Positions 1 to 41,811 of a DNA stretch of 41,811 bases are shown piece by piece; the first letter of the stretch is position 1; every line of letters starts with the position of its first letter. This stretch comes from Bryobacterales bacterium (GTDB lineage: Bacteria > Acidobacteriota > Terriglobia > Bryobacterales > Bryobacteraceae), in NCBI GenBank assembly GCA_003167255.1, contig PMTR01000068.1, positions 19,247-61,057 on the forward strand. Direction: 5' to 3'. The position numbers and the translations under genes were made by a program. The notes under the pieces are model-generated. The model was not told the origin of the DNA, made no database searches, and was given only the letters and a program-made list of their open reading frames with translations.

Positions 1-1189
1 TGATGCCGCCGCCGCCGTACACTTTACGGCCGCCATCGGTGGACTTCACGTCATCGGTGGGCGCCGGCGCATCGGCCTTGGGGCGCGCGGAGTAATAGTC
101 GTAGAGCGACTTGTGCGCATAGTCGCGCTGAATCAAGCGGCCGCTGGGCGTATAGTAATGCGCGATGGTGAGCAGCAGGGCGCCTTCATCGACGGGGAAT
201 TGCGCCTGCACCAGGCCCTTGCCGAAAGTGGTTTCACCGAGCACCCAGGCGCGATCGTGATCCTGCAGGGCGCCCGACACGATCTCCGACGCCGAAGCCG
301 AACTCGCATTGACCAGCACGACCATGGGATACTTCTGCGCCGCCGCAATCGCCTTGGCTCGATAGACCTGCTCGGCTTCGACGCGGCCGCGTTGCGAGAC
401 CACGGTCTGACCATTGCGCAGGAAGCGGCCCGCCAGGAACACCGCCTCATTCACCAGGCCGCCCAGGTTGTCGCGCAGATCGAGGATGAGTCCGGTCGCC
501 TTGGACTCGTCCAGCTTGCTCAATTGCGTGTTGACGTCGCTCTCGATGTTGGAGGCTTCGAACGTGCTGACCCCGAGATACACGGTGCCGGGCTTCACCC
601 AGAAAGCATCCACCACGCTGGTTTGGATTGAGCCGCGGGTCACGGTGGTGGTGAGGGGTTCGGTGGAACCTTCACGCCGCACGCTCACGCGCACCTGGGT
701 GCCGGGCGTTCCGCGGAGCAGGTCGGCCACGCCGGCGGATGGCATTTGCAGAGTATCTTTGCCATCGACGGCCGCGATCACGTCGCCGCGACGCAGGTCG
801 GCGTTCCAGGCCGGCGAATTGACGAACGGCTCCATCACCACCACATGGTTGCCGTCCGCGACGATCAGCATGCCGACGCCGGCGTAATGCGCTTGCTGCT
901 TGCGCATCATATCCTTATACTCCACGGGGCCGACGAAGCTCGAATGCGGATCGAGCGCGTGCAGCATGCCCGGAATGACGCCTTGATAGAACACACGCTC
1001 GGAAGGAACCGGATCGGCGGCATTCTGTTCCACCAGCGCATAGGCGGCGGAAATGGCCTTGAGGCTGGGATCGAGGTCGTCGCCCGCGGGGGTGGCGGCG
1101 CGCGCCAGGATTCCCGGACCATACAGCGGTGCGAGCAGAGCCGCGGTCCCGACGATGAGTACGGCGAGTAATGTTTTTTGGATCTTCAT
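1..1189 (-). CDS. S41 family C-terminal processing peptidase (partial, runs off the left edge)
   Basis: A continuous reading frame runs from the ATG at 1187-1189 to the window edge, giving about 396 residues without a stop. The N-terminus (about residues 5-32) is hydrophobic and ends in an ALA-type site, so the enzyme is probably exported or membrane-tethered. A PDZ domain lies at about 105-185 (GVGMLI, then LRRGDVIAAVDG). The S41 protease core follows. The Ser-Lys dyad is visible: S299 in SSASASE and K324 in TFGKGLVQ, with the 25-residue spacing usual for the family. The last residues read GGRKVYGGGGI, which in this family precedes a conserved Pro-Asp and the C-terminal tail, so perhaps 50-150 residues are missing. 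Such enzymes degrade or trim envelope proteins from their C-termini. The gene is divergent from the dehydrogenase at 1312. The family call is firm; the substrate is unknown. Confidence 0.95.
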   Translation of the reverse strand, partial: MKIQKTLLAVLIVGTAALLAPLYGPGILARAATPAGDDLDPSLKAISAAYALVEQNAADPVPSERVFYQGVIPGMLHALDPHSSFVGPVEYKDMMRKQQAHYAGVGMLIVADGNHVVVMEPFVNSPAWNADLRRGDVIAAVDGKDTLQMPSAGVADLLRGTPGTQVRVSVRREGSTEPLTTTVTRGSIQTSVVDAFWVKPGTVYLGVSTFEASNIESDVNTQLSKLDESKATGLILDLRDNLGGLVNEAVFLAGRFLRNGQTVVSQRGRVEAEQVYRAKAIAAAQKYPMVVLVNASSASASEIVSGALQDHDRAWVLGETTFGKGLVQAQFPVDEGALLLTIAHYYTPSGRLIQRDYAHKSLYDYYSARPKADAPAPTDDVKSTDGGRKVYGGGGI

Positions 1190-1311
1190 AATGTTGCTGG
1201 CCGGCGAGGCTCGATACCCTTCCTTGGTTTTATGATACCGCAGCGGCAAACCGGGCTGAGGGGCTAAGAGTTCCCTAACGGCCTCCGGCCGGTTCGATTA
1301 TCCTTACTGTT

Positions 1312-2190
1312 ATGAAAATTGGTTTCATCGGAGTCGGGCGTATGGGTTCCGGCATGGCGCGCAACTTGCTTCGCGCCGGCCATGAGGTGGTGGTTTTCAA
1401 TCGCAGCCGGGAGAAGGCGGAGGCCCTGATTGCCGATGGCGCCCGCGTGGCCGATTCCCCGGCCGCCGCCTGTCGCGCGTCGGAAGCTGTCATGACGATG
1501 CTCGCCGACGACCAAGCGGTCGAACAGGTCGTCTTCGGCGAAAACGCCATCGCATCGGCGCTTCCGGACGGCGCCATTCACATTTCGTGCAGCACAATTA
1601 GCATCGCACTGGCACGGCGTCTCGCGGCCGAACACCACCGGCGCGGGCAGAAGTATTTGAGTGTCCCGGTCTTCGGCCGTCCGGAGGCCGCCGCAAGCAA
1701 GAATCTCCTCGTGGTGGCCGCGGGTCCGCCGGAAGTCGTCGAGCACTGCCGGCCTCTGTTCGATGCCATCGGCCGCCAGACCTTTGTGGTTGGGTCCGAT
1801 CCTTCGCAGGCCAATGCCGCCAAGCTGTGCGGTAATTTCATGATCGCCGCCATGATCGAGGCATTCGGCGAGGCCTTCGCCACACTGCGCAAGGCGGACG
1901 TCTCGCCCCACGCCTTCCTCGAAATCATGAGCACGTTGTTTGGGTCGCCGCTGTATGCGAACTACGGACGCTTGATTGCCGACGAAAAGTTCGAACCGGC
2001 CGGATTTGCTTTGCGGCTGGGGCTCAAGGACGTCCGCCTGGTGCTCGAAGCGGCCGAGGAACTGGCTGCCCCGATGCCGCTCGCCAGCCTCATCCGCGAT
2101 CATTTCCTCTCGGCCATGGCGCACGGACAAGCCGATCTGGACTGGTCGAGCGTCACCCGGGTTGCCGCGCGCAATGCCGGCATCGAGTAG
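1312..2190 (+). CDS. NAD(P)-dependent beta-hydroxyacid dehydrogenase family oxidoreductase
   Basis: The 292-residue protein has the two-domain layout of the 3-hydroxyisobutyrate dehydrogenase/6-phosphogluconate dehydrogenase-like superfamily. A Rossmann GxGxxG motif is at residues 7-12 (GVGRMG), an N-R-S end of beta-2 near residue 30 suggests NADPH preference, and the catalytic lysine is K171 in NAAKLCGN. The substrate-binding segment reads SVPVFGRPEAA where classical members have D-x-P-V-S-G-G, so it belongs to a divergent GRPEAA subgroup and should not be called a hydroxyisobutyrate dehydrogenase. There is no Shine-Dalgarno. A -10-like TATCCT ends 7 nt before the ATG, which suggests a leaderless mRNA. 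A paralogue with the more classical motif lies at 35344. Substrate unknown. Confidence 0.9.
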   Translation: MKIGFIGVGRMGSGMARNLLRAGHEVVVFNRSREKAEALIADGARVADSPAAACRASEAVMTMLADDQAVEQVVFGENAIASALPDGAIHISCSTISIALARRLAAEHHRRGQKYLSVPVFGRPEAAASKNLLVVAAGPPEVVEHCRPLFDAIGRQTFVVGSDPSQANAAKLCGNFMIAAMIEAFGEAFATLRKADVSPHAFLEIMSTLFGSPLYANYGRLIADEKFEPAGFALRLGLKDVRLVLEAAEELAAPMPLASLIRDHFLSAMAHGQADLDWSSVTRVAARNAGIE

Positions 2191-2252
2191 CCGCCTCCCA
2201 CGCATCTTCGCTGCGTTGTGCCTCGCGCGCCGCCCGTGCGAGAATGGGCGCC

Positions 2253-4439
2253 ATGACAAGAGGCAGCCGGTCTTTCTGGAAGAGTGGATATCTGATCGCT
2301 GCCGCGGTTCTCCTGCACCACGGTTCGGCGCACGCGCAGGGGCCGCAGGAACCAGGCAAGCCGATCGGCGCCATCTCAACGCAGGGCGACCTGATCGTGA
2401 TGACCCTCAATGAGGGCGTGCTCGGGAAGTCCAACATGTTCGACCTGGTCCGCCGCACGCTACGGTTCACCCTGGATGGCTCCGGCTACCGCGCCGAGAA
2501 TCTGGCTTTGCAGTGGGACCCCGAGTTCGGCGCGCCACTCACCGAAGCCCAGGTGAGCCTGCACAACTTCGCGTTTCCCTTTTCCGGCAAGAACTGGGAT
2601 TCCTTCTCCGTGGGCGCCACCGGATCGATCGCCTTCGGCGCGCCCTCGGCCGGCGGTGGTAGCGGCCGCGGCGGCCGTGGCGGCGGCGTCACCATCGGCC
2701 GGTTCGACCAGTTGCAGGAAGCCGCGCGCACCCTCATCAATACCGTCCCGGCGATCTGTGTCTTCATGAAGCCGCGCATGTCCGGAACGCGTTACGTGAA
2801 GGAACTGGAGGATCGCGTGGTCGTCACCTGGAGCCTCACCGAGCCCTCCGGCGGGATCCAGGACTTCACTTGGGTGCCCACCGTCAACCGCTTCCAGGCC
2901 GTGCTCCGGCGCGACGGCTCCATAGACCTGTCCTACGATCAGCTTGCGGCCAGGGATGCCGTCGTCGGCCTCTACCCCATGGTCACGGCCGGCGCGGAAA
3001 TACTGCTTGCCTTGATTCCTGGCGAGGCCCATCCCCTCGTTGGCTCACACCTCGACATAGCGAACGTCAAAGTCTCGGTCGTCGACGGCCTGTTCCTTAA
3101 GGTCACCTTCGATACACGAACACCGGTGCTGCCGGAAGGCGATCCCGGAGTCGCCGGCATTTCTTACCGCGTCTCCCTCGGTGTCGTCGACTGGACCATC
3201 CGCGGTGTTGGCGGTCGCGGCGGCGCGCCCCGGTATACCGCTTCCGGCCCCGGCGTTTCCCCGGGTGTCAAGACCGATGGCCTCACCATCTCTATGCAAG
3301 GAACTCTGCCGCCGGCGCTCAGGGGAATGGATCAGGTCATCGTTTCCGCCGACGCTCTGGCTCCGCCGGCTCCCGGCGCGCCCGCCACAGCCGTCAGTCA
3401 CGTACCACCTCACGCCGTCACGCTTTCCGGTATCCACAGTCCCGAAGTGGACCTCTCCGCCGTCAAGAAGACGGACGGTCCGTTCGCCATCGCCTACGAA
3501 GCCTTCCATTACTACGCACTGCCCAATCCGCGGGATATGACCTGCACGGTCATCAAGGCTCTTGGCGACAAGTTCGATTTCCTGGCCTACTATTCCGATT
3601 TCCGCGTCGACAACCAGGAAGCCGGTACTCCCAGCAACGGCCCCTTGGGCGGCGGCCCCGCGGGCGGCGCCGTCACCGGAATTGGGGCCAGCCAGCGGGG
3701 CCTGGAGAGTTACTGCAGCGGCGGACGGTTCCAGTGGCAGTTCATACAACCCGTCTACTCCGGCGCCAACCAGATGCAGGAGCGCCCGCCGGACGGCGTC
3801 AATGTGGATCGGGCCGGCGGCATGAAGATGACCGGTTACAACCTCGCAATGTCGCAGATCGGGCATGAGATGGGCCATCGCTGGGCGGCCTTCGTCTCCG
3901 CCAAGGTCAAAGACGAGATCATTCCCCTCGGCCCCACCCACTGGGCGAGGGGCTTGCAGGCGCAGGTGGCATTCCCCTATCGCCGGCCCACCGAGGCGTC
4001 CGCCATGGGAGGCGGTGTCTGGCAGGATAACTACGACGGCACCTTCACCCAGTTGGATGACGACTACTACGTTCCGGCGACCGGCTGGTCGCACCTCGAC
4101 CTCTACCTCATGGGCATGATCCCGCCATCGGAAGTGCCCGACTTCTTCATGCTCCGGAACCTGGTTGCCGCTGGCAGGGATGCCAACGGTCACCCCATCT
4201 TCAAGGCCGATCGCGTCAAGGTCACCATCCAGGACGTGATTGCGGTGGAGGGCCCACGCCTGCCCAACGCCGAGCAGTCGCAGAAGAAGTTCAATACGGG
4301 GATGGTCGTCATGGTCGAGCACGGGACCACGCCGAGCCGCGAACTGATCGAGCGCACCAACGGGATTCGAGAAGCCTGGATGGACTATTGGTCCACCACT
4401 ACCGCCCGCCGCTCCACCATGACGGCGAATCCGAAGTGA
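2253..4439 (+). CDS. Secreted protein of unknown function with an HExxH metallopeptidase-like motif
   Basis: The frame opens at 2244, but the ATG at 2253 is preferred: GAGAAT ends 7 nt upstream, and the sequence then starts with a clear signal peptide (basic MTRGSR, hydrophobic core, cleavage near AHA/Q). The mature protein is about 700 residues. Residues 538-542 are HEMGH, followed by RW, a zinc-peptidase-like HExxH. The third metzincin ligand pattern is absent. Downstream is a conserved-looking block, WSHLDLYLMGMIPPSEVP, which I recall from uncharacterised acidobacterial secreted proteins carrying the same HExGHRW element. A Gly/Arg-rich stretch lies near residues 130-150. No known family can be named for the N-terminal 500 residues. 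Zinc binding and proteolysis are inferences from the motif alone. Confidence 0.85.
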   Translation: MTRGSRSFWKSGYLIAAAVLLHHGSAHAQGPQEPGKPIGAISTQGDLIVMTLNEGVLGKSNMFDLVRRTLRFTLDGSGYRAENLALQWDPEFGAPLTEAQVSLHNFAFPFSGKNWDSFSVGATGSIAFGAPSAGGGSGRGGRGGGVTIGRFDQLQEAARTLINTVPAICVFMKPRMSGTRYVKELEDRVVVTWSLTEPSGGIQDFTWVPTVNRFQAVLRRDGSIDLSYDQLAARDAVVGLYPMVTAGAEILLALIPGEAHPLVGSHLDIANVKVSVVDGLFLKVTFDTRTPVLPEGDPGVAGISYRVSLGVVDWTIRGVGGRGGAPRYTASGPGVSPGVKTDGLTISMQGTLPPALRGMDQVIVSADALAPPAPGAPATAVSHVPPHAVTLSGIHSPEVDLSAVKKTDGPFAIAYEAFHYYALPNPRDMTCTVIKALGDKFDFLAYYSDFRVDNQEAGTPSNGPLGGGPAGGAVTGIGASQRGLESYCSGGRFQWQFIQPVYSGANQMQERPPDGVNVDRAGGMKMTGYNLAMSQIGHEMGHRWAAFVSAKVKDEIIPLGPTHWARGLQAQVAFPYRRPTEASAMGGGVWQDNYDGTFTQLDDDYYVPATGWSHLDLYLMGMIPPSEVPDFFMLRNLVAAGRDANGHPIFKADRVKVTIQDVIAVEGPRLPNAEQSQKKFNTGMVVMVEHGTTPSRELIERTNGIREAWMDYWSTTTARRSTMTANPK

Positions 4440-4445
4440 GCGCCG

Positions 4446-5312
4446 CTACCGGTGCTTTTGCAGCTCCCTCTCGGAGCCGATGAACCCCCAGGTGATCCAC
4501 ACGTGTCCCTTCAGAACGCGGCGAAAGTATTCTTCGGCTTTCGCGGGTTCGCCGTTGTAGAGGTGCCAGTTGCCGATGCCGTATGCCACCGTGTCGAACG
4601 GTAGTTCGACTTCGGTATCGGTGTTGCCGGCCGCGGGCTCGGGAGGCAGCGCGTCGGCTTCGCTCATCCGGCCCTGGAAGAAACGGACCAGGTTGAGATA
4701 GAACTTGGTGTGCGGTTCCGTATTGGTCATTTCCGGCGGGATGGCTTCGAGTGCCTTTTTTGCCTCGTCGGTTCGCTTGGCGCGGCGCAGCGCGGCATAC
4801 AGCCAGTTGGTGGAATTGATGCGTTCATCGGTGTTGGGTGCGGTCTCCACCGCGTGGCGGAAGGCGTCGGCGGCCTGCGGGAACTCGCCCAGGAAGTAAT
4901 GCGCCAGACCCAGATGATAGTACGCAGCCATGTTCTTGGGATCGAGAGCCGCGCCCTGGGTCAGGTCGCCGCGCGCTCGCGTGAACTCGCGCAAGGGAAG
5001 TTCGCGGTGGCCGCGCTCGATATAGAACTCGGCGCTCCGCGGTGAAATCGCCAGGGCGCGAGTCAGCGTCGCGACTGCTTCCTTGTCTTCCCAGACGGAG
5101 ATTTGCGCCTGCGCCACTTTGAGCAGCAAGTCGGGATTTTTCGGGTCGGCGGCCAGATTCTTCTGTGCCGCCGCGACCGCGCCTTTTTCGTCGGCCAGCG
5201 ACTGGAACTTCGTGCCGAGTTTGGAAGTAACTTCGAGTTTAGTCTGGGCGGTCGCACCGGCAGCCAGCGCCAGCACCCAGGCCATGAGATACAGAGGACG
5301 CGCAGTAGACAT
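4446..5312 (-). CDS. Secreted TPR-repeat protein
   Basis: The protein is 288 residues if read from the ATG at 5310-5312. The frame can be extended to a GTG at 5339, but a perfect TATAAT box lies between the two, 10 nt before the ATG, which favours the shorter, leaderless start. The N-terminus is a signal peptide (MSTARPLYLMAWVLALAAGATAQ). The remainder is helical, with tetratricopeptide repeats at about residues 40-180; examples are DPKNPDLLLKVAQAQ and DPKNMAAYYHLGLAHYFLG, each with the small/large residue alternation of TPRs. A later repeat (NGEPAKAEEYFRRVLKG) is near the C-terminus. It probably acts as a periplasmic scaffold. The 3' end is 6 nt from the convergent end of the HExxH gene. Partner and function are unknown. 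Confidence 0.85.
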   Translation of the reverse strand: MSTARPLYLMAWVLALAAGATAQTKLEVTSKLGTKFQSLADEKGAVAAAQKNLAADPKNPDLLLKVAQAQISVWEDKEAVATLTRALAISPRSAEFYIERGHRELPLREFTRARGDLTQGAALDPKNMAAYYHLGLAHYFLGEFPQAADAFRHAVETAPNTDERINSTNWLYAALRRAKRTDEAKKALEAIPPEMTNTEPHTKFYLNLVRFFQGRMSEADALPPEPAAGNTDTEVELPFDTVAYGIGNWHLYNGEPAKAEEYFRRVLKGHVWITWGFIGSERELQKHR

Positions 5313-5322
5313 AGCTGCCGAG

Positions 5323-5328
5323 ATTATA
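5323..5328 (-). promoter_or_regulatory. Consensus -10 box of the TPR gene
   Basis: A perfect TATAAT on the minus strand ends 10 nt before the ATG at 5312. A transcript from it would start at or just before the start codon, so the mRNA would be nearly leaderless. No convincing -35 hexamer was seen. Confidence 0.55.
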
Positions 5329-5375
5329 TCGGACTTCACCTATAAAGCTTGGTGGAGAAAGCCAAAGGATGGCTG

Positions 5376-5439
5376 GCCGCCGATGAACACCGATTAACGC
5401 AGATTGAAAAGAATCTTCATATCGGCGTTTATCGGCGGC
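5376..5439. repeat. Hairpin-forming inverted repeat related to the GxxExxY-associated repeat
   Basis: The left arm (5376-5405, beginning GCCGCCGATGAACACCGAT) and right arm (5412-5439, ending TTTATCGGCGGC) are imperfect reverse complements around a 6-nt loop. The same two arm sequences, in the opposite relative order, make up the 31-bp inverted repeat at 41480-41590 that overlaps the GxxExxY start. Here the arm would encode M-N-T-D-stop, so it looks like a relic of such an element. It lies between the TPR gene and the 3' end of the histidine kinase. Confidence 0.75.
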
Positions 5440-5464
5440 TCAATTATGCTTTCTTCAGCAGCCT

Positions 5465-6688
5465 CTACAGTGGAATCCTCACGCCCAGCCTGGTCCCTTC
5501 ATTCGGCCGGCTTTGTATTCTGAACGTGCCCTTCACCAGACGGGCGCGTTCCTTGATGCTCACCAGGCCGAGGCTGGCGGGCAAGCCGGCGCGCTTCGCT
5601 TGCATGCCCGCCCCGCGATCTGAAACCGTAAGGCAGAGCAGTCCGTCCGTGCGTGTCAGTTCCACCTCGGCTTCGCCCACCCGCGCGTGTTTGGCCACGT
5701 TCTGCAGCGCTTCCTGGGCGATGCGGTAGACGCACAGCGCCACGGCGAACGGCACGCTTTCGAAGGAGCCCTGGGTCTTGCACGTGACCCGCATGTTGGT
5801 CAACAAACCGAATTCCGAACAGTAGTCGCGAAGCGCGGCGCCCAGGCCGGAGTATTCGAGCACGGCGGGGTGGAGTTCATGCGAAAGGCGGCGAATGCTC
5901 TCCGCCACCTGGACCAGTTTCTGCTGGATCCGTGCGCTCTGTTCGCGCGCCTCCACTTGTTCCGGCGGGATCTGCCTTTTCAGATTGCTCATGCCAATGC
6001 TAAGCGCTGCGATTTGCTGACTCAGATCGTCGTGCAGTTCCCGGGCCAGGCGAGCCCGCTCTTCCTCCTGTGCGTTGATCAGGCGTTCGCTCAACGCCAT
6101 GATTTCCCGCTCCGCTTCCCGCGACTGGACGACGCTTCTCTTGAGATTGCGGGCCAGCAACCCGGCCGCAACCGCCGTGGTGAAGAGGATGTTCACCAGG
6201 TTAAAGACCGTGTGGTACATTGCATGAACGCCGCCAGCCGCCAGAATCAACCCCGCGCACGTCACCGACACCACTACCAGAACCGCAAACCTCACGTAGG
6301 CGCGCCAGTTCAGCAGAATCGCGGCCGTCACCAGGATCAACGGGAACAGCAGCATCCCTTCGTCCTTGAACCCGGCCCCGAAGAGCGAGGTCACCACCAG
6401 GCCGCAGCCCAGTTCACTGAAACAGATGATGGTTGTGGCCCATTCGAGTTCGCCCCGGCGGTTGAACCAAACGGCGGTCAGCAAACACAGATCCTCTACG
6501 CCCATCGTCCAGGCCGCCCCGGTCCAGCCATAGGCCCAGGCCTGAGCCAGCGAAAACGAGGCCATCGCGATCAGGCACAGCGAAAGGATAAAAAGCGTGT
6601 AGCTGGCGCGCGCCTTCTCCTCGTCGGTGGATTCGGAAGGCGTTCCCCAGGCCAGTAGCGCAACGATCGCCGCCCGCGTTCTCTGCAT
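5465..6688 (-). CDS. Sensor histidine kinase, NarL/DegS type (HisKA_3 + HATPase_c)
   Basis: This 407-residue membrane kinase has about six hydrophobic segments between residues 30 and 180, so sensing probably occurs within or near the membrane, as in MASE-like sensors. A short coiled coil (about 185-210) leads to the HisKA_3 dimerisation domain, with the phospho-accepting H219 in RELHDDLSQ. The ATP-binding domain shows the N box (QEALQNVAKHA, N330), the D-x-G-x-G box (DRGAG, 357-361) and GLVSIKERARLVKG. The start codon lies 6 nt downstream of the stop of the response-regulator gene, so the two are one operon with the regulator first. The cognate regulator is therefore almost certainly the 6695-7336 product. 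The signal is unknown. Confidence 0.95.
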   Translation of the reverse strand: MQRTRAAIVALLAWGTPSESTDEEKARASYTLFILSLCLIAMASFSLAQAWAYGWTGAAWTMGVEDLCLLTAVWFNRRGELEWATTIICFSELGCGLVVTSLFGAGFKDEGMLLFPLILVTAAILLNWRAYVRFAVLVVVSVTCAGLILAAGGVHAMYHTVFNLVNILFTTAVAAGLLARNLKRSVVQSREAEREIMALSERLINAQEEERARLARELHDDLSQQIAALSIGMSNLKRQIPPEQVEAREQSARIQQKLVQVAESIRRLSHELHPAVLEYSGLGAALRDYCSEFGLLTNMRVTCKTQGSFESVPFAVALCVYRIAQEALQNVAKHARVGEAEVELTRTDGLLCLTVSDRGAGMQAKRAGLPASLGLVSIKERARLVKGTFRIQSRPNEGTRLGVRIPL

Positions 6689-6694
6689 GGCCCG

Positions 6695-7336
6695 TTACTC
6701 CGTTACCAACTTGAGCCGTACCGCGTACTGGATTAGAGCAGCGGTGGTATCGACGCCCAGCACCTGCATGATTTCGTACTTGTGCGATTCGGCCGTTCGC
6801 GGCGAGATTTTTAAAATCGACGCCACTTCCTTCATGGTGCGGCCTTCGGCGACCAGTTGCAGAACCTCGCGCTGGCGTGGGGTCAGCGGCGATTCGGCGG
6901 AGCCTTCGCTGCCCGCTGCCTCCATGAGCAGTGAGATGAGGTCCTTGGCCAGCAGCGTCGTGACAAATGCTCGTCCCAGCGCCACCTGCTCGATCGCCGT
7001 GATGAGTTCTTCGCCCGGTGAAACCTTGAGTACGTAGCCCGAGGCCCCGGCTCGAAAAGCGTCCACCGCCAACTGCGTCTCTTTGTGCATCGTCAGGACC
7101 ACAATCTTGACGTTCGGACGGCGCGTGCGGATCTGCCGGATGGCGTCAAGCCCGTTGAGCAATGGCATTGAGATGTCGGTCACCACTACATCCGGCCGCA
7201 GGCTCTCGGCTGCTTCCACCAGGGCGCGTCCATCATATACCACGCCGACCAGGTCAAAGCTGTCCTTGAGGAGCGCTTCCAGAGCCTGCGCGACCACGGC
7301 GTGATCGTCCGCCAGCAGAACTCTCGTTCTAGGCAT
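6695..7336 (-). CDS. NarL/FixJ-family response regulator
   Basis: The 213-residue protein has a receiver domain (1-120) with acidic pocket D10-D11, phospho-acceptor D54 in VVTDISMP, T82 and K104, and a LuxR-type helix-turn-helix at about 150-200 (LTPRQREVLQLVAEG, then TAESHKYEIM). It is a transcription factor activated by the kinase encoded 6 nt downstream. A Shine-Dalgarno AGGAG lies 11 nt before the ATG, and a TATAAA/TATTAT-like -10 lies just upstream (about 7355-7365). Two copies of a 17-nt partly palindromic motif occur in the intergenic region upstream of the gene and are candidate binding sites, which would imply autoregulation and control of the divergent gene at 7675. Confidence 0.95.
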   Translation of the reverse strand: MPRTRVLLADDHAVVAQALEALLKDSFDLVGVVYDGRALVEAAESLRPDVVVTDISMPLLNGLDAIRQIRTRRPNVKIVVLTMHKETQLAVDAFRAGASGYVLKVSPGEELITAIEQVALGRAFVTTLLAKDLISLLMEAAGSEGSAESPLTPRQREVLQLVAEGRTMKEVASILKISPRTAESHKYEIMQVLGVDTTAALIQYAVRLKLVTE

Positions 7337-7674
7337 GATCGGTACGGCTCCTGGTTTATAATATCCTGCTTCGCCGCGGCCAACCGCGACCGCGTAGTCG
7401 CAGCGACCACAGCTATCCGTAAAACTACGGTGCGGCAGGTCTGAAATCCACCGGGGGCGCGGGGAAGACGCTTGAATTGATTGCGCTTACACACCACACC
7501 CATTTTGCCCGCCAGGGATGGGATTGGTATTCTCCGAGCCCTATATCCGAAGAACTACGGATGGGCTCTTGCGGAGTCTCTGTAGCACAATTGAAACATG
7601 GTCGTGTAGCCACTGTAGCGGAGCTCCACCGGTGCTATAAGCCTCCTCGTTACGGCCCCGGCAAACCGAGAAGA
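7337..7674. promoter_or_regulatory. Divergent control region with two operator-like direct repeats
   Basis: This 338-nt gap holds no convincing gene, although a frame extending the downstream gene upstream stays open from 7477. Two 17-nt copies match at 15 of 17 positions: 7414-7430 (TATCCGTAAAACTACGG) and 7544-7560 (TATCCGAAGAACTACGG). The first is palindromic (CCGTA, AAAC, TACGG). They lie 130 bp apart, one near each divergent gene. The response-regulator promoter lies at the left end (TATAAT-like run at 7355-7365, minus strand) with AGGAG at 7348-7352. Confidence 0.5.
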
Positions 7675-8070
7675 ATGAATCAAAAAGACCTCGCTAGCGC
7701 TCTTGAACAGCTTCTGTCTGAACGTCTGGCGGATACACCGATAACGGATTCGAGCGGTCCGCTGGGAGCGGTTCGCAAGGCCATCCACCGGCTTTGCAAG
7801 TACCTCGACGGGAAACCGGGCGTGCATGCGGAGATCGCGCGGCAGGCGCAGCGCATCGCCAGAATCCGATCTTTGCCCCCGCACGTGCAGGAATTGCTCC
7901 GCCGCTATTACGTCTTTCTCGAGGCGGAAGAGAACATCTGCTTCTCCATGGGCATGCCCCCCGATGATTTTCGCCGCCTCCGGCGTGAAGCCAGCGACTA
8001 CATCCTCAGCCGCCGCGAGCGAAAGCCCGACTTTGAACCGCTGCTGCCCCGCCGCGGAGACCGCGCCTGA
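7675..8070 (+). CDS. Small hypothetical protein, weakly resembling sigma-factor region 4
   Basis: The 131-residue protein has its start chosen at the ATG at 7675, just after a purine-rich GAGAAGA. An upstream extension to 7477 has no start-associated signal and unlike composition. It is charged and helical. The stretch from about 65 to 115 (RIRSLPPHVQELLRRYYVFLEAEENI, then a second helix pair ending RREASDYIL) recalls the LPPxxRELLxLYY opening of sigma-70 region 4 domains, followed by something where a recognition helix would sit. No region 2 is present, so it is not a complete sigma factor. It precedes the ToxR-like gene and is divergent from the response regulator. The regulatory role is an inference; the gene itself is fairly secure. 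Confidence 0.6.
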   Translation: MNQKDLASALEQLLSERLADTPITDSSGPLGAVRKAIHRLCKYLDGKPGVHAEIARQAQRIARIRSLPPHVQELLRRYYVFLEAEENICFSMGMPPDDFRRLRREASDYILSRRERKPDFEPLLPRRGDRA

Positions 8071-8133
8071 CGCCTCCGCCACTACGCTTCCTGCCGCCAT
8101 CCCCTCACCGTTCTGGACCAGTTATGCGTCTGT

Positions 8134-8139
8134 TATAGA
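8134..8139 (+). promoter_or_regulatory. Candidate -10 box for the membrane regulator gene
   Basis: TATAGA sits in the 111-nt gap before 8182, with a weak -35-like TCTGGA 16 nt upstream. The start GTG is then preceded by GAAAGGGA about 7 nt upstream, a good Shine-Dalgarno that fixes the non-ATG start. Confidence 0.4.
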
Positions 8140-8181
8140 ATTGTTAAAGGGGCCCCGGCGGATCGGTGAAAGGGAATACGG

Positions 8182-9558
8182 GTGCAAGAGGTTTGGTCTC
8201 TATCGGCTGAACAGAAGCGCAACGCACTCCAGGCAGTGCTCGATAGCGAGACTTTCGCCCGTTCCGATCAGCTCCGCAGTTTCCTGCGCTACATCGGTGA
8301 GATGGCCATCGCCGGCCGTTCCCGGGAGATCACCGAGTACCTGATCGCGGTGGAAGCCCTCGGACGTCCCTCCGATTTCTCCCCAGCCGGCGATTCATCG
8401 GTGCGCGGGCGCGCCCACGAACTGCGCCGCAAGCTCCAGAAGTACTACGAAACCGAGAATCCCCACGCGGAAGTCCGCATCGTGCTTCCCAAGGGCCTTT
8501 ACTTTCCCCGATTCGTGCCTCGCGAGGAGCCGGCCACGGCCGCGCCGCCGGTCCCTGCCGAGCCTCCCGCGGTCTCTGACCCGGTCGCCGCTCCCCTGCC
8601 CGATTTAGGCCGGGTGCCGAGCCCGGAACCGGTTCCTGCCGTGCTGCTGCCTCAGGGGAAAGGCCGCCGTTTTTCCCGCCTGGAGGTGGTGCTGGCAAGC
8701 GCCCTTTCGCTCAGCGTCCTCGGTGCCGGACTTCTGGCCTACAATTTGCGACAGGAGAGCCCAACCCCTCGTTTCGATCCGATCATCGCCAGCGCCTGGG
8801 GGCCGCTCACCAAGCCGGATGCCGATGTGCTGCTTTGTGTGGCCACCTTGTTGCACCTGGTCGTCCGCCCGTACATGGCGGTGGTTGCCGAAGGCTTTCC
8901 GAAGTATCCCGCCCCTCCCGAGTTGTACGCCATGTTTCGCCAGCACCGGCCCTTGCCCGATGGCACCGCGCTCGACATGTCCCCGGCCGATAATTCCGTT
9001 CAGATGGGCCAGGTCTCCAGTGTCGTGACCCTTGCGAACATGCTGCACCAGGGCCGCGTGCGCTATCAGGTTCTGCCGGAGAGAGCCGCACGCGTCACCA
9101 CTATGCGCGGGCGAAATGTGATCCTCATCGGCGATCCTCAGGACAGCGAAGCCGCCGCGCTCTACTTGGAGAAAACGCCCATCACCCTGGACTACGATGC
9201 GGCTGCCCAGGACGTCGTCATTCGCGACCGGCGCCCCGGTCAGGCCCGCGTCCACATTCCCAAACGCGGGCCCGATAAGCGCTATACCGAAGTCTACGGT
9301 CTCATCACCGTAACCCCTACGCCGGGAGCCGCCGGCGACCAAAGAAGCGTCATCATCTCCGGCCTCACTTCCGTGGGCTCGCAGGGCGCCGCGGAATTTT
9401 TCAGCTCCCCCAAGGCCATGAAAGCGCTCCTCGAGCGCCTTCGCAAAGAGGGCCATTCCGGCTTTCCCTCCGCTTACCAGGTGGTGGTCCATTGCAACAG
9501 CAGCGACACCCTGCTCCTGTCAACCGAGTACGAAGCCCATGCGGTCTTTCGGCCGTAG
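8182..9558 (+). CDS. Membrane protein with acidobacterial DNA-binding-like N-terminal domain (ToxR-like layout)
   Basis: The protein is 458 residues from a GTG with a strong Shine-Dalgarno (GAAAGGGA). Residues 10-112 match a domain common in Acidobacteria: a helical part (SDQLRSFLRYI, then ITEYLIAVEALGR), SVRGRAHELRRKLQKYY, and a terminal beta element VRIVLPKGLYFPRF. It resembles a winged-helix fold. A Pro/Ala-rich linker (112-158) leads to one transmembrane helix (about 167-187), and the remaining 270 residues would then be periplasmic. This inside-DNA-binding, outside-sensing topology is that of ToxR/CadC-type one-component regulators. The gene precedes the first TonB-dependent receptor, a natural target. 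DNA binding and target are inferred. A 7-bp hairpin spans the stop codon. Confidence 0.8.
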   Translation: MQEVWSLSAEQKRNALQAVLDSETFARSDQLRSFLRYIGEMAIAGRSREITEYLIAVEALGRPSDFSPAGDSSVRGRAHELRRKLQKYYETENPHAEVRIVLPKGLYFPRFVPREEPATAAPPVPAEPPAVSDPVAAPLPDLGRVPSPEPVPAVLLPQGKGRRFSRLEVVLASALSLSVLGAGLLAYNLRQESPTPRFDPIIASAWGPLTKPDADVLLCVATLLHLVVRPYMAVVAEGFPKYPAPPELYAMFRQHRPLPDGTALDMSPADNSVQMGQVSSVVTLANMLHQGRVRYQVLPERAARVTTMRGRNVILIGDPQDSEAAALYLEKTPITLDYDAAAQDVVIRDRRPGQARVHIPKRGPDKRYTEVYGLITVTPTPGAAGDQRSVIISGLTSVGSQGAAEFFSSPKAMKALLERLRKEGHSGFPSAYQVVVHCNSSDTLLLSTEYEAHAVFRP

Positions 9559-9820
9559 GACAGACCGCAGTTTGGGCCACTTTCCGGAAAGCCCGCTTTC
9601 CCGACCGCTGGAAGCCCCTACAAAACCCTTCTGCTTCTTTCAGCAAATCGCTCCCGGTTCTCCGGAACGATAGGACCGAATCAGCAACCTGCGAGCACCC
9701 CCGCTGAGCGCCACGCAGCCGCGCGCAAGTCGTAACCAAACTGTATGGCGTCCTTCATCCCCCAATCATATTCATAGTTCAGAATCTGAATACCGTCATT
9801 GTTTGTGGAGTCACCCTTTT
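9559..9820. other. Intergenic region before the first TonB-dependent receptor
   Basis: This 262-nt gap shows a stem at 9541-9547/9562-9568 (GCGGTCT/AGACCGC) across the upstream stop codon and a perfect 12-bp palindrome CTTTCCGGAAAG at 9580-9591. There is no U-tract, so termination is uncertain. Just before the receptor is TTCAG-AAT-CTGAA, then GGAG 10 nt before the ATG. No gene was seen. Confidence 0.4.
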
Positions 9821-12805
9821 ATGAACCAACGTTTACGGAGCCTTGCGTTCCTTGTATTTGCCTCCTTGCCCGTTGTGGCGCAGGTGGATCATGCATCCCT
9901 GAGCGGCACGGTTGCGGATGCCAGCGGCGCCGTAGTTCAAGGCGTCAAAGTCGAGACTCTGTCGGCCGAGACCGGCTTTCGACGCCAAACCACTACCGGG
10001 ACGGGCGGAACTTACCAAATCCCGGGCCTGCCGATCGGCAGCTACACCGTCACGTTTTTCAAGGAAGGCTTCAAGCCCGCCGAGTTCAAGGGTGTGGAAC
10101 TGGCCGTCGGGCAGCCGCGAACCATTGACGCCTATCTGCAGGTGGGCGCCACGTCTGAGACTGTCGTGGTAACGGCAGAGACGCAGACCCTCAACCGCAC
10201 TTCCGCCGAAGTCGGCGGCCTGGTGGACGCCGAACAGATTAAAGAGATACCGGTCGACGGCCGGAACTGGGCCAGCCTCATGCTGCTGGCGCCGGGCGCA
10301 ATGAACTTCTCCGACGGCGGGCAGCGCGCCATCCAATTCAACGGCCACTCGCTCGACGACAGCAACTTCGTATTCGACGGCATCGACACCAGCGGCGTGC
10401 AGGAACAGACGCAGAAGGCCGATGCGCGGTTAAACATCGCCCTGGATTCCATCGCCGAGTTCCGCGTCAGCACCGCGGTCTGTACCGCCGAAACCGGCGC
10501 CGCCGGCGGCGCTCAGGTCAGTGTGGTGTCCAAGAGCGGCTCCAACGATTACCATGGCAGCGCGTTTTATATGGTCCGCAACGACAATCTGGATGCACGC
10601 TCGCCGTTCGATGGCTCTACCTTGCCCCCGTTTACGCTGAACCAGTTCGGCGGCGGCGTTGGGGGCGCCATCGTGAAGAACAAAGCGTTCTTCTATGCCA
10701 ACTACGAAGGCTTGCGCCAGAGCCTCGGCCAGACGTTTTATCAGAACCTCGTGCCCAACGCTTCGTTTCGCTCTCAAGTGCTCGCCAAGTCGCCGGCTCT
10801 CGCGCCCCTGGTTAACGCCTATCGAACGGGAACGGCGCCCCACGACAGCACCAGCGACTATGTCACAGACGTGGCCACCAACACCGTCCGCGAAGATGCT
10901 GGCATGTTTCGCCTCGATTACCGGTTCAACGACACCAACACCTCCTACGTTCGCTACAACATAGACAACGCCTATATCGACAACCCCAGCGATGCCTTGG
11001 GTGACCACAGCGTGGTAGACCTCATCCCGACCAATGTCGTGCTCCAATTCCAGCACATCTTTTCTCCCACCACTGTGGATGAAGTGAAATTCGGAATCAA
11101 TCGCGCCAACTACCACAACTGGGGCTACGGCACCGCGCCGGCGTCGTTCAGCGTTTCGGCCGTTGGGGGGCTTGGCTTCGACGGGCTTAACAGCACCTCG
11201 CTCGATACCGAAGTCGGCACCACCTTCAACTACCTCAATAACCTGACCATGGTTCGCGGCCGTCACACGCTCAAAACCGGGATTGAAATCCGCCGAATCA
11301 GGCTGAATAACTCCGGCAACACTCTCACCACCCAATCGGTCAGTTATGCTTCCCCCACCGATTTCATCAACAATGCCGCTGCTTCGGCCAGTTGGCTCCA
11401 GGGCGAGGGCGTAGTCGGCACCCGGCGCACGTTCGCCATGGGCTATTTCCAGGATGATTTCAAAGTGAACCCGGAACTTACTTTGAACCTGGGATTGCGC
11501 TACGAGTATTACTCCGTGGCGCACGAGATCCTGAACCGCTCCGCGGTGGTCGACATCTTAGGCTGCGGCGGATACTGTCCCAAGGGCACGCCGTATTACA
11601 GCCCCAACCCGACGGACTTCGGCCCACGCATCGGTATGGCCTGGGCGCCCGCCGCGCTCCACGGCAAGACCACCCTGCGCAGCGGCTTCGGCATTTACTA
11701 CGGCGGCAATCAGAACGACGACTTCAGCGATCCCGCGGAAAGCGCGGTGCCGCGCTACTCCTGGACCAACATTGACACTCCTGCCTTGTCTTATCCGCTG
11801 ACCCCCTTTCTCAATCCCGCGAGCGCACTTTTCAGCCCCAAGGCGATCGCCCGCAACCGCAAAGACCTCTCGTACAATAACTGGGACTTCGTGGCGCAGC
11901 AAGAGGTCGGGGGCGGCTTCATCGCCCAGGTGGGCTATGTGGGCAGCGAAGGCCATCACCTCTTCGATAAGTACACTCTGAACCTGATCAACCCCGCCAC
12001 CGGCAAGCGCACCTTGTCCGCCTTCGGCTCGTTCGGCGAAAAGGCCAACGACGGCAACAACAACTTCAACGCTATGCAAGCTTCCATCCAGCGCCGGTTC
12101 GTCCACGGGCTGTTATTCCAGATGAACTACATGTGGTCTCACGGCATCGCCGATGCTTCCGACGGCTCGGGCACAAACATAAGCTTTCAGGACATGGGCT
12201 GCCGCGCCTGCGACCGCAGCAGCACCGACGTTGACGTGCGCCATACCATGACCAGCAACGGCGTCTGGGAACTGCCCTTCGGACACGGCAAACAATATCT
12301 CACCAGCGGCCTGGCATCCAAGATCCTCGGCGGCTGGTCGCTCTCCGGCCTGGCCACGGCCCGCACCGGCAAACCGATCAATATCACCATTACGCGCAAA
12401 GCCGCGGCCCTGCCGGACGGCAACACTTCCGGGCAGCGGCCCAACCTGGTGCCCGGCGTCTCGATCTATGCCGCCAACCAGAGCATCCCCAACGTGTGGT
12501 TCAACCCGGCGGCGTTCTCCACTCCCGCCAATGGTACCTGGGGCAACCTGGGCCGCTACATCGCCAGCGGCCCGCGCAACTATGAAATCGACACCGGGCT
12601 GCAGAAGCGCTTCTTCCTGACGGAGCGTCTGAAGCTGAACTTCCGGGCATCGGCGTTCAACCTGTTGAACAATCCGCAATGGAGCAATCCGTCCGGTAGT
12701 AGCTCGTCCTCCAGCTTCGGACGAATTACGAGCATTCTGAACACTGGCGCCACGGGCACCGGCGCCCCACGCCGCGTGGAGTTTATGCTGCGCGTGGAAT
12801 TCTAG
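9821..12805 (+). CDS. TonB-dependent receptor, Oar type with carboxypeptidase-regulatory domain
   Basis: The protein is 994 residues from the ATG at 9821 (GGAG 10 nt upstream). An earlier TTG in frame at 9803 adds only six residues before the same signal peptide (MNQRLRSLAFLVFASLPVVA). Residues about 22-105 form a carboxypeptidase-regulatory-like beta-sandwich (LSGTVADASGAVV, then YQIPGLPIGSYTV). The plug follows (EIPVDGRNWASLMLLAPGA, then SVVSKSGSNDYHGSAF), and then a 22-strand-type barrel ending in a terminal phenylalanine (RVEF), the outer-membrane insertion signal. It probably imports an oligosaccharide or similar ligand using TonB energy. No SusD-like lipoprotein is nearby. Substrate is not readable from sequence; the phosphatase-like and DUF4861-GH88 genes follow on the same strand. 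Confidence 0.95.
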   Translation: MNQRLRSLAFLVFASLPVVAQVDHASLSGTVADASGAVVQGVKVETLSAETGFRRQTTTGTGGTYQIPGLPIGSYTVTFFKEGFKPAEFKGVELAVGQPRTIDAYLQVGATSETVVVTAETQTLNRTSAEVGGLVDAEQIKEIPVDGRNWASLMLLAPGAMNFSDGGQRAIQFNGHSLDDSNFVFDGIDTSGVQEQTQKADARLNIALDSIAEFRVSTAVCTAETGAAGGAQVSVVSKSGSNDYHGSAFYMVRNDNLDARSPFDGSTLPPFTLNQFGGGVGGAIVKNKAFFYANYEGLRQSLGQTFYQNLVPNASFRSQVLAKSPALAPLVNAYRTGTAPHDSTSDYVTDVATNTVREDAGMFRLDYRFNDTNTSYVRYNIDNAYIDNPSDALGDHSVVDLIPTNVVLQFQHIFSPTTVDEVKFGINRANYHNWGYGTAPASFSVSAVGGLGFDGLNSTSLDTEVGTTFNYLNNLTMVRGRHTLKTGIEIRRIRLNNSGNTLTTQSVSYASPTDFINNAAASASWLQGEGVVGTRRTFAMGYFQDDFKVNPELTLNLGLRYEYYSVAHEILNRSAVVDILGCGGYCPKGTPYYSPNPTDFGPRIGMAWAPAALHGKTTLRSGFGIYYGGNQNDDFSDPAESAVPRYSWTNIDTPALSYPLTPFLNPASALFSPKAIARNRKDLSYNNWDFVAQQEVGGGFIAQVGYVGSEGHHLFDKYTLNLINPATGKRTLSAFGSFGEKANDGNNNFNAMQASIQRRFVHGLLFQMNYMWSHGIADASDGSGTNISFQDMGCRACDRSSTDVDVRHTMTSNGVWELPFGHGKQYLTSGLASKILGGWSLSGLATARTGKPINITITRKAAALPDGNTSGQRPNLVPGVSIYAANQSIPNVWFNPAAFSTPANGTWGNLGRYIASGPRNYEIDTGLQKRFFLTERLKLNFRASAFNLLNNPQWSNPSGSSSSSSFGRITSILNTGATGTGAPRRVEFMLRVEF

Positions 12806-12829
12806 GTTCCAGCAGAGTTCGGAGGCAAT

Positions 12830-12872
12830 CCCACGCGAAAGGCCGCCCCGTCAGAGGGAGGCCTCGCGTGGG
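12830..12872 (+). terminator. Stem-loop after the first TonB-dependent receptor
   Basis: A perfect 9-bp outer stem (CCCACGCGA / TCGCGTGGG) with an inner AGGCC/GGCCT stem lies 25 nt after the stop. No U-tract follows, so it is either an imperfect intrinsic terminator or an mRNA 3'-end stabiliser. Confidence 0.5.
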
Positions 12873-13008
12873 CTAGGACACAGCCATCGACATCGGTTCA
12901 CGCGTTGTGGTGCGCACCCAGTGGAATGAGGGTTTTACCTCGGCGGACCAATATGAGACGGTCGCCGCCCGATCAGGACGGCGCGTTGAGCAAAGGATGA
13001 ACAACATC

Positions 13009-14349
13009 ATGTCTAAGTTTACTCGCCGGCAATTCGCGCAACTGGCGCCCGGCCCGTTTCTGCTTTCTCTGGCCACTCGCGGCTCGGCAGCGCCGCCTCC
13101 GCCGGCCGCTCCGGGAGCCATCCCCACGCGGATCGTTCTCACTTGGGCGGGTGATCCCGCCCGGACCCAGGCAGTGACTTGGCGAACGGAGACTGCGGCG
13201 GCGTCTCCGCAGGCCCAGGTCGCAAAATTCATAGCCGATCCCAAGTTCGAGCCGTCGGCCATCACCGTGCGCGCCACCGTCGAAAAAGACGACTTGGGCG
13301 ACGGCAAGTCCGCCGCGCATTACGCCGCGCGGTTCCAGGGGCTGGAGCCGGACACGGCCTACTGCTACCGCGTGGGCGACGCTCAGGTCTGGAGCGAATG
13401 GAACGTCTTTCGCACGGCTTCCACCAGGCTCGAGCCTTTCCGGTTCCTCTATGTGGGCGACGAACAGAACAGCATCAAATCGCTGTGGTCGCGATCCATT
13501 CGGCGCGCCTACGCCGCCGCTCCCGATGCTCGATTCCTGGTGCATGCCGGCGACCTGGTCGCCGACGGCTATGACGACCGGCTTTGGGGCGAATGGAGCG
13601 ACGCCCTGGCCTTTATCTCCGCCACCCTTCCCAGCATTCCGGTTCCGGGCAACCACGATCTGCATCGGCCACCGGGTTCGCCGGATGCCAAAACCTCGCT
13701 TGCCGCCGCGTGGCCGTGGCGCCGCCATTTCGTCCTGCCCTCGAACGGGCCGGACCTGGACGATATGCCGGGCCAGTCGTACTACCTGGACTATCAGGGT
13801 GTCCGATTCATCGCTCTGGATGTGAACGCGTTCTCCGAGGAGGGCTACGAGGTCGCGGCACGGAAGCGCGTGACCGAAAAGGAGTTGGACTGGCTCACCA
13901 AGGTATTGAGCGACAACCCCAATCGCTGGACTATCGTGGTCCAGCATCAGGGTATCTACGCCATCTCCTCTGGCCGCGAGTACGCAGCGATGCGCGCCTC
14001 GCTCGCACCGCTCTACGAAAAGCACCATGTGGACATGGTCCTGCAAGGGCACGACCATGTCTATGCCCGCACCCACAAGATCGCCCGCGACCGCATCGTG
14101 GATCCTTCGGCGCCCGGCGTCGTCTACGTCATCTCGGTCAGTGGCCCGAAGATGTACAAGACCCAAAAGGTGAACAGCCAATACATGGCGAAGATGATCG
14201 AGGACGAACAGTTCTACCAGATCATCGATGTGTCGCCGGAGCGGTTGGCGCTTACGGCGTATTCCATTGACGGCGCCGTCGCCGACGGATTCGAACTGCG
14301 CAAGAACGGAACGTCCTCCACCTACATCGATCATTCCTCGGGCAAGTAG
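13009..14349 (+). CDS. Tat-exported purple acid phosphatase-like metallophosphoesterase
   Basis: The frame opens at 12907, but the ATG at 13009 has AAAGGA 11 nt upstream and begins a twin-arginine signal (SKFTRRQFAQL). The 446-residue product has an N-terminal fibronectin-like purple-acid-phosphatase domain (about 38-138, PTRIVLTW, then GLEPDTAYCYRVG) and a calcineurin-like metallophosphoesterase domain. Metal ligands are visible: D151 (YVGDEQN), D182 (HAGDL), N215 and H216 (PGNHD), H313 (VVQHQG), and H348/H350 (QGHDHVYAR). Expected chemistry is hydrolysis of phosphomonoesters or diesters in the periplasm with a dinuclear metal centre. Tat export fits a cofactor-loaded enzyme. It sits between the receptor and the GH88 fusion, with its own upstream region. 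The substrate is not known. Confidence 0.92.
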   Translation: MSKFTRRQFAQLAPGPFLLSLATRGSAAPPPPAAPGAIPTRIVLTWAGDPARTQAVTWRTETAAASPQAQVAKFIADPKFEPSAITVRATVEKDDLGDGKSAAHYAARFQGLEPDTAYCYRVGDAQVWSEWNVFRTASTRLEPFRFLYVGDEQNSIKSLWSRSIRRAYAAAPDARFLVHAGDLVADGYDDRLWGEWSDALAFISATLPSIPVPGNHDLHRPPGSPDAKTSLAAAWPWRRHFVLPSNGPDLDDMPGQSYYLDYQGVRFIALDVNAFSEEGYEVAARKRVTEKELDWLTKVLSDNPNRWTIVVQHQGIYAISSGREYAAMRASLAPLYEKHHVDMVLQGHDHVYARTHKIARDRIVDPSAPGVVYVISVSGPKMYKTQKVNSQYMAKMIEDEQFYQIIDVSPERLALTAYSIDGAVADGFELRKNGTSSTYIDHSSGK

Positions 14350-14501
14350 GCGGGACGGAATATCCGGCGCAGACCGTGTCAGCAGCGCGCGGGCAGGCTG
14401 TGCTGCCACTCAACGAGTTAAGCAGAAACCACTGCGCCAGCCCTTCGCATCGCTGCCCCCATGGGGCCTTCAACATTTCCCTAACAGTCGCCTGACACTG
14501 T

Positions 14502-14513
14502 AAGAACGTTCTT
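14502..14513. promoter_or_regulatory. Perfect 12-bp palindrome upstream of the DUF4861-GH88 gene
   Basis: AAGAACGTTCTT lies about 53 nt before the ATG at 14566, with a -10-like TATCAT at 14542-14547 between them. This is a position where a dimeric repressor could act. It could also be chance or a small hairpin. Confidence 0.35.
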
Positions 14514-14565
14514 GTGCTTCACAGAGTTAGCTCCACCGGCCTATCATGAGCTTTCGCAAATTGCT

Positions 14566-17085
14566 ATGCCCTGTGGATCATGGCGTCGTCTCGTAAGCTG
14601 GTGGACCAGCAGCTCCCTGCTGGCCCTGCTGGCGGTCTGCTCAACCGAGGCGGCTCCGCGGGTTAAAGTAATCAAACTCGCGGTCACCAACCTCACTCCG
14701 CTGTCACGCCCCTCCGAAAACATCGTGATCCCGGTCGGCACTCTGCAGGCCATTGCCAAGGATTTCACTGCCGGGACCGCGATTGTCACCACCAGCCAGG
14801 CCGAGACGCTCGACCAGGATGCCCACACTCTCCAAACCACCGAGTTGGCCTCGCAGGCCGACGACCTCGACGGCGACGGCCAGTTTGACGAGATCGCCTT
14901 TCAGATTGACTTGCAGCCGCGCCAGACGCGCATCGTGACCATCGCCTATGGCGATGCGGCCGCCATGCTACTGCTGCGGTCGCAGTATCCCAAACGCACC
15001 AATGCCCAATTCGAGGCGCATTGCAATGGGCCTGGGTGGGAATCCGAGCAGACCGCCTGGCGGATTTGCTTCGACCGGCGGAATGCCGTCGAAGTCTACG
15101 GCAAGAGCCGGCCGGGGCTGTATCTGGACTTGTTGGCTTCGCCCGAGGATGCCGCCCGCTCCGAGAGCCCGTTCGGGCCACAGTTGATTGGCGTTGGCAA
15201 GGCTCTGGGCGTGGCTGGCTTAGGTGCTCTGGTGGATGGCAAAGTCCTGCCTGCCGCGGACGTGGCGGAACGCCATTGGCGGCTCATCAGCGCCGGTCCG
15301 GTGCGCTCGATGCTGGGGCTCGAATACAAGGGTTGGAAGATCGGCGGCCACAGCGTTGACGTGGTCAGCCGCATCACCCAATGGGCCGGCGAGCATGGCT
15401 TCGAGCATCGCATCACCGTAACCAACGGCGACGGTCTGACATTGGTCACGGGCATTCCGACCCGTCCGGGCACCCAGAATCTCGATGCTTCGATTTCCTC
15501 CGTCCGGGCAGTGGCAACCTGGGGAGGTCAGGCGGATGACGACTTGGGCCTCGCCGTTTTGGCGCTCTGCCAGGAATCCGGCGCGGAGGCTTCGGATGAG
15601 CGAAACCGGTTGCTCCGCATCAACCCGCGGAACGGCGTAGCGCAGTGGTACGGCACGGCGATATGGGGCAGGGAGGCCGCCGGCGCATTGGCGATCCGCA
15701 ACGATCTCCCCGGCAAGCGCTCCGGCGAGGGAACGCTATCATTGCCAAAACCTTACCCGCCGGGCCGCGCCGGCTTCGTGGCTTATTTGACGGACGTGGC
15801 TGCCCGCATCGCGGAGCCTGCCCGCGTGGAGATCCTATCCAAAACCGGCGCACCGGAATCGGCTCCGCCGGATACGCTCGCTGCCGGCGCCTCACACCGA
15901 ACCTACGCGCAGGCTATCGCTCTGCTGCAACAGGCCGCGGACCGCACCGCCGCGAAATTCGAACCGCTGCTCACGGCCACTTCTCCCGGGGGCGCAGACA
16001 AGACCACCGGAGCCGGCTTTTTCACCGAAGGCAATGATCAAACCGGCCTGTGGAAGCTTCAGAAGGGTTATTTCTGGACCGGCGCCTTCTGGACCGGAGA
16101 GCTCTGGAAGTTTTTCGGATCCACCCACGATCCCCGCTACCGGCAGTGGGCGGAACTCTGGACTTCGCGGATCATGGGCATCGAGGACAAGCAGAACCAC
16201 GATACCGGTTTCCTGAATTTCTATTCGTCGGTGCTGGGTTACGAAGCCACCAACAATCCGAAATATCGCGCCGAAGCGCTGCGGGCGGCCCAACGCCTCA
16301 AGCAACTTTACAATCCGCTGACCGGCCTGGTGGCCTCGTGGGATGTCAACGGCGACGACACCATCATCGACACCATGATGAACCTGCAGATATGGTGGTG
16401 GGCATCGCGCGAGACCGGCGACGCCCAGTGGGCCGATTTGGGCCACCGGCACGCCCTCAAGTCGGCGGCCTGGCTGGTGCGTCCCGACGGCTCCACTTTC
16501 CAGTCCGTGCACTACAACCCGGGCGACAACCGGCAGGAATTCCGGTCCAGCGGGCAGGTCCTTGAGTTCGCTAATCACGCGCTGCCTGGCGCCATCGTTT
16601 TTAACCATACACACCAGGGACTGCAGGCCGATTCCGCCTGGTCGCGCGGCCAGGCCTGGGCGGTCTATGGCTTCACGGAAGCCGCGTGCGCCACGAAGGA
16701 TGCGGAATTGCTGGCAACCGCGGAAAAGACCGCCCAGTTTGCGCTGGATCGCCTGCCCGAGGATGGGGTGCCGTGGTACGACTTCTCCGATGAAGGCGTC
16801 TTCTTCCGCAATCGCGATTCCTCGGCGGCCGCGATCCTGGCGGCGGGATTGCTACGGCTTTCGGAAGTTACTAAGGATCCAACCCGCTCGGCTCAGTACC
16901 TGCGCCAGGCGAAACGAATTGTGCAGTCGCTGATCGACCGGTATCTGACGCCGGTCGGTCCGGAAGACCTGACGCCACCGGGAGTTCTTCGTCACGGAAG
17001 CGGCACGCGCCCGAACGATGGAATGCTCGTCTACGGCGACTATTACTTGTTGGAAACGCTGTTGCGGCTCCAAGCCGCCGAATGA
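14566..17085 (+). CDS. Secreted DUF4861 - GH88 fusion (probable unsaturated glycuronyl hydrolase)
   Basis: The protein is 839 residues from the ATG at 14566 (an in-frame TTG at 14512 is possible), with an N-terminal signal peptide ending near STEA/A. Residues about 30-430 match DUF4861 ([33 protein letters not shown], then GRPGL-type strands), a module found in polysaccharide utilisation loci. Residues about 440-839 are an (alpha/alpha)6 barrel of GH88/GH105 type: [21 protein letters not shown]546 in NHDTGF, D602 in [24 protein letters not shown], and [20 protein letters not shown]88 enzymes hydrate and cleave the 4,5-unsaturated uronic acids left by polysaccharide lyases. The D546/D602 pair fits the usual two catalytic aspartates. 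Fusion of the two modules is the notable point. It is followed 40 nt later by a receptor gene, suggesting co-transcription. Confidence 0.88.
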
Positions 17086-17125
17086 TGTTTTTTCAGTGGG
17101 CGCCAGGAAGCGCCAGGAGGTTGGA

Positions 17126-20100
17126 ATGACTAAGAGAGTCATCGTGAGTTCCATCGTCGCATTGATCTGTCTTGTGAGGGCGCCGTTCCTCAGTGCGCAG
17201 ACCACCACCACTCTTTATGGGGCAGTGACCGATAAGTCCGGAGCGATCGTGCCCGGCGCAGATGTCACTGCTACCAACGTAGATACCAATTTCACCCGCA
17301 ACGCCAAGACGAATCCGGAGGGCCAATACCGCCTGGAGTTCATGCCCATCGGCAGCTACCGGGTTGAAGTGTCGGCCACCGGCTTCAAAAAGTCCGTGCA
17401 GAAGGGCATCACCCTGGATATCAACGTAATGGCGCGCGTCGATGCCTCGCTCGACGTCGGCGCCATGACCGAGGTGATCGATGTCACCGCCACTGCGCCC
17501 GCCGTCAACACCGACAATGCCCAGATCGGCCGCACCGTGGAGAATGCGGAAATTACAACCCTCCCCATTGTCGGCCGCAACGTTTACACTTTGTTGAACC
17601 TCACGCCCGGCGTCGAATCTTCGGCCAACAGCATCGTGCTGGGCTACCCGGAGCAGCGCACCATGATCAATGGCGGCGTGGATGGCGGCGCCGGATCGGT
17701 GAACTACTATCTCGACGGCGGCGCCAACATGACCGGCCTTCGTAACACCGGCAACATCGCGCCCAACCCCGATGCCGTCGAAGAATTCCGCGTCATCACC
17801 AATAGCTACAGCGCCGAATTCGGCCGTTTCGCCAGCGGAGTCGTCAACATCATCACGCGGTCCGGCACCAATCAGTTCCACGGCTCGCTCTTCCAGTTCT
17901 TCCGCAATAACGACCTCAATGCCTATCCCTGGGGCTCTCTCACCACTTCGCCCTTGCACCGCAACCAATACGGCGGCAGCATCGGCGGACCCATCCGCAA
18001 GAACAAAACCTTCTTCTTTGGAACTTACTCCGGCCTGCGCCAGATCACCAGTTCCTTCCTGAACAGCGCCATCGTGCCGACCGCCCTGGAACGCACCGGC
18101 GATTTCTCGCAATCCAAGGTGCTGCCTGTCGATCCCACCACCGGCGCGCTGTTCCCCAACAATATGATCCCAAAGACCCGCCTCGACCCCACCGCGTTCA
18201 GCATCCTCAATCAGGACATCCCCGCGTCCAACGTGTCGGGCAACTTCTGGCAGGGCACCATCCCCAGTCCCTATAACACCGTCGAGTATCTGGCCAAGAT
18301 CGATCACTCCTTCACTGACCGCAACCGCCTGTCCGGCAGTTACTACGAGACCAGCGGGCACAACGCGATTTCGCCCGGCGGCAACATCCCCTGGTCCACC
18401 GAAAACTTCGACTGGCGCCAGCAGAATGTCAATGTGAGCGATACCTTCAGCATCAGTCCCAATACCGTGAACCAGTTCTGGGTCACTTATACCCGCAACT
18501 TCGGAGGCCGGCTGAACACCCCGCAGGAGTCGCTGGCCGCTTTTGGTTCCAGCTTCGGCATACAAGGTACGCCTTCGTTGCCGCAGATCACCGTAACCGG
18601 CTATTTCACGCTTTCGCAGGCCATTTCCGGACCCGTGGCCGGGACTAACTTCTATTCCACCCGCGATCAGCTCAGTTACACCAAAGGTCGCCACTCCTTC
18701 AAGTTCGGCGGCGAGCTCTCGCTCAACAAGGATATCCAGCAGACTTTGTTGAATAACTACGGCGTATTTCCTTTTACCGGAACCAAGACCGCCAATACCA
18801 AGCTGAACGCCGCGTACAAGGGCAATGCCCTGGCCGATTACATGCTCGGCCTGCCCGTCACTATGAATCAGGATGCGCCCATCACCGCCATGGACGACTT
18901 CTGGACCGGCGCCCTCTTCCTCCAGGACGACTACCGCATCGCCCCCCGGCTCACTCTCAACCTCGGCCTGCGATATGAATTGCAGACCCCGCCCACCGAT
19001 CCGTTCAATCGCGAAGCCACCTTTGAACAAGGCGTGCAGTCGCAGCTCCTCAAGGGCTCGAATGTTCCCGCCGGATTGCTCATCGCCGGCGATCCCGGCA
19101 TTCCCCGCGGCATCGTCGGTATGCAGAAGCTCCACTTCTCGCCGCGTCTCGGTTTGGCCTGGGATCCTTTCGGCGACGGCAAGACTTCCGTGCGCGCGGC
19201 CGGCGGCCTGTTCTATGGCAGCGTTTCAGGTAATGAATGGAATTCCACTTCCAACTATCAGCCCTTCGCCGTTCGCGAACAGTTCAACACCGTGCAATCG
19301 CTGACCAATCCTTATGGCCTCCTGCCCGGCGGCGTTGACCCGTTCCCATACAGTTATAACCCTGCTTCACCGCAGTTCATCTTCCCGGCGGCGATTTACG
19401 GAGTAGCGCCCAACTTCCGCTGGCCCTATACCTACCAGCTCAACTTCTCGGTACAGCGTCAGATCACCAGGGACATTTCGGTTACGGCGGCTTATGTGAG
19501 TTCGCTGACTCACCGTCTGCCGTTTGCCGAAGATCTGAACTACCCCTCTTACACCAGCACCGCCACCACCAGCAACGTGAACAACCGCAGGCCCATCGAA
19601 CCGGGCATTCTGTCGAATATCTATTCGGTCCAGTCGGTCATGAATGCAAACTACAACGGGTTGCAGATTACGGTGGAAAAGAGAGTCTCACACCACTTCA
19701 GCGCCAAGGGCTTCTACACGTTTTCGAAGGACATCGAGGACGTCGAGCTCGATAATAACACCGTCAACGGCAGCGCCGAGGATTATCACAACCTGTCGCT
19801 CGAACGCGGCCGTTCCGACAACGACCGCCGCCAGGTCATGAGTGCTTCGGCGATCTGGGACATGGCTTACTTCAGCAGAGTGAATCCAGTCCTGCGCAGC
19901 GTGATCAACGGCTGGGAGCTTTCCGCTATCGCCACGCTCCAAAGCGGCTTGCCTATCAATATCACCACCGGCAGCGACACCAATCTGGACGGCGTCACGA
20001 ATGATCGCGTCGAGCTGGTAGGGAACCCCTATCTCGATCCGCATCGCTCCCGGTCTGACGTGAGCAACGCCTGGTTCACTACCACCGCCTTTGCCGCCCC

Positions 20101-20356
20101 GGCCAGCGGCACCGATGGAAACCTGGGCCGCAATGTGTTGAGCGCGCCCGGCAGCAAGAACGTCGACATGGGATTGTTCCGCAACTTCAAGTTCAAGGAG
20201 CGCTTCAATCTACAGGCGCGCGGCGAGTTCACTAACGCCTTCAACTTCGTGAATCTCAGCGCCCCAACCCTGACTCTCAGTTCGGCGGCCTTCGGGACCA
20301 TCCGCAGCGCCGGCACCATGCGGCAGGTGCAGTTGGGGCTGCGGCTCACGTTCTGA
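17126..20356 (+). CDS. TonB-dependent receptor, Oar type (second)
   Basis: The protein is 1076 residues. The start is fixed by AGGAGG 5 nt before the ATG at 17126; the open frame to 17018 overlaps the preceding gene and is not used. A signal peptide (to about residue 24, LSAQ) precedes a carboxypeptidase-regulatory domain (LYGAVTDKSGAIVPGADV, then YRLEFMPIGSYRVEV), a plug (LPIVGRNVYTLLNLTPGV, then GVVNIITRSGTNQFHGSLF) and a long barrel ending RLTF. The gene lies 40 nt after the DUF4861-GH88 stop, so one transcript probably carries both, and uptake of the GH88 products or substrates by this receptor is the simplest reading. No terminator was seen between them. Confidence 0.95.
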   Translation: MTKRVIVSSIVALICLVRAPFLSAQTTTTLYGAVTDKSGAIVPGADVTATNVDTNFTRNAKTNPEGQYRLEFMPIGSYRVEVSATGFKKSVQKGITLDINVMARVDASLDVGAMTEVIDVTATAPAVNTDNAQIGRTVENAEITTLPIVGRNVYTLLNLTPGVESSANSIVLGYPEQRTMINGGVDGGAGSVNYYLDGGANMTGLRNTGNIAPNPDAVEEFRVITNSYSAEFGRFASGVVNIITRSGTNQFHGSLFQFFRNNDLNAYPWGSLTTSPLHRNQYGGSIGGPIRKNKTFFFGTYSGLRQITSSFLNSAIVPTALERTGDFSQSKVLPVDPTTGALFPNNMIPKTRLDPTAFSILNQDIPASNVSGNFWQGTIPSPYNTVEYLAKIDHSFTDRNRLSGSYYETSGHNAISPGGNIPWSTENFDWRQQNVNVSDTFSISPNTVNQFWVTYTRNFGGRLNTPQESLAAFGSSFGIQGTPSLPQITVTGYFTLSQAISGPVAGTNFYSTRDQLSYTKGRHSFKFGGELSLNKDIQQTLLNNYGVFPFTGTKTANTKLNAAYKGNALADYMLGLPVTMNQDAPITAMDDFWTGALFLQDDYRIAPRLTLNLGLRYELQTPPTDPFNREATFEQGVQSQLLKGSNVPAGLLIAGDPGIPRGIVGMQKLHFSPRLGLAWDPFGDGKTSVRAAGGLFYGSVSGNEWNSTSNYQPFAVREQFNTVQSLTNPYGLLPGGVDPFPYSYNPASPQFIFPAAIYGVAPNFRWPYTYQLNFSVQRQITRDISVTAAYVSSLTHRLPFAEDLNYPSYTSTATTSNVNNRRPIEPGILSNIYSVQSVMNANYNGLQITVEKRVSHHFSAKGFYTFSKDIEDVELDNNTVNGSAEDYHNLSLERGRSDNDRRQVMSASAIWDMAYFSRVNPVLRSVINGWELSAIATLQSGLPINITTGSDTNLDGVTNDRVELVGNPYLDPHRSRSDVSNAWFTTTAFAAPASGTDGNLGRNVLSAPGSKNVDMGLFRNFKFKERFNLQARGEFTNAFNFVNLSAPTLTLSSAAFGTIRSAGTMRQVQLGLRLTF

Positions 20357-20403
20357 GCTTCAGTGGTACGCGTCAGCCAGAAAGGCGTGCTACCCTCAGA
20401 GGC

Positions 20404-20601
20404 ATGAAGTACCCAGTTGCTTTGAAGCGAACCGAAGAGGGGTACAGTGTCTCTTGCCCCGGCCTCCCCGGGTGCTGGTCGCAAGGCGCCACTGAAGAAG
20501 AGGCTTTGGCGAACATTCGGGACGCGATTCGCGAATACGTCCAAGTCGCTAAACAACTGGCCGGTGAGCAGAATTTAAGGGAAGTGGAGATCCCAGCGTA
20601 G
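20404..20601 (+). CDS. hicB: HicB-family antitoxin
   Basis: The 65-residue protein has the compact HicB fold signature: KYPVALKRTEEGYSVSCPGL (substrate-mimic RNase-H-like strand), GCWSQGATEEEALANIRDAI, EYV. It is the short form with no C-terminal DNA-binding domain, so autoregulation would need another route or HicA contacts. A -10-like TACCCT ends 7 nt before the ATG. It is 3 nt upstream of hicA, antitoxin first, the reverse of the commonest hicA-hicB order. It neutralises the HicA mRNA interferase by direct binding. Confidence 0.92.
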   Translation: MKYPVALKRTEEGYSVSCPGLPGCWSQGATEEEALANIRDAIREYVQVAKQLAGEQNLREVEIPA

Positions 20602-20604
20602 CTC

Positions 20605-20817
20605 GTGCCGAAGATACCCGGGATTTCCCACCTCCGGGCCGTTAAGGCGCTCGAAAAGGCCGGCTTGCGCATCGCGAGGCAAGGCAAGCACATTGTCATG
20701 ACCGACGGCAGGCGGATTGTAACTATCCCAAGGCACGACCCGGTGGATGCGCTCACGATGGGTGGTATTGTCCAAGATGCCGGCCTCACGCCGCAACAAT
20801 TCCGCCGACTTCTCTGA
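20605..20817 (+). CDS. hicA: HicA-family mRNA interferase toxin
   Basis: The 70-residue protein starts at a GTG 3 nt after the hicB stop. It has the double-stranded-RNA-binding-like fold of HicA: ISHLRAVKALEKAGL, then RQGKHIVMTDG with the catalytic H29, VTIPRHDPVDALTMGGIVQDAGLT. HicA cleaves mRNA and tmRNA on the ribosome independently of codon. All key residues appear intact, so the toxin is probably functional. It ends 27 nt from the convergent esterase gene. The module interrupts an otherwise metabolic region, as mobile toxin-antitoxin pairs often do. Confidence 0.92.
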   Translation: MPKIPGISHLRAVKALEKAGLRIARQGKHIVMTDGRRIVTIPRHDPVDALTMGGIVQDAGLTPQQFRRLL

Positions 20818-20844
20818 GATCGCGAGGCAGCCAGGCCAACGCCG

Positions 20845-22464
20845 CTATCGTGCCGGAGCGTTCTTCCGCACCTGCTCCGCCATCATCTTCACTAACTCTC
20901 CATTAGTCATGGGCTGCCACCCGTGTCCCTTCATCGGCCGCCCGTACTCGAACGTCGCGCCCGCATCGGTCGTTTTCAGATACTCCTCTAACTGGTAAAC
21001 CGCCAGGTTGAGATAGTAATTATCCATGTCGCCGACATACATGTGGATCTTGCCCTTCAACTGCGGCCCGATCTTCGCCCAATTCGCCTTCAAGTACGCG
21101 CCCAGATCATACCCGTGGTCGCGCATGTAGCCGGCCACCTGCTTATCGATCTTGCCTGTCTTCTTGTCCCAGAGCGGTTGCGGGTAGCCGTCCTCGCCCA
21201 CCGGTCCATAGACCGCCTCCCACGCTTCAAACTGCTGCGCGGAGCGGCCATGGCTGCCCAGCACATCCTCCAGTTGGCTCATCTGCCGCATGGTTTGGGT
21301 CACCTGTCCCTCCGCCGTCCGCATCATCGGCCGCTCCGGCCTCATGTAGTCGTCTCCCGGCGCCCGGAAGGCATTGTCGTCGTCGTAGATATTCACCAGT
21401 TGGTCGCGCCGGAAATCCACCGGGTCGGGATACATGGTCCACGTTCCGCCGAAGAACTCCGGATGGTAGACCTGCAGCGCCAGCGATTCCCAACCGCCCG
21501 TGGAACCTCCGGTCAGCATCCGCGCATACCCCGCTCGAATCAGTCGGAAATGCTGCTCTAGATAGGGAACCAACTCCTGGAGCAGCGCATCGCCGTATGG
21601 TCCGTTGTTGGCGGAATTCACTGCGTAAGAATCGTCGAAGTATGGCGTGGGATGCTGGAACGTGATCGCAATCATGCGCGGGAAGGTGTCGCTGGTCCAA
21701 TCCTGGTAGAACTGGTAGCCCGCCTGGCCTCGCCCGCCGCCGTTCGCCGGTGGCCTCTCGCTGAACCGGAACGGCGCGTTCAACTCGAAATGGTCCTGAA
21801 TATAGATCCCCGGATAACTCTCGCCGGGATGCTCGTCGTAACCCTTTGGCAACAGCACCGTCGCGCCCAGGTACATCGGATGTCCCCAGAACTTCGTGAG
21901 CATGGGGCTCTGGATCTTGATGTGCTTCACCCACGCGGTGTCGGCCGGCAGTTGGATCGCTGGAATCACCTTGCTGGCCTCCAGCTTGACGTCGTACCCG
22001 GCGGCCGGGTCCAGGTGCACCTTGCGAATCTCGCTGTACAGATTGCCCGGCGACCGCGTGAAGTGCTGGCCCTCCCATTCGTCCATGTGGGCCCACACCA
22101 CGTGGCCGTCGGAACGATGGAATTGCGTGTAGACATTGATCACGGCCTGCACGTAGTAATCGCCTGCCGGAATCTCCTTCAGACTGCTCGCCGGGTATCC
22201 CGGCGCGGCGCCATCCACGACCGCCGCAACCCCCGGCTTGAGCTCGTCGATGTCGCTTCCGAAGAAAGGTGTCTGTCCGGTCCAGGAGCCGATCTGCTGG
22301 ATGGGTTCCGGCGCCTCCGTCTTGGAGAGCGCGACGAACACGCGGCCCGTAATGGGTCCGGCATGTGCCGAGGCCGCGAATGAAATCTCGAACCTGGGCT
22401 GCGCCGCCGCCGGCGACAGGCACAGCAACGGAAGAATTATGTTCAGAGGCAGGTAGCGTTTCAT
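20845..22464 (-). CDS. Secreted alpha/beta-hydrolase of the esterase D-like family
   Basis: The 539-residue protein has a signal peptide (MKRYLPLNIILPLLCLSPAAA). The N-terminal 200 residues form a beta-rich domain. The alpha/beta-hydrolase part then has a nucleophile elbow GGSTGGWES with S321, a typical LLPKGYDEHPGESYP opening, and a late histidine near GHGWQP. The fold matches the PF00756 putative esterase group, which includes feruloyl and acetyl esterases acting on plant polysaccharides. That fits the neighbouring GH28, GH35-like and GH88 genes. A TATGAT box on the minus strand ends 8 nt before the ATG with no Shine-Dalgarno, so the mRNA is probably leaderless. Substrate is not predictable; an inactive or transferase role cannot be excluded. 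Confidence 0.82.
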   Translation of the reverse strand: MKRYLPLNIILPLLCLSPAAAQPRFEISFAASAHAGPITGRVFVALSKTEAPEPIQQIGSWTGQTPFFGSDIDELKPGVAAVVDGAAPGYPASSLKEIPAGDYYVQAVINVYTQFHRSDGHVVWAHMDEWEGQHFTRSPGNLYSEIRKVHLDPAAGYDVKLEASKVIPAIQLPADTAWVKHIKIQSPMLTKFWGHPMYLGATVLLPKGYDEHPGESYPGIYIQDHFELNAPFRFSERPPANGGGRGQAGYQFYQDWTSDTFPRMIAITFQHPTPYFDDSYAVNSANNGPYGDALLQELVPYLEQHFRLIRAGYARMLTGGSTGGWESLALQVYHPEFFGGTWTMYPDPVDFRRDQLVNIYDDDNAFRAPGDDYMRPERPMMRTAEGQVTQTMRQMSQLEDVLGSHGRSAQQFEAWEAVYGPVGEDGYPQPLWDKKTGKIDKQVAGYMRDHGYDLGAYLKANWAKIGPQLKGKIHMYVGDMDNYYLNLAVYQLEEYLKTTDAGATFEYGRPMKGHGWQPMTNGELVKMMAEQVRKNAPAR

Positions 22465-22546
22465 GTTTCCCTATCATATAACCGATGCCCTAAAAGCGGC
22501 ATAGGCCGCAACCAAAGCACCAAGCCCGGAGGGCGACACAACCTAG

Positions 22547-22658
22547 CCCACGGCGTGAGCCGTGGGTCCCCGTAGCCAATTGAATAGCCCCGGAACGGGG
22601 CGAAAGAATCGCCGCGGTTAGAAACCCTTTCACCCATTCCCAGCGCTTGCGCGCTGGG
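22547..22658. repeat. Cluster of three tight extragenic palindromes
   Basis: Three small hairpins stand in a row in the 270-nt gap between the esterase and GH28-like genes: CCCACGGC-GTGA-GCCGTGGG (22547-22566), GCCCCG-GAA-CGGGGC (22587-22601) and CCCAGCGC-TTGC-GCGCTGGG (22639-22658). All stems are perfect, with 3-4-nt loops. This is the architecture of REP/BIME elements. I recall similar elements from Acidobacteria and Planctomycetes. The gap has no gene. Confidence 0.75.
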
Positions 22659-22736
22659 CTATTCTCTTTCGTCCTACGGACTCGGCCCGCCAAAAGCGTT
22701 GCGGCCTGCGAAGAATTCAAAGGGGCATAGTACCGC

Positions 22737-24137
22737 TTACCGGACCACGATCGCTTCATCCCTCTCCGGGTGCGCTGCCTCGCCGGTAAAATGCGTCATC
22801 GCGAGGCCCGACACATTCTCCGCCTCCACCGCGTGCGTGAAATACTCGGGCTTGTTCCGGCCCCAGGCCAGTTTGCAGTTCTTGAGCGTCACGTTGTCGG
22901 CGTAGCGGATGCTGTAGCCCGGCGTTCGGTGCGGCTCCAGGTCGGGCCCCGCCGTGGTCGGGCGGTTGTCGAAAATCGGGCCGGGGTAGGCCGTCCAGCG
23001 GTCCAGTGTCAAATCGACATTGTCGAGCGTCACATCCGCGATGCGGCTCTCGGCGCTTCCGTTGATGCGCGCGCTGTTTTCGGCGCGGCCCGTCACGTTG
23101 CGGACCCGCACGCCGGTAATTCTGCCGACCTTGGTTTCTTTGGTCCGCGGAATGGCCGTCAGGGAGATCGCCTCCCCGCGGCCCCACCAGGGAGCTGCCT
23201 GGTATTGCGTCACGAACCGGATATCGCTGAACTGGATATCGCGCACATTGCCTTCGTCGCGAAGCTGGATGGTGAGAGCGCGGCAACTCGAGCGGATCTC
23301 GCACCGTTCGAACCGGACGTTGGAAATATCCTCCACCGTCTCAGTGCCGATCTTGAGCCCCGAATCTTTGGTCGTCATCACGCAATCGTGGACCCGCACG
23401 TTCGTGCACGCGCCGTAGTCCACCGCTTGCCGCGTCGACTTGATGACAATCGCGTCGTCGCCGCACACAATGTCGCAATTGCGGATTTCCACGTCGCGGC
23501 AATGATCCGGATCGATGCCGTCGCAGTTCGGCACGTCCAGCAGGTTGCGGATCTTGACATGGTCCACCAGCACGCGCTCGCAGCCGATCATGTGCAGGCC
23601 CCAGAATGGCGCATCGCTGAAACTGATATCGCGCACTTCCAGGTCTTTACAACCGGTCAATACGAAAATCTTCGGGCGGAACGGGCCGAACCGCCAGATC
23701 TCGCCAGCCTGGTTATAGTCCGTCATGAACTCTTTGGCCCGCCCGTTGATGTTGCCCGTTCCGGAGATCTTCAAGCCCGTGACTTCATGCGCCGTCAGAA
23801 GGCCGTCGGCGTCGCCCGGATAATCGGCGCGATTGGTGCTGGCCAGCAATTCGGCGTCGTCGGCCAGATGGAAATCGATCGCGCCCTTCAAGACCAGCGT
23901 GCTCACCAGGTATTTCCGGCCGCCCCGCAGCAGCACCTGGCCGCCTGAGGCCGCGGCGGCGTCGATGGCTTTTTGGATCGCCGCGGTGTCCAGCGTGACG
24001 CCATCGCCCTTGGCGCCGTAATCGCGGGCGTCGAACACGCGCTGTTGCGCTCTCAGCCGAAGCGTGGCGCCGAGCGCCGCCGCGCCGGCCAGTTTCAGGG
24101 CCTGCCGTCGAGTAGTGTGTAGTGTGGACATGGTCAT
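22737..24137 (-). CDS. Tat-exported GH28-like pectin-active enzyme (polygalacturonase family)
   Basis: The start is placed at 24137, where ATGA overlaps the stop of the upstream gene; a second ATG two codons on is also possible. The 466-residue protein opens with a twin-arginine signal (TTRRQALKLAG). It is a right-handed beta-helix with an opening RDYGAKGDGVTLDTAAIQKAI, as in GH28 and pectate-lyase-like proteins. GH28 landmarks are N204-x-D206 in NCDGIDPD, the D227-D228 pair in VCGDDAIVIKS, and K262 in SGLKIG. The catalytic-region histidine of classical polygalacturonases (the G-H-G motif) is replaced by DSG, so it belongs to a GH28-like side group, perhaps acting on rhamnogalacturonan or xylogalacturonan. 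It is translationally coupled to the GH35-like gene. Confidence 0.88.
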   Translation of the reverse strand: MTMSTLHTTRRQALKLAGAAALGATLRLRAQQRVFDARDYGAKGDGVTLDTAAIQKAIDAAAASGGQVLLRGGRKYLVSTLVLKGAIDFHLADDAELLASTNRADYPGDADGLLTAHEVTGLKISGTGNINGRAKEFMTDYNQAGEIWRFGPFRPKIFVLTGCKDLEVRDISFSDAPFWGLHMIGCERVLVDHVKIRNLLDVPNCDGIDPDHCRDVEIRNCDIVCGDDAIVIKSTRQAVDYGACTNVRVHDCVMTTKDSGLKIGTETVEDISNVRFERCEIRSSCRALTIQLRDEGNVRDIQFSDIRFVTQYQAAPWWGRGEAISLTAIPRTKETKVGRITGVRVRNVTGRAENSARINGSAESRIADVTLDNVDLTLDRWTAYPGPIFDNRPTTAGPDLEPHRTPGYSIRYADNVTLKNCKLAWGRNKPEYFTHAVEAENVSGLAMTHFTGEAAHPERDEAIVVR

Positions 24138-25834
24138 CGGTACCGGTAGAGATGCACCCGCTGAATGCCGCGCTCGCCGGTGGAGAGGCGCACGCCGCTC
24201 CCCGATTGGTTCAGGTCCGCGACCGTCGAGATGTCGTAGCGCAGCACCGAATCGTCGCCGCCTAACAGCCGCGTCGCCACCCATTGGCCTTTCTCGAACC
24301 GGCCGGCCTCTTGCAGCGCGATGCCCGCAATCGGCGGCCCCGGTGTGGCAGGCGTGAACGTTACCTGCAGGTTGTTGCCGGCCAGCACATACTCGTCCGT
24401 GCCGGTCGCCATAAACAGGCCGTATCCCGCCAGGTCCGGCGCCACGTTGGGCGTGCGCACATTGCGCGTCAGCCCCACGTTCAACGTGTAGTCTCCCAGC
24501 CGGATTTGCTGGTCGGGGTGCTGCCGGTCCAACTGCACGGCCGCGATGGTGCCATTCGCCTGGTGCTCCAGGATCAACGGCGCCAGTTGCGACAAGACGT
24601 CATACGCCTCTGAGAGTGGCAACTTCTCCGCGTTTGGCGGTGGCGCCGATCGGGGTTCCCCCAACTCCCCCCGCGGCGCCTCAAAGCCAAAGGGCGAGTA
24701 GCCGATCGCCCGTTGCTGGCCGATCGCGTAAAACGCATTGGCAGCACCCCGTGTGCCGTCAAACGACTCTGGAACAAACAGCGTATTACCCGATCGGCTA
24801 TATCGTGCCGTCAGCTCCACGAAGCCAGGAAGGTAGATATCCGGACTTAGTAAGTCAAGATTTGGCGCCCCTGCACGCCAGATATCATGCATATGATCCT
24901 GTGGTCCGCCGCTCGGGTAGTCTCCCGGCCCCTTGTCGGCTGGCTGCACGATCCACGCGTTGACGTACATCGGCAGCGCGTATTCCTTCTTGCCGGCTTC
25001 CGCGACGCGGTCGATGTAGCGGGAATAGTTCCATGCCATGAAGACTTCATCGGCCTTGGCGCCCTGCCCGAAAACTTCCTCCCACGACCCCGCGGTCTTG
25101 AACCCGGCCGCTTGCCAGACCTGGCGGAATTCCGGCAGCAGATCGTCTTTGTGCTTCTGCAGGTAATCCATCAGCGGTTTAGGAACGGGCTGCGCAAAAG
25201 CCGCGTTGGCCGCGGCGGAGCGGTCGCGCGAATCGCCCAGCACGCCCACTTCGTTTTCCACCTGCACCATGATCGCGGTGTGGCTCTGGTCGACCTCGCG
25301 CACGTGCCGCAGGAAGGCGGCGAAGGCGCGCGCATCCGCTTCGCGGTTCGTCTCGCTCAACGGAGAGAGCACTTCGATGGTCTTCCCGCCGCGGATGGCC
25401 ACTCGTGGAAAGCGCTGCTGGCCGGCCTTCACCCAGGCCGGAGCGAAGCTCGAAAGCCCGTTCTTCCAGCTCCCGAACCACAACCATACTATCCGCAGGT
25501 TGTTGCTTCGGGCGTTTTTGAGCGCGGCGTCCACCAGGCTGAAATCGTACTGGCCCTCCGCCGGCTCGATCCAGTTCCAGCCGATCCCCGCCAATACCGT
25601 ATTCAGGTGCATCTTGGCATTCAGCACCGGCCATACCGCGGCCATGTACTCGGCGCTCGATGCGGCGGTGTTGTGCAACTCGCCGCCGAGCACCAGGAAG
25701 GGCTTGCCGTCAACCACTAACTGCGTCGCGGCGCCTCGTCTTTCGAGATGCGGGAGCGCCGGATCCGCGGCCTGCGCCACGCCGCCAGCCGCCACCACAA
25801 GCGTTGCAACAACCACGGCCCGGGGCGAAAACAT
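24134..25834 (-). CDS. GH35-like beta-galactosidase with DUF5597-type C-terminal domain
   Basis: The protein is 566 residues from the ATG at 25832-25834, which has GGGAGGA 8 nt upstream; the ATG at 25858 lacks this. It has a signal peptide (to about AQA/A). The (beta/alpha)8 domain shows FLVLGGELHNTAASS, WNWIEPAEGQYDF, LLWF-type GSWKNG, the acid/base pair N194-E195 in QVENEVG, and a candidate nucleophile E356 in LFVPES. The C-terminal part (about 400-566) is a beta-sandwich as in DUF5597. Related enzymes release galactose from plant galactans. The stop overlaps the start of the GH28-like gene (ATGA), so the two form an operon. The promoter lies in the 82-nt gap shared with the divergent CBM9-PKD gene. 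Confidence 0.85.
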   Translation of the reverse strand: MFSPRAVVVATLVVAAGGVAQAADPALPHLERRGAATQLVVDGKPFLVLGGELHNTAASSAEYMAAVWPVLNAKMHLNTVLAGIGWNWIEPAEGQYDFSLVDAALKNARSNNLRIVWLWFGSWKNGLSSFAPAWVKAGQQRFPRVAIRGGKTIEVLSPLSETNREADARAFAAFLRHVREVDQSHTAIMVQVENEVGVLGDSRDRSAAANAAFAQPVPKPLMDYLQKHKDDLLPEFRQVWQAAGFKTAGSWEEVFGQGAKADEVFMAWNYSRYIDRVAEAGKKEYALPMYVNAWIVQPADKGPGDYPSGGPQDHMHDIWRAGAPNLDLLSPDIYLPGFVELTARYSRSGNTLFVPESFDGTRGAANAFYAIGQQRAIGYSPFGFEAPRGELGEPRSAPPPNAEKLPLSEAYDVLSQLAPLILEHQANGTIAAVQLDRQHPDQQIRLGDYTLNVGLTRNVRTPNVAPDLAGYGLFMATGTDEYVLAGNNLQVTFTPATPGPPIAGIALQEAGRFEKGQWVATRLLGGDDSVLRYDISTVADLNQSGSGVRLSTGERGIQRVHLYRYR

Positions 25835-25916
25835 TTTCGATTCCTCCCCCAATATCATTACACTCGCTTCGATCCATCGCTACACTGTGGGATAGTTTCA
25901 CATGGAAGGACTGCTT

Positions 25917-26987
25917 ATGAGCCGCCTGATTTCAATGATTCTTCTCGCCCTGGCCTGTTGTCCCAGCTTCGCTTTGGACCGCCCCGGCACCATTTTCAAG
26001 ATCTTCCAGTTTCCCCCCAATATGATTCCCCGCATCGATGGCGATCCGGACGATTGGAAAATCGTGCCCGACGATTACTCCATCGGCATGGACCAGTTGG
26101 TCGACGACACCAACAAGGACCATAAGCCCGACCCCAAGGATCTGGACGTGCACGTCAAGGTCGGTTGGGTGAAAGGCCTGAACCGCCTCTATTTCCTCTA
26201 CGAAGCCTACGACAACTACTGGGATTTCTCAAAACCCGGCCTCCACAACGACACTTTCGAGCTGGTAGTGGATGGCGATCTCTCCGGCGGGCCGCTCATC
26301 GAGCGCTTCCAGCCCACCAAGGAGTTGAGCGAACGCGACGCGCACTTCTCCATGCACGGCGTTCAAGCCCAGAACTACCACATCATGACCCCGGCCGTCG
26401 GCAAGGATTGGGCCCTCGCCTGGGGTTGTAACTCGTACGTCAAGTCACTGCCCTATGCCAACGCCGCCTATTCCTACCACTTCAAGCCCGGCGAGGCCGG
26501 CAAACTCGTGCTCGAGTTCTGGATCACCCCGTTTGACTACGCCGGATGCGAAGGACCCCAGCGCGCCGTCGAATCCGTGCTCACCGAGAACAAGCTGATC
26601 GGCATCGCATGGGCCGTCATGGATTACGACAACCCCAACAGCGAAGCCCACGCCTTCTGGAATCTCTCGCGCCAGCACACCATGTACGGCAAGGCCGACG
26701 AGCTGGTCGGCTTCCGCCTGATGCCGCTCGAGCCCCGCTTCGTCCACTTTGACGCCAACTGGTCCTTCCAGGTCGTCGACATGACTCGTCGCCTGGTGGC
26801 CTTCCGCGACGAATCCACCGGCAAAGCCACGTCCTGGAAATGGACCTTCGGTGACGGCTCCACTTCCACCGAACGCAATCCCATCCACCAGTACTCGACC
26901 GGCGCCGACTACACCGTGGTCCTCGAAATCGAAGGCCCCGAAGGCAAATCCCGTCGCGAAAAAATCTGGGATGTGGCAGTCCGATAA
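25917..26987 (+). CDS. Secreted CBM9-like and PKD domain protein
   Basis: The protein is 356 residues from the ATG at 25917, which has GAAGGA 6 nt upstream; the ATG at 25902 is an alternative. The signal peptide is MSRLISMILLALACCPSFA. Residues about 25-265 form a beta-sandwich of the CBM9/DOMON-like kind (IPRIDGDPDDWKIVPDDYS, GLNRLYFLYEAYDN, NDTFELVVDGDLSGG). A C-terminal PKD domain follows (about 285-350), with SWKWTFGDGSTSTERNP and HQYSTGADYTVVL. No catalytic residues are seen, so it is probably a carbohydrate-binding accessory protein. It is divergent from the GH35-GH28 operon and upstream of the third receptor, consistent with a role in the same uptake system. Confidence 0.8.
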   Translation: MSRLISMILLALACCPSFALDRPGTIFKIFQFPPNMIPRIDGDPDDWKIVPDDYSIGMDQLVDDTNKDHKPDPKDLDVHVKVGWVKGLNRLYFLYEAYDNYWDFSKPGLHNDTFELVVDGDLSGGPLIERFQPTKELSERDAHFSMHGVQAQNYHIMTPAVGKDWALAWGCNSYVKSLPYANAAYSYHFKPGEAGKLVLEFWITPFDYAGCEGPQRAVESVLTENKLIGIAWAVMDYDNPNSEAHAFWNLSRQHTMYGKADELVGFRLMPLEPRFVHFDANWSFQVVDMTRRLVAFRDESTGKATSWKWTFGDGSTSTERNPIHQYSTGADYTVVLEIEGPEGKSRREKIWDVAVR

Positions 26988-27070
26988 GCGCTTGCGTGTT
27001 ATGCAATGAGCAACGACATCACATCGGTCCGCCATGGCACCACGTTTCCGTGCAGTGATATCAAACTTAT

Positions 27071-27076
27071 TATAAT
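27071..27076 (+). promoter_or_regulatory. Consensus -10 box of the third TonB-dependent receptor
   Basis: A perfect TATAAT lies 145 nt before the receptor ATG, implying an unusually long leader of about 138 nt. No clear -35 is present (only a weak TTTCCG 20 nt upstream), so an activator or alternative sigma factor may be needed. Confidence 0.6.
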
Positions 27077-27091
27077 GAGTGTCTTATGGCC

Positions 27092-27139
27092 TATCGCCAT
27101 TGAGCCTTGTGTTTTGTACTACAAAACCGGATGGCGATA
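27092..27139 (+). promoter_or_regulatory. Nested hairpin in the leader of the third receptor
   Basis: An outer 9-bp stem (TATCGCCAT 27092-27100 / ATGGCGATA 27131-27139) encloses an inner 17-nt near-perfect palindrome (GTTTTGTA-C-TACAAAAC, 27111-27127). Both lie between the -10 box and the Shine-Dalgarno. It could be an RNA control element or, for the inner palindrome, a protein operator just downstream of the transcription start. Confidence 0.5.
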
Positions 27140-27221
27140 TCGGAAATCTCTTGGCCCCCAGTCGCGCAGCCTGTTAATCTCCCCTCAGTCATCACGAGGT
27201 TCACTCGTTTAGGGAGGTTAA

Positions 27222-30200
27222 ATGCAACGTTTGCATTTCGGGCTCAATCGGGCCCTGCTTCTGGTCGCCCTTCTGGCGGTTGTTTCCGCGGCCGGCTTCG
27301 CGCAGGAATCGCGCGGCAGTATCACCGGCAAGGTGATTGACGCGCAGAACGCCGTAGTCCCCAATGCTACGGTCGTGATTACCAACAACGCGACCAACGT
27401 CTCAAGTCGCGTTACCACCAATCAAACCGGCTATTACGAAGTCGATTTCCTGGTGCCCGGCAGCTACTCGGTTTCCGGAGAGATTACCGGCTTCAAGAAG
27501 CTCGTGCGAACCGGTATCACCTTGAATACCGGCGACCGGCTGGACCTTGATCTGCAACTCCAGATTGGGGAAACCACAACTTCCGTCGATGTCAGCGCCG
27601 ATGCGCCGCAGCTCCAGACCACCAACGCCGTCGGCGGCCGCGTGCTCGATACCCGCGATATCGCCATGTTGCCCGTCACCACCATGAATCCGTGGGCGCT
27701 GCAGGGCATGTCGCCCGGTATGGTGTTCACCGGCGCACCCGGCATCAGCCGAGTGATGGATCACGCCGGCACCGCCAGTTACGACACCGCGGGTCTGGCC
27801 ACCGGCAGCAACGAGTTTCTGCTGGATGGCAACCCGGTCACCGGAACCAACGGCGGACGAGCCGGCTTCGTTCCTTCCGAGGAAGCCGTCGACCAAGTCC
27901 GCATTGAAACCAATGCCTTCGACGCCTCCATGGGTCACAGCGTGGGCGCCTACATCAGCGCCACCACCAAATCGGGCACCAACGCCATCCACGGTTCGGC
28001 CTTCGCCCAATACATGTGGTATCGCATCAACTCGACCAATGAGTTCACGCGCGCCAGCTACCTCAATTCCGTGGCTGCGGGCACCTGGCCGGCCGGTCAA
28101 AACGAAAACCCCGGCGGCCGTTTCTTCCAGCCCGGCTTCAGCTTCGGTGGACCCGTTTACATCCCCAAGATCTTTAACGGCAAGAACAAGTTCTTCTTCT
28201 ACTTCGAGTACGACCACATCACCAGCATCCAGCCCAGCCCCGTAAACGTCGATTATTGGGTGCCTACCGCCAACCAACGGCAGGGCAATTTCTCGGACCT
28301 GTCGGCCTATAACGCCACCGCGTACACCATTTACGACCCCCGTTCGGCCGCGACGTCCACCGCCGGCCACGTCTCCCGCACGCCGTTCCCGGGCAATACG
28401 ATTCCTCCCGCGCTATTCGCCAACACCCCATTTTATAAGTTCTTCCAGCAGCTCTATCCCTTGCCGAATATCACTCCCGCCACTCCCGACGGCTTCAATT
28501 ACGTGGATTCGGCCCAGCCATATAACGATTACCTGCCGTCCCTGGTCAATCGCTATGACTGGAACATCAGCTCCTCGCAACGGCTCAGCGGAAAGTGGTA
28601 TTACAACCATCGCTTCTCGGATAACTACGATTGGGCGCACAACACCCCGCTGAAGGGCTATGAATCGAACGGTCTGTGGCGGCCCACTCGCGGCGGCAAC
28701 CTCGACTACATGAGGGTCATCAACCCCAGCAACGTCCTGGACGTAGTCTTCAGCATCACCCAATACGCCGAAGGCGACAAGCAGCCCATTAAGAACGCGT
28801 ACAAAGCCTCCGATGCCGGCCTGCCCAGTTACATTGATCAACAGGCCAACGTGCTGGGTGCGGACGGCCTCCCGGGTTTCTTGATTGGAGGTTCCGGCAG
28901 CTCCAACATCACCCCGCAGCTCTACGCCAACATCGCTTCCACCAGCTATGAAGGATACGCCGGCCCCGGGGTGAACCAGCGCGGCACCACCGCGCAGTTG
29001 GCCGCCAAGATGTCCACGGTGTGGCGCAAGCACACGCTGAAGTACGGGTGGGAAGAACGGCGCTACCATTACGCCACGTTCCTCTCCGGATCGTGCACTA
29101 CCGGTTGCTATAACTTCAACAACAACTTCTTCACCGCCAGCGATACCACCACCAGCGCCAGCCAACTCGGTTTGTCCTGGGCCTCGTTCATGACCGGCAT
29201 GGCCACCGCCGCCAAGCTTGACATCAACGACACCGGCTACTACAGCACCCCCTACCACGCCGGCTACATCCAGGACGATTTCCGCGTCTCGGGCAAACTC
29301 CGCCTGGGCTTCGGACTGCGCTTTGAGTATGAACAAGGCACCACCGAGCGCTTTAACCGGGGATTGTCCGGCGATTATAACTTCACCGCCGCGCCTCCCT
29401 ACGCGCAGGCCGTGCAGTCTGCCTACACCACCGGCGGCAACCCGCTGCTGCCTTCCAGCATCCAGGTGGCGGGCGGGGTCACTTATCTGGGCCACCCCTA
29501 TGGCAGCCTCACCGACGGCACTAAACGCTTCCTGCCAAACTTCAGCGCTGTGTATGCGTTCAACGAAAAGACCGTGCTGCGGTTCGGCACGGGCCTCTTT
29601 GCCGACACGTTCAACGCCTTGTCCGGCACCGGAAACCGCGAGCTCCAGAACGGCTACAGCCAGTCCACCAGCACCACCATGACCACCGACAACGGCCTGA
29701 CCTTCTGCTGCGGCATCGGCGCAGCCGCCAACATCAGCAACTCCAACATCATGGCAAATCCCTTCCCGGTGCTGCCGAGCGGCCAACGTTTTATCCAGCC
29801 GGTCGGCGGCGCTTACGGCTCCGACATCCTCGACGGACAGGGCTTTACTTATTATCCGCGTAACTTCTCCCCCACCTGGGATGAGCGTTGGAGGCTGGGC
29901 ATCCAGCGGGAAATCTTCTCCAACCAGGTGCTGGACGTTTCCTACAACGGAAGCTACGCTTCGTCCCCCCAAACCAAGAACCTCAGTTATCTGCCGGCTC
30001 AGTACTGGAACTTCGGAGACCAGTTGAATAGCGCCGTGGACAGCGCCATGAAGGCAACGGTTGCCAATCCGTTCCTGTATACCAACTTCGCCAGCCTGGC
30101 AAACACCAACCTGCCTCTTTACAACTACCTCAGCTCGCTGAGCTTCTTCACCGGTAAAACCCTGGCGGTGCAGCAACTTCTGCGCGCCTATCCGAACGCT

Positions 30201-30998
30201 GGGTTTGGCCTCTCCGAGTACGGCGGTTTCCGCAACAAAACCATGTACAACGACCTCGAGATTCTCTACTCGAAGCGTTTTTCGAAGGGAATCCAGTCGT
30301 CGTTAATGTACACCCGCACATGGTCCCGGAACCAGTGGCAGGAGAACCAATTCGACCAGTCGCTCGCGTGGCAGCCCAATGCGAACGCCCGCCCCAGCCG
30401 CTTTGTCTGGACCGCGGTATGGGAGCTGCCCTTCGGCAAAGGCCGCCAGTGGGTCCAAACCGGACCGATGCAACACGTCCTGGGCGGATGGCAGTTGAGC
30501 TGGATCTACCAGTATCAGACCGGCCCGCTCATCAGCTTTGGCAACGTCTACTACTATGGCAGCCAGGACCAACTGGTGGCCGCTTTGAATCACGACCAGT
30601 TTCACAGCAAGTACATCCACTATTGGTACGATCCCGCTGCCGACTATAACAACCTCATCAACTCGGGCGCATCCGGCAGCGGCGCCGTTCCGTCGGGCTT
30701 CGCCGGCTTTGAAGGACGGACGGCATTCCAGCCGGGCACCTACCAGGCTCGCCTGATGCCCCAATACATCGACGCGCTCCGCGCCGACGTCATCAACAAC
30801 TGGGACATCAGGATCTTCCGCAAGTTCAACCTCTATGAGCGGTTGAACATGAGCTTCGCCCTGGACCTGCTGAATGCCGCGAATCGCGTGCAACTTGCCG
30901 CACCGACCGTGACCCCGAGCTCTACCCTGTTCGGTCAATCGACCTCTCAGGCCAACGGCCCGCGCCAGATTCAATTCAATCTGCGCGTGGACTTCTAA
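27222..30998 (+). CDS. TonB-dependent receptor, Oar type (third, largest)
   Basis: The 1258-residue protein has a start fixed by GGGAGG a few nt before the ATG. The signal peptide (MQRLHFGLNRALLLVALLAVVSAAGFA) is followed by a carboxypeptidase-regulatory domain (ITGKVIDAQNAVVPNATV, then YYEVDFLVPGSYSV), a plug (LPVTTMNPWALQGMSPGM, NEFLLDGNPVTG, ISATTKSGTNAIHGSAF) and a very long barrel ending RVDF. It is about 200 residues longer than its two relatives in the window, mainly in extracellular-loop regions, which suggests a bulky ligand. A consensus -10 and structured leader precede it and a strong terminator follows, so it is a single-gene unit. Ligand unknown, probably an oligosaccharide from the neighbouring enzymes. 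Confidence 0.95.
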   Translation: MQRLHFGLNRALLLVALLAVVSAAGFAQESRGSITGKVIDAQNAVVPNATVVITNNATNVSSRVTTNQTGYYEVDFLVPGSYSVSGEITGFKKLVRTGITLNTGDRLDLDLQLQIGETTTSVDVSADAPQLQTTNAVGGRVLDTRDIAMLPVTTMNPWALQGMSPGMVFTGAPGISRVMDHAGTASYDTAGLATGSNEFLLDGNPVTGTNGGRAGFVPSEEAVDQVRIETNAFDASMGHSVGAYISATTKSGTNAIHGSAFAQYMWYRINSTNEFTRASYLNSVAAGTWPAGQNENPGGRFFQPGFSFGGPVYIPKIFNGKNKFFFYFEYDHITSIQPSPVNVDYWVPTANQRQGNFSDLSAYNATAYTIYDPRSAATSTAGHVSRTPFPGNTIPPALFANTPFYKFFQQLYPLPNITPATPDGFNYVDSAQPYNDYLPSLVNRYDWNISSSQRLSGKWYYNHRFSDNYDWAHNTPLKGYESNGLWRPTRGGNLDYMRVINPSNVLDVVFSITQYAEGDKQPIKNAYKASDAGLPSYIDQQANVLGADGLPGFLIGGSGSSNITPQLYANIASTSYEGYAGPGVNQRGTTAQLAAKMSTVWRKHTLKYGWEERRYHYATFLSGSCTTGCYNFNNNFFTASDTTTSASQLGLSWASFMTGMATAAKLDINDTGYYSTPYHAGYIQDDFRVSGKLRLGFGLRFEYEQGTTERFNRGLSGDYNFTAAPPYAQAVQSAYTTGGNPLLPSSIQVAGGVTYLGHPYGSLTDGTKRFLPNFSAVYAFNEKTVLRFGTGLFADTFNALSGTGNRELQNGYSQSTSTTMTTDNGLTFCCGIGAAANISNSNIMANPFPVLPSGQRFIQPVGGAYGSDILDGQGFTYYPRNFSPTWDERWRLGIQREIFSNQVLDVSYNGSYASSPQTKNLSYLPAQYWNFGDQLNSAVDSAMKATVANPFLYTNFASLANTNLPLYNYLSSLSFFTGKTLAVQQLLRAYPNAGFGLSEYGGFRNKTMYNDLEILYSKRFSKGIQSSLMYTRTWSRNQWQENQFDQSLAWQPNANARPSRFVWTAVWELPFGKGRQWVQTGPMQHVLGGWQLSWIYQYQTGPLISFGNVYYYGSQDQLVAALNHDQFHSKYIHYWYDPAADYNNLINSGASGSGAVPSGFAGFEGRTAFQPGTYQARLMPQYIDALRADVINNWDIRIFRKFNLYERLNMSFALDLLNAANRVQLAAPTVTPSSTLFGQSTSQANGPRQIQFNLRVDF

Positions 30999-31020
30999 TC
31001 GCAGCCGGAGACCGTATACC

Positions 31021-31053
31021 GGGGAGCCGCCTGCGCAGCGGCTCCCCTTTTTT
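31021..31053 (+). terminator. Rho-independent terminator of the third receptor gene
   Basis: A perfect 10-bp stem (GGGGAGCCGC / GCGGCTCCCC) with a 7-nt loop is followed directly by six T. It begins 23 nt after the receptor stop codon. Confidence 0.95.
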
Positions 31054-31126
31054 CTTTGCACCGGCCGTGCGATAGCGCTTGCCCCACAGAGAGGCAAGCC
31101 GCAACCAATCCGCGTGGTGACAGTGG

Positions 31127-31220
31127 GACAGACGATCGGTTTCTGTCGTCTGTCGGGCTGCCGCGCTCTGCCGAGGCATGACAGGCCACATAAGGCGATG
31201 GCCTGTCCCACCAAAGTGGG
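31127..31220. repeat. Second family of extragenic palindromes
   Basis: Between the receptor terminator and the ygiC-like gene are three hairpins: GACAGACGA/TCGTCTGTC (31127-31135/31146-31154), GACAGGCCA/TGGCCTGTC (31180-31188/31199-31207), and CCCAC-CAAA-GTGGG (31207-31220). The first two share a GACAG start, so they are probably diverged copies of one unit. The 255-nt gap has no gene. Confidence 0.65.
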
Positions 31221-31253
31221 GCAGACGCTTTTCAGCGATTGATTCACAGCCTC

Positions 31254-32384
31254 TCAGTCGAACAAATGCGGCACGAACTGGCTGGTGTTCGTCGTGATCG
31301 GCGTGTCCGCTTCGCGAATTCCCATCCCGCCCGCGGCGTTTCCCTCTTCATGCCCGATGATCCAGCTCCCGATCACCGGATACTTCCCGTCGAAGCTCTG
31401 TAGCGGCGCGCAATCCTGGTAGATGAAACCTTCCGCCCCGTAGTCGCCCGGCGTCTCCACGTCCTTGCCCGGCTGGTGCAGCGTGATGTTGGCCCCTTCC
31501 CGCCCCAGCAGCGGCTTCTTCACCCATGACATCATCAGCCCCGGCCCGATGAAGCTCGCTTCCAATAAATAAGGATGCCGCGGGTACAACTCCCACAGCA
31601 CCGGCAGAATTCCCTTGTTCGAAAGCAGCATCTTCCACGGCGGCTCGATCCACACCGTCCCGTCCTTGCCGATATGTTGCCCGAACTTCTCGCGCACCAT
31701 CCACTCCCACGGGTACAGCTTGAAGATCGCCCCCAACGGCCCATCGTCCGGCCCCACAAACGCCTCGCCGTTCCATCCCACTTCATCGATTGGGAAAATC
31801 GACGTCTTCAATCCAGCCTGCTGCGCCGTGTCCTGCAGATACGTCACCGTCATTCCGTCTTCCCGATCGTCCATCGAGCAGAAGTCCACGCGGCCGCCCG
31901 GCAGATAGGGCGTCAGTTCCTTCCATAGAGCGATCAGCCGCTCGTGCAGCGAATTGAACTGGTCCCGCTTCGGAAACAGCTCCTCCAGCCAATACCACTG
32001 CACCACCGCCGCTTCCAATAAGGACGTCGGCGTATCGGCGTTGTACTCCAGCAGCTTCGGCGGATGCACGCCGTCATACGCCAGATCGAATCGCCCATAC
32101 AGCGCCGGCGGCTCCGCTTCCCATGAGCCTTCAATCAGCGGGATGGCATTTTCCGGAATCCCCATCCTGGCGTAGAGCTTGTTGTCGATCACGTGCTGCG
32201 CCGCCGCCAGCGTCATCTTTTCGAGTTCGTTGGTGGCGGCCTCCAGTATGTCCACTTCCTTGGCCGTGAACTCATAGAACGCCGATTCGTTCCAATAAGG
32301 CTGCTGGCCGCTGTGCCACGTGAGCCCTCGCTCTTCCACTTTCTCTTCCCAATTCGGCCGCGGTGTCGATGTCACTCTCCGCAT
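31254..32384 (-). CDS. YgiC-like ATP-grasp ligase (glutathionylspermidine synthase family)
   Basis: The 376-residue protein matches the length of the YgiC/YjfC branch of the glutathionylspermidine synthase C-terminal domain family. Characteristic stretches are RGLTWHSGQQPYWNESAFYEF, RFDLAYDGVHPPKLLEYNADTPTSLLEA, IFKLYPWEWM, LYPRHPYLLEA, WVKKPLLGREGANI and YQDCAPLQSFDGKYPVIGSW. These enzymes are ATP-grasp ligases that form an amide bond to a carboxylate; the true substrate of YgiC-type members is not established. The start is 2 nt after the stop of the upstream lipoprotein gene. This reproduces the ygiB-ygiC pairing seen in enterobacteria and supports the family call. Confidence 0.92.
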   Translation of the reverse strand: MRRVTSTPRPNWEEKVEERGLTWHSGQQPYWNESAFYEFTAKEVDILEAATNELEKMTLAAAQHVIDNKLYARMGIPENAIPLIEGSWEAEPPALYGRFDLAYDGVHPPKLLEYNADTPTSLLEAAVVQWYWLEELFPKRDQFNSLHERLIALWKELTPYLPGGRVDFCSMDDREDGMTVTYLQDTAQQAGLKTSIFPIDEVGWNGEAFVGPDDGPLGAIFKLYPWEWMVREKFGQHIGKDGTVWIEPPWKMLLSNKGILPVLWELYPRHPYLLEASFIGPGLMMSWVKKPLLGREGANITLHQPGKDVETPGDYGAEGFIYQDCAPLQSFDGKYPVIGSWIIGHEEGNAAGGMGIREADTPITTNTSQFVPHLFD

Positions 32385-32386
32385 GA

Positions 32387-32725
32387 TTACTCTCCCGCCC
32401 CTGCCCCCGACGAATGGCCGGCGCCCGTCGTTCCGAATCCGCCGTGCTCCACTCCCGAGTGGCTGTAAGATGCCGCCGGATCACTTCGCACCACTCCGCC
32501 GCTCCCCACGTATCCGCGGTAGGAATCGTAGTAGTAAGGATACGGGTAGTGATACATCATTGGAAACCACGAGCCGTTGTAATAGTAGCCGCCCCTCTGC
32601 ACCGCCTCCTGGCAGGCCTGTTCGTTAAAGCTCGCCGCCTCGCATGGATCCGGGTGCCTTCTGCCGCAGGAAGCCAATCCCACCACGGCCACCACCGTCA
32701 ACGTCACCTTCGCGGATTTCTTCAT
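32387..32725 (-). CDS. YgiB-like small lipoprotein
   Basis: The 112-residue protein has a lipoprotein signal: MKKSAKVTLTVVAVVGLASC, with a LASC lipobox. The mature part is short, with paired cysteines after the lipid anchor (PCEAASFNEQACQEAVQRGG), a very Tyr-rich centre (residues about 47-72, YHYPYPYYYDSYRGY) and a C-terminal HGGFGTTG element that recalls the RGGFG tail of YgiB/DUF1190 proteins. Pairing with a ygiC-like ligase, the gene order and the 2-nt spacing also support a YgiB-like role. The sequence match itself is weak. The gene is probably anchored in an envelope membrane. It is 10 nt downstream of the LolA-like gene. Confidence 0.7.
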   Translation of the reverse strand: MKKSAKVTLTVVAVVGLASCGRRHPDPCEAASFNEQACQEAVQRGGYYYNGSWFPMMYHYPYPYYYDSYRGYVGSGGVVRSDPAASYSHSGVEHGGFGTTGAGHSSGAGAGE

Positions 32726-32735
32726 AGCGTCAGCC

Positions 32736-33446
32736 TCATTTCGGAATGAACGTCGATGTCGCGCTGAACCGTTTGTAATCGCTATAAGCGATCGTCAGCC
32801 GCTCGCGCAGCGGCCCCGAGCGGAACTCCAGCGTGTCGTCGGCGTAGGTCACCGTCGCAAACCAGTGCTTGCCGTCCACCGCTTTCCGTACCGTCGTGAA
32901 ATGCGGAAACAGGTTCTCTTGTTTCAACGACCGCATCTGCGGCACGGCCTGTCCCTGCATGCGCACAATGTTGTAATCCTTCTTATCCACCCAGATCGTG
33001 CCGTCGAAGAACCGCTGGCCTTCCAGAATCTGGCGCGGCCGCACTTGCAGCACCCAGCAATCCTGTCCGTCCATCGGTTCATCGCCGCGAAACTTCGTCT
33101 CATAGTTCCACAGCTCCCCATCGGTCAGCACCAGCGGTTGAATCTCGCGGATGTCGTGAAAGTCTTCCTCCGTCAGCTTGAGCGACTTCAGCCCGTCCTT
33201 GGGCTTGCCCACCATCTGCTCGGTCCGCTCGTGCGCCGGCGAAAAAATCACGTCGCGCACTTCCTTGTATTCCCCGCGCACCGACCCGTGGTCGTCCAGT
33301 TCCTGAATCGTCACCGTCTGCCGGTACGTGTATTCGTCGCGCTCCGCCTGTGTCTCGGTCTCGCGATGCGCCACCAGTTTCGCCAGGTTGGCCGGCGGCT
33401 CGTCCGGCGTCTGAGCGGCCGTTCCAAGCCCGGCCGTTCCAAGCAT
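32736..33446 (-). CDS. Secreted LolA-like/outer-membrane lipoprotein-sorting-type protein
   Basis: The protein is about 236 residues from the ATG at 33446. An upstream ATG at 33536 would add 30 residues including the hydrophobic AIGLILASMLGTAGLG, making a proper signal peptide, but would overlap the 5' end of the divergent CPBP gene. The start is therefore open. The mature sequence (YRQTVTIQELDDHGSVRGEY, LLVLTDGELWNYET-like PLVLTDGELWNYE, WVLQVRPRQ, GTIWVDKKDYNIVRMQG, HFTTVRKAVDGKHWFA, ERLTIAYSDYKRFS) has the half-barrel strand pattern of LolA/LppX-like and lipoprotein-sorting proteins: a carried-ligand cavity with a fixed WVDKKDY-type strand. It heads the three-gene operon with the YgiB- and YgiC-like genes. 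A lipid or lipoprotein ligand is inferred. Confidence 0.75.
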   Translation of the reverse strand: MLGTAGLGTAAQTPDEPPANLAKLVAHRETETQAERDEYTYRQTVTIQELDDHGSVRGEYKEVRDVIFSPAHERTEQMVGKPKDGLKSLKLTEEDFHDIREIQPLVLTDGELWNYETKFRGDEPMDGQDCWVLQVRPRQILEGQRFFDGTIWVDKKDYNIVRMQGQAVPQMRSLKQENLFPHFTTVRKAVDGKHWFATVTYADDTLEFRSGPLRERLTIAYSDYKRFSATSTFIPK

Positions 33447-33465
33447 GGATGCTAGAATGAGGCCG

Positions 33466-34437
33466 ATGGCGAGATCGCTCGCGAGTTTCCGGGCGGCACT
33501 GCTGATCGGCTGGGGAGTGCTGGGCTTGGCGGGCATCTGGTACGCGCGGGCCAAAGGCCTTCCGGGCTGGACAGCCCTGCCGGTGATAGCCGCCTTTTGC
33601 ATCGAATATCCATTTTATCTGGTTCCCGCTTTCCCCACGCTGCGCGAACGTTTCGCCGGCGCCCGCCTCATCCCCTTTGCCCTTCTTGCCGCCCTGCTCC
33701 CTTACTTCGCCTGTTGCTGCGGCGCCGTCCAGTTCGAATGGGGCGGCCTCATCCGCCTCACAGCCCTGGCGCTGGCACTCAGCCTCTGGTACATCGTCCT
33801 CCCAGCCGCGGCCGCCATCGATCTGGCCTTCCTCGCCCTCGTCCCCGCCGTCATCCTCCGCCAGTTCTTCGACACCGTTTATGCTCCGCTCCACCCCGAG
33901 TTCAAGGATCTCCGCTACCTCATCCTGTTGGGCCACATCGCGCTCGTCGTGATCGCCGTCATGACGCTGATGCTTGAGCGCCGCGTCCATGAGACCGGAT
34001 ATGGCTTCGTCCCCAATCTGGCCGAGTGGCGAACCGGCGCCATCCACTATTTCTATTTCCTCTTGATTGGCGCCCCCCTCGCCTGGCTGCTCAACGCCAC
34101 TCACTATATCGGGCCCAAGCCCGTCTTGCAGACGGCCGCCTTTTTTCTCGGCATGCTATGGTTCGTCGCGCTTTCCGAAGAGTTCGGCTTCCGCGGCGTC
34201 CTCCAGCCGTGGATCGAACACTGGACCATGAGCCGCCAGGCCGCCCTGATTATCACATCCTTATTATTCGGCGCCGTGCATCTCGGCTTCCGCGGCTTCC
34301 CCAACTGGCGCTGGGCGATTGTGGTCTCGGTACTTGGATGGTGTTGCGGCCGCGCGCGCAACCAGGCCGGCAGCATCCGCGCCAGCATGGTCACGCACGC
34401 TCTGGTCGCCACCACCTGGCGCGCCTTTTTCGCGTAG
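33466..34437 (+). CDS. CPBP-family intramembrane metalloprotease (CAAX protease-like)
   Basis: The 323-residue protein has about eight transmembrane segments. The family motifs are present: E238-E239-x3-R243 (SEEFGFRG), F-x3-H272 in LLFGAVHLGF, and H311 in SMVTHALVA, which replaces the usual H-x3-N/D context only slightly. These residues bind the catalytic metal and act as base in CAAX/CPBP proteases of the ABI group. The ATG at 33466 is chosen because TAGAAT ends 7 nt before it; earlier in-frame ATGs (33445, 33457) are possible. The gene is divergent from the LolA-like operon, sharing a very short control region. The substrate is unknown. Confidence 0.88.
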   Translation: MARSLASFRAALLIGWGVLGLAGIWYARAKGLPGWTALPVIAAFCIEYPFYLVPAFPTLRERFAGARLIPFALLAALLPYFACCCGAVQFEWGGLIRLTALALALSLWYIVLPAAAAIDLAFLALVPAVILRQFFDTVYAPLHPEFKDLRYLILLGHIALVVIAVMTLMLERRVHETGYGFVPNLAEWRTGAIHYFYFLLIGAPLAWLLNATHYIGPKPVLQTAAFFLGMLWFVALSEEFGFRGVLQPWIEHWTMSRQAALIITSLLFGAVHLGFRGFPNWRWAIVVSVLGWCCGRARNQAGSIRASMVTHALVATTWRAFFA

Positions 34438-34466
34438 CGCAGCATCCCGGCGCCCGAGACGCTTCA

Positions 34467-34488
34467 GAGCCGCGACCGTCAGGGAGCG
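34467..34488 (+). repeat. REP unit, single copy left of the RAYT gene
   Basis: This 22-nt copy (GAGCCGCGACCGTC, then AGGGAGCG) matches the two units at 35226-35247 and 35276-35297 except at one central base. It sits just beyond the CPBP stop codon. Confidence 0.8.
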
Positions 34489-34514
34489 ACCGTCGCGCGT
34501 CAAATTGACCCGTA

Positions 34515-34690
34515 TTTCTCACAGACATTCGGTGGTGATGACGTGGCGCACGCACTCGTGCGTGCCGCGTCGGCACTCATGCCGACGCCCGGTCCCAACA
34601 GACTGTCCGTACGCCACCAGGGTGTCGAGAAGAGTCTCGACACGGCACGCACGAGTGCGTGCGCCACTTCATCGGGCCACCTGTGAGAAA
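34515..34690. repeat. 176-bp nested palindromic element abutting the RAYT stop codon
   Basis: The ends are 10-bp inverted repeats (TTTCTCACAG 34515-34524 / CTGTGAGAAA 34681-34690). Inside is a perfect 25-bp inverted repeat (34543-34567 / 34643-34667), each arm of which is itself a hairpin (GCACGCAC-TC-GTGCGTGC). Inside that are two more hairpins: GCGTCGGCA/TGCCGACGC (34567-34588) and GTGTCGAGA-AGAG-TCTCGACAC (34622-34643). The whole folds as a cloverleaf or cruciform. It ends 6 nt before the RAYT stop codon. Confidence 0.85.
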
Positions 34691-34696
34691 AGCGAG

Positions 34697-35191
34697 TTAA
34701 ATTTCGTGATCCTCGAACACGCTCATCGCATCGCCCTGCTCGCCGACCAGATACTGCATGGCCGCCGAGACATGCTGCGGCTTCCACAACCATCGTGTGC
34801 TGCCATGACGGGCCCATCGCTTCCGGTTCGGTTCATCCAGCCTTGTCCGATTCAGGTGTCGGCTGGCGTAAGCTTTGAAGTCGCTCATGACTCGCTCCGG
34901 CGGAACCTCTGCTTCCACCACCGTATGCACGTGATTGCTACGGACGTGGGCCGCCAGCAGACGCCAGTCGCGATGAGCACACACCTCCTGGATCGCTTCC
35001 AATACGGCGTCGCGCCGGGTCTGATCCAGGTGATAGGGAGACTGATCCATGCGTTGCCCCTCGGAAGCGACGCGCGCGGGATTCCCTTCCAAAATCGGCG
35101 TTCCAGGCGCATTGTGCGCGGGATCGACGGAGCCGGATTCGCTGCCGTGTAGGTGGCACCCGTAGCAGGCAAAGGTGATCAGGTAAGTCAC
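34697..35191 (-). CDS. REP-associated tyrosine transposase (RAYT, Y1/HUH family)
   Basis: The 164-residue protein starts at GTG. It has the IS200/Y1 transposase fold: the HUH motif is H87-V88-H89 in SNHVHTVV and the catalytic tyrosine is Y108 in DFKAYASRHL. Flanking family blocks are TFACYGCHLHG, HLDQTRRDAVLEAIQEVC, HRDWRLLAAHVRSN, RKRWARHGSTRWLWKP and YLVGEQGD. RAYTs are single-copy, domesticated-looking enzymes that act on flanking REP palindromes as single-stranded DNA. REP units lie on both sides, so substrate and enzyme are together. No frameshift or missing catalytic residue is visible, so it is probably active or recently active. Confidence 0.92.
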   Translation of the reverse strand: MTYLITFACYGCHLHGSESGSVDPAHNAPGTPILEGNPARVASEGQRMDQSPYHLDQTRRDAVLEAIQEVCAHRDWRLLAAHVRSNHVHTVVEAEVPPERVMSDFKAYASRHLNRTRLDEPNRKRWARHGSTRWLWKPQHVSAAMQYLVGEQGDAMSVFEDHEI

Positions 35192-35225
35192 GGACTGTCA
35201 GCCAATTCTAACGCGACACAAATTC

Positions 35226-35297
35226 GAGCCGCGACCGTGAGGGAGCGTTCGACCTCCGAATGCATGTGCGGCAATCGCTCCCTTACGGTCGCGGCTC
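35226..35297. repeat. REP pair (BIME-like inverted repeat) right of the RAYT gene
   Basis: Two 22-nt units, 35226-35247 on the plus strand and 35276-35297 on the minus strand, are reverse complements at 21 of 22 positions, around a 28-nt spacer. They share the core CCGCGACCGT with the unit at 34467. The 5' end of the RAYT gene lies 35 nt to the left and the dehydrogenase promoter to the right. Confidence 0.85.
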
Positions 35298-35343
35298 TGA
35301 TGAGTACTGCCGGTGAGCGGCATAGCGCTACAATTCTCTTTCT

Positions 35344-36243
35344 ATGGCAAAACTCGGTTTTCTCGGACTCGGTCTCATGGGCTACCCTATGGCCCGCAAC
35401 CTCCTCCGCGCCGGTCACGAAGTGGCGCTCTGGTCCAACACCCTCGATAAGGCCCGCAAACTGGCCGCCGAAGAGAAGGGCCGCGCCTTCGATACACCTC
35501 GCCAGGTGGCTGAAAATGCCGATTGCATTTTCCTCTGCCTCGGCGATACGGCGATGGCCCGCCAGGTCATCCTCGGCCCGGACGGCATCATCGAAGGGGC
35601 GCGCCCCGGTACCGTCGTCGCCGACGCCAGCACCATCAGTCCCAGCGAAAGCCGCAAGATCGGCCAGGCCCTCGCTGCCAAAGGTGTTGATTTTCTCGAC
35701 GTCCCCTGCACCGGCTCCACCCCGGGAGCCACCGGCGGCACCCTCACCTTCATGATTGGCGGCGACCAGGCCGTCTTCGAAAAGACCAAGCCCTACCTCG
35801 AACCCATGGGCAAACGCCTCTACTATTGCGGCGGCCCGGGCATGGGGCTGCAAGCCAAGCTCAGCCAAAACCTCATTCTTTGCAATCTCTTGATGGCCTT
35901 CAACGAGGGCATGGTGCTCTCGACCAAGGGCGGCATCGATCCCGACCTCATGCTCGAAATCCTCGACAACAGCGCCGCCAAGAGCGGCCTCATCTCCTAT
36001 AAAGCCCCCTTCGTCCTCGCCCGCGACTTCACCGCCAACTTCTCGACAAAGTGGATGCACAAGGACATCGGGCTCATGCTTGACTCCGGTCAGGAGCTGG
36101 GAGTACCACTCCTTTTAACCTCCCTCACCCATCAGCTTTTCCAGACAGCTATTTCCGCCGGGCACGCAAATGACGATATGTGCTCCACTATCAACGTGTT
36201 AGAGGAATTTTCCGGTACTCAGGTAAAATCCCAAAAAAAATAA
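35344..36243 (+). CDS. NAD(P)-dependent beta-hydroxyacid dehydrogenase family oxidoreductase (second)
   Basis: The 299-residue protein has the dinucleotide-binding motif GLGLMG at 8-13, the substrate-site motif DVPCTGSTPGATGG (119-132, close to the classical D-x-P-x-S-G-G), and catalytic K172 in LQAKLSQN. The family includes 3-hydroxyisobutyrate, tartronate semialdehyde and succinic semialdehyde reductases; the substrate here is not determined. TACAAT ends 9 nt before the ATG and no Shine-Dalgarno is present, so the message is probably leaderless. The last codons contain a run of eight A, which continues into the UP-element-like tract of the following RNA promoter. It is a paralogue of the gene at 1312, with only moderate similarity. 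Confidence 0.93.
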   Translation: MAKLGFLGLGLMGYPMARNLLRAGHEVALWSNTLDKARKLAAEEKGRAFDTPRQVAENADCIFLCLGDTAMARQVILGPDGIIEGARPGTVVADASTISPSESRKIGQALAAKGVDFLDVPCTGSTPGATGGTLTFMIGGDQAVFEKTKPYLEPMGKRLYYCGGPGMGLQAKLSQNLILCNLLMAFNEGMVLSTKGGIDPDLMLEILDNSAAKSGLISYKAPFVLARDFTANFSTKWMHKDIGLMLDSGQELGVPLLLTSLTHQLFQTAISAGHANDDMCSTINVLEEFSGTQVKSQKK

Positions 36244-36252
36244 TACATTTTT

Positions 36253-36281
36253 TTGTTGCTTCCAGAAACGGAATCTACTAT
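36253..36281 (+). promoter_or_regulatory. Strong promoter with UP-element-like tract for the candidate RNA
   Basis: TTGTTG (36253-36258) and TACTAT (36276-36281) are separated by exactly 17 nt. Immediately upstream is a run of eight A (36233-36240), TAATACA, and seven T (36248-36254), the A/T pattern of an UP element as on stable-RNA promoters. Predicted start near 36288. Confidence 0.6.
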
Positions 36282-36287
36282 TATTGG

Positions 36288-36463
36288 AAGTAAGCCGGGG
36301 AGGCAACTCCCACCAAAGCGAGACTAACCTCTAAAAAAAGACCCCTGAAGCAATCCTCCCCGGCACCCCCTTAAAGAGAGGATTAGAGGTCTCGAAGCCA
36401 AAATCTCCCATACGTCAATTTGTTCACCATGTGAACCTAAGTTTGGAGTCGAACTTCCCGGCT
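36288..36463 (+). ncRNA. Candidate structured RNA between the dehydrogenase and dxr
   Basis: About 176 nt with no open frame but dense pairing. A closing stem links 36293-36302 to 36454-36463 (10 bp, one G-U). The 5' arm can instead pair perfectly with 36355-36364 (GCCGGGGAGG / CCTCCCCGGC), or locally as GGGAG-GCAA-CTCCC with a GNRA loop (36298-36311). A central stem pairs 36319-36323 plus 36328-36334 with 36383-36394, with a 4-nt bulge. A small hairpin GTTCAC-CAT-GTGAAC is at 36422-36436. Length, the closed ends and a large asymmetric internal bubble with a small hairpin on its 3' side recall 6S RNA, but no 6S sequence signature was recognised. It could instead be a switch-like leader of dxr. 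Confidence 0.45.
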
Positions 36464-36506
36464 GCATGATATGATGGCGAATACGCTCGCCAATACGTGT
36501 GCCGGC

Positions 36507-37700
36507 ATGAAAACTCTCACCGTTTTGGGCTCCACCGGGTCGATTGGTACCAACACCCTGGACGTCGTGCGGCGCAGCCGCCACCAGTATCCGGTGTACG
36601 CCTTGGTAGCCGGCTATAACGTCGACACCTTGGCCGCCCAAATCGCCGAATTCCGTCCCCGCGTCGCGGTTGTCGCAACTTCCGACGTTTTGGCCCGTCT
36701 ATCAGAGAGGTTGTTGGCAGAGGGTTTGCCTCGCTCGGCTTGGCCCGAACTGGCTTTTGGGAATGCCGCTCGGGTCCAGGTGGCGACGGCCCCGGAAGTG
36801 GACGCCGTCATCTCCGCCATTGTGGGGGTGGCTGGCTTGGAAGCCACGTATGAAGCCGTCCGGCGCGGCAAACGGGTTGGTCTCGCCAATAAGGAAGTAC
36901 TGGTCTCCGGCGGCCAATTGGTGATGGACGCCGTTCGGGAATTCGGAGCGGAGTTGCTGCCCGTGGATAGCGAACACAACGGCGCCCATCAGTGCCTGCG
37001 GGCGGGCAACCGCGAGCAAGTCTCCCGCCTCATCCTCACCGCTTCCGGCGGCCCCTTCCGCAACACCCCCAAGGAAGCCCTCGCTTTCGTGACGCCCGAA
37101 CAGGCCCTCAATCATCCAACCTGGCGCATGGGCAACCGCATCACCATCGATTGCGCCACGCTGATGAACAAAGGTTTCGAAGTCATCGAGGCCTGCTGGC
37201 TGTTCGATTTCCTACCCTCCCAGGTCGATGTAGTGGTGCATCCCCAATCCACCGTCCACGCCATGATCGAATACACCGATGGCAGTGTGCTTGCTCAAAT
37301 CGCGGCGACGGATATGCGCATGCCCATCCAGTACGCCCTCACCTATCCCGACCGCTCGGAAGCTCCCGTTCCCAAAATCGATTGGACCCAGGCTCGTAAG
37401 TGGGAGTTCCTGCCGCCCGATTTCAAAAAGTTTCCCTTGCTCCAACTGGCCTACCGCTGCCAGGAGGCGGGCGGCTCCGCCACCTGCACATTGAACGCCG
37501 CCGACGAAATTGCCGTGGAGGCTTTCCTGGAGAGAAGAATCTCCTATCCGGCCATTTACGAAATCGTGTCCGAAACGCTGTCTAAGATGCCGTCGCGCAC
37601 CCCCTCAACCGTCGGCGAGATTCTGGAGATCGACCGCGAATCGCGGGCCCTGGCGCGCCAACTGGTAACCGCGCGCACCCCCGGCGCGGTCGCTGTGTGA
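36507..37700 (+). CDS. dxr: 1-deoxy-D-xylulose 5-phosphate reductoisomerase
   Basis: The protein is 397 residues from the ATG at 36507 (MKTLTVLGSTGSIGTNTLDV); the frame's earlier ATGs at 36471 and 36474 add residues not found in the family. It converts 1-deoxy-D-xylulose 5-phosphate to 2-C-methyl-D-erythritol 4-phosphate with NADPH, the committed step of the MEP isoprenoid pathway, in the cytoplasm. It shows the NADPH motif GSTGSIG, the metal/substrate site LPVDSEHN, ASGGPF, the flexible loop HPTWRMG, and DCATLMNKGFEVIEA. After SEHN it reads GAHQCL instead of the usual AIFQ, an unusual change next to the active site. TATGAT lies 31 nt before the ATG. The gene is 6 nt upstream of rseP, an order shared widely among bacteria. 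Confidence 0.97.
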   Translation: MKTLTVLGSTGSIGTNTLDVVRRSRHQYPVYALVAGYNVDTLAAQIAEFRPRVAVVATSDVLARLSERLLAEGLPRSAWPELAFGNAARVQVATAPEVDAVISAIVGVAGLEATYEAVRRGKRVGLANKEVLVSGGQLVMDAVREFGAELLPVDSEHNGAHQCLRAGNREQVSRLILTASGGPFRNTPKEALAFVTPEQALNHPTWRMGNRITIDCATLMNKGFEVIEACWLFDFLPSQVDVVVHPQSTVHAMIEYTDGSVLAQIAATDMRMPIQYALTYPDRSEAPVPKIDWTQARKWEFLPPDFKKFPLLQLAYRCQEAGGSATCTLNAADEIAVEAFLERRISYPAIYEIVSETLSKMPSRTPSTVGEILEIDRESRALARQLVTARTPGAVAV

Positions 37701-37706
37701 GTTTAT

Positions 37707-39086
37707 ATGCATTTCATTGAGAACGTGTTGTGGCTGCTCCTCCTGATCGGCGTGATGATCAACATTCACGAGCTCGGGCACTACCTGGCAGCCCGCTTCT
37801 TCGACGTCAGGGTGGAAGCCTTCAGCTTCGGCTTCGGCACGCGCCTGTTCGGCTTCCGCCGCGGCGAAACCGACTTCCGCTTCTCCGCCATCCCCTTCGG
37901 CGGCTACGTCAAAATGGCCGGCGAAACCGTGGCCGACCTCCGCTCCGCCGAAGCCACCACTGGCGGTCACTCCGGCGACGACGGCATTCGCGACCCCCTG
38001 GACGACCCCCGCTCCTTCATCGCCAAGCCCCGCTGGCAACGCCTCATCATCCTGTTCGCCGGCCCTTTCATGAACGTCGTGCTGGCCGTCGGCGTCCTCG
38101 CCGGCATGTACATGGTGAAGTACCAGCGTGTATCCGACGCCGACCTCCAGGCCAATATCGGCCACGTCGTTCCCGATTCCCCAGCCTACAAAGCCGGCAT
38201 CCGCGATGGCGACCGCATCGTCAATCTCGACGGCAAGGAGAATCCCACCTGGGAAGATGTCGGCACGAAAGAGGTCACCGGCGCATACCGCGTCATGAAC
38301 CTCACCATCCTCCGCAACGGCCAGCGCTTCAATACCACCGTCACCCCGATTTTGAGCGAACGCCTCGGCGTCGGCTACGCCGGCTGGGACGAGCGCGCCG
38401 AAATCCAGTTCCACCGCATCGAGCCCGGATACCCCGCCGAAAAAGCCGGACTCAAGGAAGGCGATCAGCTGGTCGCGGTCAACGGCCAGCCCATTCACTC
38501 CGGCGTCAAGTTCCACGAGATCACCGAAAAATCCGGCGGCAACCCGATCCAGATTGAATACCAGCGCAACGGCGTCAACCACGCTGTCAGCGTCACGCCC
38601 ATCTTCGCCAAGCTGGACGGCCAGCCGCGTTATATGATCGGCGTCGCCCCCGAACAGAAGACCACGTACATCACCACGCAGCTCTCTTTGCCCGCCGCAC
38701 TGCGCGAATCCTTCAAACAGAACCTCGACGGCGCCCTCTTCATGGGCAAGGTCCTCCAAGGCATGCTGCAGCGCCGCATGTCCGCCAAAAACCTCACCGG
38801 CCCCATCGGCATGATCCAACTCTCCGGCGATGCCGCCCGCGAAGGCCCTTCCGTTTTCCTCTCCCTCATGGCCATGGTCAGCCTCCAACTGGCCATCTTT
38901 AACCTTCTTCCCATCCCGGTTCTCGACGGCGGCAGCATCCTCATGCTCCTCATCGAAATGACCATGCGCCGCGACCTCAGCATCACCGTCAAGGAAACCG
39001 TGTTCAAGGTTGGATTCGTCTGCATCATGATGCTGGTGCTGTTCGTCATCTATAACGACATCTCGCGATATTTGCCGGCCGGTTGA
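37707..39086 (+). CDS. rseP: RIP metalloprotease RseP (site-2 protease, M50)
   Basis: The 459-residue inner-membrane protein has an N-terminal transmembrane helix carrying H21-E22-x-x-H25 (HELGH), the zinc site, and the third ligand region near D407 in PIPVLDGG in the C-terminal membrane segments. A G-F-G-T-R / F-G-G-Y-V-K-M beta element follows the first helix. Two PDZ domains lie between (about 140-225 and 230-310: AYKAGIRDGDRIVNLDG and AEKAGLKEGDQLVAVNG). RseP cleaves transmembrane anti-sigma factors after site-1 cleavage and clears signal-peptide remnants. It follows dxr by 6 nt, so the two are co-transcribed. An acidic/charged insert (ETTGGHSGDDG region) near 70-90 is a lineage-specific loop. 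Confidence 0.97.
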   Translation: MHFIENVLWLLLLIGVMINIHELGHYLAARFFDVRVEAFSFGFGTRLFGFRRGETDFRFSAIPFGGYVKMAGETVADLRSAEATTGGHSGDDGIRDPLDDPRSFIAKPRWQRLIILFAGPFMNVVLAVGVLAGMYMVKYQRVSDADLQANIGHVVPDSPAYKAGIRDGDRIVNLDGKENPTWEDVGTKEVTGAYRVMNLTILRNGQRFNTTVTPILSERLGVGYAGWDERAEIQFHRIEPGYPAEKAGLKEGDQLVAVNGQPIHSGVKFHEITEKSGGNPIQIEYQRNGVNHAVSVTPIFAKLDGQPRYMIGVAPEQKTTYITTQLSLPAALRESFKQNLDGALFMGKVLQGMLQRRMSAKNLTGPIGMIQLSGDAAREGPSVFLSLMAMVSLQLAIFNLLPIPVLDGGSILMLLIEMTMRRDLSITVKETVFKVGFVCIMMLVLFVIYNDISRYLPAG

Positions 39087-39126
39087 CGGCGTCTCGAATA
39101 AGGCGAAGAAGGGTGAAAAGCAGGAT

Positions 39127-39402
39127 ATGGACCAGGACGATCTGAAGTTTTTCGAGAACATGTTCCGCTCGTTGGAGACGGAAATGGGCCAGCGATTCGA
39201 CCAAGTGGGAAACCGGTTCGACCGGGTGGACGCCCGGCTGGACCGCATGGAAACGCGCCTGGATAAGATCGCAGCGGGTTCGCACTACGTCAGTCGCCTT
39301 GTCGAATGGTCCGAAAAGCAGGATCAATTTCAGACCGATACTCTGCGGCGGCTGAATGACCTGGCCGACCGGGTGAAGCGTCTGGAAGGCGGCGTTCAGT
39401 GA
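39127..39402 (+). CDS. Small coiled-coil protein of unknown function
   Basis: The 91-residue protein is strongly charged and helical. Heptads run through residues 10-50 (MGQRFDQVGNRFDRVDARLD, with repeated R-F/L-D-x-V/M) and again near the C-terminus (LNDLADRVKRLEGG). The last heptads end with the stop codon that overlaps the next gene. No signal peptide or membrane segment. It lies 40 nt after rseP and could be read through from it. The coiled coil suggests a self-associating scaffold. No function can be assigned. Confidence 0.75.
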   Translation: MDQDDLKFFENMFRSLETEMGQRFDQVGNRFDRVDARLDRMETRLDKIAAGSHYVSRLVEWSEKQDQFQTDTLRRLNDLADRVKRLEGGVQ

Positions 39403-39581
39403 TTAATCGGAAGGAACTCGCGATCTGCAGGCGGCGCGGTCACGAGCATGGCGCGCTGCTCGGCAAGGACTGGCGGCGCTGCAGATGGCGCGGCATGTGG
39501 CTGCGGGAAGTCACCACCATAGAGGAACGCAGAGACGAGCCTCCCAAGGATGAACAGAGCCCGTTCCACGACCTGGACTAA
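39399..39581 (+). CDS. Small Cys/Arg/Trp-rich protein, possibly a degenerate zinc ribbon
   Basis: The 60-residue protein starts at a GTG that overlaps the upstream stop (GTGA), so translation may be coupled. It reads CRRRGHEH, then WRRCRWRGMWLREVTTIEE, and ends in an acidic, Pro-rich tail. Similar small acidobacterial proteins, as I recall them, carry CKxCGMW with a second cysteine. Here the second Cys is Arg, so the metal site would be broken. Short length and lack of an independent Shine-Dalgarno make the gene call tentative. Confidence 0.45.
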   Translation: MINRKELAICRRRGHEHGALLGKDWRRCRWRGMWLREVTTIEERRDEPPKDEQSPFHDLD

Positions 39582-39745
39582 AGGCTGGGGAACCTAGCCA
39601 AGAAAAAGGAGGGAGAGACAAAGTGACCTGCCCTTGCCGCCGCCGTCCGCTATAACCGGGGAGTTGTTCAAAGCCGCCAGCCAGCCCGATGCCGAACGCG
39701 CGAATCCTCCGAATGGAAAGAATCATCTGCTAAGCTGATCCTCGA

Positions 39746-41320
39746 ATGCCGTGTACCTGCGTCCGCCAGACTGATCTGCCGAACACTTCTGCCATCGCCG
39801 CGGACGTTTTCTATCACCCCGAACGCACGGCCGCCTTTTTCCGCCATCCCCTCCGCGATCTCGACTCCTTCCGCGCCGCCGCCCGCGAAATCGATTTCTC
39901 CGCCGAACAACGTGCCGCCCTGGTCGCCGCGCTCGGCCCGCGGAATCCCGGCAGCCGGTCGCTCGATCGTCTGGCCGAGCCCGGCACCGTGGCCGTCGTC
40001 ACCGGCCAGCAGGTGGGCCTGTTTTCCGGTCCCGCTTATACCGCCTACAAGGCGTTGCACGCCGCACGCCTGGCCGCGTGGCTCACCGAACAGGGCATCC
40101 CGGCCGTCCCGGTTTTCTGGCTCGCCACTCAGGACCACGATTTCGCCGAAGTGAACCACGCCTGGGTTTTCGACAAACATCACCGTCCCCATAAGCTCGA
40201 AATGCGCCGCTCCGCCGGCTCGCAACCAGTCGGCGAAATCGCTCTCGCTGCGCCCCCCATCGACGAGTTGCGCGCCTCGCTCGCCGGCCTGCCCTTCGCC
40301 GATGAAGTGGCGTCGCTCACCGCCGCGGCCTACCAACCCGGCAGCACCATGGGCCGCGCCTTTGGCGATCTGCTCCACAGCCTCCTCGCCAAATTCGACA
40401 TCCTGCAAGTGGACCCGCTCCTTCCGGCCTTCCGCCAACTGGCCGCCCCGGTCTTGCGGTCGGCTGTAGAAGCCGCGCCGGAATTAACCGCCGCCATTCT
40501 CGCTCGCAACCAGGAATTGTCCGCCGCCGGATACCACGCGCAGGTCCACGTGGAAGAGCAGACTTCCCTCTTCTTCCTCCTCGAAAACGGCAAACGCCTC
40601 GCGCTGCGCCGCCACGGCTCCGAGTATGTGCTCAACGGCCGCCGCTTCTCTTCGCAAGAGTTGCAGGACCGCGCCGAGTCTCTCTCCCCCAACGCCCTGC
40701 TCCGGCCCGTAGTGCAGGATTCCATCCTGCCCTCCGCCGCTTCCATCCTCGGTCCCGCCGAGATGGCCTACCTGGCGCAGTCCGAGGTGATCTACCGCGC
40801 CATCCCCGGCCGCATGCCCGTGGCCGTGCCGCGCGCCGGTTTCACCATCCTCGACGCGCACAGCCAGAAGCTTCTCGATCGCTACGGTCTCACGCTCACC
40901 GATTTCTTTGAGGGCGAAGACTCCATCCGCAACCGCGTCGCCGCCCGCCTGATTCCACCCGCCGTCGCCGGCGCGCTACGCGAAACCGCCGACACCGTCG
41001 GCCGCGCCGTCGACCGCCTGCGCGGCGAGCTCGGCACATTCGATCCTACGCTAGCCCAGGCCCTCGATCGCAGCGCGCGCAAGATCCGGTATCAAATCGG
41101 CAAAGTGGAAGGCAAAGCCGGCCGCGAAGCCATGCGCCGTGACGCCCGCGCCACCGAAGACGCCGCATCGCTCAGCGGCCTGCTCTGTCCCGAGCGCCAC
41201 CTGCAAGAGCGCCTCTACTCCATCCTTCCCTTCCTGGCCCGCCACGGCCTGGGCCTGCTCGACCAGGTGTACGAAGCCATCCAACTCGATTGCCCCGATC
41301 ATCGTGTGATGGTCGTCTAA
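39746..41320 (+). CDS. bshC: Bacillithiol biosynthesis cysteine-adding enzyme BshC
   Basis: The 524-residue protein matches BshC in length and along its sequence: VFYHPERTAAFFRHPL, then TVAVVTGQQVGLFSGPAYTAYKALHAARLA, PVFWLATQDHDFAEVNHAWV, YQPGSTMGRAFGDLLHSLLAKF, VHVEEQTSLFFLLENGKRLAL, and DSILPSAASILGPAEMAYLAQ with a C-terminal coiled-coil segment. BshC adds cysteine to glucosaminyl-malate to finish bacillithiol, the low-molecular-weight thiol of Firmicutes, Bacteroidetes, Acidobacteria and others. bshA and bshB are not in the window. TAAGCT ends 9 nt before the ATG with no Shine-Dalgarno, so the mRNA may be leaderless. A hairpin follows the stop. Confidence 0.96.
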   Translation: MPCTCVRQTDLPNTSAIAADVFYHPERTAAFFRHPLRDLDSFRAAAREIDFSAEQRAALVAALGPRNPGSRSLDRLAEPGTVAVVTGQQVGLFSGPAYTAYKALHAARLAAWLTEQGIPAVPVFWLATQDHDFAEVNHAWVFDKHHRPHKLEMRRSAGSQPVGEIALAAPPIDELRASLAGLPFADEVASLTAAAYQPGSTMGRAFGDLLHSLLAKFDILQVDPLLPAFRQLAAPVLRSAVEAAPELTAAILARNQELSAAGYHAQVHVEEQTSLFFLLENGKRLALRRHGSEYVLNGRRFSSQELQDRAESLSPNALLRPVVQDSILPSAASILGPAEMAYLAQSEVIYRAIPGRMPVAVPRAGFTILDAHSQKLLDRYGLTLTDFFEGEDSIRNRVAARLIPPAVAGALRETADTVGRAVDRLRGELGTFDPTLAQALDRSARKIRYQIGKVEGKAGREAMRRDARATEDAASLSGLLCPERHLQERLYSILPFLARHGLGLLDQVYEAIQLDCPDHRVMVV

Positions 41321-41329
41321 GCTAAGTGG

Positions 41330-41349
41330 GACCGGCCTCCTGGCCGGTC
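41330..41349 (+). terminator. Hairpin after bshC
   Basis: A perfect 8-bp stem GACCGGCC-TCCT-GGCCGGTC begins 10 nt after the bshC stop. No immediate U-tract follows (a TTTTT lies 14 nt further), so termination is plausible but not certain. The GTGGGACCGGCC context also resembles the palindromes at 31127-31207. Confidence 0.5.
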
Positions 41350-41479
41350 GCTGGAGTTTCCACATTTTTCAGGCTCCGTCAAGACCAACTGGTAGCGCCG
41401 GCGGTCTTGCCGCCAGTGTCTTGCCAGGTATAGTGTCCATGAATTGACTGGACAACTAAAGTCCAGCAAGGCAGCCCAT

Positions 41480-41590
41480 AAATCTGCGTTCATCGGTGTT
41501 TATCGGCGGCTAATAATAATCTTGAGAGGTATTGGTCTACGACGGCATATAAGATTTGGGCCGCCGATGAACACCGATGAACGCAGATTT
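41480..41590. repeat. 31-bp inverted repeat overlapping the GxxExxY start codon
   Basis: The arms at 41480-41510 and 41560-41590 are reverse complements at 30 of 31 positions with a 49-nt spacer. The right arm contains the ATG at 41567 and encodes MNTDERRF. Related arms form the hairpin at 5376-5439. Confidence 0.85.
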
Positions 41591-41731
41591 GATTTGCTGA
41601 CCGAGCGCCTGCTGGGCGCAATCTTTGACGTCTCCCACACGCTGGGCGCCGGATTCCTCGAGAAAGTCTACCAACGGGCTCTGCTCACAGAACTCCGGCT
41701 TCGTGGCGCTCATTGCCCCGCCATCGTATGA
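41567..41731 (+). pseudogene. Truncated GxxExxY protein
   Basis: The 54-codon frame is the N-terminal part of the GxxExxY family (usually about 120-140 residues, with a PD-(D/E)xK-like fold). It reads NTDERRFDLLTERLLGAIF, DVSHTLGAGFLEKVYQRALL, in which G-F-L-E-K-V-Y is the family signature, then ELRLRG. After that, homology stops and the frame ends at HCPAIV-stop, 10 nt before the next gene. Roughly the C-terminal 60 percent, including the catalytic strands, is missing, so this is a remnant. An upstream open extension to 41444 is just translated repeat. Confidence 0.75.
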
Positions 41732-41741
41732 TGGTCCTCTG

Positions 41742-41811
41742 ATGCCGTCCGGCGCCATCACCAAAGAACATGTGCGCATGGAAGAATGCCGCCAGCGGCG
41801 CGCACATTGGA
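41742..41811 (+). CDS. 5' end of a gene, possibly an MGH1-like glycoside hydrolase (partial)
   Basis: The frame runs from the ATG at 41742 to the window edge: 23 residues (MPSGAITKEHVRMEECRQRR, then AHW). TATGAT ends 9 nt before the ATG. The pattern E-x-x-R-M/L-E-E-x-R-x-R-x-x-H/N-W resembles what I recall as the N-terminus of large MGH1-like glucosidases (which continue KRWGPYLSERQWG), but only the first turn is visible, so the assignment is weak. Confidence 0.35.
   Translation, partial: MPSGAITKEHVRMEECRQRRAHW

Follow-up and report, generated by a model that had tools for sequence, protein, structure and literature searches.

The 6S RNA, of about 180 nt, is built from a closing stem, a central bubble and a terminal stem. 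C-rich small RNAs that target Shine-Dalgarno sequences include LhrC of Listeria and RsaE/RoxS of Firmicutes. Both are points of comparison for a conserved element found upstream of dxr in a 41,811-nt stretch of the genome of a Bryobacterales bacterium (contig PMTR01000068.1; hereafter the window). The element resembles 6S RNA (RF00013) in that it appears to be an independent small RNA that occurs in single copy, is conserved over a wide range and has a closing stem, but its conserved unit measures 73 nt, has no conserved outer stem and bubble, and is not matched by the 6S model. With LhrC and RsaE/RoxS it shares its shortness, a promoter of its own and C-rich motifs in predicted single-stranded parts; it differs in having no Rfam match at cut-off and in the single large A/C-rich loop, which is conserved over its length.

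For the acidobacteria themselves, candidate non-coding RNAs have been proposed from sequence comparison, namely Acido-1 and Acido-Lenti-1 (RF01686 and RF01687; PMC2864571). The present element is likewise an acidobacterial candidate, but neither of these two families matches at its locus. Elsewhere in the window, Acido-Lenti-1 does occur above cut-off, at 22523-22566 (- strand, 41.1 bits) and 22639-22682 (+ strand, 44.1 bits), in opposite orientation and 72 bases apart. Solibacter-1 and Soil-1, from Solibacter usitatus or soil DNA, are again candidate motifs and carry no Rfam accession in the table that describes them (PMC2864571); they are known here by that description alone, not by sequence. 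The main text of PMC11109978 and PMC8632094 names neither Acidobacteria nor dxr. Among the literature matches listed, none describes this RNA and none reports a characterised small-RNA gene of these bacteria, which are mentioned in papers on riboswitches.

Rfam gives no match at gathering cut-off at the window locus, nor at the RNA in ten other loci, where the single match is a tRNA in L164. The sub-threshold matches at the locus, mir-454 (E 0.31) and eiav_FSE (E 3), lie far under their cut-offs and are rejected as chance; those in L161 (E 1.3 and 1.8) are equally far below theirs. On comparative grounds the element is best read as a new family of a known kind, an undescribed small-RNA gene kept through the order, by the measure of Rfam and of the papers listed.

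The conserved element is a short intergenic stretch between a 3-hydroxyisobutyrate-dehydrogenase-like gene (35344-36243, + strand; PF03446, PF14833) and dxr (36507-37700, + strand), for which homologues favour the ATG start at 36507 over the start at 36471 in the ORF list. It consists of a promoter and a 73-nt core on the + strand (36292-36364), which ends at 36364 and whose predicted start, at about 36292, is placed from the promoter, 7 nt after the -10 element. This is smaller than the extent of 36233-36463 proposed in the initial annotation. A blastn search with 36240-36500 finds matches in 46 of 61 relatives, the own genome, matched along the whole query, aside (35/37 in family f1, 2/2 in f2, 9/18 in f3 and 0/4 elsewhere in the class); all strong matches fall within positions 1-153 of that query and mostly end at 128-133. 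Among the aligned copies the core is almost letter-identical across f1 and the flanks are variable. In order, the blocks are AAGCCGGGGAGGCAACTCCCACCAAAGCGAGACTAACCTC, AAAGACCCCTGAAGC and CCTCCCCGGC, the first two separated by an A-rich linker that varies and the last two by a short spacer, and core lengths range from 66 to 79 nt. The + strand of 36292-36364 contains no ATG, GTG or TTG, and linker lengths differ by single bases among copies; no reading frame is therefore conserved, as the earlier claim that the region cannot code for protein had held. The predicted fold of 36280-36470 as a unit does not stand out from shuffled sequence (z -1.33; 24 of 200 shuffles fold at least as well), and that of the 73-nt core stands out more (z -2.71; 1 of 200).

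Two kinds of material underlie the counts below. Pair counts rest on three alignments (A1, A2 and A4). The counts for promoter, terminator, small 3' hairpin, dxr context, third partner, 12-bp stem, loop composition and the dxr tree come from a copy-finder that accepts a copy only if it has one of GACCCCT[GT]A and GACCCCT[GTA]A, together with CTC, CACC or CAAC, and one of eight patterns for the 5' strand. Because these blocks are fixed in the finder, no variation can be visible there, and statements on the blocks rest on the separate alignments.

A covariance model built from 55 copies (R1) detects the RNA in 112 of 399 genomes of the class, comprising 97 of 101 in f1, all 14 in its sister family f3, with families assigned by kinship, and one weak match; 107 of the 112 have a single match. 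In the phylum sample R1 matches 8 of 396 genomes; three matches are strong and all lie in f1, and the other five, at E 0.001-0.008, are at about chance level. A second model that includes diverged copies (R2) returns the same tally in the class (112/399), and elsewhere finds only the own genome in a phylum sample of 40 and six genomes, all f1, in a small class sample of 41. The class and phylum samples thus contain no convincing copy beyond the order, and by these searches the RNA is order-wide and, at their sensitivity, confined to the order. The dxr contigs that hold it are labelled Bryobacterales, Bryobacteraceae, Solibacteraceae and Candidatus Sulfopaludibacter, and also carry broader or other acidobacterial labels; we infer the name of the order to which its range corresponds. 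Tandem copies precede dxr in two loci, with two in L048 (2216-2909), where the promoter is repeated with both, and three in L167 (3682-4738).

A possible very distant copy was seen in a genome from another order of the class (G098, L170:3592-3684, + strand; 28.7 bits, E 5.5e-4 with R2). This intergenic candidate keeps CCAAAGCG, AACCUC and GACCCCUGA, and by eye its closing stem is changed to eight pairs that flank a 2x2 mismatch, four of the eight being A-U. A pattern derived from it post hoc is confined to G098 within the seven genomes of that order, and is also present in two viral contigs (L172 and one that by eye reads as open coding sequence). In the six order relatives of G098, no R2 match falls below E 2.5 and no blastn match below E 0.07.

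Upstream of the core the copies share a putative promoter. In the 71 copies with distinct cores, TTGC lies at -38 to -35 and TANNAT at -15 to -10 from the start of the stem, and this register places the -35 element of the window at TTGCTT (36256-36261, + strand) and the -10 element at TATTAT (36279-36284, + strand). The spacer is 17 nt, followed by 7 nt to an A two bases 5' of the stem. Conservation reaches 75-92% per position in TTGC and 83-89% at the four fixed bases of TANNAT in the -10 element, after which comes a conserved TGGAA. Several f2 and f3 copies offer an extended -10 reading (TGGTATNNT), and the copies of genus g38 are more variable. The hexamer pair with 17-nt spacing of the initial annotation thus stands, but its register (TTGTTG/TACTAT) lies 3 nt upstream of the conserved pair. 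Its description as strongly promoted is weakened by a plain consensus scan of 36000-36700, which lists no + strand promoter, and so not the conserved pair; the single site reported, 36493-36466, falls on the - strand (0.4 expected). What speaks for the promoter is that it is conserved and constant in position, rather than its consensus score, and a start signal conserved over 71 copies is what an independent small RNA would be expected to have. Around the -10 element (36274-36289 in the window, and in other f1 copies), a TATnC-like stretch before it and TGGAA after it are strongly conserved in f1, not in f2 or f3; together with TTCC in the spacer they could form an operator for a regulator of the RNA.

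The central structural feature is the stem P1, in which GCCGGGGAGG (36294-36303, + strand) pairs with CCTCCCCGGC (36355-36364, + strand) to form a 10-bp GC stem that closes a loop of about 50 nt. Paired cells amount to 99.3% in A1, which was not fitted to P1, and to 99.7% and 99.8% in A2 and A4, which were; slid controls in A4 reach 50-66%. Half of the ten pairs are changed on both sides in A4, in 22 cells, as many as in none of 500 shuffles. The number of further pair types does not exceed that of shuffles (445 of 500 as high in A4, 500 of 500 in A2). On a 66-row dxr tree, a G-C/A-U swap at pair 4 requires five changes, at least three of which are forced by supported branches, and three pairs contain G-U cells (1, 8 and 3 cells in A4). 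The compensatory changes that the annotated pairing of 36294-36303 with 36355-36364 called for in homologues are thus present, and the comparative evidence for covariation in the closing stem is strong, giving the putative RNA a conserved secondary structure.

Bases 36298-36302 of the 5' strand also form the 5' side of a small hairpin, P2, whose 3' strand is CTCCC (36307-36311, + strand) and whose loop is GCAA (36303-36306, + strand), mostly of the GNRA type and longer in some copies. P2 is 99.3% paired in A1, with no double changes, and 93.4% in A2, where one pair is changed on both sides in 8 cells, a cell count reached in none of 500 shuffles; the count of one covarying pair is itself not above shuffles (486 of 500). 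Ten cells of A2 are unpaired, the last pair being absent in six rows and the fourth in three, and the variable pair shares a base with P1. P2 also appears to be kept, with weaker support than P1. The two are mutually exclusive. Predicted folds of prefixes ending at 36315-36360 contain P2 (-9.4 to -11.4 kcal/mol), and that of the complete core contains P1 (-21.9 kcal/mol).

Three mutually exclusive partners had been assigned to 36294-36303, and of these the strand of the GNRA hairpin (36307-36311) and the perfect partner (36355-36364) are retained. For the outer partner at 36454-36463 the longest pairing averages 6.79 in 90 copies, against 6.35 after shuffling, and for a further 12-bp stem 6.44 against 5.89; both are at chance level, and neither pairing is accepted here. 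The term switch-like accordingly fits two of the three alternative pairings, which are kept across copies, and not the third or the 12-bp stem. The initial annotation had pointed to the correct site, in part on mistaken grounds.

When P1 is formed, CTCCC would be released as C-rich motif 1. It is followed by the near-invariant block ACCAAAGCGAGACTAACCTC (36312-36331, + strand), which contains motif 2 (ACCTC) and has diverged in g38, and by GACCCCTGA (36340-36348, + strand), which contains motif 3, is invariant in the 55 copies found by blastn and reads GACCCCU in the 34 rows of A2. The loop is rich in A and C: among 71 unique loops, A makes up 0.40 of the bases and C 0.35, with 0.12 for G and 0.13 for U. 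CCAC, CCUC and GACCCCU are shared throughout f1 and by most f3 copies and are shifted by one or two bases in diverged copies. Folding predictions leave the loop open in L161 and L150, with the conserved motifs single-stranded, and place small pairings within it in the window's own core as well as in L010 and L127. About 20 of its bases are near-invariant in f1, exceeding what a short seed commonly requires.

The 3' end is best defined in g38, in which an intrinsic terminator lies within 20 nt of P1 in seven of nine fetched copies; in L161 a 12-bp stem is followed by a 16-bp terminator (z -5.55). The consensus scan of 36000-36700 lists no terminator, and a canonical one is absent from the window's own copy and from most f1 copies. 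Overall, 17 of 90 copies are flagged, several of them far downstream and probably chance matches. A small hairpin directly 3' of P1 is seen in 57 of 90 copies (7.3 after shuffling), with a U run in some (L010, L122, L127). Its place in the window is 36365-36381 (+ strand), where the GCCC-GNRA-GGGT form is not seen. At about 4143-4175 in L161, directly after the RNA terminator, a second promoter-like stretch was noted by eye (TTGGCA, 18 nt, TATGCT); it is common to the same place in L152, L155, L156 and L162 and may start another transcript.

The position of the RNA next to dxr raises the possibility of a cis-acting leader or riboswitch, which would sense some signal and control dxr through alternative folds reaching to 36463. 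Context was counted within 500 nt for the 86 copies whose flank is long enough, and in 62 of them dxr follows in sense; in the window the outer pairing is predicted to win if the transcript extends to 36463. That outer partner, however, is the one not conserved over the 90 copies, and a constant position upstream of dxr is not observed, with 24 of 86 copies lacking the gene in sense. In three of the 24 cases the copy belongs to a tandem array, upstream of a last copy that itself stands before dxr. Several others face convergent genes (sulfatase-modifying-factor-like, aldo/keto reductase, amidohydrolase and 2-hydroxyacid dehydrogenase) or neighbour adenylosuccinate synthetase, AccD-like and TPP-enzyme genes. 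Two genomes have the RNA and dxr in divergent orientation (L027/L140 and L059/L165); L027 alone of these belongs to the 86.

Moreover, dxr probably has its own promoter, since an extended -10 element is enriched before it. In the window this element is TGATATGAT (36467-36475, + strand), separate from the RNA, and the earlier assignment of TATGAT (36470-36475) as the -10 of dxr is plausible. Of 60 loci with the RNA, 46 have the extended -10 (TGnTA, any two bases, A or T, T) before dxr, where shuffling gives 1.3, and 9 of 56 other dxr loci have it; this pattern was widened after the sequences of a narrower count had been seen. With that narrower list of hexamers the figure is 30 of 60, and the strict TGnTATnAT occurs in 33 of 60 (0.18 after shuffling). 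Some read-through from the RNA into dxr may still occur. Together with the terminators of g38 (7/9), these observations make a conditional leader for dxr, as once proposed, very improbable, and the 24 copies without dxr downstream in sense within 500 nt led to its rejection.

Of the readings that keep the RNA independent or dispense with it, a variant of 6S or SRP RNA missed by Rfam is the least probable. Occurrence as a single copy, a conserved promoter and an order-wide range are habits of housekeeping RNAs, but the 6S model finds no match at gathering cut-off, nor at E up to 5 in 36100-36600, and that of the bacterial small SRP RNA (RF00169) none at the locus at E up to 5. The genome also holds a 6S candidate elsewhere (C93, 39.9 bits, below the 46.4 cut-off) and an SRP RNA (C138, 75.4 bits, over cut-off). 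Both identities are rejected on this basis, including the 6S-like membership of the initial annotation, and the 73-nt length of the conserved unit points the same way. Hardly less remote is a DNA element, such as a protein-binding inverted repeat or a small mobile repeat. P1 is an inverted repeat in DNA too, and compensatory changes would also preserve a palindrome. Against this stand the single match in 107 of 112 genomes, a promoter and, in g38, a terminator oriented on the same strand, the G-U cells in three P1 pairs, natural in RNA and not in DNA, and the 46-59 bases between the arms, which are themselves conserved. More serious, yet still unlikely, is an independent RNA whose conserved loop binds a protein or small ligand in place of mRNAs. 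The near-invariant loop of f1 leaves room for such a partner, its blocks being conserved beyond the need of a short seed, and a ligand could drive the exchange between P1 and P2. Against it, the loop is A/C-rich, G-poor and predicted open in L161 and L150 (a point qualified by the small pairings noted above for three other cores), and no protein candidate has been identified, the 6S candidate and the SRP RNA lying elsewhere.

The reading preferred here is that of a small RNA independent of dxr, in which the stem holds out a loop poor in G and rich in A and C, and the C-rich motifs of this loop would pair with Shine-Dalgarno regions (probability about 0.6). That the element is an independent structured RNA gene with its own promoter, as the conserved start signal and the compensatory changes in P1 support, is very probable from the comparative record; that it acts in trans by base pairing is an evenly balanced proposition. 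The simplest inference to a trans-acting RNA that pairs with mRNA starts comes from the complementarity of the C-rich loop stretches to Shine-Dalgarno-like tracts and from the presence of Hfq in the genome, where three Hfq-like matches occur (C195:15701-15886, C91:6231-6398 and C108:46844-46993), two of them over the Pfam cut-off. Under the preferred reading, a vertically inherited gene would be transcribed, P2 would form first, and P1 would displace it once the 3' strand has been made. The finished RNA would present its G-poor, A/C-rich loop, and the CUCCC/CCCC, CCUC and GACCCC motifs would pair with Shine-Dalgarno-like purine tracts of mRNAs and control their translation, perhaps with the participation of Hfq. 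The exchange between P1 and P2 may set which C-rich strand is exposed, CUCCC or CCUCCCC.

A bolder extension, which must be considered rather unlikely, makes this exchange the core of an order-wide global regulator, whose folding state would decide which mRNAs are silenced. The G-rich strand would pass from the GNRA hairpin P2 to the long-range stem P1 and cover first one and then the other of two C-rich anti-Shine-Dalgarno strands, and the state would be set by a ligand, a protein or a target.

Encoding no protein, matching no catalogued family and carrying its own conserved start signal, the RNA is probably an overlooked regulator of the Bryobacterales. As a mostly single-copy RNA present in nearly every sampled member of the order, it is a strong candidate for a central regulator that can be tested in an isolate, where clean constructs could be built from the well-supported stem P1, the promoter as mapped and those g38 copies that carry a terminator.
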